64,000 nt of DNA. Source: Candidatus Dadabacteria bacterium CSP1-2 (GTDB lineage: Bacteria > Desulfobacterota_D > UBA1144 > Nemesobacterales > CSP1-2). Position numbers and translations under genes: made by a program. The DNA is taken from NCBI GenBank assembly GCA_001443445.1, contig LDXN01000006.1, positions 1-64,000 of the forward strand, in the 5' to 3' direction. Positions 1-64,000 of the stretch are shown here, in pieces; position 1 is the first letter of the stretch; every line of letters begins with the position of its first letter. A model generated the notes under the pieces. The model was not told where the DNA came from, searched no databases, and saw nothing but the letters and a program-made list of their open reading frames with translations.

Positions 1-33
1 CACTTTGCTACTCAATTGTAATCATTTAATTTT

Positions 34-798
34 TTATTTTGTGTTCAGCCAGTCCCTTGCATTAAACTCTTTCCCTGTAATACCAACGGACTCATCAGAT
101 GCCAAATACAAAAACACATGTACAATATCCTCAGGAGTAGGTAATGTCATCGGATCTTCACCAGGATATGCTCTTGCTCTCATTTCTGTTCTAGTACCAC
201 CTGGGTTAACAGAGTTTACTCTTACGTTAGCAGAGCTTAGCTCGTCTGCTAGAACCTGTGTTAATCCCTCAAGACCAAACTTAGAAGCAGCATAAGCACC
301 CCATAGCGCTTTACCTCGTCTACCGACACTTGACGAAACATTGATAATCGAACCACTTTTTGATTTAAGCAGAAAAGGGAGAATCGCTTTTATTACAAAA
401 AACTGGCCATTAAGATTTACATTAATCACTTCTTCCCAAATATCCTCAGGGTAATCTAAAATAGAAGCGCGAACACCCAGGATACTTGCGTTATTTACAA
501 GGATATCTAGCTTATTCCATTTTTCCTCCACTCGATTAGCAAGCCTTTTTATATCATCTTTATTTACAACATCAGCTTTTACATATTCTATCTCTCCATG
601 TGGTAGTATTTGATGCGCAGTGTGCATCAAATGGAAATTAAAAGATTTTGAAATCTCTTGGCACGCATCCTTTAAGCTATCTTCATTGCGTCCACAGATT
701 ATTACAGAAGCGCCTTCTTTTACATAAGCCTTCGCGATAGCCTTTCCAATTCCGCCACCTGCACCGGTAATCAGTGCTGTTTTATCTTTTAGCCTCAT
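34..798 (-). CDS. SDR-family NAD(P)-dependent oxidoreductase
   Basis: TGAGGGIGKA Rossmann motif, NNAS, YAASK catalytic motif; ATG at 798 preferred over the TTG at 807. Confidence 0.9.
   Translation of the reverse strand: MRLKDKTALITGAGGGIGKAIAKAYVKEGASVIICGRNEDSLKDACQEISKSFNFHLMHTAHQILPHGEIEYVKADVVNKDDIKRLANRVEEKWNKLDILVNNASILGVRASILDYPEDIWEEVINVNLNGQFFVIKAILPFLLKSKSGSIINVSSSVGRRGKALWGAYAASKFGLEGLTQVLADELSSANVRVNSVNPGGTRTEMRARAYPGEDPMTLPTPEDIVHVFLYLASDESVGITGKEFNARDWLNTK
603..645. repeat. Palindromic element copy A (core ATTTGATGCGCAGTGTGCATCAAAT, 608-632), inside the SDR CDS
   Basis: 25-nt near-perfect palindrome; same architecture and flanks (GTAGTAT...) as 28673-28714. Confidence 0.65.
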
Positions 799-1107
799 AA
801 AATCCAAAGTATACCAGAATTATATAGGGATGTTTTGTTATTTAGAGGCTTTATTGTTAAGGAATGTTTCTTTCTGTATAAAAAGGATATAAGTAAAACT
901 TTTTAGGTTAATAAGTTAAAAAAAACTATTTGTTTAATTTCTGTTTTCATATCTTCGCTGGTGAGTTCAATAACTTATGCTTCAAAGGAGCATATGTTGA
1001 ACGCTGAGTTGCAAGAAAAGGTTGTTCAGTTTTGCTTACCAACGAACCACTGCTGGCATATATTTGGATGACAAAGAATGTTCCTAGACAAGCTAAAAAA
1101 TAGATCT

Positions 1108-1677
1108 TCAATCGGGGGTAATCACATACCAGATATTGGATATATAGCCGGCAGCATCGGGCTTAGTGATCTCCTTTACTATCGTAGGTTCTTTACCTTT
1201 GCATCTCCATTCATAGATTGTAGCTCGGCCTGACGCATATGCAGGGATAAATTCAGAATCAAGATTGGATTCACACCACTCTACCATTCCCTCATTCGGT
1301 TTATGACTAGTATCTGCCTTCTGATCGCACGGCAGGTTTGCTCCAACGTTACAAGCATATACTTTTCCATCCATGCATCGCCAGAAAGTTCCTCTTATGA
1401 ATACATCAAGAGGTGCGCCTCCAGGTGCTTCAAAAGCTTTCTGTAAACCACGAGCAATTACTTCTGGAATCTTCGGTCCAACATATCTGGAATCAGGAGA
1501 ATCAATATTACTAACGGCACTACAGTAAGTAAATGGATCAGTATAAGTTTGTCCCGTTTCAGAGTCCTTTTTCATTGAGACTGTACCGCTTTGGTCAGAT
1601 TTATCTTTGCACGATATAAGCGATATAGCAAGAAGAAAAACACTGGTTATGATCAAACATGCGCGTAGGTATCTCAT
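1108..1677 (-). CDS. Hypothetical lipoprotein
   Basis: Signal peptide with lipobox LISC; Cys-rich mature region. Confidence 0.6.
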   Translation of the reverse strand: MRYLRACLIITSVFLLAISLISCKDKSDQSGTVSMKKDSETGQTYTDPFTYCSAVSNIDSPDSRYVGPKIPEVIARGLQKAFEAPGGAPLDVFIRGTFWRCMDGKVYACNVGANLPCDQKADTSHKPNEGMVEWCESNLDSEFIPAYASGRATIYEWRCKGKEPTIVKEITKPDAAGYISNIWYVITPD

Positions 1678-2252
1678 ATCTACACTTCGTTAACTTTCAA
1701 TCCATAACACAAAAAATATTGAGTTACAAATTGATGATTCGAATAAAACCACTGCATAGATATATTTAAATATTATGAGAAAAAGACAGGGCTACTAAAT
1801 TAATCGATTTATAGCTGTGAATTAAATAAGCAACTTACATATTAACTTTAAGTTAGGATAAACTAGATGGAGTATAAAACTTTAAGTTTACTGTTGAGCG
1901 AGCAGAACTCATTGAAAATAGCCAGGGTTTTTATCCTTAATAGTGAATATTAAGTATTGTTAAGTAAATAATTAACGTCCGATAAGATATATTATGTCAA
2001 CTAGAAAAGACTTAATTAGAGCCTTTTTTTAAGACTTTTATACAAATCAAATATTAATAACGCATATACTTCTCAGACAATTACAGGAACTGTTCCTAGT
2101 CCTTTATGACTTTATCTTCGTTTCTATGAAAGAAATAATATGGATAAAACTAACCTTCTCATCAGTTTTTATAAATTAATCCCTTGAATGCTGAGATATT
2201 TATATTATATTAAATTGACTATAATATTGCCAATTCCAAAGGAGCATAAACC

Positions 2253-2579
2253 ATGCCGATTTATGAATATGAGTGCGAAAAATGTAAGCGGATAAATGAA
2301 GTGCTACAAGGTTTTAATGACCCGCCCCTAAAAAAATGTAAATATTGCAAGGGAAAGGTACAACGCATAATTTCTTTATCTTCTTTTCAACTTACTGGAA
2401 CGGGATGGTATGCCACAGATTATGCAAAGGGACCTGGAATACCACCAGATGTAGCTAAAGATAACCCTGCCCTTTCTGATTCTAACAACGGTAGTGGTAA
2501 AAAGGATGAGGAGTCGAAGCCTAAGAAACCTAGGAAATCTGGGTTGCCAAATATGGAAAAGAGTGATGTTAAGATATAA
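2253..2579 (+). CDS. FmdB-family zinc ribbon protein
   Basis: MPIYEYECEKC...CKYCKGKVQRIIS motif; SD-like AAAGGAG upstream. Confidence 0.9.
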   Translation: MPIYEYECEKCKRINEVLQGFNDPPLKKCKYCKGKVQRIISLSSFQLTGTGWYATDYAKGPGIPPDVAKDNPALSDSNNGSGKKDEESKPKKPRKSGLPNMEKSDVKI

Positions 2580-2673
2580 CTTTAAGGATTAGCTCTAACT
2601 ATCAGTAATAATTAATAAAGTATTTAACCTATATAAGCCCATAAGTTAATTTATCCTTCGCATATTAACCCTT

Positions 2674-3279
2674 TTATCTAACCGACAATTTAAACACTAT
2701 ATTTAAGGATTCTTGTAGAATGGTTTTTATCGTCTCTAGACTATGATTGAATTCATGATCATTTAATACGGGCCTTGACTCAACAAGGGAAAACTCTTTT
2801 CTCATATTAACCCACGATTTACAACCACTATATTCAGGTATTATCTCGATAGTTTTTGGCTCTAAGAGTCTGTATACCTTTAGAAATAGCATATAAAGTG
2901 GTTTCCTCGGACGCCATTTGAGTCTTTCATACAAATAATCATTATTCCATATATAGTATGGTGATAGTGCATTGATTTGTGCCATTTGGGTTATTTCTGC
3001 TATATGCGAAATAGTAGCCCAATTTCTAATTTTTAGTGTATTAGTATCATTCGAGTCATTAAGAATCGTGTATAGCTGCTTCCTGAATTTATCTTTAAGT
3101 GATTCCTCTCTTTGGTGTTCATATGTTGGATAAAGAAGAAATCTATCATGCTCTATTCTGAATTCCCTACCCTCTTCGTGTATTCCACCTTTTCTAAAGA
3201 GGATTGTCTGTATTCCTTCATCTAGAGCCTTAATAGTAACCGCCCATTCCTTAAGGGCTATGTTGCTCTTAGATATCAT
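2674..3279 (-). CDS. DUF1802-like protein
   Basis: N-terminus ALKEWAVTIKALDEGIQTILFRKGGIHEEG..F..EH..F.LYPT..HQ resembles DUF1802. Confidence 0.65.
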   Translation of the reverse strand: MISKSNIALKEWAVTIKALDEGIQTILFRKGGIHEEGREFRIEHDRFLLYPTYEHQREESLKDKFRKQLYTILNDSNDTNTLKIRNWATISHIAEITQMAQINALSPYYIWNNDYLYERLKWRPRKPLYMLFLKVYRLLEPKTIEIIPEYSGCKSWVNMRKEFSLVESRPVLNDHEFNHSLETIKTILQESLNIVFKLSVR

Positions 3280-3422
3280 GCATTTCCCTCATTAGATATT
3301 TACAAGATGATTATAGCATCAAAAATGTTTACATACGAAACTGATTTCATATGTATTTGGCTTGACAATTGCCTATAGTTTCTTACAGGATTTCCATTAT
3401 CATCGTTATGACAACACAGGAA

Positions 3423-3495
3423 TGTCATTGCGAGGAGTGAAACGACGAAGCAATCCAAAAAAGACGAGATTGCTTCGCTAACGCTCGCAATGACA
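3423..3495. repeat. REP-like palindromic intergenic element (TGTCATTGCGAG ... CTCGCAATGACA)
   Basis: Terminal inverted repeats plus inner GAAGCAATC/GATTGCTTC pair. Confidence 0.8.
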
Positions 3496-3520
3496 GGCAA
3501 GCATCGAATTGCTTCATAGA

Positions 3521-3557
3521 GTTTACACTGAGCCCTTCGGCTTCGCTCAGGGTAAAC
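3521..3557. repeat. Palindromic intergenic element GTTTACACTGAGC...GCTCAGGGTAAAC
   Basis: 13-bp arms with one mismatch. Confidence 0.65.
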
Positions 3558-3704
3558 TTCGTCGAAGGGTTCCTCGCAGCCACAGAAGGGAATGTCCGTC
3601 TAAATGCTGATACCCTGCTTACTGCAGGGCTCCTCAGAAAACTTGTTCTCTCTATTTATTAAGTTTATATTGTTTGAAATCAAAAAATTATAAGTTCTAA
3701 AAAT

Positions 3705-4496
3705 ATGGATCTGGGTTTAGAAAAAAAGGTTGCGATAGTAGCTGCATCAAGTAAAGGGCTTGGCAAGGCAATAGCCTTTAGACTTGGGGAAGAAGGAGCA
3801 AAACTAACTATCTTCGCAAGAGGAAAGTCTGACTTAGAGAATACAGCAAAGCAAATTGAGTTAAAAACCGGCGCGGAGGTTTTATCAATAGTAGCGGATG
3901 TCTCTAAGATAGATGACATCAGTAAAATTGTTTCTCAAACAGTCAATAGATATGGAACTGTACATATTCTTGTAAATAACGCTGGTGGCCCTCCTCTTGG
4001 GGATTTTCTCAGTTTCTCTCGTGAGGACTGGCTCAAAGCTTTAGAACTTAATTTACTAAGCACAATTAATTTGACTCGAGAAGTTATCCCATACATGCTA
4101 AGGCAAAAATGGGGAAGGATCGTTAATATCACCTCTTCCGCTGTAAAACAACCTATAGATGGTTTAATTCTCTCTAATACAGCAAGGGCTGGAGTAATAG
4201 GGTTTGCAAAGAGCATCTCAAATGAGTTTGCTAAAGATAATATACTTATAAACAACGTCTGCCCAGGTAGAATTCTTACGGATAGAATTATTCAACTTGC
4301 TGAGGAGAGAGCTAAAAGAAACAATACTGAGGTTGAAGAAGTAATAAGGTCATGGGAGCAAGAAATTCCTGCAAGAAGACTTGGAAAACCGGATGAACTT
4401 GCAAACCTTGTTGCATTTCTTGTTTCTGAGCGAGCAAGCTATATTACAGGGACGACTATCCAAGTAGACGGTGGTTTGGTGAAAGGGATCTTTTAA
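3705..4496 (+). CDS. SDR-family oxidoreductase (3-oxoacyl-ACP reductase-like)
   Basis: ASSKGLGKAIA, NNAGG, C-terminal YITGTTIQVDGG. Confidence 0.85.
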   Translation: MDLGLEKKVAIVAASSKGLGKAIAFRLGEEGAKLTIFARGKSDLENTAKQIELKTGAEVLSIVADVSKIDDISKIVSQTVNRYGTVHILVNNAGGPPLGDFLSFSREDWLKALELNLLSTINLTREVIPYMLRQKWGRIVNITSSAVKQPIDGLILSNTARAGVIGFAKSISNEFAKDNILINNVCPGRILTDRIIQLAEERAKRNNTEVEEVIRSWEQEIPARRLGKPDELANLVAFLVSERASYITGTTIQVDGGLVKGIF

Positions 4497-4554
4497 TGGG
4501 CCATTATAGGTATATATCACCCGCATTTATGTAAAGAACGACAACCAACAATCA

Positions 4555-5085
4555 ATGACAAAAATCAAAACAAGTATCTTATTACTATTTCATAGCCAAC
4601 CGATCTTATGTTTAGCATTTTGCTGCTTAATTTTTTATCTAATTCAAAATTATAGTTTTAAGGATCCGCTTAAGGTTAAAGATAGACCATCGCCCTCTAA
4701 TTTTTATATCGAGTTTGCTAAGGCCGATGAGTTTCCTGTTTTGTATGCTATAGGTAGTTCTCAAGAGCTAGAACGTGTAGTTCCTTCATCTGTTTACACA
4801 AAAATAAAACCTGGTGATAAGATTATAATACATGATAATGGCACTACTTCACTTTCTAGAATAAGTGGTAAAAAGCGCCTCGCTCTTGGTATTCCTATAG
4901 GGCTAAATTCAGCTAGTATAGATGACTTAACGGCGCTCCCGGGCGTCGGAATTAAACTGGCTGAAAGAATCGTTGAATATAAAAAGCTAAACGGTAGTTT
5001 TAAAAGCGTTGATGAGCTAGATAATGTAAAGGGATTTGGTAAGAAAAAGATTGAAGCAATAAAACCCTCTATTAATTTAGATTAG
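4555..5085 (+). CDS. ComEA-like helix-hairpin-helix protein, membrane anchored
   Basis: N-terminal TM; C-terminal LNSASIDDLTALPGVGIKLAERIVEYKKLNGSFKSVDELDNVKGFGKKKIEAIKP. Confidence 0.85.
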   Translation: MTKIKTSILLLFHSQPILCLAFCCLIFYLIQNYSFKDPLKVKDRPSPSNFYIEFAKADEFPVLYAIGSSQELERVVPSSVYTKIKPGDKIIIHDNGTTSLSRISGKKRLALGIPIGLNSASIDDLTALPGVGIKLAERIVEYKKLNGSFKSVDELDNVKGFGKKKIEAIKPSINLD

Positions 5086-7697
5086 CGGCGTATTAGAAAA
5101 TCAATTTCGCTTCCGGATGAGGATGTTGATGCAGTATCTTCATAGTTGTTCGCCGTTCCCCCAAAATCAATTGTAGTAGGGGATGAATCAAATTTATAAG
5201 GTATAAACCCATAGGGCGTACTTACAAATTGTATTCTATCCGGAACCTTAAAGTTACCGCTTGGGTATTTACTAAGTGCTGCTTTCATAAAATCTATCCA
5301 TATAGGAAGTGCTGCTTTTCCACCAACTTCCCCTTGGCCAATTGATTTGTGATTATCTTTGCCTACCCAGACTCCAGCAATTATCTTTGGACTAAACCCG
5401 ATAAACCAAGCATCGGTAAAATCGTTTGTAGTTCCAGTTTTTCCTGCAATTGGAGCAGTTGAGGTAAGTTCAAGTGCACTTCTCCCTGTTCCTTCACTTA
5501 TAACTGCTTGAAGCATATCTGTCATTATATAGGCTGTTTCAGGACTTATAACATGTTCTCCGGTCTTGGAAGAAGTTAATCCTTTGGAATCACCCTTTTG
5601 TAGAAGGCTCAAAAACTCCTTTTGGGTTAGAAAATCACTTTTTGTATTATCATCCAGGTTATTTTCTGTAAGATTACCTTCTTTAGGTTTGGTTTGTTCT
5701 GTAAAAGCGTTCCTACCAACACTCTTTGCAATTTGATTTAGAATATCAAGCCTTTTACCCTCTCTCTCAGCTTTTTCAGCTTCTTCTGTAGTACTATATT
5801 TCCAAGTTGTGCCTTCTTCTACAAGCTTTCCGTCTCGGTCGTATATACGCACTATAAATTTAGGTTCTACAAGCCTTCCACCTGAGGCAAAGACGTTAAA
5901 TGCCTTTACCATCTCTATAAGCCTTACGTCTGACCCACCAAGGGCAAGTGCTAGGTATGGACTTAGATGAGAGGTGAAGCCAAGCTTCTTTGCGTAATGC
6001 ACTGCATAACTGGGGTTTATATCCATTAGAATCCTTACGCTTGCTAGATTTCTTGATTTTGCTAAAGCTTCTCTCATAGGAATCTCGCCTAGATAGCTAC
6101 CATCGTAGTTCTGAGGAGCCCAATCCTTAATTGTAACTGGCATATCATAGACAAAAGTCGTTTCTGTATAGCCTTTATCTATTGCCGCGGCATAGACAAT
6201 TGGCTTAAAAGAAGAGCCTGGTTGTCTAAGCGCCTGTGTCGCTCTATTGAACTGTGAATCTGTGAAATCGTACCCTCCAATTATTGCTTTAATCTCGCCT
6301 GAGCTTACATCCATAGCTAAGAGTGCCCCCTGAGATTCAGGTATGAAATCAAGGGACATAATATAATTCACTTTCTCCTCCTTGAGAGCTTTTACTTTAA
6401 CTACAACTACATCGCCAACTCGTAACTCGAAGGGGAGTAGATCTATATTATTGTATCCATAAGGTGACGTATATTTGTCAGAAAGTGGATTCTGAGGGCT
6501 CTGTTGTAGATTTGGTAGAAGTGAACTTACTATAAACTTGAGATTCCCTAAGTATTTACCAATCCCGATTACTGCAGTAAAAATATTTGTTGAATTATCT
6601 TTTGTGACACTCAGAACTGTACCTTGATAGGATTTATCCTTCTCTAAGTTGCTGGTATTTTGTGAATCTCTGTATTTATCAATTTCTTTTTGATTATTTA
6701 AATGCTTAATGACAATAGGATTTCCTTCTCTTGACTCCAGTTCCAGAATTCCTTGTTTTAAAGCCCGCCCTCCTGCAAGACTTAAGTCAACGTCGAGTGT
6801 GGTAAATACTGTGTAACCTCCTTCAATGAGAGCTTTTGAACCATATTTGTTTTCTATATATTGTCTAATGAGTTCTACAAAATAGGGAGCTATTTCAAGA
6901 TTAGTATTTCTCCTTGGTGCAATTGCAATCTTGTATTCTTGTGCCTGATTTATTTGCTCTTTATTTGCGAATCCTTCGTCTTCCATTATTTTTAGTATCA
7001 GTTCTTGTCTTTTCTTTGCCCTATCGAAATGCAAGCGCGGATTGTAGTATCCAGGCGCTTTTGGTAATGCAGCGAGAAATGTAGCCTCTGCAAGATTTAT
7101 TTCTGTAGTGGACTTGCCAAAGTAGTTTCTGCTTGCAGCTTCAATTCCATAGGTGCCATCTCCAAAATAAATATGATTAAAGTAGATATAAAGAATCTCT
7201 TCTTTTGAAAGATTCTTCTCCATTTTGTATGCAAGGATTGCCTCTTTTACCTTTCTTGTGATACTCCTTTCAGGAGAAAGAACAAGGTTCTTTACAACCT
7301 GTTGGGTTATTGTGCTCCCACCTTGTACTATCTCGCCTTCCTCTATGTTTTTTAAAAGTGCACCAATGACACGTTTAAGATCAACCCCTTTATGTTCAAA
7401 AAAGCGCTTATCTTCAACCGCAATGAATGCATTTTTTACGAGTGGTGGGATTTCTTCATATGGGATTAGCTTTCTTCTTTCAGTTCCGAACTCTCCAATA
7501 AGTTGGCCATCGGATGAGTAGATTTCTGTCGTAAGATAGGGTTTATAGCCTGTGATTTTTGTGAGGTCTGGCAGGTCATGAGTGAAGTACCAGTACATAC
7601 TGTAAATGAATACAAAGGTAATTATTAAAAGTATAGTAAAAGTAATAATAGTTGATTTAATTTTGCTTCTTTTGCGCAGGTTTATTTGCCGCTTCAT
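5082..7697 (-). CDS. Penicillin-binding protein 1A (transglycosylase/transpeptidase)
   Basis: GT51 motifs (EDKRFFEHKGVD, QGGSTITQQVVKN), transpeptidase RQPGSSFKP, KTGTTNDFTDAWFIG. Confidence 0.95.
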   Translation of the reverse strand: MKRQINLRKRSKIKSTIITFTILLIITFVFIYSMYWYFTHDLPDLTKITGYKPYLTTEIYSSDGQLIGEFGTERRKLIPYEEIPPLVKNAFIAVEDKRFFEHKGVDLKRVIGALLKNIEEGEIVQGGSTITQQVVKNLVLSPERSITRKVKEAILAYKMEKNLSKEEILYIYFNHIYFGDGTYGIEAASRNYFGKSTTEINLAEATFLAALPKAPGYYNPRLHFDRAKKRQELILKIMEDEGFANKEQINQAQEYKIAIAPRRNTNLEIAPYFVELIRQYIENKYGSKALIEGGYTVFTTLDVDLSLAGGRALKQGILELESREGNPIVIKHLNNQKEIDKYRDSQNTSNLEKDKSYQGTVLSVTKDNSTNIFTAVIGIGKYLGNLKFIVSSLLPNLQQSPQNPLSDKYTSPYGYNNIDLLPFELRVGDVVVVKVKALKEEKVNYIMSLDFIPESQGALLAMDVSSGEIKAIIGGYDFTDSQFNRATQALRQPGSSFKPIVYAAAIDKGYTETTFVYDMPVTIKDWAPQNYDGSYLGEIPMREALAKSRNLASVRILMDINPSYAVHYAKKLGFTSHLSPYLALALGGSDVRLIEMVKAFNVFASGGRLVEPKFIVRIYDRDGKLVEEGTTWKYSTTEEAEKAEREGKRLDILNQIAKSVGRNAFTEQTKPKEGNLTENNLDDNTKSDFLTQKEFLSLLQKGDSKGLTSSKTGEHVISPETAYIMTDMLQAVISEGTGRSALELTSTAPIAGKTGTTNDFTDAWFIGFSPKIIAGVWVGKDNHKSIGQGEVGGKAALPIWIDFMKAALSKYPSGNFKVPDRIQFVSTPYGFIPYKFDSSPTTIDFGGTANNYEDTASTSSSGSEIDFLIRR

Positions 7698-7786
7698 TTT
7701 ATTTTTAAGTATATTTAATTTACAGTCATAGCTTCACAATATCAAGTTTTGTCTCTTCCTACTTAGAGTATCTATTAATTATATTA

Positions 7787-8056
7787 ATGAAATGGACTTT
7801 TAAAACTAATAGTAAAATTAATACACAAGAATCTGTTATAATAAAAGCCATGGAGCAAAAGGGTCAAGATATTGATGAATTAGATAGTTACATCCGTGGA
7901 GTAAATGATCAAGAACTTAAAGGAGTATTGCTCAAACTTAAAAACGAGTTAAGAAAACCTGGTGCGTCTTGGGAAATAGTAAGGAAAACACTTTACTCTT
8001 TGTGGAATAAGAATAAAGATGCATTGATCGAGATCCTTCCTTTTATTCTAAAGTAA
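7787..8056 (+). CDS. Hypothetical protein
   Basis: 89-aa ORF between two opposite-strand genes; start uncertain. Confidence 0.4.
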   Translation: MKWTFKTNSKINTQESVIIKAMEQKGQDIDELDSYIRGVNDQELKGVLLKLKNELRKPGASWEIVRKTLYSLWNKNKDALIEILPFILK

Positions 8057-8105
8057 TTAATAATCACTAACTATAATACAGTTTGCAATTTTGCATATTA
8101 CTAGC

Positions 8106-8894
8106 TTATTTACTTCCTTTAATCTCTACTATTAATTCTTCTGCATCTTTTCTATCCTTCACATACCAATCTGCATAGACCTTTGGTTTTTTTTCTTCTA
8201 AAACCTTGTTTAACTCATTTATTGCTTCTTCATTTCTATGTCTTTTTATAAGCACCCTTGCAAGGTCAACTCTAAGTATAGTCAAATGAGGTTCAAGTTC
8301 TATTGCACTTCTAAGGTAACTTTCAGCGAGTTCTAAGTCACCTCCAAAAAACCTTGGAAGCTCATAGTAAAGAACACCGTAAACATCAAGTGCTGGTACA
8401 TATTCTGGGTTTAATTGAAGAATAAGATTTAGCTCCTCCTTAAGCTTACGAACTAGGAAAAGGGATCTTAAGACTCCTTTTGTTTGACCCCATCTGCCAA
8501 TATTCGCAATATACCAAAAATGTCCATTGGGATTCTTTGGTGAGAGTTCAATCGCCTTTTTGGCTATATCCCTACCCTTTTCATATGCATTAAGTTTTTC
8601 AATTGTGTCTTTTGTGACAACATCTCCATAAATCAACCAGACGTGTGAAAGTAGGATTAGTGCTTCAATATTGTTGGGGGTTTTTTCTAGGATATTATCA
8701 AGTTTTTCGATCGCCCTATTAAGATTTTGATAATCCTTATAGTAGCTAAGATAAATATCTTCGGCCTCTTTAACTTCGATTACCTCAGCGCTCAGTTTAT
8801 TGAAGCCAACGATGAGGGCAAGAAAAGAAATGGAAAGGTAGTAAATCTTATTTGTATGCTTTTTATAATTTCTTCTCGGAATCTTGTAGTTCAT
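8106..8894 (-). CDS. TPR-repeat protein, signal-anchored
   Basis: Repeated TPR-like helices (NPEYVPALDVYGVLYYE, ...LAESYLRSAIELEP). Confidence 0.7.
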   Translation of the reverse strand: MNYKIPRRNYKKHTNKIYYLSISFLALIVGFNKLSAEVIEVKEAEDIYLSYYKDYQNLNRAIEKLDNILEKTPNNIEALILLSHVWLIYGDVVTKDTIEKLNAYEKGRDIAKKAIELSPKNPNGHFWYIANIGRWGQTKGVLRSLFLVRKLKEELNLILQLNPEYVPALDVYGVLYYELPRFFGGDLELAESYLRSAIELEPHLTILRVDLARVLIKRHRNEEAINELNKVLEEKKPKVYADWYVKDRKDAEELIVEIKGSK

Positions 8895-9079
8895 CGTTAA
8901 GTAAAATTTAAGTAAGAGAAAATTTCAATCTATAAATATAACACTTTAGTTATTTATTCCATCTAGATTTAGTTAACGCTAGTTGAAATACGTCTTCCAT
9001 ATGATTAAATTATCATTTCTAATGAAGAACCCTACAGCAAGCTGCAAGGTATCGGCATATAAACAGATGATCCCTTTGG

Positions 9080-9238
9080 TCATGCGAGGAGCCCTTCGTC
9101 TAGCTCAGGATAAGCTCCGCGACAAAGCAATCTGATTGAGATTCCTCCGGAGCCTGTACTGAGCCAATGCGAAGTATTCGGAATCACACTCCGTGCCAGG
9201 CTGCTTCCCCCGAAGACTTCATTGGGGGTCGCAATGAC
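9080..9238. repeat. Expanded composite REP-like element
   Basis: Begins TCATGCGAGGAGCCCTTCG, ends GGGTCGCAATGACA; same termini type as 3423-3495. Confidence 0.6.
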
Positions 9239-9246
9239 AATAGAAA

Positions 9247-9400
9247 CCCTGCAACAGGGAGGCTGTCCGACAATTATGGATGGTAAGAATTTGACCCCTC
9301 AGAATGCCCCAGGATCAACGATCGGCAACCTGGGAGGGGTTTTGCTACCCCCCAAGAATGCCGATTTTTGCATTTATCGGACAACCTCCAGGCTACAGGG
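9247..9400 (+). repeat. 154-bp structured element with ~28-bp imperfect terminal inverted repeats and internal hairpin, upstream of cysK
   Basis: CCCTGCAACAGGGAGGCTGTCCGACAA vs reverse complement CCCTGTAGCCTGGAGGTTGTCCGATAA; internal ACCCCTC..CCCAGG/CCTGGGAGGGGT. Confidence 0.6.
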
Positions 9401-9445
9401 AATAGTCGAGTTCAATCAGAACATCAAAAAATACAAGGAATTATA

Positions 9446-10390
9446 ATGAGTAAAAACGTTGTAGATGACATATTAAGTCTAGTTGGTGACACCCCTGTAA
9501 TTAAGTTAAATAAGGTTGTTCCAAAAGGAGTAGCCACGGTTTGGGCGAAGCTCGAAAACCTCAATCCCGCAGGTAGCGTTAAGGATAGAATCTGTCTCAG
9601 TATGATTTATGCGGCTGAGAAAGAAGGAAAAATCAAGCCGGGCAGCAGCATCATCGTCGAACCTACCAGCGGAAACACAGGAATCGGGCTCGCTCTTATT
9701 TGCGCTGTAAAGGGATATAGGTTAATTCTCACGATGCCTGATGATATGAGTTTAGAAAGAAGACTGCTTCTTGCGGCATATGGTGCTGAACTTGTTCTAA
9801 CACCGGCTAATGAGAAAATGGAAGGCGCTGTCAATAAAGCCGAAGGAATCGTGCGGGAAAATAAAAATGCTTTTATGCCCCAGCAATTTAAAAACCCACA
9901 TAATCCTGAGATCCATAGATTAACGACAGGACCTGAAATCTTAAAACAGGTTCCGGGAGAAATTCATGCCTTTGTAGCTGGTGTTGGAACTGGAGGAACG
10001 ATAACTGGGGTAGGAGAAATACTTCGAAAGAAATTTCCAAACATTCACATAGTAGCAGTTGAACCTGCTGAATCGGCTGTACTTTCAGGTGGTAGCGCGA
10101 ACGTCCATGATATTCAAGGAATCGGTGCTGGATTTGTTCCCGAGGTTCTTAATGTAAAGATATATGATGAGGTAATAAAAATAACAGGAGAAGAAGCAAA
10201 AAGGTTTACAAGATTTATCTCCCGTAAAGAGGGGCTTTTAGTTGGTATATCAGCAGGTGCTGCTGCACTTGCGGCTGTGAGGGTTGCTGAAAGGCTAGGT
10301 AGCAATAGGCAAGTTGTAACGATATTCTGCGATACTGGAGAGAGGTATTTAAGTACTAAGATTTTTAGTGAAAACGAATACGATAGCTAA
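9446..10390 (+). CDS. cysK: Cysteine synthase (PLP-dependent)
   Basis: NPAGSVKDR, PTSGNTGIGLA, GTGGTITG; internal ATG 9446 preferred because the upstream ORF extension lies in repeat DNA. Confidence 0.93.
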   Translation: MSKNVVDDILSLVGDTPVIKLNKVVPKGVATVWAKLENLNPAGSVKDRICLSMIYAAEKEGKIKPGSSIIVEPTSGNTGIGLALICAVKGYRLILTMPDDMSLERRLLLAAYGAELVLTPANEKMEGAVNKAEGIVRENKNAFMPQQFKNPHNPEIHRLTTGPEILKQVPGEIHAFVAGVGTGGTITGVGEILRKKFPNIHIVAVEPAESAVLSGGSANVHDIQGIGAGFVPEVLNVKIYDEVIKITGEEAKRFTRFISRKEGLLVGISAGAAALAAVRVAERLGSNRQVVTIFCDTGERYLSTKIFSENEYDS

Positions 10391-10473
10391 GAATCTGGAA
10401 CCGAAAAAATGTTGAAAAGGAGATTTCAGTGTGTTATCTTTTTTATTAAATATACTATTTAAAAGAGGTAAAT

Positions 10474-12357
10474 GTGGGCGGACAGCTTTTTAAAAATCTA
10501 ATACTTTGGCTGGTAATTTTTGTAACTATTATTGCAGTATACCAATTCCTCCATACACCACGAAACAGCTATGTTGAAATCCCATATAGCGAGTTTCTTG
10601 CTAGTTTAGAGCGAGGAGAAATCAAGGAGGTTGTATTTAAAGGGGATGAAATAGAAGCATACAAAGGTAGGAAAGAGGAATCTCCAAAGGGCTTTGACTT
10701 TGAGACCGTAGGGCCAGCAAACGAGGATCTTATCTCAACCCTCAAGACAAAAGGCATAGTATTCAGCTTCAAAGAGCAAAAAGAGGGTTCCCTAATGCAA
10801 ATCCTATTTAACTGGGCACCGCTTATCCTTTTGGTAGTCATTATGGTTCTATTTATGAGACAGCTCCAAGCTGGTGGCACTAAAGCTATGTCGTTTGGAA
10901 GAAGCCGCGCCAGAATGGTTTCAGAAAACCAGAATAAAACCACATTTAAAGACGTCGCAGGAATTGATGAGGCAAAGGAAGAGGTTCAAGAAATCGTAGA
11001 GTTCTTAAAGAACCCAAAGAAATTCACACGCCTTGGGGGTAGAATACCAAAGGGTGTGCTTCTCGTTGGACCCCCAGGTACGGGAAAAACACTCCTTGCA
11101 AAAGCCATAGCAGGAGAAGCGGGTGTGCCATTCTTTATAATTAGTGGTAGCGATTTTGTAGAGATGTTTGTAGGGGTTGGCGCATCCAGGGTGCGCGATC
11201 TTTTTATACAGGCAAAACGTCATGTGCCTTGCATTGTTTTCGTTGATGAGCTTGATGCTGTAGGTCGCCATCGTGGAGCTGGGCTTGGGGGTGGACACGA
11301 TGAAAGGGAACAGACTCTTAATCAACTTCTCGTCGAGATGGATGGGTTTGAGCCAAATGAGGGAATTATAGTTTTATCTGCAACTAACCGCCCTGATGTA
11401 TTAGACCCGGCTCTCCTTCGTCCTGGAAGGTTTGATAGGCAAGTAGTGGTCCCAAGACCAGATGTAAGAGGAAGGGAAGAGATACTTAAGGTTCATACAA
11501 GAGACACTCCGCTTGAGAACGATATTAATCTCACTACAGTCGCACGATCAACACCTGGTTTTACCGGTGCCGACCTTGAAAACTTGGTAAATGAGGCAGC
11601 CCTCCGAGCTGCCCGCATTGGAAGGACAAAGATATCGATGCAGGATTTTGAGTTTGCTAAGGATAAAGTGCTGATGGGAGTTGAGAGAAAAAGCCTTATA
11701 ATTAGTGATGCTGAGAAGAAGATAACAGCGTACCATGAAGGTGGGCACGCGCTTGTTGCTAAGCTCACCCCAGGAACAGATCCAATCCATAAGGTAACTA
11801 TTATCCCAAGAGGACTTGCACTTGGAGTGACTCAACAGATTCCTATAGAAGATAAATATACACTTTCAAAAACTTATCTTAATAATTCAATTACTGTCCT
11901 TCTTGGTGGCAGGGCTGCAGAAGAAATAATATTCGGAGACCAGACTAGTGGTGCGGGAAACGACCTTGAGAGGGCAACAGAGATCGCTCGTAAGATGGTG
12001 TGTGAATGGGGAATGAGTGATAAGGTAGGACCAGTAACATTTGGAAAAAGAGAAGAGCAAATCTTTCTTGGCAAAGACCTTGCGCGGCATAAAGACTATA
12101 GTGAAGCTACGGCGCTGGAGATTGACAAGGAAATAAAGAGAATAGTTACAGAAAACTACAAAAGGGCAAAAATAATCCTTGAAGAGAATGTTGACCTCCT
12201 TCATAAGCTTGCAGAAGTGCTTCTCGAAAGAGAAGTGGTAGATGGTAAAGAGCTAGATGAGCTTGTAAAGCAAAGGCGGCCTGAATACACCTCGTGGGAA
12301 GGTTCACTTAGCGCAAAAGAAGCGGTGGCCCGGCGATCTAACGTTGAGGATTCCTAA
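10474..12357 (+). CDS. ftsH: ATP-dependent zinc metalloprotease FtsH
   Basis: [29 protein letters not shown] zinc motif; GTG start. Confidence 0.97.
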
Positions 12358-12456
12358 AAGCCAAAGTTGTTTAAGAAAAATCTTATCAAGACTACTTGTC
12401 ATCCTGGTAAAGTTTCAACATGGATAGATCGTGATAAAGATTAAAAAAAGGTTGTA

Positions 12457-13383
12457 ATGAATAAATATAATTCAAATACTAATAGCCACTTTAAATGCGA
12501 AGCATTGAATCGTGAAGAAGGCTACTTTATTCAAAGAAAGCATACTTTTAAATGTAAGGATAAAGAATTACACCTGGGTACAAGAACATTTATCATGGGT
12601 ATTCTAAATGTTACCCCGGATTCATTTTATGATGGCGGGAGGTTTCTTAACTTAGATGATGCACTTATACAGATTGATAAAATGATGAATGAAGGAGCGG
12701 ATATTATAGACATCGGAGCAGAATCAACTAGACCTGGGTCACATGGGGTTACAGAGGAAGAAGAACTCAGGCGTGTAGTTCCAATTATAAAAGAAGCCAT
12801 GAAACGGTTTGATGTAATTCTATCAATAGACACAACTAAGCCTAGAGTAGCCAAAGAGGCTTTGGGAGAAGGAGCGTCAATAATCAACGATATAAGTGGG
12901 CTTAAGTTTAACCCGGAGGTTGCTCAGATAGCAGCAAAATGGGGAGCAGGACTCGTTTTAATGCATACAAGCTCTCATCCCTATGATATGCAGCTTAAGA
13001 CTGAATATAAATCGTTTATTCCTGATGTCATTAATTCTCTTAATAGATCTATTGAAATAGCAGAAAGCAATGGGGTTAACGAGAAAAGCATTATAGTCGA
13101 CCCTGGTTTTGGATTTGGGAAAAAAGTAGAGCATAATTTTACTCTTCTAAAGTACCTTAACGAGTTTCTTGTATTAGATAAGCCAATTCTCATAGGAACG
13201 TCACGTAAGTCCTTTATCGGAAGAGTTCTTGGAGCTTCAGTAGAAGATCGAATAGAGGGAACTGCTGCGACTGTTGCGATAGGCGTTATGAATGGCGCCT
13301 CGATTGTTAGGGTTCACGATGTGCTTTATATGAAGCGAGTAGCTAACATAGTAGATGCAGTTATGAGTGCAAGCTTCAATTAG
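12457..13383 (+). CDS. folP: Dihydropteroate synthase
   Basis: MGILNVTPDSFYDGG, DIGAESTRPG, DPGFGFGK. Confidence 0.95.
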   Translation: MNKYNSNTNSHFKCEALNREEGYFIQRKHTFKCKDKELHLGTRTFIMGILNVTPDSFYDGGRFLNLDDALIQIDKMMNEGADIIDIGAESTRPGSHGVTEEEELRRVVPIIKEAMKRFDVILSIDTTKPRVAKEALGEGASIINDISGLKFNPEVAQIAAKWGAGLVLMHTSSHPYDMQLKTEYKSFIPDVINSLNRSIEIAESNGVNEKSIIVDPGFGFGKKVEHNFTLLKYLNEFLVLDKPILIGTSRKSFIGRVLGASVEDRIEGTAATVAIGVMNGASIVRVHDVLYMKRVANIVDAVMSASFN

Positions 13384-13417
13384 GGATTTTATAAAGGATT
13401 CAAGAAGGGATTTAACA

Positions 13418-14251
13418 ATGTTAGATGCAATCTCTAATTTCAGATACTTTTGGGACACGATTGATATTATAGTCGTTGCCCTGATTATTTATTATCTTTT
13501 AAGCCTGATTGAGGGAACGCGTGCGGTTCAAATGCTTTTTGGGCTTGCAGCAGTTTTCGTGCTTTATTTTCTTTCACAGAGATGGGAACTCTACACATTA
13601 AACTGGGTACTCGGTCATTTTCTTGGGTCTATAATACTAATTGCAGTAATACTATTCCAACAAGATATTAGAAGGGCTCTAGCCGCTTTTGGCGGAAACC
13701 CACTTGTCTTGAAAATATATCATGGCAAATCAGAGGAGCTTGTTGTTGACGAAATCGTAAAGGCAACAAGCTTTTTATCAAATCGCCAGGTTGGTGCACT
13801 TATCGCAATCGAAAGAAAAAACAGCCTTGCAGACTTTGTTGAAATTGGCATGAGGATTGATGCATGGGTATCAAGAGAACTGATTATAAGCATATTCAAT
13901 CCGACTTCACCACTTCACGATGGTGGGGTGATTATAGGGCGAAATAAGATACTATCTGTAGGCTCTTTTTTCCCACTTGCGACTGATCCAGATTTGGAAA
14001 GGGAACTGGGTACAAGACACCGAGCAGCAATCGGGCTTACAAGAGAGACGGACGCCGTTGTCGTTGTAGTTTCAGAGGAAACAGGGACAATATCTCTTGC
14101 GTTTCAGGGCAATCTTACTAGAGGACTCGATGCGACATCACTCAACAATCGCCTACTTGACTTGCTCGAGATTAAAAGAGGACAAACAGATAGGCAAAGA
14201 ATATTCAGTCGTATTTTACGCAGGAAACAGGCTGGAAAAACAAGTGCCTAG
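13418..14251 (+). CDS. cdaA: Diadenylate cyclase, CdaA-type
   Basis: Three N-terminal TMs then DAC domain (SPLHDGGVII, GTRHRAAIGLTRETDAVVVVVSEETG); start MLDAISNF. Confidence 0.92.
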   Translation: MLDAISNFRYFWDTIDIIVVALIIYYLLSLIEGTRAVQMLFGLAAVFVLYFLSQRWELYTLNWVLGHFLGSIILIAVILFQQDIRRALAAFGGNPLVLKIYHGKSEELVVDEIVKATSFLSNRQVGALIAIERKNSLADFVEIGMRIDAWVSRELIISIFNPTSPLHDGGVIIGRNKILSVGSFFPLATDPDLERELGTRHRAAIGLTRETDAVVVVVSEETGTISLAFQGNLTRGLDATSLNNRLLDLLEIKRGQTDRQRIFSRILRRKQAGKTSA

Positions 14252-14391
14252 GCAGCATTTATCCTTTTTATTGGGCCATTTATAGATTTTAATAAAGTAG
14301 AGTTACTTAAGCTTCTATATATTTCTCTTTGAGCAATGTAGCCCATTTTAGGGCCTTGGCTATTATTGGGAGAAATAACGATTTAAAAGTC

Positions 14392-15414
14392 ATGGGAAAA
14401 GACGGCTATAATCTAAATGAGTTCTTAGATTGGCTTAAGGTTGAGCTGAACTCATGGGATCTTGTGCATTTAAAGGATTTACTATTTAAAAACCTAGGTA
14501 AAAAGATTCTTGCAGTTGTCTTTGCATTAGCCCTCTGGTTTTCAGCGAACATGGAACAGGATGTAGAAAAAAGCATATCAGTGGATGTACAATACATGAA
14601 TCTGCCTTCCGACCTTGTTATTACGAATGACCCGTCTCATACACTTAACTTAAGGGTTCGTGGATCTAGAACACAGCTATCGTCCCTTTCTCCACGAGAT
14701 ATTGTTTTTGTATTTGACCTAGCTAATGCTTCCCCAGGGGTTTCTAAATTTGAGATTAATACTGATCAAATAAAGCCGCCAAAGGGGATTCAGGTAATTG
14801 GAGTCAGCCCTGCAGAAATTAGAATCGATACAGACAAAGTAATAGAAAAGAAGGTCTCTGTTAAGCCTATAATTGGTCTTCCAGATACTGGATATGAAGT
14901 AGTTGGTGAACCAAAGGTAACACCTTCTGAGGTTACGATTAGTGGTCCAAGGAAGATTGTTTCTCAGATAGAGAGTATATCTACTGATCTTGTATCAACG
15001 GCTGGGGTGAAGTCTAATTTTACAATAGAACTCCCCTTAATGTCATATCAAAAGGTTGATATACTTGGCGGTGGATTTGCTCGAGTTACAGTTAATATTA
15101 AGGAGAGAATTGTAACAAAAGAATTCAAGGGCTTAAACATAAATGTAATTAACGATAACGGAGTTAGATTTGAGCTACGTAGTCCACTCAAAGCTGAAAT
15201 AGTATTTGAGGGTCCTTACAGCATTATTAAGGATCTAAACAGTGATGATATTAATGTATTTGTCAATCTAAATAAAATTAAGCCAAACTCAAAGCAAAAG
15301 ATACAGAAATTAAAAGTAAATGTTGATTATCCTTATAAGGGAAGCCTTGTACTTAAAAAAAAGTCACCTAATGAAATTGAAGTTAAATTAGAAAAAATCG
15401 GAGAACGAGGTTGA
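14392..15414 (+). CDS. YbbR-domain protein (CdaR-like)
   Basis: Single TM, repeated YbbR-like domains, position between cdaA and glmM. Confidence 0.85.
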
Positions 15415-16784
15415 ACGAGTCAAGTAAGCGTCTTTTTGGTACAGACGGAATAAGAGGAATAGCAAATTGCGACCCCATGACTCCTGAGATGAGTCTCAAG
15501 CTTGGTAAGGCTTTAACTTATATACTTAAAATGGAAAAGACAGATTCAAAAAGACCAAGAATAGTTATAGGTAAAGATACAAGACTATCGGGGTACATGT
15601 TTGAACAGGCAATGTCAGCAGGAATTATATCAATGGGAGCAGATGTTCTTCTAGTTGGTCCCCTACCCACACCTGCTATATCATTTCTTACAGTAAGCAT
15701 GCGTGCTGATGCTGGAGTTGTAATATCAGCCTCTCATAACCCATTTGTGGATAATGGAATTAAATTCTTCGACAGATTTGGTTTCAAACTACCTGATAAA
15801 AAAGAATTAGAGATAGAGGAATTGGTCTTAAGCGATAGAATTAACCGTCTGAATGTCCCCCCTTCAGATATAGGAAAGGCTTGGAGACTCGACGATGCTC
15901 AGGGAAGGTATGTTGTATTTGTAAAGAATACATTCCCAAAGGATCTTACCCTTGAAGGACTTAAGATTATTCTTGACTGCGCTAATGGAGCGGCTTATAA
16001 GGTTTCTCCAATTGTTTTTCAAGAACTCGGGGCTGAAGTGATAACAATCGGGGTTAGACCTGATGGCAAGAATATTAATACAGATTGTGGTTCTATTAAC
16101 CCTGAGCTACTTAAACGCAAGGTTAAAGATACTGGAGCAGATTTGGGAATAGCATTAGATGGTGATGCCGATAGGGTTATATTCTGTGATGAAAAAGGTG
16201 AAGAAGTAGACGGGGATATAGTAATTGCAATAACGGCTGACGAAATGATAAGAAACAACAAACTCCAAAAAAACACCGTTGTTACGACGATTATGAGCAA
16301 TATGTCCCTTGAGACCTTCATACGAGAAAAGGGAGGAATAGTTATTAGAACACCTGTAGGGGATAGATACGTCGTAGAGGAGATGAGGATAAGGGGTTGT
16401 AATTTCGGAGGTGAGAAGTCAGGGCATATGATATTTCTTGATCATACTACAACGGGAGATGGTACGCTCGCAGCTCTTCAATTACTAGCAGTAATGAAAC
16501 GAAAGGAAAAAAAACTCTCAGAGCTTGCAAAAATAATTGAACTCTATCCTCAGGTGTTGCTGAATGTAAAGGTTAGAGAGAAAAAACCTTTTCAAGATAT
16601 ACCACAATTGGAGGATTTGCTTTTGCTATCTGAACAAAGACTCAAGGAACGAGGTAGAATAAACCTAAGGTATTCTGGGACAGAATCACTTGCACGTATT
16701 ATGGTGGAAGGTGAGAATGAAGCGTTAGTCTATGAAGTAGCTGAAGAAATAGCGTATAGAATTCAACAAGCTATAGGAGAGTAA
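15411..16784 (+). CDS. glmM: Phosphoglucosamine mutase
   Basis: [31 protein letters not shown]. Confidence 0.96.
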
Positions 16785-16827
16785 TATAGTTACATCCACA
16801 GTGTGTACTCAATTGAAATAAGTAGAA

Positions 16828-17541
16828 ATGCCGAGATTGAATGTAAACATAGACCATGTAGCTACAGTTAGGCAGGCAAGAGGAGGGATAGAACCAGACC
16901 CTGTTTTTGCTGCCTATTTGGCAGAGCTTGCCGGGGCAAATGGGATAGTTGTTCATCTTAGAGAAGACAGAAGGCATATTCAAGATAGGGATCTAAGAAT
17001 CCTTAGACAAACTGTCAAAACAAAACTCAACTTAGAAATAGCTCCGACCCGAGAGATGATGGAGATCGCATTAGAAGTAAAGCCAGATATGGTAACGCTA
17101 GTGCCTGAAAAAAGACAAGAAATAACAACCGAAGGCGGACTAGATGTCTTAGCTAATACCAAGCAGTTATTGAGAGTTGTAGGAGACCTTAAGGGAAAAG
17201 GCCTGTTTGTAAGTCTTTTCATAGATCCTGATATAAAACAGATTAAATCTGCAAAGGTTACTAAGGCTGACATGCTTGAGATTCATACAGGTGGATATAC
17301 AGAGGCTAAGATTTATGATAAAAGGGAAAAGGAATTTAAAAAAATCGAAGAGGCTGTTAAGACTACACTTGAACAAGGATTGAAGGTTGCTGCTGGACAT
17401 GGCTTGAACTACATAAATGTGAAAAGTATTTCCAGCATAGTAGGAATAGAGGAACTCAATATAGGCCATAGCATCATAGCTCGCTCAGTTTTTGTAGGTG
17501 TTGAAAGAGCTGTAAGGGAGATGCTTGAGCTATGTAAGTGA
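16828..17541 (+). CDS. pdxJ: Pyridoxine 5'-phosphate synthase
   Basis: [33 protein letters not shown]. Confidence 0.96.
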
Positions 17542-17554
17542 GGGTACGTGGTTT

Positions 17555-17610
17555 GTGATTCTCGGTTCGATAATACACGATACCCGAGTCACGATACCCG
17601 AATCACGAAT
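17555..17610. repeat. Short-period CACGATAC/CACGAATC repeat immediately upstream of acpS
   Basis: CACGATACCCGAGTCACGATACCCGAATCACGA; related to 38772-38880. Confidence 0.65.
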
Positions 17611-17988
17611 ATGATCTTAGGTATAGGTGTTGACCTTGTAAATATCCCTAGAATAGAAAGAATTATAAAAAAGTGGGGAGACAAGTTTAAAAAGAGGGCT
17701 TTCTCCGAAAGTGAAATAGAATATTCTGAAGGTTATAATAGAAGCTACGAGCATTTTGCGGCAAACTTCGCAGTAAAAGAGGCCTTTTTTAAAGCCCTAG
17801 GAAAAGGTTTCAAAGGTAATATGCGAATTCATGATGTCGAAGTCCTACGAGATGAAAATGGGAAACCTTATATTAATCTTCACGGAAAAGCGAAGCGATC
17901 AACAGAGCTATTGGGCGTAAACTCAATTCATACTTCAATATCACATGATGTTGAATACTCTGTAGCTGTTGTAATACTTGAAAGATAG
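17611..17988 (+). CDS. acpS: Holo-[acyl-carrier-protein] synthase
   Basis: MILGIGVDLVNIPRIERI, FAVKEAFFKALG. Confidence 0.93.
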   Translation: MILGIGVDLVNIPRIERIIKKWGDKFKKRAFSESEIEYSEGYNRSYEHFAANFAVKEAFFKALGKGFKGNMRIHDVEVLRDENGKPYINLHGKAKRSTELLGVNSIHTSISHDVEYSVAVVILER

Positions 17989-18181
17989 ATTCGAGTTATA
18001 TTTTCAATCACTCAGGGCTATAACGCCTGTATAATTGAGTTAGATTTATGTAGTCAATATAGAAAAGTAATTCTCATGAAGAAGATCTCGATTTGAATCA
18101 AATAGTGCTAAAGGGTATGCACTTATATAAATATCAGACTCGAGTGTGCTTCGTTTATTACACGATAAATACTGCTTAGAT

Positions 18182-18652
18182 TTATTTGTCCCTTCCTCGT
18201 GTACATGATGAGCAGTAACCATAAAGTTCAAGTTTATGGTTTAATACCTCAAAATCGTTTAACTTTGCAACCCCTCTTGAATATTGCTCAATTCTTAAAT
18301 TGGCAAACTCTATTATCCTTCCACATCCAATGCAAATAAGGTGATCATGGTGTTCGCCTTCAAACTTAACAGGTTCATAACGAGCCCTCCCATCTCCAAA
18401 ATTTCTTTCAAAAGCTAGTCCACACTCTTTAAACAACTTTAGCGTTCTATAAACTGTTGCGTAGCCTATCTTTGGGTTCTGTTTTTTAAGCTTTTCGTAA
18501 AGCTCTTCTACCGTCACATGCTGACCGGGATAATTAAAAAACTCGTCAAAGATAATATCCCTTTGCTTCGTAGATTTGAGGCGTTTTTTTAATATATACT
18601 CATCTAATGCTTTTTTTCTCTCTGACTTTGGTGTTGCCTTCGAAAGCAACAT
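18182..18652 (-). CDS. fur: Fur-family transcriptional regulator
   Basis: Winged helix KQNPKIGYATVYRTLKLFKECGLA, HHDHLICIGCGRIIEF zinc motifs. Confidence 0.9.
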   Translation of the reverse strand: MLLSKATPKSERKKALDEYILKKRLKSTKQRDIIFDEFFNYPGQHVTVEELYEKLKKQNPKIGYATVYRTLKLFKECGLAFERNFGDGRARYEPVKFEGEHHDHLICIGCGRIIEFANLRIEQYSRGVAKLNDFEVLNHKLELYGYCSSCTRGRDK

Positions 18653-18933
18653 TTCAATACCCCTTCACAAATTGAAATTCAATATCAATATTACAATAAC
18701 TATGATCTTAAATCAAGAGAATACCATATAGTAATTGCTACCAATAACTTATTAAATTTAAAATTACCTTTATATTATAGGCTTAGGTTTAAATATTAGA
18801 ATTATCGTAAATCCCAGCTATTAATTAAATAACTGATATTTTAGTAAGGCTACTTTTTTCAAATTAACTAGCAGTATTAAGTCTTATGATATAATACAAC
18901 AGAATGAGTATTTATAATACAATAGGATCATAC

Positions 18934-19278
18934 ATGAAAGATTGTATTTTCTGTAAAATCGCTGAGAAAAAGGCACCTGCTTCAATAATTTATGAAGATG
19001 ATCTATCAATTGCATTTAAGGATATAAATCCTCAGGCACCAACACACATCTTGATAATTCCAAAGAAACACCTACGTACAGTTGTTGAAGCAACTGAAGA
19101 AGATAAGGAGCTTCTCGGACATCTCATCTATGTTGCCAATACCATAGCGAACGATCTCAACGTTAGTAACAAGGGATTTAGGCTCGTTATAAACTGTGGG
19201 TCGCAAAGTGGACAGATGGTCTGGCATGTTCATATTCACCTTTTGGGTGGGAGGCACATGACTTGGCCTCCAGGTTGA
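18934..19278 (+). CDS. HIT-family (histidine triad) protein
   Basis: MKDCIFCKIAEKKAPASIIYEDD, HVHIHLLGGR. Confidence 0.95.
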   Translation: MKDCIFCKIAEKKAPASIIYEDDLSIAFKDINPQAPTHILIIPKKHLRTVVEATEEDKELLGHLIYVANTIANDLNVSNKGFRLVINCGSQSGQMVWHVHIHLLGGRHMTWPPG

Positions 19279-19312
19279 TGATGCTTCTTGTCGCTTTTTA
19301 TCAAATCCATTA

Positions 19313-20560
19313 ATGAACGACGCTATCGCCTATCTTAATTCTCTTGGGCTTCATAAGGTAAAGCCTGGTCTTGAAAGAACTATAAGGCTTCTTGAGATTC
19401 TTGGTAATCCTCAAGAAGTGGTACCAAGCGTACTAATAGCAGGAACAAATGGCAAAGGTTCTGTGGCTTCAGCCATAGCTTCTGTGCTAGAAACCCAAGG
19501 CTATAAAACCGGGCTTTATACATCTCCTCACCTTATACGAGTTTCAGAGAGAATACGAATAAACAGTAATGAAATCTCTATGAGTGATTTATCTCAACTC
19601 ATCTTAGAAGTTAAACAAGCTTCCTCTACGCTACCAGATGAGCCAAGCTATTTTGAGGTGCTAACTGTTTCTGCATTTTTATATTTTGCTCAGAGAAAAG
19701 TAGATTTCTCAGTGCTTGAAGTAGGACTGGGAGGACGCCTTGATGCAACTAATGTAGTCAAACCAATTTTAACGGTGATAACAAACATTTCAAAAGACCA
19801 TACCGAATATCTAGGTGATAGCATTAGAGAAATAGCCTTTGAAAAGGCAGGAATAATAAAAAGAAGAGTTCTCGTTCTAACAGCTGCAAAAGAAGAGGCA
19901 CTAACTGTAATAGAGGCCGTAGCCTCTGAAAATTTAGCTCCAATCAGTATATTCGGAAAGGATTTTAATGTTGAAGGTGAGAGTACCGAGGATTTTAGTT
20001 ATATTGGAAGTCCATGGAATTTGGAGCACCTTGAGTTCGGACTTCATGGGTTGTATCAATTAGAAAATGCATCGCTCGCCATTGCCGCGCTTGAATCTTT
20101 TTCTAAGCTTTATGAGGTTAGTATAAATGAAGAAAGCTTAAGAAATGGACTCTCTTCTGTGAGATGGGAAGGAAGGATGGAGATTGTAAGAAGGGATCCC
20201 CCTCTTATTCTAGATGGTGCGCATAATCCTAGCGCGGCCGAGGCACTAAGAGAATCAATTGAAAAGATGTTTCCAAGCATGAAGTTTGTTATTTTAATAG
20301 GCATGCTTTCTGATAAAGACCATGAGGGCTTTATGAGAGCAATCTATCCGATTGCTGAATATATGATAGTAACTGACGTGCCATCTGAGAGGACTATAAA
20401 GGCGAAAGGGCTTGCTGATGTAGGTAGGCGATATGTAAGTAAGACTAAGGTTATAGGTGATTTTAAAGAGGCTTATAAAGAAATACTTTCCCTCCACAAG
20501 CCGGTATGTGTTACTGGCTCTCTCTATTTAATTGGAGCTATAAAACAATTTTTTCCTTAA
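19313..20560 (+). CDS. folC: Folylpolyglutamate/dihydrofolate synthase
   Basis: AGTNGKGSVASAIASVL, TSPHL, DGAHNPSA. Confidence 0.93.
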   Translation: MNDAIAYLNSLGLHKVKPGLERTIRLLEILGNPQEVVPSVLIAGTNGKGSVASAIASVLETQGYKTGLYTSPHLIRVSERIRINSNEISMSDLSQLILEVKQASSTLPDEPSYFEVLTVSAFLYFAQRKVDFSVLEVGLGGRLDATNVVKPILTVITNISKDHTEYLGDSIREIAFEKAGIIKRRVLVLTAAKEEALTVIEAVASENLAPISIFGKDFNVEGESTEDFSYIGSPWNLEHLEFGLHGLYQLENASLAIAALESFSKLYEVSINEESLRNGLSSVRWEGRMEIVRRDPPLILDGAHNPSAAEALRESIEKMFPSMKFVILIGMLSDKDHEGFMRAIYPIAEYMIVTDVPSERTIKAKGLADVGRRYVSKTKVIGDFKEAYKEILSLHKPVCVTGSLYLIGAIKQFFP

Positions 20561-20756
20561 AATCAATTGTTCAAATGCTTTAGTCCCACTAATAGCAAAC
20601 GTTTAGAGAATACACTCGTAATTAAAAATCATAAAAATTAAATTATAAGGCAGAAAATAGCATATTAATATTAGAAAGGGTCTCATTATTATACTTATTA
20701 AGCGTTGATCCCTACGATTACGTGTGCTACTATCATTTAACAAGAGTTAAATATAA

Positions 20757-21791
20757 GTGACTAAACTTGGAATAGTTCTTGATAAGCTTTATTTTGACCA
20801 TGATAATGGAATGGGACATCCAGAGTCTCAGGAAAGATTATTCGCTATTGTTGACATGCTGAGAGAAACAAGGCTTCTCGAAGAAGTAGTAAGAATTGAG
20901 CCCCGAGATGCAACTAAAGAAGAAATTACACTTGTTCATGACCCTAAGTATTTTGATCTAATTCAATCAACAAAAGGTAAAATCAGAGTCTTCTTAGATC
21001 CTGATACCTCTACCTGTCCTGTTTCATTTAACGCCGCAGTTAGAGCAGTGGGGGGGATGCTTGATGCAACTGATAAGGTGATGAAAGGCGAAGTTGATAT
21101 TGCATTTCCCCTCGTTCGTCCGCCCGGACATCATGCTGAGAGAAATAGGGCTATGGGATTCTGCTTATTTAATAATGTCGCTGTTGGCGCGGCTTATGCT
21201 TCTAAGGTTTATGGGGTTAAACGTATTTTAATTGTTGATTGGGATCTTCATCATGGAAATGGTACTCAGAATATGTTTTATGATTCCTCAGAGGTTCTCT
21301 ATTTTTCTACACACCAATATCCCTACTATCCAGGAACAGGATCAGTTAACGAAGTCGGCGTACAAAATGGATTTGGATATACAATCAATGTTCCGATCCA
21401 CCCAGGTATGGGAGATAAAGAATATATTAAAATCTTTTTTGAGATCTTGAAACCAGTTATAGAACAGTATAAACCTGAACTTATTCTAATATCAGCCGGG
21501 TTTGATACCTACTTTGGTGATCCTCTTGGCGGAATGAGCGTTAGTCCTAAGGGCTTTGCTCAGATGACTAGATTTTTAAAAGAAATGGCGGAGTCATATT
21601 GCAGTGGCAAATTGGTTTTGATACTAGAAGGCGGATATAACCTAGAGGGACTTTGGGAATCAACTAAAGCCGTTATAGAAGAGCTGTTAGAAAAAAATAA
21701 AACTGATTACGGGGACTTGACTGTAGAAACTAAGGTAGACCCAATTATTGAAAGAGTAAAAAAGGTGCAATCAGTCTTCTGGACATTCTAG
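20757..21791 (+). CDS. Histone deacetylase-family (acetoin utilization-like) protein
   Basis: PPGHHAERNRAMGFCLFNNVA, DWDLHHGNGTQ, SAGFDTYFGDPLGG; GTG start. Confidence 0.93.
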   Translation: MTKLGIVLDKLYFDHDNGMGHPESQERLFAIVDMLRETRLLEEVVRIEPRDATKEEITLVHDPKYFDLIQSTKGKIRVFLDPDTSTCPVSFNAAVRAVGGMLDATDKVMKGEVDIAFPLVRPPGHHAERNRAMGFCLFNNVAVGAAYASKVYGVKRILIVDWDLHHGNGTQNMFYDSSEVLYFSTHQYPYYPGTGSVNEVGVQNGFGYTINVPIHPGMGDKEYIKIFFEILKPVIEQYKPELILISAGFDTYFGDPLGGMSVSPKGFAQMTRFLKEMAESYCSGKLVLILEGGYNLEGLWESTKAVIEELLEKNKTDYGDLTVETKVDPIIERVKKVQSVFWTF

Positions 21792-22624
21792 ACACTCTTT
21801 TGAAATGTTCTTCTATAGTCATCCCCTTCGATAGGAATAAACTCACACATCTCACGCAACCTTGAGGCTATTCTTGACCCAACTCTATTTTCGAGTGTTT
21901 CTTGGTCCTCATTTTGACTAGAATGTCCAGAACCCTTTTTTTGCTTGTTATCTTCGGAAACATAATTTGTTGTTATTAGTGTAATTTTAGATGCGTTGTA
22001 TCTTTTTGAAATTAATTGGTCTAATATATTTAGCTCCCATTCGCTGCTCCTTCCCTTACCCAATTCATCAATAACGAGAACTTCCGTTTCTATAAGAGGA
22101 AGAAGCACTTCATTCTCTGGAGTACCTTGCGAATAAGCTTCCTTAAGCTCTGAAAGAAGATGGAAGAAATCTTTAAATACACATCTTATCCCTTTTTCTA
22201 AAGTTAGTTCAGATATTGCACCAATCGCAAGGTGGGTTTTGCCAAGCCCTGCTTTTCCCATAAAAAGAAAACCTTTCTTATTAGGATATTTCTTCACAAA
22301 ATCCTTTGCATAGCTAAGGGCATATTGTTGGGATTCGTTCTTGGCTTTTGGCCTGAACGTGTCCACTTGAAGTACAGTCGAATATTTTGCAGGTACACCC
22401 GCTAGATTGTAAAGCTTTACGTTTCTCCTTCTTACTCCGCATACCTTACAGTTACTTATGTAAATATATGCTTTCTCATTCTTTGATAAAACCGAGCCTG
22501 ATCCATTACACTCTCGGCACCTTAAAACACAATCGCAAATCCTTGCGAAGGAAAGGTCTCCCTTCTTTTCAATCATGTATCCCATTCGATAGCAATTATC
22601 ACATCCAATAGTTTTCTTTGTCAT
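21788..22624 (-). CDS. DnaC/IstB-like AAA+ ATPase with N-terminal Cys-rich zinc module
   Basis: MGKAGLGKTHLA Walker A, VLVIDELG Walker B; CDNC...CDC..CRECNGSGSVL...CKVC. Confidence 0.85.
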   Translation of the reverse strand: MTKKTIGCDNCYRMGYMIEKKGDLSFARICDCVLRCRECNGSGSVLSKNEKAYIYISNCKVCGVRRRNVKLYNLAGVPAKYSTVLQVDTFRPKAKNESQQYALSYAKDFVKKYPNKKGFLFMGKAGLGKTHLAIGAISELTLEKGIRCVFKDFFHLLSELKEAYSQGTPENEVLLPLIETEVLVIDELGKGRSSEWELNILDQLISKRYNASKITLITTNYVSEDNKQKKGSGHSSQNEDQETLENRVGSRIASRLREMCEFIPIEGDDYRRTFQKSV

Positions 22625-22627
22625 GTT

Positions 22628-23278
22628 TTAATTATATGAGATTATACTCTTTAATTCATAATCCCTCGCCAATATTTCATTACGAAAAGCTAAAACACTT
22701 TCACGACGAGCCCTCTCAGTCATAAAACGGCTCCTTTTACTAATCATTTCTTCTGCTTTTGATATGATTCTTTCTTGTTCAGATTCTGGTAAGCTTTGAA
22801 AAAAAGACTCATAAAATTCCTCTTCTATCTCTTCTAGCATTTTAAAAATTCCTTCATCGTTTAAATTTATTAAATCCGAAACCTTTTTTCTTGCTTCTAT
22901 ATAATGCCTTCTTATCATTTCTCTTTTTTCAGAAGCAATTAAGTTGGCTAGTCTATTTACAACCCTTTTTATAAAATCGTTTGGTTTCAACTCTATCATA
23001 GCAGATTCGGTTTGACTCCTATAACTGTAATTTTTTATTTCCTCCTCTATAAACGAGGCACAGTATATAAGACTCCGTGGGAATCCACTTCTTTCTATCT
23101 TCTTCCTGTAGTTATCAATAGCCCTACTTATCCCTTTAAAAACCACCTCTTTAGGAACCCCCCTACTCTTCCATTTCATAATAAGTTCATATTCTTTTGG
23201 AGAAAGCATAATTCCTTTTCCAACATGGAAAAGAAAGTAACTTTCTACATCTTTTGCATAGGTGTTTTTGTAGGTCAT
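22628..23278 (-). CDS. Conserved hypothetical protein upstream of the DnaC-like ATPase
   Basis: Long ORF directly upstream of, and co-oriented with, the loader-like gene. Confidence 0.6.
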   Translation of the reverse strand: MTYKNTYAKDVESYFLFHVGKGIMLSPKEYELIMKWKSRGVPKEVVFKGISRAIDNYRKKIERSGFPRSLIYCASFIEEEIKNYSYRSQTESAMIELKPNDFIKRVVNRLANLIASEKREMIRRHYIEARKKVSDLINLNDEGIFKMLEEIEEEFYESFFQSLPESEQERIISKAEEMISKRSRFMTERARRESVLAFRNEILARDYELKSIISYN

Positions 23279-23350
23279 TACTATAGATTTCAATTAGAGT
23301 GAAAATATAATATAGCTATAAAAATTATGTGCTAAAAATTATATTTTTCC

Positions 23351-23389
23351 AGTAAATAACCCCATGGCTCTGCCACGGGGTTATTTACT
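23351..23389. terminator. Hairpin at 3' end of rpe
   Basis: AGTAAATAACCCCATGG-CTCTG-CCACGGGGTTATTTACT, overlapping the rpe stop codon. Confidence 0.7.
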
Positions 23390-24052
23390 TTCTATCTCTT
23401 TTCTCATTGTCTGAATTGTTAAAGCGTAGTCTTCTGTTTTAAATATGCCAGAACCTGAAACAAAAACATCGGCTCCCGCTTGTGCAACCTCTCTAATATT
23501 ATCAAGTTTAATACCGCCATCAACCTCAATAAGGGGCTTATAAGCTGAATTATTTGTTTCACACCTCAAGCGTTTTATTTTAGGAATCATCGAATTAATG
23601 AATTTTTGTTCTGCGAATCCTGGTTCTACTGTCATTATAAGAATCAAGTCCACGTAGGGAAGAATCTCTTCAATGCTAGAAATCGGTGTGCCGGGACTTA
23701 GAGCAACCCCTGCCATAACCCCATAAGATTTAATGGCTGTTACAGTGCTATAAAGGAGTCTACAAGCTTCTACCTGAACAGTAATAACCTTTACAAATGG
23801 TTTTCCTGCCTCAATGAAGGCACTGACGAATTTCTCAGGGCTATCAATCATAAGGTGAATATCCATCATTGGGGGATTTAAGTTTTTAAGTGACTTCACT
23901 ATCGGAGTTCCTATACTAATATTTGGGACAAAATGACCATCCATTACATCTACATGGATCCAATCTGCTCCTGATCTTTGGACTGCCCTAACCTCTTCTT
24001 CTAACTTTGTAAAATCTGCGGAGAGTATTGAGGGAGCTATTAGTTTTTTCAT
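23381..24052 (-). CDS. rpe: Ribulose-phosphate 3-epimerase
   Basis: APSILSADFTKLEEEV, HVDVMDGHFVPN, VEPGFAEQKF. Confidence 0.96.
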   Translation of the reverse strand: MKKLIAPSILSADFTKLEEEVRAVQRSGADWIHVDVMDGHFVPNISIGTPIVKSLKNLNPPMMDIHLMIDSPEKFVSAFIEAGKPFVKVITVQVEACRLLYSTVTAIKSYGVMAGVALSPGTPISSIEEILPYVDLILIMTVEPGFAEQKFINSMIPKIKRLRCETNNSAYKPLIEVDGGIKLDNIREVAQAGADVFVSGSGIFKTEDYALTIQTMRKEIESK

Positions 24053-24430
24053 CTCGCTTTCCTGATATCATAAGTTGTTAAATTAGATATAGAATTATAC
24101 ATATAGCTTTTACGCTATTTACGATAGAAATAAAATTCTAAACCGATTCTCATAAAGTTCAAGTTCACCTCAAAAACCATTTTAATTTCGCATCTTGTTA
24201 ATCAAATATCTTATGCTTTTATGTTATTATTTAATGAAGCTATATGAGAGATAACTGCATTATTGTATCATTACATTATCCAGTGTTTATAATTACTTTG
24301 ATTATAGCGTGTCACTTGACATACTAAGTTAAAGGTATATAGTTTTCCGCTTTTATACGAAGTAAACTAGGTATAATCAAAATTGAAATAAATACTATTT
24401 AAGAAATGGCAAGTATAGGAGGCATGTTAT

Positions 24431-25591
24431 ATGGCATTAAGCGATTTTGTATTTACCTCTGAATCTGTTACTGAAGGCCATCCTGATAAGATGGCAGACC
24501 AGATTTCTGATGCGGTTCTAGATGCAATAATTGTTAAGGACCCTCCGGCAAGGGTTGCCTGTGAATCTCTTCTTACAACTGGACTTATTGTTATTGCAGG
24601 AGAAATTACAACCAACGCTAATATAGACTTTCCAAGTGTTGTTAGACGTACTGTAAGAGACATTGGCTATACAGATAGCTCTATGGGATTGGATGCCGAC
24701 AGTTGCGGCGTCATAGTTGCGATTGGAAAGCAGTCTCCTGACATTGCTATTGGAGTAAACCCCTCGGAAGAAAAGGAACAGGGTGCTGGAGACCAGGGGC
24801 TTATGTTCGGCTACGCAATAGACGAAACGCCTGAGCTCATGCCTGCACCTATAATGTATTCGCATAAGCTTGCAAAACGGCTTTCAGAGGTAAGAAAAAA
24901 AGGAACTCTTCCGTTTCTTAGGCCTGATGGAAAAACTCAGGTGACGATTAGGTATAAAGACCAAAAACCGGTAAGCGTTGATGCTATTGTTATCTCTGCT
25001 CAACACTCCCCTGAAGTTGGCAATCATACTATTTATGAAGGGATAATAGAAGAAGTAATAAAACCTGTAATTCCTGGAGACCTTCTATCTACAAAGACAA
25101 AAATCTATATTAACCCTACGGGAAGGTTTGTAATTGGTGGGCCTAGAGGTGATACAGGTTTAACTGGGCGAAAAATTATAATAGATACGTATGGTGGATG
25201 GGGGAGACATGGGGGTGGTGCATTTTCTGGAAAGGACCCGTCAAAGGTAGATAGAAGCGTCAGCTACATGGTACGCTATATAGCAAAGAATATTGTTGCT
25301 GCAGGGATTGCAAAAAGGTGTGAGGTTCAAATCGCTTACGCTATCGGCATTGCAGAACCTGTATCTATAATGGTAGATACTTTTGATACTGGAGTAGTTC
25401 CAGACGATAAAATTTCAAAAGCCATAAGAGAGGTATTTGAGCTAAAACCTGCCGAGGTTATAAAATCGTTAAACCTTCTAAGGCCGATTTATCAAAAAAC
25501 CGCTGCGTATGGGCATTTTGGAAGAGAAGAACAAGAATTCACATGGGAAAGGACAGACAAAGTTGAGCAACTTCTATCTGCAGTCGAGTAA
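24431..25591 (+). CDS. metK: S-adenosylmethionine synthase
   Basis: [52 protein letters not shown]. Confidence 0.98.
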
Positions 25592-25641
25592 GCCAGATCA
25601 TATATATTAGATATTACCCAATACTCATCAGCAATACATAA

Positions 25642-26916
<1,275 letters not shown>

Positions 26917-26979
26917 TTTAGTGTCATACATATTAGTCGTTAGTCATTCGACAATGTAAAGACAAATAACGATCGACTA

Positions 26980-27879
26980 ATGAAAGATTTTATGGACCAA
27001 TTTATAGACTCGTTTCTTACTTACCTTATAGTTGTCAAAGGGCTTTCTAAGAATACCGTAGAATCTTATCAAAGGGATATACAAAAACTCTCTTTGTTTT
27101 TTGAAAAGAAGGGTATCAGTAATATTGAACAAGTGGAATATAAACACATACTTGACTTTCTTTCCGATTTGAAAGAAAAAGACTTAGGAGCTAGGTCTGT
27201 AGTAAGGGCTTTAGTATCTATAAGACAGTTCTTTAAGTATCTTCTTATCGAAAATATTATTAAGAATGATCCTACGTTTCTAATTCGTACACCTAAGACG
27301 AAGAGGACTCTCCCTCAGGTACTTTCAATAGAAGAGGTGGAGATGCTTCTCGCTTCTCCGGATGAAACGACTCTTAAAGGCCTAAGGGATAAAGCTATGA
27401 TAGAGATTCTTTATGCAACAGGCATTAGGGTTTCAGAGCTTGTAGGACTAGGGCTTAATGATGTAAACTTTGAGTTAGCCTACATTGTAGCTTACGGAAA
27501 GGGCTCAAAAGAGAGGATGGTTCCTATTGGAGAAAAGGCTAAGAATAAATTGAGGGAGTACTTAGACACAGGAAGACCAAATCTTCTTAAATCCAGAACT
27601 TCGGTTAATCTCTTTATCACTAGATTAGGCAAAAAGATGACACGTCAGGGTTTCTGGAAGATAATCAAGAACCATACAATAAGATCAGGCATAACGAAGA
27701 AAATAAGCCCACATACCCTCAGACATTCATTTGCAACTCATCTACTCGAACGAGGCGCAGATTTACGGGCTATACAGATAATGCTAGGCCATTCAGATAT
27801 ATCCACAACACAAATTTACACCCATATTGATAGGGAAAGGCTCAAAGAGGTGCATAAAAAATATCATCCCAGATCATAA
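26980..27879 (+). CDS. Tyrosine recombinase XerC/XerD
   Basis: R..RHR..Y catalytic set: TGIRVSEL, HTLRHSFATHLLERGADLRAIQIMLGHSDISTTQIYTH. Confidence 0.95.
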   Translation: MKDFMDQFIDSFLTYLIVVKGLSKNTVESYQRDIQKLSLFFEKKGISNIEQVEYKHILDFLSDLKEKDLGARSVVRALVSIRQFFKYLLIENIIKNDPTFLIRTPKTKRTLPQVLSIEEVEMLLASPDETTLKGLRDKAMIEILYATGIRVSELVGLGLNDVNFELAYIVAYGKGSKERMVPIGEKAKNKLREYLDTGRPNLLKSRTSVNLFITRLGKKMTRQGFWKIIKNHTIRSGITKKISPHTLRHSFATHLLERGADLRAIQIMLGHSDISTTQIYTHIDRERLKEVHKKYHPRS

Positions 27880-27995
27880 AATATTGGTATCTGATAATTT
27901 GGCTAATTCAAAAGTCAATATCAAAAAGCCTAAACTTGGATATCAGACGCTAGGTAGTGTTAATTTGAGAGCGTACATAATAAGATAATAAATAT

Positions 27996-28667
27996 ATGGA
28001 TTCTAATTATTTTAAACTTTTATTAATTCAAGTTCCTGTTATCCTCTTTGCTCTTACTGTGCATGAGTTCTGTCACGCTTGGGTTGCACATTTGCTTGGT
28101 GATGATACTGCAAAGAGACAAGGTCGATTGACCTTAAATCCTATCGCGCACTTAGATGTACTTGGAACAATACTAATGTTCATAGCAAGGTTCGGATGGG
28201 CTAAACCCGTCCCAGTTAATCCTCTAAATTTTAAGAACCCTAGAAAGGGAATGCTTTTAGTAGCCCTTGCTGGTCCACTATCCAACTTAATCATGGCTAT
28301 TGCCGCGGGAGTAGTAATTAGGTTTATAATTCCTGGTTTAAACCTCCCACTATCTGGAGCAATGTCCGTGTCACTTGTGCTCCTGATACTAACACTCCAA
28401 TTCGGCCTTGCTCTCGCTATATTTAATATGATTCCAATAGCCCCACTTGACGGTTCTAGGGTTCTATATGGTCTTCTACCTGAAAAACAGGCTTATGAAT
28501 ATAGACGATTTGAGCCTTATGGCATATTAATCCTGTTTGCTCTTTTTATCTTTGGTGATCGAATTTTTTCATATATTCTCTGGTATCCAGTCTCAGTTCT
28601 TACCGAGGTATTGTCAGGGTATAATTACTTCCAACTCACACATCTTTGGAGGTCACTCGCTTTATGA
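27996..28667 (+). CDS. Site-2-protease-like M50 metallopeptidase
   Basis: HEFCHAW zinc motif, GRLTLNPIAHLDVLGTI, NMIPIAPLDGSRV. Confidence 0.93.
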   Translation: MDSNYFKLLLIQVPVILFALTVHEFCHAWVAHLLGDDTAKRQGRLTLNPIAHLDVLGTILMFIARFGWAKPVPVNPLNFKNPRKGMLLVALAGPLSNLIMAIAAGVVIRFIIPGLNLPLSGAMSVSLVLLILTLQFGLALAIFNMIPIAPLDGSRVLYGLLPEKQAYEYRRFEPYGILILFALFIFGDRIFSYILWYPVSVLTEVLSGYNYFQLTHLWRSLAL

Positions 28668-29686
28668 AAACCGTAGTATCTGATGTGCAGTATACATCAG
28701 ATAGGAATAAAAGAATTCTTAGCGGGATGCGACCTACGGGGAAACTACATCTTGGTCACCTCCACGGTGCCTTAGAGAATTGGCGTGAGCTTCAGAATAG
28801 GTATGACTGCTTTTATTTTATCGCTGATTGGCACGCTCTTACCACTGATTACGCTGATCCATCTGGGATAAGGGAATCTACCTTTGAGATGCTTGCTGAT
28901 TGGATAGCGTGTGGCGTTGACCCAAACAAAGCCACTATTTTCATTCAATCACATGTAATAGAGCATGCTGAGCTAGCCTTGCTCCTCGCAATGATAACCC
29001 CACTAAGCTGGCTAGAGCGAGTTCCCACTTACAAAGAGATGAAGGAAGAGCTTCGAGATAAAGACCTTGCCACTTATGGTTTTCTCGGCTATCCACTACT
29101 TCAGACAGCGGATATAATAGCTTATAAAGCCAATTACGTACCTGTTGGAGAGGATCAGGTACCACACCTAGAGCTTGGGAGAGAAATCGTAAGGCGGTTC
29201 AATTATCTATATGGTGATACTTTTCCAGAGCCCCAACCCCTTCTTACAAGGGTTCCAAAGATCCTTGGGACTGATGGAAGAAAGATGAGTAAGAGTTATG
29301 GTAATGCTATATATCTAAGTGACACCCCTGCCGAAATAACAGAAAAGATAATGAGGATGTATACGGATCCCAGAAGGCTTAGGAGGACTGATCCCGGAAA
29401 TCCAGATGTCTGTGGTATTTTTTACCTCCATAAGTTCCACAGCTCTGAAGATGATATATCTATGGTTAACAGAGAATGTCGAACTGCTGGGATTGGTTGT
29501 GTTGATTGTAAAAAGCTACTTCTGCCTAGTCTAATTAGTGAACTTGCACCTATACGGGAGAAACGAGAAGGGCTTATGAGGAAAAAGCATGAATTAGAAG
29601 AAATAATTCAAGAGGGTGATAAAAAGGCAAGAGAAGTAGCTCAAGAAACCCTCGAGGAGGTAAGGAAAAAGGTTGGTCTCAACTGA
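28664..29686 (+). CDS. trpS: Tryptophanyl-tRNA synthetase
   Basis: ILSGMRPTGKLHLGHLHGAL, KMSKSYGN. Confidence 0.96.
   Translation: MKTVVSDVQYTSDRNKRILSGMRPTGKLHLGHLHGALENWRELQNRYDCFYFIADWHALTTDYADPSGIRESTFEMLADWIACGVDPNKATIFIQSHVIEHAELALLLAMITPLSWLERVPTYKEMKEELRDKDLATYGFLGYPLLQTADIIAYKANYVPVGEDQVPHLELGREIVRRFNYLYGDTFPEPQPLLTRVPKILGTDGRKMSKSYGNAIYLSDTPAEITEKIMRMYTDPRRLRRTDPGNPDVCGIFYLHKFHSSEDDISMVNRECRTAGIGCVDCKKLLLPSLISELAPIREKREGLMRKKHELEEIIQEGDKKAREVAQETLEEVRKKVGLN
28673..28714. repeat. Palindromic element copy B (core ATCTGATGTGCAGTATACATCAGAT, 28678-28702), inside the 5' end of trpS
   Basis: Same 25-nt architecture and GTAGTAT flank as 603-645; compensatory changes in two stem pairs. 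Confidence 0.65.
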
Positions 29687-30434
29687 ACCCTGTTTAATAA
29701 AATTACATGCATTTGAAGGACCACTTGATCTTCTTCTTTACCTCATAAAAAAGAACGAGGTTAATATTTATGATATTCCGATAGCAGTCATAACTGAGCA
29801 GTATCTTATGTACCTAGAGGTAATGCGCGAGCTTAACCTCGAGATCGTAGGGGATTATCTTATGATTGCCGCTGAGCTGGGGCTTATAAAATCAAAGATG
29901 CTTCTTCCAAAACCCGAAGTAGAGGAAGAAGAGGGGGATCCAAGGGCTGAACTAGTAAGAAGGCTGCTCGAATATCAAAGATATAAGGAGGCTGCAGGGG
30001 CGCTTCTAGCCTTTGATATATTAGAACGAGATGTATTTACAAGAATCATTCAAGATGAAGATGATTCTGATGAAATAAATCAACCAGTTAGAACAGATTT
30101 GTGGTCATTGATTGAAGCCTTTCGAGCGATTTGGAATCGAAAGGATTTTAGTTCGATCAGTGATATTAAGTTGGAGTTAGAGTTAATAACCCTTGAGCAG
30201 ACGGTATCAGAGTTGATTACAAAGCTTAAAACACATAAAAATGTCTTATTTGAAGCACTTTTTAGTGAAAACCCAACAAGGTTCGAAATTATAATTACAT
30301 TTCTTGCAGTCTTAGAGCTTATAAAATCTGGATTGCTAATAGCATATCAGGATTTCTCCTATTCTCCTATACAAATATTGTATGTAGGAGATAACCCACC
30401 ATATTACTCAAAAGTCGTAGATGAAATAAAATAG
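29673..30434 (+). CDS. scpA: Segregation and condensation protein A
   Basis: FEGPLDLLLYLIKKNEVNIYDIPIAVITEQYL; TTG start overlapping the trpS end. Confidence 0.93.
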   Translation: MVSTEPCLIKLHAFEGPLDLLLYLIKKNEVNIYDIPIAVITEQYLMYLEVMRELNLEIVGDYLMIAAELGLIKSKMLLPKPEVEEEEGDPRAELVRRLLEYQRYKEAAGALLAFDILERDVFTRIIQDEDDSDEINQPVRTDLWSLIEAFRAIWNRKDFSSISDIKLELELITLEQTVSELITKLKTHKNVLFEALFSENPTRFEIIITFLAVLELIKSGLLIAYQDFSYSPIQILYVGDNPPYYSKVVDEIK

Positions 30435-30439
30435 CGACT

Positions 30440-30994
30440 ATGGAAACAAACAATATTAAAAAGGCGATAGAAACTATAATCTTCATCTCGGAACGACCTG
30501 TATCTTCCAAGAGGCTTCTTCAGGTTTTTCAAGATTTAAAAAAGGAAGAAATACAAAAATACCTAGATGAATTAGTAAACGAATGGAATGCTCTTGATCG
30601 TGGGTTCAAATTGCACGAGGTTGCAGATGGTTACCAATTTAGAACAAATCCTGAATATAGTGAAATTATAATACGATTTAAGCAATCAAAGCCATTTCGC
30701 TTAAGTCGAGCTGCATTAGAGGTACTTGCTATAACCGCCTATAGACAGCCTGTTACAAGGATTGAAATAGATGAGATAAGAGGAGTAGACTCTTCTGGCG
30801 TTATAGGATTACTACTTGAAAAACGTCTTACAGAAATAAAGGGTAGAAAAGAAGTAATTGGAAGACCATTCCTTTATGGGACTACTGAGGTATTTCTTGA
30901 GGCATTTGGACTTAAAAGTCTCGCGGATCTTCCAACTCTTAAAGAGCTTGTAGAAATAGAAAAATCACTTGAAGAGTCAGTTAAGGTTTATTAG
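30440..30994 (+). CDS. scpB: Segregation and condensation protein B
   Basis: AIETIIFISERPVS, ALEVLAITAYRQPVTRIEIDEIRGVDSSGVI. Confidence 0.94.
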   Translation: METNNIKKAIETIIFISERPVSSKRLLQVFQDLKKEEIQKYLDELVNEWNALDRGFKLHEVADGYQFRTNPEYSEIIIRFKQSKPFRLSRAALEVLAITAYRQPVTRIEIDEIRGVDSSGVIGLLLEKRLTEIKGRKEVIGRPFLYGTTEVFLEAFGLKSLADLPTLKELVEIEKSLEESVKVY

Positions 30995-31405
30995 GTGTAC
31001 TAGTTCCTTTTCTTTTTTTTTCATTTTACTAGCATCATTCTTTTTCTTATGGTCATAACCTAAAATATGAAGGATTCCATGAATGATAAGTTTCATTATC
31101 TCTCTTTGTAGGCTGATTTTATAAAATCGTGCGTGTCTTTTTGCCGTATCAATAGAGATGATTATGTCGCCAAGTGATTGTGTATCTGGACCATCCTGTG
31201 GAAAAGATAGTACATCTGTCGTTCTCTTTATTCCCCGGTAGGTCGAATTAAGTTTTCTCATACCCTTGTCATCTATAAAAGTTATACAGAGGTCTTTATT
31301 ACTAGAAAGTCTTAAATACTTAAGAATCAGTTTAATACGGTTTATTAATTTCCTTTGTTTTTGCTTGCTAAGAAAATCAACATAATCAACTATGTGCGCT
31401 TTCAT
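30977..31405 (-). CDS. ybeY: Endoribonuclease YbeY
   Basis: TDVLSFPQ, HGILHILGYDH. Confidence 0.93.
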   Translation of the reverse strand: MKAHIVDYVDFLSKQKQRKLINRIKLILKYLRLSSNKDLCITFIDDKGMRKLNSTYRGIKRTTDVLSFPQDGPDTQSLGDIIISIDTAKRHARFYKISLQREIMKLIIHGILHILGYDHKKKNDASKMKKKEKELVHLINLN

Positions 31406-31636
31406 CTTTCCTTTATTTTAAAATATGGAAGTCATGCTATTTTGGCGTCTTTATTATCATGGATTAATAAATAAGCCAACTTATACAGATTAAATAGAAC
31501 TTAGAGATAGTAATCATAATAAACTACAGCTACAATAAAACATAGTTCGTAACTCCATTCATAGAACATAGATCAATTAAGAGCTAAATCTGAGTTCAGG
31601 ATAAAGATTAAAATATATTGTTAGAAGCTTACAATA

Positions 31637-32977
31637 ATGTTTACCAATACAAATAAAATGCCCCTAGTTGCAATTGTTGGAAGGCCAAACGTTGGAAAAT
31701 CAACTCTTTTCAACCGAATAATCGGATGGCAAAAAGCAATTGTAGAAGAAACCCCAGGTGTGACAAGAGATAGAATTTATGCAGTTGCTGAGTGGTCGGG
31801 TGTCACATTTAGAATAGTAGATACGGGTGGATTTGAGCCTGTTTCAGAAGACTTGTATCTATCATTAATAAGAAATCAAGTTCAGAAAGCAGTAGAAGAA
31901 GCTGATTTGATACTTTTTCTTCTCGATGCAAAAACAGGATTGATGCCCCAAGATATCGAAATCTCAAAGCTGCTAAGAAAGGCAAGAAAACCCGTACTAT
32001 ATGTCGTAAATAAAGTTGATCATGAAAAACAAGAAACCAATACAATGGAAATGCATGCCTTGGGAATAGAAACCTTTATCCCTATATCTTCTTTACACGG
32101 AAGGAGAATAAATGAGCTTTTAGACGTGATAGTTGAAAAGTTGCCAGAAGCCAAGTATGAAGCCGAAAGCCAAGATGAAAGCATCATAAAAGTCGCTGTA
32201 ACAGGAAAACCCAATGTTGGGAAATCAACCTTTGTTAACAGAATACTAGGTGAAGAAAGGATGCTTACTTGCCCTATACCTGGCACGACTAGGGATTCAA
32301 TAGATACTTTAATAGAAAGAGATGGCAAAAAGTATATTTTTATTGACACTGCTGGCATAAGAAAAAAGTCAAAAGTAGCTTTGCCGGTAGAAAGATATAG
32401 CATTTTAAGAGCTATAAAGACAATCGAGAGAGCTGATATAGTTCTACTTATGCTGGATGCAAGCGAAGGCCCCACCCATCAAGACGCACGTCTTGCGGAG
32501 CTTATAAATGAGAGGAATAAGGGGTGTGTTATTCTTGTAAACAAATGGGATCTTGTTCCCAAAGAAATCGCACAAAAGAAAGGCATTCAGGATATAATTA
32601 GAAGTAAACTAAAAGCATTAGATTTTGCCCCAGTAATGTTGATATCTGCACTTACTGGGAAACGAGTCATAAAGGTTTTTGATTACATTGATCTAGTTCA
32701 TAAGAATTTCTCTTGTAGAATCTCTACAAAATCACTTAATAAACTACTTGAGAATATACTTAGAACAAACCCTCCTCACCTTTACAAAGGGGCTGAGATC
32801 AAATTCTATTACATCTCTCAGCCATTAACGAAACCTCCTACCTTTGTAATATTTACAAATTCCCTAAAGGGTGTACAAGAAAGTTATAAGAGGTACTTGG
32901 AAAATAGACTTAGAGAGGAATTCGAATTACAAGGAACTGCTATAAAAGTTATTTTTAGAGGTAGGCGAAAGAGCTAA
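31637..32977 (+). CDS. der: GTPase Der (EngA)
   Basis: Two G domains: GRPNVGKSTLFNRI and GKPNVGKSTFVNRI; NKVD, NKWD. Confidence 0.97.
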   Translation: MFTNTNKMPLVAIVGRPNVGKSTLFNRIIGWQKAIVEETPGVTRDRIYAVAEWSGVTFRIVDTGGFEPVSEDLYLSLIRNQVQKAVEEADLILFLLDAKTGLMPQDIEISKLLRKARKPVLYVVNKVDHEKQETNTMEMHALGIETFIPISSLHGRRINELLDVIVEKLPEAKYEAESQDESIIKVAVTGKPNVGKSTFVNRILGEERMLTCPIPGTTRDSIDTLIERDGKKYIFIDTAGIRKKSKVALPVERYSILRAIKTIERADIVLLMLDASEGPTHQDARLAELINERNKGCVILVNKWDLVPKEIAQKKGIQDIIRSKLKALDFAPVMLISALTGKRVIKVFDYIDLVHKNFSCRISTKSLNKLLENILRTNPPHLYKGAEIKFYYISQPLTKPPTFVIFTNSLKGVQESYKRYLENRLREEFELQGTAIKVIFRGRRKS

Positions 32978-32995
32978 GACCTTTATTAATTAGTT

Positions 32996-34276
32996 CTATT
33001 TTAACTCCATTATTATATTTTCAATATCGTTTGTCCTTGTTTTCGCGGAGTAAAGTCTTTTCGCCCTCTCCCTGCCGGCAACTCCCATTGAGTGTCTAAG
33101 TGATTTATCGAGTATTAGTTTAAGAATAGATTCACCCATTTGGTGAGTGTTACCGGATTCACTCAGTATTCCTGTTACTCCTTGTTCCACAGCTTCAGCA
33201 ATCCCCCCTACCCTAAAACCTATAACAGGAAGTGAGAATGCCATCGCCTCTATAACAACCCTAGGAAATGGGTCTTCGTAGCTCGAAGGTATAACAAATA
33301 TGTCAAAATCCTTGAGATAAGACTTAACGTCTCTTTGGTATCCAGTGAAGATAAAAATATCTTCGAGTTTATACTCTTTTATTAATACCTTTAAATTTTG
33401 CAGATGATTATCTTGAAAAAAATGTGGTGTGTCCCCAACAATCACAAACCTTATTTTATTGATCTCTCCTTCTCCAAGTTCCTTACAGACAGTCAAGGCG
33501 GCCTCTATTAGGTTCTTATAACCCTTTCTAGGAACAATTCTCCCGGTACTGCCTATAACAATTACACCTTCAGGAATGTCATGCTTAAGTCGTAATACGC
33601 TAGATGTTTTGTCAGGATTAAATTCCTCAATATCAACTCCATTGTAAATTACCGATATTTTATTTCGCATAAAACGAAACTGCTTCGTTGTTGCCTTTGA
33701 AACACAGATAATCCTTTTTACAGCAGGTAACAATGAGAGAACATTCATAGTAAATCTAAGTGGTTTTGTCTGCTGGATATTTCTCACATGCCAAATGACA
33801 GGACGGAAGTTTAGAGATCCTATTAAAGCCCCGACTATCTTTGCAAGAGTACCGTTACAGTAAATTACATCTATATTCCATTTCTTTAATAGAAAAGGAG
33901 ACTTAAGAATAAGCAAAAGGATATCAAACACATTCAATGATATTGATATAATCTGAACAGTCATTGAAATTACGTGACGCGGGGTGTTATTTGGTTTTGG
34001 AGATGAGGCTTGACCCTCTAACCATGATGCTTGACTAAGCCAGTTTGCGTTGAACCTAGGTCTAAGTATGTTTTCAGGAAACCTTTTCTCAACGATAATT
34101 CTATCTCCTAAACCTTCTTTTTTAACTAGCTCAGTGAAAACGTCCTCTCTCGGAACAAGAACAAAAGGTGTGATTTTAGCCTTATCAATATACTTCAGGA
34201 TATAAAAAAGGCTTCTTCCTGGCCCTCCGTCCCTGACTGAATGGTTTATAAAAAGGGTTCTAAGTGGAGTTGTCAT
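32996..34276 (-). CDS. Glycosyltransferase family 4
   Basis: GSTGRIVPRKGYKNLIEA, PSSYEDPFPRVVIEAMAFSLPVIGFRVGGIAE. Confidence 0.9.
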   Translation of the reverse strand: MTTPLRTLFINHSVRDGGPGRSLFYILKYIDKAKITPFVLVPREDVFTELVKKEGLGDRIIVEKRFPENILRPRFNANWLSQASWLEGQASSPKPNNTPRHVISMTVQIISISLNVFDILLLILKSPFLLKKWNIDVIYCNGTLAKIVGALIGSLNFRPVIWHVRNIQQTKPLRFTMNVLSLLPAVKRIICVSKATTKQFRFMRNKISVIYNGVDIEEFNPDKTSSVLRLKHDIPEGVIVIGSTGRIVPRKGYKNLIEAALTVCKELGEGEINKIRFVIVGDTPHFFQDNHLQNLKVLIKEYKLEDIFIFTGYQRDVKSYLKDFDIFVIPSSYEDPFPRVVIEAMAFSLPVIGFRVGGIAEAVEQGVTGILSESGNTHQMGESILKLILDKSLRHSMGVAGRERAKRLYSAKTRTNDIENIIMELK

Positions 34277-34520
34277 TACGAGTCCTCATAATGGAAATTA
34301 TTAAAAAAGAATTGCAGATTCGTATTTCTAAACCTATGTTTGATTCCGTAATCACAAGCCTTAAATCTGAACCTGGGAATGAGTTCGTATTTATTGATAT
34401 GGGATGATCTATAGTTAACCACAACTAGCAATTTACCATGAGATTAAAAGTTAATGAAAATTTAATTTATCGGGGTATACTGTTACAAACCTTAGATGTT
34501 CAAAAACGCGGGAGGTAAAA

Positions 34521-35198
34521 ATGGGAATTAAAAATATTATAGCCATATCAATTTTTATCATCTGCATAATAACTATTTCCTTACTTTCATCGGGGGGATG
34601 TGACCTGGATTTTGGTGGTGGTGGGGATGGTGACGGAGGTAATTTAGTATCAATTGTTCAGGGAACTATTATCAGCACTCCAAATAGTGGGATAACTGTA
34701 GTGCTAATAAATAATAATAATGGAACTGTTTTTGAATCAAATCCAACAGATAATAGTGGAAATTTTTTTATCACAGGAGATTTTAATGGCTGTTTAACAC
34801 TAAGACTTGAGTTTCAAGATAGTAGTGAAAACGTTTTAGCTTTTACCAATGTTACTGTTTTTCCCAAAACAAATGTTGATTTAGGAAATATAATGCTAGA
34901 AAATGGAAACGTTATCCTTGACGATCCGAATAATATAAGTGTAAATTTCGATGGGAATATTGATTTTACAGATTCTCCAGAGACTTGCGATGGGGGTGTA
35001 GGTGATAGCGAAGGGACTATAGTAGTAACAAGAGCTAATACGGATATTACAGTTCAAATTGTTCCGACCACGAATATAGAAGATACAAATAATAACCCTA
35101 TTGGGTGTGATAGTTTAATTGCTGATGCAGAGGTTGAGGTGACTGGAACACTTCAAGTACATGATACAGTGTTAGCTGATATAATTACACTCAAGTAG
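34521..35198 (+). CDS. Hypothetical lipoprotein
   Basis: Signal peptide then SSGGC and glycine-rich linker; GGGAGG SD-like motif upstream. Confidence 0.6.
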   Translation: MGIKNIIAISIFIICIITISLLSSGGCDLDFGGGGDGDGGNLVSIVQGTIISTPNSGITVVLINNNNGTVFESNPTDNSGNFFITGDFNGCLTLRLEFQDSSENVLAFTNVTVFPKTNVDLGNIMLENGNVILDDPNNISVNFDGNIDFTDSPETCDGGVGDSEGTIVVTRANTDITVQIVPTTNIEDTNNNPIGCDSLIADAEVEVTGTLQVHDTVLADIITLK

Positions 35199-35365
35199 TA
35201 ATGCTCAGTGATTGAGAAATAAGTGAGTTTATAAATCTAATTAATGCTTTATCTTGAGTATAAGGGATATTTAGAAGCAGGTATAGGTACAAGGCATGTG
35301 AAGAGTTATTAGATTTACTTGATAGGGTTCTATTTCATTTCAAATTAATTATGTAATGAGGATTT

Positions 35366-35959
35366 CTACTCCGTAACTTTTTCCTTCCCTCTGTTGCTTC
35401 TTTTAGGTTTATCCATTGATTTAACCTTCTCTTCAAGCTCTTTAACCTTTTCCATAAGGAGTTCTAATTCTGGAGATGGAGGGGTGTGAGAAGATTCTTT
35501 AGATCCCCCGTCTTTCTCAATATTATTTGGTTTTTCAGAATGTCCTGAAAGGGTTTCAAAGGGGTTCCCTATTACAGGATATCTAATCCCGGGGGGGCCC
35601 CACCCTGTTTCCTGCCACAACTGAAGATTCTTTTTCATTCCCTCCTGAATAGAAAGGTAAGGCTGGAACATTATTGTGAAATAATTTTCAAAAAAATCTC
35701 GAGCCATTCTATTACCATATTTGATAAGCATGTGTAGAAAGGATGTAGGTAGTATATCTTCTTTATTCTTTTCGCTCTCTAAAACAACCTGCATTAGTAC
35801 AATTTTAGTAATATCCTCGTCTGTCTGAGAATCTAAGACCTTAATCTCACTCCCATCTTTAATAAGGTTAGATATTTCATCAAGTGTGACATATTTCTTA
35901 TGTGTGGTATCATATAACCTTCTGTTGCTATACTTTTTTATAATTATTTGGTCAGGCAA
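35366..35959 (-). CDS. phaR: Polyhydroxyalkanoate synthesis regulator, PhaR-like
   Basis: IIKKYSNRRLYDTTHKKYVTLDEIS.LIKDG.EIKVLDSQTDEDIT. Confidence 0.92.
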   Translation of the reverse strand: MPDQIIIKKYSNRRLYDTTHKKYVTLDEISNLIKDGSEIKVLDSQTDEDITKIVLMQVVLESEKNKEDILPTSFLHMLIKYGNRMARDFFENYFTIMFQPYLSIQEGMKKNLQLWQETGWGPPGIRYPVIGNPFETLSGHSEKPNNIEKDGGSKESSHTPPSPELELLMEKVKELEEKVKSMDKPKRSNRGKEKVTE

Positions 35960-36112
35960 ATTTATCTCCTTAATTTTTCTAATATATTATTTGATGAAAA
36001 AACCATTTAGTCAAGGAATAATACCGGTGTATACTTGACAACTTACTGTAAAATAAGGAAAATCTATAATTCTTTATTAGGAAATTCGATTAACGTATTA
36101 TAGGAGATTTAG

Positions 36113-37031
36113 ATGTCTTCTAAGCCATATAATCTGGTTTGATGGAAAGCTTGTTCCGTGGAATGAAGCTAAGGTCCATGTGCTTACGCATACACTTCAT
36201 TACGGGCTAGGAGTATTTGAAGGTGTCAGAGCCTATGAATGTCATGACGGCCGTGCTGCGGCATTTAGGCTGACAGATCATATTAATAGGCTTTATTCCT
36301 CAGCCAGAATTGCCCAAATAAACATACCCTTCTCAAAAGAGGAAATGAGAAAGGCTATCTTTGATCTTCTTATCGTAAATAGGTTTAAGGAGGCATATAT
36401 CAGACCTATCGCCTTTATAGGGGATGGTGCAATGGGTGTTCATCCAAGAAATAATCCTATTCGAGTGGCAATCGCCGCATATCCATGGGGTGCATATCTC
36501 GGTGATGAAGCCGTGACAAAAGGGATAAGGGCAAAAATTGCTTCCTATACGAGGATGCATGTAAATACTTTTATGACTAAAGCAAAAATTTCAGGTAACT
36601 ATGTAAACTCCGTAATGGCAAAGCTTGAGGTTACCTCTCTTGGATTTGATGAAGCTATTATGCTTGACACTGAAGGATATGTCTCTGAAGGCAGTGGAGA
36701 AAACATTTTTATAGTTAGGAATGGAACATTGAAAACCCCATCTCTTACATCAATCCTAGAAGGTATTACAAGAAACAGTACAATGGAGATTGCACTCGAC
36801 GAGGGACTTCAGGTTGTAACAGAACGTTTTACTAGAGATGAACTTTACATTGCTGATGAAGCCTTTCTCACCGGGACTGCAGCAGAAATCACTCCTATTC
36901 GGGAGGTAGATGGAAGAACAATTGGTGACGGAGTACCTGGACCTGTGACAAGAAGGCTTCAAGAAAGGTTCTTCGATGTAGTAAGAGGGAAGGATGAAAA
37001 ATTCATAAATTGGCTTGACTTTGTTCCCTAG
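36113..37031 (+). CDS. ilvE: Branched-chain amino acid aminotransferase with apparent 5' frameshift (continuous ORF 36180-37031)
   Basis: SD AGGAG and ATG at 36113 give [40 protein letters not shown] lies in another frame. Confidence 0.85.
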
Positions 37032-37112
37032 TTATTTTACCTAGTAAAACCTTATACAAGATACAAGATTGCAAACATATTTTTGATGTAATATGGGATT
37101 ATATTGAATACA

Positions 37113-38759
37113 CTAGTTAATATCAATCCAAAAAGGCATTAAAGTAAGAATTGCCTCATTCTTTAAGGATTTTATATTTTCTATAAGATAATCAAGTTTT
37201 CCACCAAATATTATGTTCCTATCTCGAAGGTAAAATTGAATTCCTTTCGGTTTTGAAAAAAACTTAATAAAAGGAGATATATCATCAGGAATCCCTGCTT
37301 CTTTTTTAGCAATTTGTATTGATTCTTTTATCCCGCCTAACTCATCAATCAGCCCGTTGTCTTTTGCCTGTCTTCCTGTCCATACCCTACCCCTCGCCAA
37401 CCCCTCTGCGGCTTTGAAATCCATTCCCCTTGCCATAGCTACCTTCTTTACAAAATCCTCATAAAATGATTTCATGATTTGATTAAGTTTTTCTTCTTCA
37501 TCCTCGGTGAACCCTCTATAACTAGAAAACATCAATGCTCTAGTACCACGCTTTACCGCTTCTTTAGTCACGCCTAATTTCGCTAAGAAATCCTTTATAA
37601 TAAATTTCCCCGATATAATCCCTATTGAACCAGTAAGGGTCAATGGCTCAGCAACAATCTTTCTTGCTCCAATCGCTATTAGATAACCACCGGAAGCCGC
37701 TACATCAGACATTGAAACGATTACCGGCTTCTTTTCCGATATTATCTTTAACTGGTTTGAAATTATATCTGATGCAATGCCCGACCCACCTGGGCTAGAT
37801 ATTCTTAAAACTATAGCTTTTATGTTTTTATCACCTTCTACTTTTCTAAGCACCTTTAATAATGTTTGAGAGCCTAATGTTTTTGTCCCTCCGCTTCCTT
37901 TACTCTCGCCAAGCGTTACCATGCCAGAATCTGAGATTAGAGCAATTATCCCAGCATCTCTTTTAATTTTCTCCTTGATAAAGCGAAATATTTCTTTGAC
38001 ATTTATAAATCTGATGAAGCTCTTGGCTTGGATTTTCTTTAGCTGATAACCAAGTGTTTCGTTGATTTTTTTTTCAAAATCGGATTCATAACCAAGCCCG
38101 TCAACTAACCCAAATTTGAGAGCCTCTTCTGGAGTAAATGGACCTGAATCTATCAAACACTTAGTTTTTTCTTCGTCAATCCCCCTCGCTTGAGAAATGC
38201 GCTTTACAAACTGGATATACAAATCATCCATAATCGAATCTATCATATTTCTATGAGGCTCAGACATGGACTTTCTTGTAAACGTCTCAGCAGCACTTTT
38301 ATATTCACCGAGCCCCTTGATTTGAGCCTCTATCCCTATTTTATCCAAAGCATCTTTTAAAAAAGTTACCTCAGCTTTAAGTCCAATAAGATTTAACAAT
38401 GACCAAGGAGGAATAAATACTATATCCCCAGCTGAGCCTATCATATACTCAATGTTTCCTGGGTTTTCGAGGTAAACGAAAACCTTTTTTCCTTTTTCTC
38501 TGAGCTCTAAAATACCCCTTCTTATCGCCTCTCCTCTTGCAAGACCGATATTAAGCTCTCTAATTTTTAGTAGAATCCCTTTAATAGACGGAGCAGACGA
38601 TGCATGTAAAAAAATCTTTTCCAAATCCCAAAGTGTCAGTTTTCTCCTAATTGGAAAAAAGGGTATAACAAACCTCTCCTCTTCTTCTGAGATTTCGCCG
38701 TGGAGTTCAATCTCAAGAAAATTGTATCGTCGAATAGGGTCAATGATTTTTAGTGGCAT
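37113..38759 (-). CDS. sppA: Signal peptide peptidase SppA, long (67K-type) form
   Basis: SSPGGSGIASD, SDVAASGGYLIAIGA, LTGSIGII; tandem domains over 548 aa. Confidence 0.93.
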   Translation of the reverse strand: MPLKIIDPIRRYNFLEIELHGEISEEEERFVIPFFPIRRKLTLWDLEKIFLHASSAPSIKGILLKIRELNIGLARGEAIRRGILELREKGKKVFVYLENPGNIEYMIGSAGDIVFIPPWSLLNLIGLKAEVTFLKDALDKIGIEAQIKGLGEYKSAAETFTRKSMSEPHRNMIDSIMDDLYIQFVKRISQARGIDEEKTKCLIDSGPFTPEEALKFGLVDGLGYESDFEKKINETLGYQLKKIQAKSFIRFINVKEIFRFIKEKIKRDAGIIALISDSGMVTLGESKGSGGTKTLGSQTLLKVLRKVEGDKNIKAIVLRISSPGGSGIASDIISNQLKIISEKKPVIVSMSDVAASGGYLIAIGARKIVAEPLTLTGSIGIISGKFIIKDFLAKLGVTKEAVKRGTRALMFSSYRGFTEDEEEKLNQIMKSFYEDFVKKVAMARGMDFKAAEGLARGRVWTGRQAKDNGLIDELGGIKESIQIAKKEAGIPDDISPFIKFFSKPKGIQFYLRDRNIIFGGKLDYLIENIKSLKNEAILTLMPFWIDIN

Positions 38760-38771
38760 TGTATAATCTAT

Positions 38772-38880
38772 TCCGTGGTTCGTGTTTCGGTTATCGTGTA
38801 TCTTACATCGTGTATCGAAACGTTCGACTGAGCTTACTGCGAAGTCACGAAGTCACGAACCACGATTCACGATTCACGAA
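38772..38880. repeat. Palindromic/short-period repeat (CGTGGTTCGTG ... CACGAACCACGATTCACGATTCACGAA)
   Basis: 11-bp perfect arms 38773-38783 / 38854-38864; overlaps pepA stop. Confidence 0.75.
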
Positions 38881-40340
38881 AGAAGGTATCTAATTATTGT
38901 TCTAACTCCAAAGCCTGTAGCGCCCTTTGGATACCATTCACCGCCCTTCTCAATGAATGCTGGACCAGCGATATCGAGATGTGCCCAAGGGGTATCTCCT
39001 ACAAATTTCTCAAGAAACATTGCAGCTGTAATAGCCCCACCGAAGCGGCTACCAACGTTTTTTACATCTGCTACGTCGCTTTCTATCTCTTTTCTTAGCT
39101 CATCGTCCATGGGTAGTTGCCATACCTTTTCTCCTGCAAGTTTTGCTGCCTTTATAATCCTATTTATCAGTCGCTCATTATTTCCCATTACACCCGCTGT
39201 ATAATCCCCTAAAGCAACAACACAAGCTCCAGTTAGTGTTGCCAGGTCAACTATTTCATCTACTTTTAGTTCCATAGCATAAGAAAGAGCATCAGAGAGC
39301 ACGATTCTCCCCTCAGCATCTGTATCTATAACCTCTATGGTCTTTCCGTTTAATGCACGAATTATATCGTCAGGTTTATAGGCTCTTGCTCCGGGCATAT
39401 TTTCAGTTGCAGAAATAAGGCCATGAACCTTGATAGGAGGTTTTAGCCTTGAAATAACCTTCATAACCCCGAGAACACAAGCTGCTCCTGCCATATCACC
39501 CTTCATTGTACGCATACTGTCCCTTGGTTTTATACATAGCCCGCCACTGTCAAATGTTATTCCTTTTCCAACGACTGCTACTGCTTTTTTGATACTACCT
39601 TTTGGCTTATACGTAAGATGGATAAATTTGGGAGGCTCATCACTTCCTCTGGACACAGCAAGGAGCCCACCCATGCCCTTTTTTTCCATTTCTTCCTTGC
39701 CAAAGATTTTACATTCAAGTTTTTCTTTTAGCGCAATCTCTTTTGCTGTTTCTGAAAGTTTTGTTGGGGTTAAAACTACAGGAGGTTCGTTTATCAAATC
39801 ACGGGCAAAATTGGTGGCTTCTGAGATAATGCTTGCATATTCTAGATCTTCTTTAAAGTTTCTTTCTCTGATACCGCTTGAGACAAATTTAACGTTTTTA
39901 ATGCCCTCCCACTTTTTATCATTTGTTTTATATTTGTTGAATTCATAACCTCCAAGCATTATGCCTTCGATAAGGGCTGAAGCGTTTTCTTTTTTTCCAT
40001 CAACTGCAAAACCAAACGCTATGCTCTCAGAAAATGGTTTAGCTCTCTTTGCTGTAAATATTCCTGCTTTTCTTAACACATCAGAAGAAAATTTCTGTTT
40101 TTTTCCTAAACCAATAAGTAAAACCCTTTCAGCACGGATTTTGCCAAGTGTATTTATCATCACGCCTTTCCCAATTTCGCCGTTAAACTTCTCCTCCTGA
40201 GATATCCTGCTAAGAGCTCCTCCTAATGCCTCATCCACCCTTTTAACCGGGCCCTTAATAACCTCTCCTTCAAATCTTCCGAGAACCAAAAGATTGCACT
40301 TTACTTGTAATAGGTCTTCTCCACTGAGTTTAAAGTCCAC
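38874..40340 (-). CDS. pepA: Leucyl (cytosol) aminopeptidase
   Basis: VGKGITFDSGGLCIKP, MKGDMAGAA, NTDAEGRIVLSDAL. Confidence 0.95.
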   Translation of the reverse strand: MDFKLSGEDLLQVKCNLLVLGRFEGEVIKGPVKRVDEALGGALSRISQEEKFNGEIGKGVMINTLGKIRAERVLLIGLGKKQKFSSDVLRKAGIFTAKRAKPFSESIAFGFAVDGKKENASALIEGIMLGGYEFNKYKTNDKKWEGIKNVKFVSSGIRERNFKEDLEYASIISEATNFARDLINEPPVVLTPTKLSETAKEIALKEKLECKIFGKEEMEKKGMGGLLAVSRGSDEPPKFIHLTYKPKGSIKKAVAVVGKGITFDSGGLCIKPRDSMRTMKGDMAGAACVLGVMKVISRLKPPIKVHGLISATENMPGARAYKPDDIIRALNGKTIEVIDTDAEGRIVLSDALSYAMELKVDEIVDLATLTGACVVALGDYTAGVMGNNERLINRIIKAAKLAGEKVWQLPMDDELRKEIESDVADVKNVGSRFGGAITAAMFLEKFVGDTPWAHLDIAGPAFIEKGGEWYPKGATGFGVRTIIRYLLS

Positions 40341-40583
40341 GTTGTCACTCCTCCTCTTATCAAAATAAGTTTTTTATTCATGAATTATTAATATTAAAAC
40401 TTAAGATAGTTCTCTATGAAAATAAAAAACTATTATAGTAGATTTATCAGAATAAAATAGTTTACCATATTAAACAAGTTTATTAGTGGTTATAATTATA
40501 TCTGGCATAAGAAACTTACTTGGTAAAAACATTATGAGAGCATAAAATATTAACAAAATGATTCAAAAAGGAGTGCTAATGAA

Positions 40584-41003
40584 ATGAAATATGTTTCTAA
40601 ATCTCTATTTTGTGTATTCACATATTGTTTTATGTCTTTTGTGACTTTTGCTGCTCAAGAAGAATCCAAACCATTTGAAGCTAAACTCTCAGAAGATGGC
40701 ATTCAAAGGGTAGAGGTTATAGTAGATAGCTACTCGTTTGATCCCAATCAAATAATAGTAGTTGTAAATAAACCTGTAGAAATTACATTAAAGAGTGTAA
40801 CAAAGATTGTCCCTCACAATTTTACTCTCAATTATCCTGAAGCAGGATTAAATATAGACCAAGATATTGTACCAGGGGAAGAAATCAAAATAACTTTTAC
40901 ACCGACAAAGACCGGTAGCTTTGAATTCTACTGTAATAAAAAAGGTCTATTTGGCAGTCATCTGAAAAAGGGAATGAAAGCCGTTCTGGAAGTAAGAGGA
41001 TAG
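40584..41003 (+). CDS. Exported cupredoxin-domain protein
   Basis: Signal peptide; H(VPHNF)...C(FYCNKK)...H(SHLKKGM)...M copper-ligand pattern. Confidence 0.8.
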   Translation: MKYVSKSLFCVFTYCFMSFVTFAAQEESKPFEAKLSEDGIQRVEVIVDSYSFDPNQIIVVVNKPVEITLKSVTKIVPHNFTLNYPEAGLNIDQDIVPGEEIKITFTPTKTGSFEFYCNKKGLFGSHLKKGMKAVLEVRG

Positions 41004-41169
41004 GATAAGATAAGTTATTTAGTATCTATCAAACATAAGATAATTACTTTTCACGTCGTAGGAATCAAATTCTATCTAAAACCATCAAATATGTAGACAG
41101 TATATTTCCTGTATATTAAACCAATGTTAGAAAGTGATTGTTAATAAAGATTTTGAGTGGGCGTAAAGA

Positions 41170-42231
41170 ATGTCAAAAGTAGTTTCTGTTGGTATATCGG
41201 ATGCTCCTTATAAGATATATCAAAATGAAGTAAAGGATTTTGTGTATCAACTGTTCCATCAAGGGCGAGAGGATATTGATAGATTAATCAATGTATTTGA
41301 TAACTCTATGATACAACAACGGCATTTCGCTCAACCAAAGGAATGGGCTAGCCAACAACACAGTTTTAAAGAGCGTAACGAATTATACGTTAAGAATGCG
41401 TGTAATCTTTCTGCTGCAGCCACAAATGATTGTATGAAAAGAATAAACGCAGAGCTTTCTGATTTTGACCATATCATATTTATTTCAAGCACAGGTATCT
41501 CAACACCAAGTATAGACGCCTTACTGATTAATGAACTTAAATTAAATCAGCACGTAAAAAGAACCCCTATCTGGGGATTGGGATGTGTAGGAGGTGCTGT
41601 TGGCCTAAGTCGTGCATTTGAATACACTCGCGCCTTTCCAAAGGGCGCAGCAATTGTTATAGCAGTTGAATTATGCAGTTTAACATTCCAGAGAGATGAT
41701 GACTCTAAAAGTAATATCATAGCCACTGCAATTTTCTCTGACGGAGCCGCAGCAGCGCTTGTAGTTGGGAGAGAAAACAAGCTTTTTCACAATAAGGGGA
41801 TAAACTTAATAGATTCACTCTCAACAACCTATTATGATTCGCTAGATGTAATGGGTTGGAAAGTAGTGGATAATGGCTTAAAGGTGATCTTTAGTAAGGA
41901 TATTCCTACAATAGTACGAAAGTGCGTAAGACCGAATATTTCTGAACTAACACAAAAACACAATCTATTAATTGAAGATATAAAGCATTTTGTTACACAT
42001 CCAGGCGGTCCGAAGGTTATAAATGCATATGAAGAATCTCTTAACCTAACCAACGGCTCGCTAGAGCTTTCAAGAAAGGTTCTACGTGAACACGGAAACA
42101 TGTCGTCACCTAGTGTGCTGTATGTATTAAATGAATTTCTTAGCGATGGAACATACAATCCTGGTGATTATGGTTTGATCTCTGCCCTTGGCCCAGGGTT
42201 TAGCTCTGAGTTAATTTTGTTTAAAGCCTGA
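41170..42231 (+). CDS. Type III polyketide synthase (chalcone/stilbene synthase-like)
   Basis: Catalytic Cys in GLGCVGGAVGLSRA, His in THPGGPKVI, Asn in HGNMSSPSVLYVL. Confidence 0.95.
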   Translation: MSKVVSVGISDAPYKIYQNEVKDFVYQLFHQGREDIDRLINVFDNSMIQQRHFAQPKEWASQQHSFKERNELYVKNACNLSAAATNDCMKRINAELSDFDHIIFISSTGISTPSIDALLINELKLNQHVKRTPIWGLGCVGGAVGLSRAFEYTRAFPKGAAIVIAVELCSLTFQRDDDSKSNIIATAIFSDGAAAALVVGRENKLFHNKGINLIDSLSTTYYDSLDVMGWKVVDNGLKVIFSKDIPTIVRKCVRPNISELTQKHNLLIEDIKHFVTHPGGPKVINAYEESLNLTNGSLELSRKVLREHGNMSSPSVLYVLNEFLSDGTYNPGDYGLISALGPGFSSELILFKA

Positions 42232-42758
42232 TGATAGCCTTTTGGTTATTTTTGCTTTTCGTAATTTTACAACGTCTAACCGAACTTCTCATTGCAAAGC
42301 GAAACGAAAAGATTCTTAAAGCCCAAGGAGCAATTGAGTTTGATAAGAATGGATATAAAGCGATTGCGGTGATGCATGTGGCTTTTTTTATTTCGCTTAT
42401 CTCTGAAAAGGTTTTTCTCCAGAGAACTTTAAATACATACTGGATTGCTTTTGCTGTTCTCTTTGCAGGAGCACAGGTTTTACGATACTGGGCAATTAAA
42501 AGCCTGGGTGTATACTGGAACACAAAAATTTTAGTCCTTCCAAATCATCAGTTAATTAACAGAGGTCCTTACAAACACCTCCGACATCCAAATTATATTG
42601 CAGTTGTAATAGAATTTGCTGTTATCCCTCTAATCTTTTCATGTTATCTAACAGCATTTGTATTTAGTCTAATTAACTTAATTTTGCTTAGGAGAAGAAT
42701 AAAGATTGAGGAGAGTGCAATAAGAAAAGCCTCAATAGGTTTTGCAACATTGCTATAG
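42231..42758 (+). CDS. Isoprenylcysteine carboxyl methyltransferase-family protein
   Basis: GPYKHLRHPNYIAVVIEFAVIPLI; overlaps the PKS stop codon. Confidence 0.92.
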   Translation: MIAFWLFLLFVILQRLTELLIAKRNEKILKAQGAIEFDKNGYKAIAVMHVAFFISLISEKVFLQRTLNTYWIAFAVLFAGAQVLRYWAIKSLGVYWNTKILVLPNHQLINRGPYKHLRHPNYIAVVIEFAVIPLIFSCYLTAFVFSLINLILLRRRIKIEESAIRKASIGFATLL

Positions 42759-42867
42759 CAGAAACGGAACTGAACTTATTTAAAAGATACACCTGGCTTG
42801 TGTTATAATCTCATAAGTTAAATCGGCTTATTCATTTATAAGCACCGATTATCTTGAAGTATAACTA

Positions 42868-43359
42868 ATGGACATTTTGAATTTTATAATAAACCTATTT
42901 GTAAAAGGCCCCTTAGAAAGCATATTTTATTTGGTTTCAGTTATCGCTATCATTTTTCCCATTTTGACCTATCGACGTAACACATAATTATAACGTGCTA
43001 AGTGGCTCAATTCACTATACGGGAAATTCTACGAACAAGATCAATACAAAAACATGCGTCGAATAATCGATTATGAAACTGAAAAGCTTGACGAAGTTCA
43101 AAAAGCTACAGAAAAAAGTTTACTAGAAGGTCGAGAAGAATCTATCGAGCTTAGAGATGAACTTGATGATTACCTCAATTTTTTCGAGTTCATTGCTAGC
43201 CTTTGGAAGATGGAACAACTCTCTTTAGATCAGGTCAAAATGATCTTTGAGTATTACATTAACCGTATAGCTGACCATAAATTTCTATTAGATTACATTA
43301 CGGATCAAGGGTTTGAGAATTTGAACGCCCTGCTTTCTCAATTTAAATCCAAAAAATAA
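42868..43359 (+). pseudogene. Membrane-anchored hypothetical protein interrupted by in-frame TAA TTA TAA
   Basis: MDILNFIINLF...YRRNT*L*RAKWLNSLYGKFYEQDQYKNMRRIIDYE... is one reading frame. Confidence 0.7.
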
Positions 43360-43370
43360 TATATAATGCA

Positions 43371-43799
43371 ATGGCTTCTTTAATAAGAAATCGAGACTAT
43401 ATCTTTGTATATGGAACATTACGTAAAGACTCAAAAAACCAAATGTATCATATTTTGGCTCGATATGCTGACTTCGTAGGAGTAGGAACATTCATGGGGA
43501 AGCTATATAATATTGGTGAATACCCCGGAACTGTCCCTTCAGACAATCCGGATGATGTTGTTAGAGGCGAGGTATATGCCTTACGTGACCCAAATCGTGT
43601 TCTCAAAGTGCTTGATGATTATGAGGGTTGTGGACAAGATGATCCTTCTCCAACAGAATTTCGTCGCCAAAAAGTCAATATTTCTCTAGAGAGCGGGAGA
43701 AATATTAACGCCTGGATTTACATTTATAATCGCTCTACAGACGGATTAAAAGTTATTCCTTCAGGAGATTACACGCAGTTCATTGAACTTAAGCAGTGA
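43371..43799 (+). CDS. Gamma-glutamylcyclotransferase/AIG2-like protein
   Basis: IFVYGTLRKDSKN..., KLYNIGEYPG, VLDDYEG. Confidence 0.92.
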   Translation: MASLIRNRDYIFVYGTLRKDSKNQMYHILARYADFVGVGTFMGKLYNIGEYPGTVPSDNPDDVVRGEVYALRDPNRVLKVLDDYEGCGQDDPSPTEFRRQKVNISLESGRNINAWIYIYNRSTDGLKVIPSGDYTQFIELKQ

Positions 43800-43870
43800 C
43801 TATTTTTAAGCAGATAAGTAATTTGTAGTTAGGTTATGTTCTATAATTGCTAGAAAAGTTGCTTACAAAC

Positions 43871-46800
43871 TCAACTCTTGGGTGTAAGACGAAGAATTAG
43901 GTCCCCTGCCTCAACACTCCCTCCTTCAGATGCAAAGATCTTCGATACTATGCCGTCCTCGGAGGCCTTGATATTAGTCTGCATCTTCATTGCCTCAATC
44001 ACAGCAAGTGGTTGATCAAGATTGACCTTATCCCCTTCTTTAACGAAGAACCTAACAATCTTACCGCTAAGTGGCGCTCCTACCTCCTCAGGATTTGCTA
44101 AATCAGCTTTTGGCCTTATCTTGACCACAGTCGGAACAGATTTATCAGGGATCCTTACAGGGCGTGGTTGACCATTTAGCTCAAATAGCAGGGGCCGCCG
44201 ACCATCTGATTCAATTTCACCAATAGCAAATAGTTTTATAAGTAAGGTTTTACCCTCTTCAATTTCAACTGTTATTTCGTCTCCGGGTTGCATACCGTAG
44301 AAAAAGGCTGGTGTTGGTATAAGAGAAATATCTCCGTAAATTGTGCGATGCTGATCAAACTCCTCAAAAACGCGAGGATAAAGAAGAGCAGATATAATGT
44401 CTTGGTTACTCAATGAGTGACCAAGTTGTTTTTCTAATCGTTTGGCTGTAGCGTCAAAGTCGGCTGGAGGGATAAGCTCACCAGGACGAACCTTAATAGG
44501 CTCTTCACTTTTGAGGATAGCCCTTTGTACCTCTAATGGAAATCCACCTGGAGGTTGACCTAAATTGCCCCGCACCATATCAATCACGGATTCTGGAAAG
44601 TTCAACTGATCTGACCTTTTTATTACGTCCTCAGTGGTGAGGTTATTTTGAATCAGATATAATGCAAGGTCACCAACTACCTTAGAGGATGGTGTAACCT
44701 TGATAATATCACCAAAGAGTTTATTTACCTCTGAAAACATATGCTTTACCTCTTCCCATCGCTCTCTAAGGCCGAGTGCGCGTGCCTGAGCCCTTAAGTT
44801 AGTGTATTGTCCTCCAGGAATCTCATTCAAGTAAACATCAGCGTTTGTTGATTTCATATCGCCTTCAAAGGGAGCATAATACTCCCTAACAGCCTCCCAA
44901 TAAGCAGATAGTTTATGTAAACCTAGCACATCAAGTCCGGTGTCACGCTCCCCCCCTTCCAAAGCAGCCACAATAGCGTTTAAGCTTGGTTGAGCGGTAA
45001 GTCCTGACAAGGTACTTATAGCCAAATCAACTATATCTGCACCAGCCTCTGCTGCCTTTAGTACCGTAGCTTCTCCGTTACCACTTGTAGCATGGGTATG
45101 AAAGTGAAGTGGCAATCCAGTTTCCTCTTTTATAGCCCGTACTAGTTTCTCAGCGGCATAAGGTTTGCAAAGACCTGCCATGTCCTTGATTGCAATAAAA
45201 TGAGCGCCTATGTTTGCAAGTTCTTTCGCTAAGCCCACATAGTAACGAAGAGAATATTTGTCACGCCTTGGATCAGTAATGTCACCAGTGTAACAAATAG
45301 CAGTCTCAACCACCTTACCAGTATCAAGAGCAGTCTCGATCACCACCTTCATACTTGGGATCCAGTTAAAACAATCAAAGATTCTGAAGATGTCTATTCC
45401 AGAAGCGGCAGCCTCTTTTACAAATTCACGCACTACATTGTCAGGGTAATTTGTATATCCTACAGCGTTTGCTCCTCGAATAAGCATCTGAAACATTGCA
45501 TGTGGCATAGCCTTTCTAAGTTGTGTAAGACGTTCCCATGGACACTCCTTAAGAAAACGTAAGCACACATCAAATGTAGCACCCCCCCACATTTCGAAAG
45601 AAAATATGTCTTTACCAAACTGAGCTGTAGCCCTAGCGATACTAAGCATGTCATATGTTCTCATACGTGTAGTAAGGAGTGATTGATGCGCATCTCGAAA
45701 CGTAGTATCTGTTATCAGGAGACGTTTTTGCTTAAGAACCCATTCAGCTAGACCCTTGGGTCCCTTAGTTTCAAAAATGCGGCGATGTTCAGGAATTTGT
45801 TTTAGATTGCCATCTGTTTCAGGAAGAGGTGGTGTAAGAGGAGGTCTTTCCACCCAAGAAGAAGGTCTTGCAAGTACCTGATTAACACTTAAGTCTCCTA
45901 TAAAATTTAGAAACCTTGTAGCTCTATCACGAGGCTCTCGAATCTCAAAAAGTTCCGGGTGTTTTTCAAGAAACGATGTGTCACAACCACCCATACGGAA
46001 AACAGGATGGCGAATAACATTTAGAAGAAATGGGATGTTATTCTTTACACCTCGTATCCTAAACTCCCTTAATGCACGATCCATTTTACTTATACACTGT
46101 TCGAATGTAAGCCCCCAGGATGTAACTTTAACCAGCATTGAATCATAGTATGGCGTTATTATGGCACCAACGTAGGCACTTGCTGCATCAAGCCTTATTC
46201 CAAATCCTCCTGGTGAGCGGTAAGCAATCAGGCGTCCTATATCAGGTCGGAAACTATTTGTTGGGTCTTCTGTTGTGATACGACACTGAAGCGCATAGCC
46301 ATGACACTTTATTTGAGATTGCTTGGTAATTCCGATCTCACGATCAGATAGTCTGTAGCCCTCAGCTATACGAATCTGGGATTGTACAAGATCAACCCCT
46401 GTAATGAGTTCAGTAACTGTATGTTCTACTTGTATACGGGTGTTCATTTCTATAAAATAGAAATTTCCTTCTTCATCTACTAGAAATTCAGCAGTGCCAG
46501 CACTTGTATAGTTTGCGGCACGAGCAACGCTTAGTGCTGCATTGTAAATCTTCTCTTTTAATCTGTTATCAATGGAAATAGACGGTGCTAATTCTGTAAC
46601 CTTCTGATGCCTTCTTTGTACTGAGCAGTCACGCTCAAATAAGTGAACTATATTGCCATACCGGTCACCCAAGATCTGTACTTCGATATGCTTCGGATTT
46701 TGAACATATTTCTCAAGTATTAATGCATCGCTTCCAAATGCGCTTTTGGCCTCGGAGCGCGCCTGTGCGAGATTCTCAAGTAGTGACTTACGATCTACAG

Positions 46801-47353
46801 CAACACGGATACCGCGCCCTCCTCCACCATGGGCAGCCTTTATAAGAACTGGATATCCATGTACACCTGCAAACTCGATAGCCTCATTATCACTCGTTAT
46901 AAATCCTTCCGTGCCCGGCACAATAGGCACCCCAACACTTTCTGCAAGGCGCCTTGCCTCTGCTTTATCACCCATAAGCGATATGATTTCAGGAGAAGGA
47001 CCTATGAACACTATTCCAGCCTCTTCACAAGCACGAGAAAACTCAGAATTTTCAGATAGAAACCCATAGCCTGGATGTATTGCATCCACCTTCTTATCCA
47101 GAGCCAACTTAATAATGCCTTCAATATCTAAATATGCCTCAACAGGACCCTTACCCTTTCCTATGAGATAGGCTTCATCGGCTTTATTTCTGTGTAGAGA
47201 AAATGCATCCTCCTCAGAATAGATAGCGATTGTGGTAATTCCGAGTTCTGTACACGCACGAAAGACACGGATTGCAATCTCCCCACGATTTGCAACCAAA
47301 ACTCTACGAAAGGGTTTGACACTAATCCTTTTTTTATAAGTACGTCGGTTCAA
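43871..47353 (-). CDS. pyc: Pyruvate carboxylase
   Basis: Biotin carboxylase N-terminus, carboxyltransferase (TTFRDAHQSLLTTRMR), biotinyl site IEAMKMQTNI; TTG at 47353 preceded by AAGGAGG. Confidence 0.95.
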   Translation of the reverse strand: MNRRTYKKRISVKPFRRVLVANRGEIAIRVFRACTELGITTIAIYSEEDAFSLHRNKADEAYLIGKGKGPVEAYLDIEGIIKLALDKKVDAIHPGYGFLSENSEFSRACEEAGIVFIGPSPEIISLMGDKAEARRLAESVGVPIVPGTEGFITSDNEAIEFAGVHGYPVLIKAAHGGGGRGIRVAVDRKSLLENLAQARSEAKSAFGSDALILEKYVQNPKHIEVQILGDRYGNIVHLFERDCSVQRRHQKVTELAPSISIDNRLKEKIYNAALSVARAANYTSAGTAEFLVDEEGNFYFIEMNTRIQVEHTVTELITGVDLVQSQIRIAEGYRLSDREIGITKQSQIKCHGYALQCRITTEDPTNSFRPDIGRLIAYRSPGGFGIRLDAASAYVGAIITPYYDSMLVKVTSWGLTFEQCISKMDRALREFRIRGVKNNIPFLLNVIRHPVFRMGGCDTSFLEKHPELFEIREPRDRATRFLNFIGDLSVNQVLARPSSWVERPPLTPPLPETDGNLKQIPEHRRIFETKGPKGLAEWVLKQKRLLITDTTFRDAHQSLLTTRMRTYDMLSIARATAQFGKDIFSFEMWGGATFDVCLRFLKECPWERLTQLRKAMPHAMFQMLIRGANAVGYTNYPDNVVREFVKEAAASGIDIFRIFDCFNWIPSMKVVIETALDTGKVVETAICYTGDITDPRRDKYSLRYYVGLAKELANIGAHFIAIKDMAGLCKPYAAEKLVRAIKEETGLPLHFHTHATSGNGEATVLKAAEAGADIVDLAISTLSGLTAQPSLNAIVAALEGGERDTGLDVLGLHKLSAYWEAVREYYAPFEGDMKSTNADVYLNEIPGGQYTNLRAQARALGLRERWEEVKHMFSEVNKLFGDIIKVTPSSKVVGDLALYLIQNNLTTEDVIKRSDQLNFPESVIDMVRGNLGQPPGGFPLEVQRAILKSEEPIKVRPGELIPPADFDATAKRLEKQLGHSLSNQDIISALLYPRVFEEFDQHRTIYGDISLIPTPAFFYGMQPGDEITVEIEEGKTLLIKLFAIGEIESDGRRPLLFELNGQPRPVRIPDKSVPTVVKIRPKADLANPEEVGAPLSGKIVRFFVKEGDKVNLDQPLAVIEAMKMQTNIKASEDGIVSKIFASEGGSVEAGDLILRLTPKS

Positions 47354-47715
47354 TTTACCTCCTTTTTCCACCTATGAAGAGTTTATTCGAGCCGATATAT
47401 TGTTCGAGATATACCATTATTACCTTCAATTGCATACATATCTATAAACCTGCTTGATTATATGTTTTCGAGGAATCGAAATGTCATAGTTAATCAATTT
47501 TATTATACAATTATTAATTACTGTTTTGAAGTTTCTCATCAAAAGTTTCAAAGAAGTAGGACGATCTTATACATATTAAATGGGTTAATGACGATTCATA
47601 CATTTGATATCTTCAAAACCGATTGTATATAAAGGTATAATATGGTTAAAACCAATTTATAAATATAAAATATCTAAATTCAACTAATATATAAAATAAA
47701 AAGATAGTTGAAAAA

Positions 47716-48384
47716 ATGATAGAAAAAAGATTTTCTAAAGGGGAAGCCGTAAAATTTGGATGGAGCATGGTAAAAAACAATCTCATTTTTTTTGTAGGTC
47801 TATTCATTGCAGATGGACTAATTTATCAAGCTCTTGAGATCATTAGCAAGTCAACCAAAGAAAATATTCCTGCCCTTTCGTTTGTTTCTGATATTGTTTA
47901 TCTCTTTATACAAATAATAGTTCAGATGGGATTAATAAAAATCTCCTTAAGGATTTGTGATAATATGAAGTGCGAGTTAGCTGATTTTTTTTCTGATTTG
48001 CTATCTTGTTTGCCGCTTTTCTTTAAGTATTTACTCGGTACGATTTTATACCTCTTGATCGTTCTTAGTGGCATAATTCTTCTCATTATCCCAGGCGTCA
48101 TATGGAGCGTTAAATATAGTTTCTTTGGTTATTTTATTATAGACAAGGGTCTCGGTCCAATCGAAGCTTTAAAAGAAAGCTCATTAATTACAAAAGGTGC
48201 CAAACAGGATTTGTTTCTATTTTGGTTACTAATTTCAGCTGTTAATTTTCTTGGTGTACTAGCATTTTTTATAGGTCTCTTTGTTACAATTCCTATAACG
48301 GTAGTGGCTATAGGATTTGTATACAGAAAACTACTAAATAAAACTGGAGCTGCGCAAACCACAGTTTTATTAATTGGTCCTTGA
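47716..48384 (+). CDS. Multi-pass membrane protein, unknown function
   Basis: Several hydrophobic helices; GLGPIEALKESSLITKGAKQDLFLFWLL. Confidence 0.7.
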   Translation: MIEKRFSKGEAVKFGWSMVKNNLIFFVGLFIADGLIYQALEIISKSTKENIPALSFVSDIVYLFIQIIVQMGLIKISLRICDNMKCELADFFSDLLSCLPLFFKYLLGTILYLLIVLSGIILLIIPGVIWSVKYSFFGYFIIDKGLGPIEALKESSLITKGAKQDLFLFWLLISAVNFLGVLAFFIGLFVTIPITVVAIGFVYRKLLNKTGAAQTTVLLIGP

Positions 48385-48611
48385 TCTAATTGGGTGTGGT
48401 TTTATTCCTGTGTTTTTGGGTGGTTGGCGTGTGAAATTTGTTTATCTATACAATAGCGGAAATTGAATATTGAGTTAATTTTCTTAATTTATCAACAATG
48501 CTAGAGCCCTACTGAACCAAAACAACATTGAGATAGATGTACTAGAATTAATAAAAAGCATAGAATTTAATATTGACTATGAGATACTATAACAATTAAA
48601 CTTTAGTTTAA

Positions 48612-49595
48612 ATGCTTTTTCCATCTTATCGTCCCAGAAGACTAAGAAAAACAAAGAGTATTCGTAAGATTATACAAGAAACGGATCTCTCTGTAAGCGA
48701 TTTTATATATCCAATGTTTGTTATCCCAGGCAACGGAGTTAAGGAAGAGATAACGTCTATGCCTGGAATTTTTAGATACTCGATTGACAACACGATTAAA
48801 GAGATAAAAGAAATAAAAGAGCTTGGGATTCAGGCAGTACTTCTTTTTGGTATTCCTGAGAAGAAAGATGAGCATGGCTCCGAGGGCTACAATGAAAATG
48901 GGATCATACAAAAGGCTCTAAGGAAGATTAAAGAAGAAATAAAAGACATTCTTCTAATTACAGATGTCTGTATGTGCGAATATACAAGCCACGGTCACTG
49001 TGGAATTGTAAAAGATGGTGAGGTGGAAAATGATGAGACACTTCAGTATCTAGGGAGGATGGCACTCTCCCATGCAAAAGCAGGGGCAGACATAGTAGCT
49101 CCATCTGATATGATGGATGGGCGTGTCGGTGTAATAAGAGAGGTACTCGATGAAAACGGGTTTCAAAATGTAGCTATAATGTCTTACTCCGCAAAATACG
49201 CCTCGGCCTTTTATGGACCATTTCGAGAAGCCGCTCATTCGACACCACTATTTGGAGATAGGCATGGATACCAGATGGACCCACCCAATATAAGGGAGGC
49301 ATTACGGGAGATCTCCCTTGATATTCAGGAGGGTGCAGATATTGTGATGATAAAACCTGCCCTTTCTTATCTCGATGTAATAAAAGCGGCAAAGGAGGAA
49401 TTTGATTACCCGATTGCAGCATATAGCGTTAGTGGTGAGTATTCAATGGTAAAAGCTGCTGGAAGGCTTGGATGGGTTGATGAAACTAAGCTCATGATGG
49501 AGATTCTTACGAGTATAAAACGCGCAGGTGCAGATATTATAATTACTTATTTTGCTAAAGATGCTGCAAGTATTCTGAACCCATCAAAAAGATAA
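48612..49595 (+). CDS. hemB: Delta-aminolevulinic acid dehydratase
   Basis: [58 protein letters not shown]. Confidence 0.97.
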
Positions 49596-49717
49596 CGTCA
49601 AATTTTGTTATGGAGATATATGAGTATAATGGCCACGTGGAAGACTTCTGATCTACCCTTAGCAATGTGATAATTTTAATTTGTTAAGCGAATAAGCATA
49701 ATACCTATTCTTCCTCA

Positions 49718-49737
49718 CGGAAACATAAAGGTTTCCG
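49718..49737. repeat. Small hairpin CGGAAACATAAAGGTTTCCG
   Basis: 7-bp perfect arms. Confidence 0.5.
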
Positions 49738-49823
49738 CTACAATTTATCAAAGGAAGATCACTAGTATTGCTGCCGGATTTATATTTGATTTCTATACGT
49801 CTAGTATTTCAATAGGAAAACAG

Positions 49824-50006
49824 ATGAAAAATACCCTTTATAAAGTCGTTGAAGTCACAACAGTTACAGACGAAGAGTTAGAGAGAGTGATAAATGAGTG
49901 GGTTCAAAAGGGTTGGTCTTTAGACACGATTCAATTTGCAATGAGGGATGCTTCAAAAAGACCAGCTATGGCTTTTGTAATTTTTACGATGAGCGAAGAG
50001 GGTTGA
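49824..50006 (+). CDS. DUF4177-like small protein
   Basis: YKVVEVTTVTDEELERVINEWVQKGWSLDTIQFAMRDASKRPAMAFVIFT. Confidence 0.75.
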   Translation: MKNTLYKVVEVTTVTDEELERVINEWVQKGWSLDTIQFAMRDASKRPAMAFVIFTMSEEG

Positions 50007-50031
50007 GAAATCAAGTACCATATTTTGGAGT

Positions 50032-50060
50032 GTAGAGACGACCCGCTGGGTCGTCTCTAC
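50032..50060. terminator. Perfect palindrome GTAGAGACGACCCGCTGGGTCGTCTCTAC between convergent genes
   Basis: 14-bp perfect arms; overlaps stop codon of the EamA-family gene. Confidence 0.75.
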
Positions 50061-50500
50061 TCAACCGGGCCGCTGACACTGTTCCAATTAACAAGGATTA
50101 ATCCGAGCACTATGAGCACTATGCCCATAATCCGCTGAATAGATAGGGATTCGTGAAGGAAAATAAAGGCATATAGAGCTGTAAAAAGCGGGAATGTAGC
50201 AGTAATTGGAACTATCCTTGTAGTAAGGTCTTGTTTAAGCGCGACGAAATAAATAAATAACCCAACAATACCACCCAAGAGCCCTGCAAGGCATGTCCAT
50301 AGGAGAGTTTTTCCATCTATAGTGCCTATATCTCTATACTTACCGGTCACTAGAGATATAACAACAACAAATGTAGCTGTAAATACAAATCGCACTGTCA
50401 TAACAGTAAAAGGAGATGCTTTTACTAAACTTAGTTTTTCAAGTATAGGTGTAATTCCCCAAATTGATGCCACAAATAAGGCTAATGCTGCAGCTTTCAT
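50057..50500 (-). CDS. EamA/EmrE-like small transporter-family protein
   Basis: WGITPILEKLSLVKASPFTVMTVRF; four TMs; C-terminal GIVLIVLGLILVNW. Confidence 0.85.
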   Translation of the reverse strand: MKAAALALFVASIWGITPILEKLSLVKASPFTVMTVRFVFTATFVVVISLVTGKYRDIGTIDGKTLLWTCLAGLLGGIVGLFIYFVALKQDLTTRIVPITATFPLFTALYAFIFLHESLSIQRIMGIVLIVLGLILVNWNSVSGPVE

Positions 50501-50649
50501 GATGTACCTCCATTAAACATTTACTTTAATGATTATTTTGAGGAGCAGAAAGATAAAGAGATCTTATTTTAAAGCTTTTCATGAATTTTAAAATATAAGA
50601 CCACTTCTATATGCTGATAACTAACATTAAGTGTCTGATGTAAGCAATC

Positions 50650-51366
50650 TCAATCATGATCTATAATGCTGATAATCTGATTCAAGTTTTCTATCCTATC
50701 TACATCATTTATATCTTTATATCTTCCGCTTTTATCAATTAACAGTGCTCTAATACCAACTGACCTTGCTCCATAAAAATCAAGCTGAAGGCTATCTCCT
50801 AGATGTATAGATTCTGACGCAGAAACACTACTTCTTTCAAGCGCTAATTTGAAAATCTCTCGAGCAGGTTTTGCAAAACCCACCTCGCTAGAGATCATAA
50901 ATGAATCAAAGTAGGTATTAATCCCAAGATGAGAGCAGACATCATATATTCTGGAATCGAAATTTGATATTATCCCAAGCATTAGCCCCTTCGCTTTGAG
51001 TGTAGTTAAAACACCTTTTGTTTCTGGGAACAGCTCCCATGCCCTACTTCTAAAGGTTTCAAATAGTTCGTCAAAATAATCGTCGAATTTCGCAAACATG
51101 CCAACTTCTGAAAATACTTTCCTTACAACCTCATACCACCATTTCTTCTCATAGACCTTTCTATCATCTGGAGAAACGCCAGGGAAAGCCAAAGGGGGAG
51201 CAGATTTAAAAGCCTTAGTAAAGGCTTTCTCGATTTGCTCAGGTGTAGAATCAGCGCCGTACTTTCTTGAAACACTCCAGTATACATTCCCTACCCCACC
51301 CTTTACACGAAATAGTGTGTCGGCAGCATCAAAAAAAACAGCTTTAATTTGGATATTTTCTTTCAT
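50650..51366 (-). CDS. HAD-family hydrolase
   Basis: FFDAADTLFRV, GIISNFDSRI, HLGDSLQLDFYGARSVGIRALLID. Confidence 0.9.
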   Translation of the reverse strand: MKENIQIKAVFFDAADTLFRVKGGVGNVYWSVSRKYGADSTPEQIEKAFTKAFKSAPPLAFPGVSPDDRKVYEKKWWYEVVRKVFSEVGMFAKFDDYFDELFETFRSRAWELFPETKGVLTTLKAKGLMLGIISNFDSRIYDVCSHLGINTYFDSFMISSEVGFAKPAREIFKLALERSSVSASESIHLGDSLQLDFYGARSVGIRALLIDKSGRYKDINDVDRIENLNQIISIIDHD

Positions 51367-51396
51367 GTATATACCTACTTTAAGCAAATATTTATT

Positions 51397-51580
51397 GGGT
51401 AGGTCACGATTCTGACTTATAACTGACCACCGGCAAGCCTGTCCTGAGATTGATCCCCGATTTAATCGGGGAAGGAACTGGTGGCCTACCCGCTCTATTT
51501 TTATAATTGACCATCTGTACTAGCTAGATCACGAGTCCCCTCGAACTAAGCTCGGGGCAGGCTTGCTCGTGACCGTTTAT
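51397..51580. repeat. Composite nested-palindrome intergenic region
   Basis: GGGTAGGTCAC / GTGGCCTACCC outer arms; TCCCCGATTTAATCGGGGA core; second element CACGAG...CTCGTG. Confidence 0.65.
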
Positions 51581-51640
51581 ACTGAATATGCTTTATTTCA
51601 GAATGGTATAATATACACTTTAAATAAAGAGTAAAGCAAA

Positions 51641-52042
51641 ATGGCTGGAACGAATCAGTACCCAAAAATAATTGTTGTATTAGATGACCTATTTTTTTCC
51701 TCTAAAATAAAAGAAGCCGCAAAATCACTTGACTTAAACTTAGAATTTACAAAAAACACCAATGGTTTAATCCAGAAACTAAAATCCGAAAAGCCTTCCC
51801 TTATCATCTTTGATCTTAACTCAAAAGCCTGTAATCCACTTGAATCAATAAAGGAAATAAAATCATTACCTGATCTAAATAACATACCTATTCTCGGCTA
51901 CTTATCCCACATTCAAACCGACTTAAAAGACGAAGCGGTTAAAGCAGGTTGTGACCTTGTGCTCCCTAGATCAAAGTTTTCTAAAGACTTGAAAGAGATT
52001 CTAACGAAGTATTTAACACAAAAGGGACAGTATTCCACATGA
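51641..52042 (+). CDS. Receiver-like (CheY-fold) single-domain protein
   Basis: IIVVLDDLFF..., LIIFDLNSK, IPILGYLSH, AGCDLVLPRSKF. Confidence 0.6.
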   Translation: MAGTNQYPKIIVVLDDLFFSSKIKEAAKSLDLNLEFTKNTNGLIQKLKSEKPSLIIFDLNSKACNPLESIKEIKSLPDLNNIPILGYLSHIQTDLKDEAVKAGCDLVLPRSKFSKDLKEILTKYLTQKGQYST

Positions 52043-52831
52043 GCGGGATGGATGCAGTAAAAAAGAAGAGACTCCACGATAAACTGACCGAGTGTTTTCA
52101 AGTCGTCAATACTTGTCTTCGTACCTATTATAAGGGCGAAACACACATGTACCTTCCCTTGGCAGGACAGCTTCGAATCCTCTTCTGTGATACCAATCAA
52201 GGAAAGGAAATTGCCCTTCTCGGGCGAGTGTTCAGCGGTTTCGCACTTGAGCCTTTAGATGAAATTCGCTGGATTGAGCCTGGTTCAGTAACTGTGTCTT
52301 ATGGTTATCCGTATGCGATTAACTGGGATTCGCCGCCCGGGCAGGAATGGCGAATAGCCGAAATGCCTTTCAGAATCACTCGATATTCCAACTGACTCCA
52401 AGTAGCCGATCTAGTCCGCGCCGAAGGTAAGCCACTTCTTCCGCTCTCGAAATGGAGTGATCAGACCGTTACAGTCTACCCCATAGAACTCTCTATCAGG
52501 CAAATCATCCGGTCGATCACTGATAAGGACGGGGGGTGCCCATGTCGATGACGAGGAGAATACAGAGTTGAGGGCGATGAAGTGTCTTGGCCCTGCGGGA
52601 CTTGAAGTTCACGTGCTTTATATCATCGCATTGGCCCGATTTGCCCAAGCGGTCAGCCTCTACTACAGAGAATTCCGAAGGCGTTTCGAATACAAAGGCT
52701 TACTCGACAATTTAATTACTAACTGGGTGCTAGATGAAGAGGCTCTTGCTGCGATACCTCGTGAACCTGAGGAACTAAGATTGGGGAAAAGAGAGGAGTT
52801 TAGACTTTCGGTCTTAAAGCGAGTCAAGTAG
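52039..52831 (+). pseudogene. Conserved-looking hypothetical gene broken by TGA (52393) and a G6-tract frameshift (~52531)
   Basis: ORF 52039-52395 continues in frame after TGA as LQVADLVRAEGKPLLPLSKWSDQTVTVYPIELSIRQIIRSITDKDGG, then shifts to AHVDDEENTELRAMKCLGPAGLEVHV... Confidence 0.7.
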
Positions 52832-52955
52832 CACGTCTCATTGAGATTGCATGACAACCGCTTGAAGCTGACGAGCACAGTCGAAGCTGTAATTACGCAG
52901 GTGACGTTCTCAAAGAATCTGTCGATTGCTCAATGGGTTTAGGAGCAACAACACG

Positions 52956-55900
52956 TTAATAACCCAAATTTGGACGAAGCCATTTCTCAACGACTTCGAC
53001 GGACATATTCTTTCGCCTGGCGTAGTCATCAACCTGGTCGCGGTCTATTTGGCCTACATGGAAATATTTTGCTTCTGGATGGGCGAAGTAGAAACCTGAA
53101 ACAGAGCTTGGAGGGTTCATAGCGAAATTTTCTGTGAGGGTTATTCCGACGTTCTTCTCAGCATCGAGCAAACTCCAGAGAAGGCCCTTTTCTGTGTGAT
53201 CTGGACAGGCTGGATAACCAGGTGCTGGACGGATTCCTCTGTATTTCTCATTGATCAAGCCTTCGAATGAAAGATTCTCATCTTTGCCAAATCCCCAAAT
53301 TATTCGTGCTTTCTTATGCATCATTTCTGCAAGTGCCTCAGCAAATCTGTCGCCAAGCGCCTTAACCATTATGGCAGAATAGTCATCGTTCTTAGCTTTT
53401 AAGGTTTTGGCGAAATCTTCCACCTCCTCTCCAGCAGTCACTGCGAATCCACCGATGTAATCCTTACGACCAGACTCCTTAGGTGCAACAAAATCTGCCA
53501 AACAGTAGTAAATACCATTCTCATCTTTTACCTTTTGCTGACGGAGGAAGTGGGATGTTCCCAAAACTTCTTTACGCGATTCGTCCGTATAAACCTCAAT
53601 ATCATCGCCAACACTGTTGGCAGGCCAGAGAGCTATAACAGCACGGGCTCTGAAGCGTTTGTTTGCAATAATTTCCTTAAGTAGTCTTTGTGCATCCTGA
53701 TAAAGCTCGCGTGCTTGGGCTCCATAATCCTTATGTTTAAAAATTTTTGGATAAACTCCTTTAAGTTCCCACGCCCAGAATAGAGGCGACCAGTCTATAT
53801 AAGGGGCAATCTCTTCAAGAGGAATGTCTTGAAAAACCTGCAAGCCTAACTTGGCAGGGGTATCAATGCGTATGTTTTCCCAATCAGTCTTAAACACATT
53901 AGCACGAGCTTCTTCTATAGGAACAAAGTTTCTTTTTTTCTTACCTGCGGCATGTTGTTGTCTTCGCTTTTCCTGCTCGATTCGGAGATCAGCGACATAC
54001 CTATCCATCTTTTCCGGATTCAGTAGATTGTTACAGACACCGACAATCAGGGAGGCATCAAGAACATGTTCGGCTACACCACTATACTGAGGGGCGATCT
54101 TAATAGCAGTATGGGCTTTGCTAGTCGTTGCTCCCCCAATAAGAAGGGGTATCTTAAAACCCTGTCGCTCCATTTCAGAGGCATTATGGATCATTTCATC
54201 AAGTGAAGGTGTAATAAGCCCACTTAAGCCGATAATATCAGCGTTTATCTCTCTAGCTGTATTTAATATTTTTTCACAGGGAACCATCACACCAAGGTCA
54301 ACAACTTCATAGTTGTTACATGCAAGAACCACAGCAACGATATTTTTTCCAATGTCGTGTACATCACCCTTCACCGTAGCAATAACAAACTTCCCCCGAT
54401 TTCGCGCGTTTTGGGTCTTGGCTTTTTCTGCCTCCATAAATGGTTCGAGATAAACAACGGCTTTTTTCATAACACGAGCACTCTTAACAACCTGGGGAAG
54501 AAACATCTTGCCCGCTCCAAAAAGGTCTCCAACTACCTTCATGCCATCCATAAGTGGACCTTCAATTACATCAAGAGGCATTGCGTATTGCTGGCGGGCT
54601 TCTTCAGCGTCCTCTTCAATATAATCCATGATTCCGTTAACAAGAGCATGTGTGAGTCGCTCATTTACGGTACCTCTTCGCCAGAGGTTTTCATCCTTTG
54701 CTTTAGCTTTTCCCTTGTTTTTGACCCTCTCTGCATATTCGATAAGGCGTTCGGTTGCATCTGGTCGCCGATTGAGAAGGACATCCTCAACTAATTCAAG
54801 TAATTCTTTATCAATTTCTTCGTATACAGCAAGCATGCCAGCATTAACAATAGCCATATCAAGTCCTGCATTGATGGCGTGGTATAGAAATGCGCTGTGC
54901 ATTGCTTCCCGCACTATATTGTTGCCGCGAAAAGAGAAGGATATGTTGCTTATCCCCCCGCTTGTGCGTGCACCTGGACATGTGGCTTTGATTTCACTTA
55001 CAGCCTCTATAAAGTCCACTGCATAATTGCTATGCTCATCTATACCTGTAGCCACAGTCAGAATGTTAGGATCAAAAATGATATCCGTCGGATCCATACC
55101 AACCTTTTCGGTCAAGAGTTTATATGCCAGCTTGCAGATTCGGACTTTATCAGCTTTACTGACAGCTTGTCCATGTTCATCAAAAGCCATTACTATGACG
55201 GTAGCACCATAGCGCATAATAAGCCTTGCCTGCTCAAGGAACTTTTCCTCGCCTTCTTTTAAGCTGATAGAATTCACTATACATTTGCCTTGAACAGAAC
55301 GAAGACCCGCTTCAATAACCGACCACTTAGAGCTGTCAATCATGATAGGAACACGTGCGATATCGGGTTCAGAGCCAATTAAATTCAAAAAGCGCGCCAT
55401 GCATGCTTCACTATCTAGCAGAGCCTCGTCGAAATTGACGTCAAGTATGTTGGCACCGTTTTCCACCTGCTGCCTGGCTATTGCTAAAGCACCCTCAAAA
55501 TCATCTGCTTTAATAAGTTGTGCAAATTGAGGCGACCCAGTTACGTTAGTTCTTTCACCAATCATAACAAATGGAGCGTTGTCACCCTCTATTTTCAAAG
55601 GTTCAAGACCGCTAAGACGAGTCGCAGGAGTAACCTTTGGAATCTTACGTGGTAGAATTCTTCTCAATCTTTCCTTAATAGCACATATATGCTCAGGCGT
55701 TGTCCCACAACAACCACCGACGATGTTCAAAAATCCGCTACGAGCAAAATCTTCCAGTAAACTTGAAGTTATATCAGGGGTTTCATCATACCCGGTTTCG
55801 CTCAAAGGATTAGGGAGACCGGCATTAGGGTAACAACTGATGTAACAATCGGCAATTTTGGAGAGTTCTTCCATATGTGGACGCATCTCTTTGGCACCTA

Positions 55901-56660
55901 AAGCACAATTAATACCAACACTTAATGGCTTAGCGTGCTGAACGGAGTACAAGAAGGCCTCTATAGTCTGGCCGGATAGTGTGCGGCCAGAGGCGTCCGT
56001 GACCGTTACAGAAAGCATGATAGGCAGGCGTACACGATGCTCATCAAAAAATTTTTCGATAGCAAAAATGGCAGCTTTCAGGTTTAGAGTATCAAAAGCA
56101 GTCTCTGGCAATAATATATCCACTCCGCCATCAACTAGACCTTTAACCTGCTCATAGTAGGCATCAACCAGCTCCTGGAATGTAATGGAGCGGAATGAAG
56201 GGCGGTTAATATCAGGAGATAACGATGCTGTTCTGTTAGTTGGTCCAATAGCACCTGCAACAAAGCATTGACGATTAGGGTTCCTTGCCATGAATTCATG
56301 TACTACATTGCGAGCAATTTGAGCACCTTTTCTGTTAAGTTCATAAACAATGTTGTCTAGACCATAATCAGCCTGGGCGATCCTCGTACTGTTGAAGGTA
56401 TTGGTTTCAATAATATCCGCACCTGCCTCTAAATACTGACGGTGTATAGCAGTAATTATCTCAGGACAAGTTAGATTTAAAATGTCGTTATCCCCTTTAA
56501 TATCCTTGTGATGATTCTTAAAGCGCACTCCCCTAAATTCAGCTTCTCCCAATTTATGGCTCTGAATCATAGTGCCCATAGCGCCATCTAAAATAAGTAT
56601 GCGCTCTTTAAGTAATTCTTGGAGGAGTTTATATTTTTCGCTTTCAGGTTTTATTAACAT
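52956..56660 (-). CDS. metH: Cobalamin-dependent methionine synthase
   Basis: [31 protein letters not shown]-terminal activation domain; full length. Confidence 0.98.
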
Positions 56661-56686
56661 ATTAGTAAAGTATATCTAAAAGACTC

Positions 56687-56860
56687 TTAATCCTCCTCTG
56701 ACTCCAGAATCTCTAGTGCTTGTTTTACCTTATTTATTATCATAACAATAGCTTTTCCGGCTTCCTCAGGCAAACCGTCTATATCAACCTCAGTAGTTAG
56801 ATCAAGCATCAAGCCATCTATCTTACGCAAATATTTCTTTGCTGTATCAATTTCAGTCAT
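56687..56860 (-). CDS. 57-aa small protein (exodeoxyribonuclease VII small-subunit-sized, unknown)
   Basis: MTEIDTAKKYLRKIDGLMLDLTTEVDIDGLPEEAGKAIVMIINKVKQALEILESEED; strong SD GAAGGAGG upstream; below the ORF-track cut-off. Confidence 0.65.
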   Translation of the reverse strand: MTEIDTAKKYLRKIDGLMLDLTTEVDIDGLPEEAGKAIVMIINKVKQALEILESEED

Positions 56861-56928
56861 GTTTAGGCCTCCTTCGAATTTCGAGATTAATCGGTTTTAT
56901 TCCTTAACAAGAAATATGAGTGGTAAAA

Positions 56929-57204
56929 TTATGCACTTCTAATAAGCTTTCTACACCCGTCAAATATACTACATGGGAACTGTAAATTCTTTAACAAAGC
57001 TTCTAAATCTATAAAGCTTCCTGAAAGCATAAGCTTTATACTCAATCTTCTTCCATGAACAAGAACATATAGTTCTTCTATCTCAGAGAATTTAGCAAAT
57101 TCATTGTTTACTGCTTCAAGTATTCCCTTGAGAACAATGCTTGAATCCATAATCGCCACTTCTATAGGAACTCCAATAAACTGCATTAAGTCATCCTGCT
57201 TCAT
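56929..57204 (-). CDS. Small hypothetical protein, possibly Sm-like fold
   Basis: SD AGGAGG; LMQFIGVPIEVAIMDSSIVLKGILEAVNNEFAKF. Confidence 0.6.
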   Translation of the reverse strand: MKQDDLMQFIGVPIEVAIMDSSIVLKGILEAVNNEFAKFSEIEELYVLVHGRRLSIKLMLSGSFIDLEALLKNLQFPCSIFDGCRKLIRSA

Positions 57205-57220
57205 ATGGTTCCTCCTAAAT

Positions 57221-57300
57221 AGCCATTAGCTATCAGTGGTCAGCTATCAGTTTTTAAGGTATTTAGCTGATTACTGACGGCTGATAACCGATAGCTCTTC
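57221..57300. repeat. Short-period AGCTATCAG/GCTGATAAC repeat
   Basis: TAGCTATCAGTGGTCAGCTATCAG ... CTGATTACTGACGGCTGATAACCGATAGCT. Confidence 0.65.
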
Positions 57301-57382
57301 GTACTATTATGCCATAAATTCCATTTGACTCTTATTGTAGAAAGGATTTAATATATACCTAAAAGAATTTGGGGATTTAAAT

Positions 57383-57820
57383 ATGATTAAAGAACTAATA
57401 AAGACGCATGCAAAAGTAAAAGAACGTCAGAACATATCTTTATGCACATTATTTTTAGTCGTTTTAGTAATTTTGATTATTGGTTGTGGTAAAAAGGAAA
57501 ATGAAATTCCAGCAGTGCATATACCTGGAATAAGGGCGCCAATTACGAAAATACTCATCTCTCCCCTAGCCTTCGACGGCGCAATAGTAGCTGTCGAAGG
57601 AATAGCCCATGATGTCAAGCAAGAGAAATCCGATGGACAGGATAAAACATCAACTATATTTAAGTTATCTGACCTTCAAGGGAATTATATAAACGTATCA
57701 ACACCAGGAAAAAGGGAGATTTTCGAATACGATTATCTCGTTGTTGGAGGGATATATCGACGAGCTCAAAACTTAATAGAGGCACAACAAATAGAGATAA
57801 TAGTATTAGAAGAAAAATAG
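57383..57820 (+). CDS. Hypothetical lipoprotein
   Basis: TM/signal followed by IIGCGKK lipobox. Confidence 0.55.
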   Translation: MIKELIKTHAKVKERQNISLCTLFLVVLVILIIGCGKKENEIPAVHIPGIRAPITKILISPLAFDGAIVAVEGIAHDVKQEKSDGQDKTSTIFKLSDLQGNYINVSTPGKREIFEYDYLVVGGIYRRAQNLIEAQQIEIIVLEEK

Positions 57821-57896
57821 TATCACTTATTATGTTACATTCAGATCTCCATTTGTATTTACTAAGTGAAATCTAGATTAAAGCCCGTTGTTTTCC

Positions 57897-57934
57897 AATT
57901 AAGCTCCCTGGGGCAACCCACAGGGAGCTTAATT
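57897..57934. terminator. Hairpin AATTAAGCTCCCTG-GGGCAACCCA-CAGGGAGCTTAATT
   Basis: 14-bp perfect inverted repeat downstream of 57383-57820. Confidence 0.8.
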
Positions 57935-58003
57935 GCTAATAATAATTGCCAAATCAATAATATTGAATATGCGCTTATTAACCGATAACCTTAAATAATT
58001 AGT

Positions 58004-58675
58004 ATGGCTGAACAAAAAACCACGCTTCCAAATAACGAATTGTCTGAAAGAATTTCACATAAAGAAGTTAAAACAGAGCATACACAGTCTAACAATGAGG
58101 CACATATACCACCACCAGCGGTATTACGTCCGCGTCTCGTACTTGACACAAGCCTATTTGTTAATCCCGATGCCCAACATCAATTCGGTGAAAATGTGGA
58201 TAAAGCAGTCGACAGATTTCTTAAAATTACGCGAGAGAATAACATCGAGATCTATATGCCTCTCTCTGTTTTTCGTGAGCTCTCGAACTTCACATCATCA
58301 GAAGCACTGATATCTTTTCGCCGAGATGCAATTGTGAGAGCACCTGACCTTTATAACTTGCAGGTACCTGCTGCCATTTTTCACATCTTCATAGGTGAAC
58401 TGCGTAACCGCATAAACAAAGGGCTACGAATCGCAGAAGAAGCGATTCACAAAGAACCAACTGCTGACAACTTACGTAGACTAAGACAAGAATACCGCGA
58501 GGCTCTACGCAGTGGTATGGTAGATAGCGTAGAAGACCTAGACGTGGTCTTACTTGCAAAAGAAATTGGAGGTGCCGTTCTATCAGCTGATGAGGGCATC
58601 GCCAATATGGCGGAAGCACTCGGCATAGAGGTTTTGTCAGCTACTTATTTTATCCACAGATATGGAGCAGAATAA
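58004..58675 (+). CDS. PIN-domain RNA ligase partner protein (MJ_0548-like)
   Basis: RLVLDTSLFVNPDA, PLSVFRELSNF, DSVEDLDVVLLAKE, LSADEGIANMAE; adjacent to RNA ligase. Confidence 0.85.
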   Translation: MAEQKTTLPNNELSERISHKEVKTEHTQSNNEAHIPPPAVLRPRLVLDTSLFVNPDAQHQFGENVDKAVDRFLKITRENNIEIYMPLSVFRELSNFTSSEALISFRRDAIVRAPDLYNLQVPAAIFHIFIGELRNRINKGLRIAEEAIHKEPTADNLRRLRQEYREALRSGMVDSVEDLDVVLLAKEIGGAVLSADEGIANMAEALGIEVLSATYFIHRYGAE

Positions 58676-58693
58676 AACCGAGAGTGAAGGAAT

Positions 58694-59782
58694 ATGCCTG
58701 ATGTAGAACGTGGGGTTGAGCAAAGAGAATATAATGGGCTCAAATACTGGCGTTATACAGATGATATAGGCACTACTCTAAGAGGAACTGTCATCTTATT
58801 TGACCCAAGTGGGCAAAGACCAGTTCGTACCATACCGGGATTTCCTCACATAAAGCGAGTTTATCGCTTGCGACCCGGCGTGCAACGTTTTTTCCATACA
58901 AATCCATTTTTTGTAGAAGAAAAACTCGATGGTTATAATGTCAGACTCTTAGTCCATCAGGGTCAACTTTTAGCCCTGACGCGTGGTGGTTTTGTGTGTC
59001 CTTTCACCTCAGAGTGGGCAGAAATCTGGTGGCAACGATACAAGCTTGGACGCTTTTTTGTAACCTATCCAGACTATGTTTTATTTGGTGAGGTACTCGG
59101 AGATAACCCCTATAATTCGCAAAGAGATCCAACTATTCCACCTGGCTTATATTTCTTCATATTTGAGATAATGAGATCAGATGGGGAATTCCTACGCGTT
59201 CATGATCGCTATGAACTGGTTGAGAGCTATGAATTGCCCACAGTGCCACTTTTAGGACAATTTACTTCTGACCGTATTGATGAGCTATTTGAGATTTTAC
59301 GTGATCTCAACAATAAGGAACGAGAAGGAGTAGTATTTAAAGCCAACACAAGCAAAAAAACCATGAAATTTGTAACCCCACGCACAGATTTACGAGATAT
59401 TAGAGATAATCTGATCCTGGAATTTGATCTGGAACCCGGTTTTATTACTAATCGTCTTTTGAGAATCTCTCTTTTTGTAAGGGAACTTAGTTTAAAAGAG
59501 GACGAATTCGCCTCTCGACTCGGTAGAGCGTTTCTCGATGGTTATTCTGCCCTAGAGACTTTTGAGTCCTCAAACGAGAAATATAACATTTATGTCAAGC
59601 TTCCTAAAACTTGGAACTCACTTCGCACCTTACTTAGCGGTTATGTCCCTATTAAAACCGACCGCGTCGAACCGGTTGTACTAGATGGCCTAGAGATGTT
59701 GCGTGTAGAATTCCGTCGAGTTTTTCGTAAAAGTACCCGACGATACCGTGAAATCCTCCGAGGCTATGGTCATATTGATTAA
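58694..59782 (+). CDS. ATP-dependent RNA ligase, Pab1020/Rnl3-like
   Basis: Nucleotidyltransferase motif EEKLDGYNVRL, FGEVLGDNPYN, FFIFEIMR, EGVVFKANTSKKTMKFVTP. Confidence 0.9.
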   Translation: MPDVERGVEQREYNGLKYWRYTDDIGTTLRGTVILFDPSGQRPVRTIPGFPHIKRVYRLRPGVQRFFHTNPFFVEEKLDGYNVRLLVHQGQLLALTRGGFVCPFTSEWAEIWWQRYKLGRFFVTYPDYVLFGEVLGDNPYNSQRDPTIPPGLYFFIFEIMRSDGEFLRVHDRYELVESYELPTVPLLGQFTSDRIDELFEILRDLNNKEREGVVFKANTSKKTMKFVTPRTDLRDIRDNLILEFDLEPGFITNRLLRISLFVRELSLKEDEFASRLGRAFLDGYSALETFESSNEKYNIYVKLPKTWNSLRTLLSGYVPIKTDRVEPVVLDGLEMLRVEFRRVFRKSTRRYREILRGYGHID

Positions 59783-59995
59783 TTAAATGAATTATATGAA
59801 ATTGAAGAAAGGTTATAAGCCAATACCAATAACAGAATTAATTTATAGACCTGCTCCCAGGCTCACATTTCTATAAAACTTTATTATTAAAATATAGAAG
59901 TGCCATTACATGCCATTACGAAAAGATATTCTCAAGCTCCTCAATCAATGTTCTAATTAATTAGATAAAATAATATTAACTGTTTGTAATAAATA

Positions 59996-60718
59996 ATGGG
60001 GGTTGAAATGATACTTAAAGATAAAGTTGCCATTATTACTGGCGGTACAGGGGCTTTAGGGAGAGCAGTCGTATCAGCATTTTTAAATGAAGGAGCAAAG
60101 GTTGCCTGTACATACATAGTGGATGAAGAACTGAAAGGGCTTTCCTCTATTATCGAGCATCATAAGTCAAACATCTTGTTTATAAAAGCAAATGTCACAA
60201 AAGAAAAAGAGACTGTTAAAACTATTCAAGAGACATTAGAAAGATTTGGACGAATCGATATTTTGGTAAATATAGTTGGCGGGTTTGCCTATGCAAAAAT
60301 CTTAGATACAGATGAGAAAACCTGGGATTCAATGATGAATATGAATTTAAAATCGACATTCCTCTGCTCAAAAGCTGTTCTACCACATATGATTAAGCAA
60401 AATTATGGAAAGATTGTTAACATATCATCCCGTCCAGCATTAAAGGGCTCGACAGGTGTCGGAGCCTACTCCGCTTCAAAAGCCGGTGTACTGAACCTTA
60501 CAGAAACTATCGCAGATGAAGTAAAGAACTATGATATTAACGTGAATGCAATCCTACCCAGTACAATTGACACACCTGCAAACAGAAGGGATATGCCTAA
60601 TGCAGATTTCTCGAAATGGGTAAAACCAGAAGAGATTGCAAGAGTGATTGTTTTTCTTGCATCTGATAATTCAAAACCAATAAGTGGTGCAGCAATTCCT
60701 GTGTACGGAAAGGCTTAA
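59996..60718 (+). CDS. SDR-family oxidoreductase
   Basis: AIITGGTGALGRA, NIVGG, YSASKAG; ATG 59996 or 60008. Confidence 0.9.
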   Translation: MGVEMILKDKVAIITGGTGALGRAVVSAFLNEGAKVACTYIVDEELKGLSSIIEHHKSNILFIKANVTKEKETVKTIQETLERFGRIDILVNIVGGFAYAKILDTDEKTWDSMMNMNLKSTFLCSKAVLPHMIKQNYGKIVNISSRPALKGSTGVGAYSASKAGVLNLTETIADEVKNYDINVNAILPSTIDTPANRRDMPNADFSKWVKPEEIARVIVFLASDNSKPISGAAIPVYGKA

Positions 60719-60733
60719 ACCTCCACGCCCTAA

Positions 60734-62245
60734 TCATGCTGTGACATCAGATTTATCTTGAAGAATGAAATCCAGAAGCGCTCTGCCGAAGTCCGAGGCG
60801 ACGGCGATGTCTTCAGGAGAGATTTCAACGTTATTTAAGTACTGGAGCCTGAGAACGTCTACATCTCTTAGTTGTGGTATAACACCGCCAAAAAAGAAAC
60901 CAAGCTTCCGTAGTTGTGTTCCAAGCACTCCTGTCTGATCATTTGAAAGTGGAAGGTCTACATAGATACATTCAAAATGATTTAGGCAAAGCTGCTTTAG
61001 ATGGAACCTGATCTCATCAAATGTGCTTTGGCCAATCGCTTCCACATTGAGTAAAGCCTGATTGTGATCCGGTCGTATTGATATTTTGATACGTCCGGTT
61101 TGTTGAGGGCGTTCGTTAGTTCGATCCACTTTCACCTCAACGATCTCCCTCTCAATCCCTAAAACGACGTAAATCTGCGCCAAGATCGAGCGATATTCAC
61201 TAGGAGGAAAGATTGAAGCAGAAGCACTCTTGAGAGTAGAGGTGTACATAAGTGCTACAGACTGGCGCGTAGGCCTTTTTTGATCTGTAATGCTTCTAAA
61301 CGAAACTGTACCAGGACTGTAACCAACTAGAAAGCCGACCTCATGAGCCCCTAGCGCCAGATTTCCCTTCTGGCTATAAGGATGGACAGTCACCGCCTCA
61401 CCGTAAATCCCGATGATCTGATTTGTAACTGCATAGTCAAGAAGAAAGTGCTTCATTCGTTCAAAGAGTTTATGCCCGCGGTAGCGAGGATCAACTATTG
61501 CTTGACCCGACTCTGCAACTTTAGCACTAGGACCATCAAAAGTAAGTGCGATGTGACCTATCATTTCACCTCGACTATTATAGACAGCAAAGGATTTCAT
61601 CAGTCCAGCTCGCTGTTTAGCTTCGACCTGCTGAGGGTAGTACACGAATTCCGATGGGTATGTGTAGCCATAGCATCGGTAAACCAGGCGTGCTAAGTCA
61701 ACCGCCTCCTCCGGCCGCATTATACGCGTTGTAAGAGCCTCTTCAGGATGTGCCTCTGCTATATCTAGGGCTTTCGGATGCTCTGCAGGATCTGACTGAT
61801 ACCGAACTTCAGCAGAAGGAAGCTCTTTAACAAGCTCAACGCGGTTACCAGACGGGCCTAGGTTTACGAAATGAACCTGGTCAGCATAGCCCTTTGAGAG
61901 GAAAGAGGAAAACCGTGGATCTCCACCTTGCTCTATTGTCAAGTAGTCAAAGGGAAGTCCTTTATCTTCGATTCCAACGACAAGTGAATGAGCCCGTCTG
62001 GATACAACGACGTGAACTGATTGTGTAGTGTCTCCTTCATATCCATACTCAAAAACTTTCTGAAGGACCTCATCTATAATAGCATCAAGTTTTCTGGCGC
62101 TTTCTTCATCTAAACCGGTAACTTTAGCAATATCAGCAATCAGATCTGTAACAGCATCAAGGTAGCGGTCATCTGCTAAGACCGTAAGCCGGGCGATTTG
62201 GATCTCTGATGCTTCTGTCTGACTGTAAATTGAATTCTCAGTCAT
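60734..62245 (-). CDS. RsbW-like HATPase fused to GNAT-like acetyltransferase
   Basis: N-terminal LDAIIDEVLQKVFEYGYEG / VGIEDKGLPFD; later AIVDPRYRGHKLFERMKHFLLDYA. Confidence 0.8.
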   Translation of the reverse strand: MTENSIYSQTEASEIQIARLTVLADDRYLDAVTDLIADIAKVTGLDEESARKLDAIIDEVLQKVFEYGYEGDTTQSVHVVVSRRAHSLVVGIEDKGLPFDYLTIEQGGDPRFSSFLSKGYADQVHFVNLGPSGNRVELVKELPSAEVRYQSDPAEHPKALDIAEAHPEEALTTRIMRPEEAVDLARLVYRCYGYTYPSEFVYYPQQVEAKQRAGLMKSFAVYNSRGEMIGHIALTFDGPSAKVAESGQAIVDPRYRGHKLFERMKHFLLDYAVTNQIIGIYGEAVTVHPYSQKGNLALGAHEVGFLVGYSPGTVSFRSITDQKRPTRQSVALMYTSTLKSASASIFPPSEYRSILAQIYVVLGIEREIVEVKVDRTNERPQQTGRIKISIRPDHNQALLNVEAIGQSTFDEIRFHLKQLCLNHFECIYVDLPLSNDQTGVLGTQLRKLGFFFGGVIPQLRDVDVLRLQYLNNVEISPEDIAVASDFGRALLDFILQDKSDVTA

Positions 62246-62552
62246 AAGTATTTACCTGTGAATATTTAGATTTTAAATATTATATAAAAAGATATTTCAG
62301 TTCAATAAAAATTATATGCCAAAGTTATTAAATTTGTGTCAATAATTATTTACTTACAATTCATATCTATAATCAATCACGTTGACATATATTTGATGAT
62401 TTCATAGCTGTTGTCCTAAGTTATACTGTTTCTTCCGAACCAAAATTCTTGAAGCTAAGCTAGGGATTAGCATGAAATAATTCTTGCCTATAATTGGTAT
62501 GTTATCAATTACTTCATAATATTTTAGAGAACATCATTAATAGAAGCTCAGG

Positions 62553-62988
62553 TTATTTCTTCCCTTTGTTAGAAAGTATATACAACATTGCCTCTAGGGC
62601 GAGTATATAACCATACAAACCAAAACCATAAATAACACCGTTTGAAACTTCAGATAAAACGCAGTGAATATTACGCTTGGCAATATTGCTAATGTGTACT
62701 TCTACATAAGGTAAGCCAACGCCTTTGATACAATCCTTGAGCGCATATCCAGCGTATGTAAAACCAGCAGGGTTCATTACTAAGCCATCTACTCCATAAT
62801 CCGCAGCCTTATAAATACGATTTATCACTTCTCCTTCGTTATTTGTATAAAAGATCTCTAATCCATATTTTTTGGCTTTAGCATGTTCCTGTAGCATCAA
62901 GCTCTTTTGCAGTTGTTTTACCGTATATCTCAGGCTCTCTTTTGCCCAGATAATTAAGATTTGCACCTTGAACCAAAAGAATTGTTGG
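62553..62988 (-). pseudogene. aroQ: 3-dehydroquinate dehydratase type II, frameshifted and 5'-disrupted
   Basis: Frame A: PTILLVQGANLNYLGKREPEIYGKTTAKELDA; frame B: LQEHAKAKKYGLEIFYTNNEGEVINRIYKAADYGVDGLVMNPAGFTYAGYALKDC...VEVHISN. Confidence 0.85.
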
Positions 62989-63145
62989 GACTCCTGAGGA
63001 CTGTGCTGAGCAGCTTTTGCTCGCGTCAAGGGCTGGAGTGAAGGGTATTATAATTCGCCCTCAGGCTGACGATCGGCATATTTTTTTGAGACGATGGCAT
63101 GATGAAGTAATTCCAGCCTTTGAGAAACTACTAAAATCAGAATAA
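62984..63145 (+). pseudogene. C-terminal remnant of a luciferase-like monooxygenase-type protein
   Basis: VGTPEDCAEQLLLASRAGVKGIIIRPQADDRHIFLRRWHDEVIPAFEKLLKSE*; no upstream coding sequence. Confidence 0.6.
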
Positions 63146-63151
63146 CAAAAC

Positions 63152-64000
63152 TTACCAGGAATATCGTGTGATGTAGCTTTTTGGGAGTTCCCAAAACTTT
63201 ACACGTGGAGAAAACCACATGCTATCCTGGATAAAACAAACATGTGTGCAGAAACACTTATCCTGTGCAATGGATTTTACTTCGTCTTCTCTAATCTTAG
63301 AATCCCATAATGCTTGGAAGTCGCAATCATAATCTCTCAGATTCCCAAGAGGACCCCGGAGTTCACATGCTCTAACAGTTCCATCATAATCAATAACTAC
63401 AGACGTTTCACCAGCAGTACAAGACATTGGCCATGGTTCATTGTCAGTATAATTATTAAACTGTGTTTTATGGTGGAAATTAAAAACTGCAGAATACAAC
63501 GATTTTCTTATCCACCTGTTTATTGCACCACCGTTATCTCCCTGTCTTGAAGCATATACCTGTTGTATCTTTGTAATTTCTTTATAAAGACTCCTTAAAT
63601 CCTCTTTAGGCACCTTTTTTAAACTTTTATCGAGCGGGTCTCCGCGAATTATTTGAAAGTAATGATAACCAAGCCGCTCATTGTCGAGGAAAAACCTGCC
63701 AAGTTCTACAAGCTCGTTATAGTTTTCAGCGCATATCACAGAATTCACATTTATTTGAAGTCTAGACCCAAACCTAGGCTTCAAAGTCTGGGCAAGCTTT
63801 ATGGTTTCAAGAGACTTATTAAAATTTCCTGGAACACTACGAATCCTATCATTTGTCTCAGGAAGTCCGTCAACTGAATTATTAAGATAGACTTCTAGTA
63901 GCTCGTTTTCTTCTAAGATTCTCTCAACAAGCTCTTTTATCCGAATGGGCTTAAGACCGTTTGTAGGAAAATAGATTCTTCTTATCCCATTATTTCTGTA
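63152..64000 (-). CDS. Radical SAM/SPASM-domain protein, truncated by window edge
   Basis: IRRIYFPTNGLKP...LEVYLNNSVDGLPETNDRIR...; C-terminal CTAGETSVVIDYDGTVRACELRGPLGNLRD...CFCTHVC; frame open to 64000. Confidence 0.85.
   Translation of the reverse strand, partial: YRNNGIRRIYFPTNGLKPIRIKELVERILEENELLEVYLNNSVDGLPETNDRIRSVPGNFNKSLETIKLAQTLKPRFGSRLQINVNSVICAENYNELVELGRFFLDNERLGYHYFQIIRGDPLDKSLKKVPKEDLRSLYKEITKIQQVYASRQGDNGGAINRWIRKSLYSAVFNFHHKTQFNNYTDNEPWPMSCTAGETSVVIDYDGTVRACELRGPLGNLRDYDCDFQALWDSKIREDEVKSIAQDKCFCTHVCFIQDSMWFSPRVKFWELPKSYITRYSW

Follow-up and report, generated by a model that had tools for sequence, protein, structure and literature searches.

A 39-nt hairpin unit inserted in frame in protein genes, and in its own loop, in a small group of uncultured bacteria

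A hairpin unit of 39 nt is inserted at unrelated sites in the genome of Candidatus Dadabacteria bacterium CSP1-2 and in those of its closest relatives, within protein-coding genes and between them. The unit is a mobile element, and we hold this part of the interpretation to be close to certain: it has moved over evolutionary time as a piece of constant length, it leaves no target duplication, it lands preferentially in its own loop, and its stem stays paired. The copies are best explained, in our view probably, as members of one family of miniature mobile hairpins that are non-autonomous. The further proposal that the substrate is the folded single strand of DNA and that a Y1/HUH enzyme moves it in trans is more tentative, at somewhat below even chances.

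Two copies, A and B, lie in the window, the 64,000 nt of contig LDXN01000006.1 that were analysed. Copy A (603-641, plus strand) is located in a YciK-like short-chain dehydrogenase (SDR) gene on the minus strand (34-798), the frame of which is intact. The first-pass annotation had described a palindrome in this gene and a peptide read from it in antisense; the palindrome, ATTTGATGCGCAGTGTGCATCAAAT, lies at 608-632 with GTAGT directly before it, and the peptide, FNFHLMHTAHQILPH, corresponds to 15 inserted residues (598-642, minus strand), read from the antisense frame of the unit. When SDR orthologues were aligned, as that annotation had proposed, the segment was missing in all 11 of the closest (60-76% identical). 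The GTAGT that had been taken for a left flank proved to be the head of the inserted unit (603-607), which continues with a left arm (608-616), the loop GCAGTGT (617-623), a right arm (624-632) and the tail GGAAATTAA (633-641). From alignment with a solved YciK homologue and general knowledge of the fold, we place the inserted residues between helix 2 and strand 3 of the Rossmann fold.

Copy B (28673-28711, plus strand) has the same architecture and lies near the start of trpS (28664-29686, plus strand), as had been noted, with its head at 28673-28677, left arm at 28678-28686, loop at 28687-28693, right arm at 28694-28702 and tail at 28703-28711. Its sense frame encodes VVSDVQYTSDRNK, so that the gene reads MKT-[13 codons]-RILSG, as opposed to xSSRVLSG in a genome of the same order (G007) that has no unit at this point; the insertion is common to this genome and its sister species, G001. 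Between copies A and B the stem changes are compensatory at the two pairs originally claimed (T-A/C-G and C-G/T-A), and as single-stranded DNA the two copies have predicted folding energies of -8.7 and -7.4 kcal/mol (z about -5). TrpS itself shares 94% identity with that of the sister species and 74% with that of another family, yet only ~42% with those of same-family genomes, a pattern that suggests transfer or differential loss of the gene.

The original search pattern occurs at only these two places in the window and was not found in any of 100 shuffles. With up to 3 mismatches, it occurs six times in the whole genome, and the reversed-pattern control gives no match. Pattern searches together with the stretches read gave at least 23 in this genome (G000), 31 in the second species of the genus (G001), 7 in G002, which belongs to a different genus of the same family, and a single copy in a third genus (G006). 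Three further genera of the family lacked the pattern, and ~95 other genomes yielded no copies beyond chance; the lone one-mismatch match in a distant genome is probably a chance occurrence. A covariance model built from seven copies returned about 24 distinct places at E values up to 0.06, many of them with quite different stems. Viral contigs held no exact match to the unit, and no family among the Rfam covariance models matches it.

The layout is shared by 61 copies, comprising the 23, 31 and 7 from the three richest genomes: a 5-nt head (consensus GYAKT), a 9-nt arm, the 7-nt loop GCAGTGT, a second 9-nt arm and the tail GGAAATAAA. Loop and tail are nearly invariant and the arms vary, with 36 distinct arm pairs, in which 307 of 324 cells are paired (shuffle mean 216, maximum 238; slid versions 80-132). 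Since the scan that collected these copies had itself required 7 of 9 pairs, the collection was repeated with loop and tail only, pairing not being required. This gave 27 places in 437 kb, of which 20 pair at seven or more of the nine positions and 16 at all nine; the shuffled genome gave no matches. Shuffled, reversed-pattern, cross-genome and loop-and-tail searches together rule out a chance palindrome. The head varies (GTAGT in 13/61 copies, GCAGT in 10/61, GTATT in 10/61). In one stem class, ATTTCGAGC/GCGAGAAAT, a tandem G-A mismatch is kept in every copy (for example at L023, L095, L120 and L132). The sense frame of the unit spans 13 codons, has no stop and translates as V-V-x-x-x-Q-C-x-x-x-G-N-K.

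The same sites can be seen filled and empty between closely related genomes. In this genome leuS carries two units, one nested in the other, which add 26 codons; the site is empty and reads straight through in the sister species (G001; flanks 98% and 91% identical) and in G002. Conversely, the sister species has three units (+120 nt, 40 codons) in a tolC-like gene whose counterpart in this genome is empty; also in that species, an intergenic site (L090) is longer by 39 nt. In G006, IleS exceeds seven orthologues by exactly 13 residues, AVFLSQFGRNGNK. At the clean sites (leuS, the tolC-like gene and intergenic L090) no target site duplication was found. The empty sites lack the head GTAG, and we therefore assign it to the unit. 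The insertion polymorphism at these three sites also rules out an operator or regulatory site as the sole identity of the sequence. Less clean is metG, where the copy is read in the antisense frame, as in the SDR gene; the segment is 66 nt longer than in G002 and also holds another repeat, and is thus not a single-unit insertion. Overall, the initial proposal of a dispersed palindromic element, in frame, missing from orthologues and conserved in its pairing, is supported: the segment is not universal among SDR orthologues, and the motif is enriched.

Genes with clear in-frame copies are those for the SDR, trpS, leuS, metG, the tolC-like protein and ileS, and all of the host frames remain open. 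Four of these six (trpS, leuS, metG and ileS) encode class I aminoacyl-tRNA synthetases, a share that appears to exceed their fraction of coding DNA, whether through loop tolerance or something else. A PPOX-like gene was considered as a further in-frame host and rejected, since the copy in it does not keep the frame; the gene (L036/L315, L247) is apparently interrupted by the copy in both species of the genus, with a 72-codon frame left. Copies also touch the ends of genes. In sppA the head TAG of the unit donates the stop codon, and a gene for an M16 peptidase with a signal peptide may take its start codon from the tail ATGGTAATAAAA of a copy at L041 (1503-1543), again in both species.

Units are also found within each other. 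Approximately 19 copies, in a listing of which some rows were shifted by one base or were chance pairings and were read by hand, lie inside the loop of another copy; they involve at least 10 different stem pairings and include one triple nest. The outer loop measures 46 nt (7 + 39) in all cases but one, with the arms in register. Many nested copies are intergenic, and selection on reading frame therefore does not explain the constant length. Nested junctions take two forms, in which the inner copy follows either the G or the GCA of the loop; one or two bases are changed in each form. Tandem copies have a period of 38 to 42 nt. Neighbouring copies share their orientation in 9 of 9 cases, and inner copies likewise have the orientation of the outer copy. 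At L033 the inner copy (about 1503-1543) has an inverted loop, ACACTGC for GCAGTGT, and normal arms, head and tail. Many copies lie inside a dispersed repeat, TGTCATTGCGAGGAG...CGAAGCAATC, and others inside a CTCCCCCTTGCGGGG...GGATGGGG repeat (L024, L027, L030, L032, L095, L121, L123, L127). Such composites may themselves be mobile, and some copies may have spread with them and not on their own, a point against the best explanation. No longer autonomous version was found between split halves in the stretches read.

The orientation of the unit follows its genomic surroundings. Intergenic copies are found in 15 unidirectional, 8 divergent and 1 convergent settings, near the expectation from region lengths. 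All 15 sites between co-directional genes are oriented with transcription, and 29 of 38 sites have the unit on the G-rich strand, counts that rest on crude ORF calls and include some composites with other repeats. Because genes themselves favour the G-rich strand (436 of 645), transcription direction is the stronger correlate. This pattern does not match lagging-strand insertion alone, and counts against the best explanation.

Seven Y1_Tnp matches were found in this genome, four of them full-length genes. No unit lay within 1.5 kb of the Y1 loci examined, which were all seven of this genome, most of those in G001 and G002, and further ones from related genomes. A role of Y1 genes as local partners was accordingly rejected, as none examined is flanked by the unit and the hairpins beside them are unrelated. 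One Y1 transposase gene (L008) is flanked by an inverted repeat, AAAAAAGGG/CCCTTTTTT (1170-1190 and 1887-1911), and in this resembles the TIRYT genes of PMC3733652. Outside nested sites no fixed target tetranucleotide was seen; at the nested sites there is the GCAG of the loop. Both the lack of a unit near the Y1 loci and the lack of a fixed target weigh against the best explanation.

A mobile hairpin would account for these observations in the following way. The unit inserts in net steps of 39 nt without target duplication, often within the loop of a copy that has the same orientation, and its stem remains paired as the sequence changes. As 39 is 3 x 13 and the sense frame is free of stops, an insertion can add 13 residues and leave the protein unbroken, and selection would then retain insertions at tolerant sites. 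The substrate may be the folded single strand. The most plausible enzyme acting on it in trans would be an HUH/Y1 transposase of the RAYT/IS200 kind, by which the hairpin would be carried into single-stranded DNA that lies exposed, for instance in the loops of hairpins. A stronger version, which we regard as less likely than not, is a self-targeting mobile hairpin of invariant length (39 nt, or 13 codons) for which its own conserved loop is the landing site and which acts as a protein-coding cassette, moved by an undescribed enzyme or a transcription-linked route.

Three other explanations were weighed against the mobile hairpin. The copies could have arisen by replication errors without a transposase, with template switching between hairpins copying the unit into a loop and quasi-palindrome correction matching the arms. 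The CAG-like words shared by head (GCAG), loop (GCAG) and tail (CAG/AAG) offer microhomology, the uniform orientation of nested and tandem copies fits, and the arms would be paired without selection; the inverted loop at L033 is what hairpin template switching would produce, and suggests a mutational reason for matched arms. Clean single-unit insertions at unrelated sites (ileS, trpS and the intergenic site) are not easily explained in this manner, and we consider replication errors an unlikely source of the family.

We give slightly less weight again to RNA elements held by selection in transcripts, as binding sites or for stability or translation control, with spread secondary. The agreement with transcription at all 15 co-directional sites, the conserved loop and tail beside a variable stem, and tails that in some cases lead into a Shine-Dalgarno sequence speak for such elements; against them, copies occur in unrelated genes and in coding regions in both senses (antisense in SDR and metG), their presence differs between sister species, and Rfam offers no matching family. 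Insertion of an RNA through reverse transcription would likewise explain orientation with transcription, and the tail is A-rich, but RVT_1 has no match in G001, the genome richest in copies, or in G002. The single match in this genome is a fragment with two stop codons (L338, G000:C7:35666-36232). This route is very improbable.

The mobile hairpin offers a clear natural case of selfish DNA entering coding genes, essential ones included, with the frame unbroken. The same unit is visible filled and empty between sister species, and exact nesting, in which a loop of 7 nt becomes one of 46 nt, allows the insertion step to be read and tested. The insertions suggest how essential enzymes, aminoacyl-tRNA synthetases among them, could come by lineage-specific loops. 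The carriers of the 39-nt hairpin are a small group of uncultured bacteria.

Literature searches, incomplete in coverage, found REPs, REPINs and Rickettsia palindromic elements (RPEs) but no description of a 39-nt hairpin family. The likeness to RPEs drawn in the first-pass annotation holds as an analogy: RPEs, as reviewed in PMC10969869, are palindromic, lie in frame in unrelated conserved genes and extend the protein. In that review they measure about 150 bp (100-150 bp is taken here as the typical size of an RPE) and form several families, which sets them apart from a much smaller, self-nesting unit with a head, loop and tail that is equally similar to GTAG REPs. REPINs (PMC3116915) are also non-autonomous and hairpin-forming and are thought to be mobilised in trans, but consist of an inverted REP pair forming one hairpin, whereas adjacent copies of the unit are always direct or nested. 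The ends of IS200/IS605 elements and derived MITEs share a hairpin in one strand and the lack of target duplication; no fixed target word was seen outside the nested sites of the unit, and no autonomous copy with its ends was present in the stretches read. A MITE of a DDE transposon would have a target site duplication, of which there is none at leuS, the tolC-like gene or intergenic L090.

A further comparison is with GTAG REPs (Di Nocera et al. 2013, PMC3733652). These too are short palindromes (20-40 nt) with an unpaired end motif, to be set beside 39 nt and a 5-nt head that is sometimes GTAG; they show compensated stem changes, are lineage-specific, have some intragenic copies in frame, and carry a TAG in the head that can end an upstream ORF, as in sppA. 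In GTAG REPs, terminal GTAG is present in >90% of members of most families (exact in only 13/61 copies here), the RAYT gene is flanked by the repeat (the unit flanks none of the Y1 loci fetched), inverted (HH/TT) dimers predominate (9/9 adjacent pairs here share orientation), and most REPs are placed downstream of genes, where the flanking genes share a direction or converge (15 unidirectional, 8 divergent and 1 convergent setting here, close to the expectation from region lengths). The fixed 7-nt loop and conserved 9-nt tail are further differences from the REPs as described there. REPs have been reported inside other palindromes (same source), and exact 39-nt nesting in the own loop was not found in the portions of the literature on REPs and relatives that were searched. 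Both the GTAG head and the hairpin are recognised by TnpA-REP enzymes, whose tolerance differs between systems (PMC8266576). Because the unit lacks the conserved tag, the RAYT linkage and the inverted pairs and differs in size, we do not file it as a GTAG REP or an RPE; it resembles both in its working and lacks defining features of each, and is placed in neither family. Our best reading is that these miniature mobile hairpins are REP-like and form a new family, which extends the range of REP-like elements beyond the RAYT-linked families.
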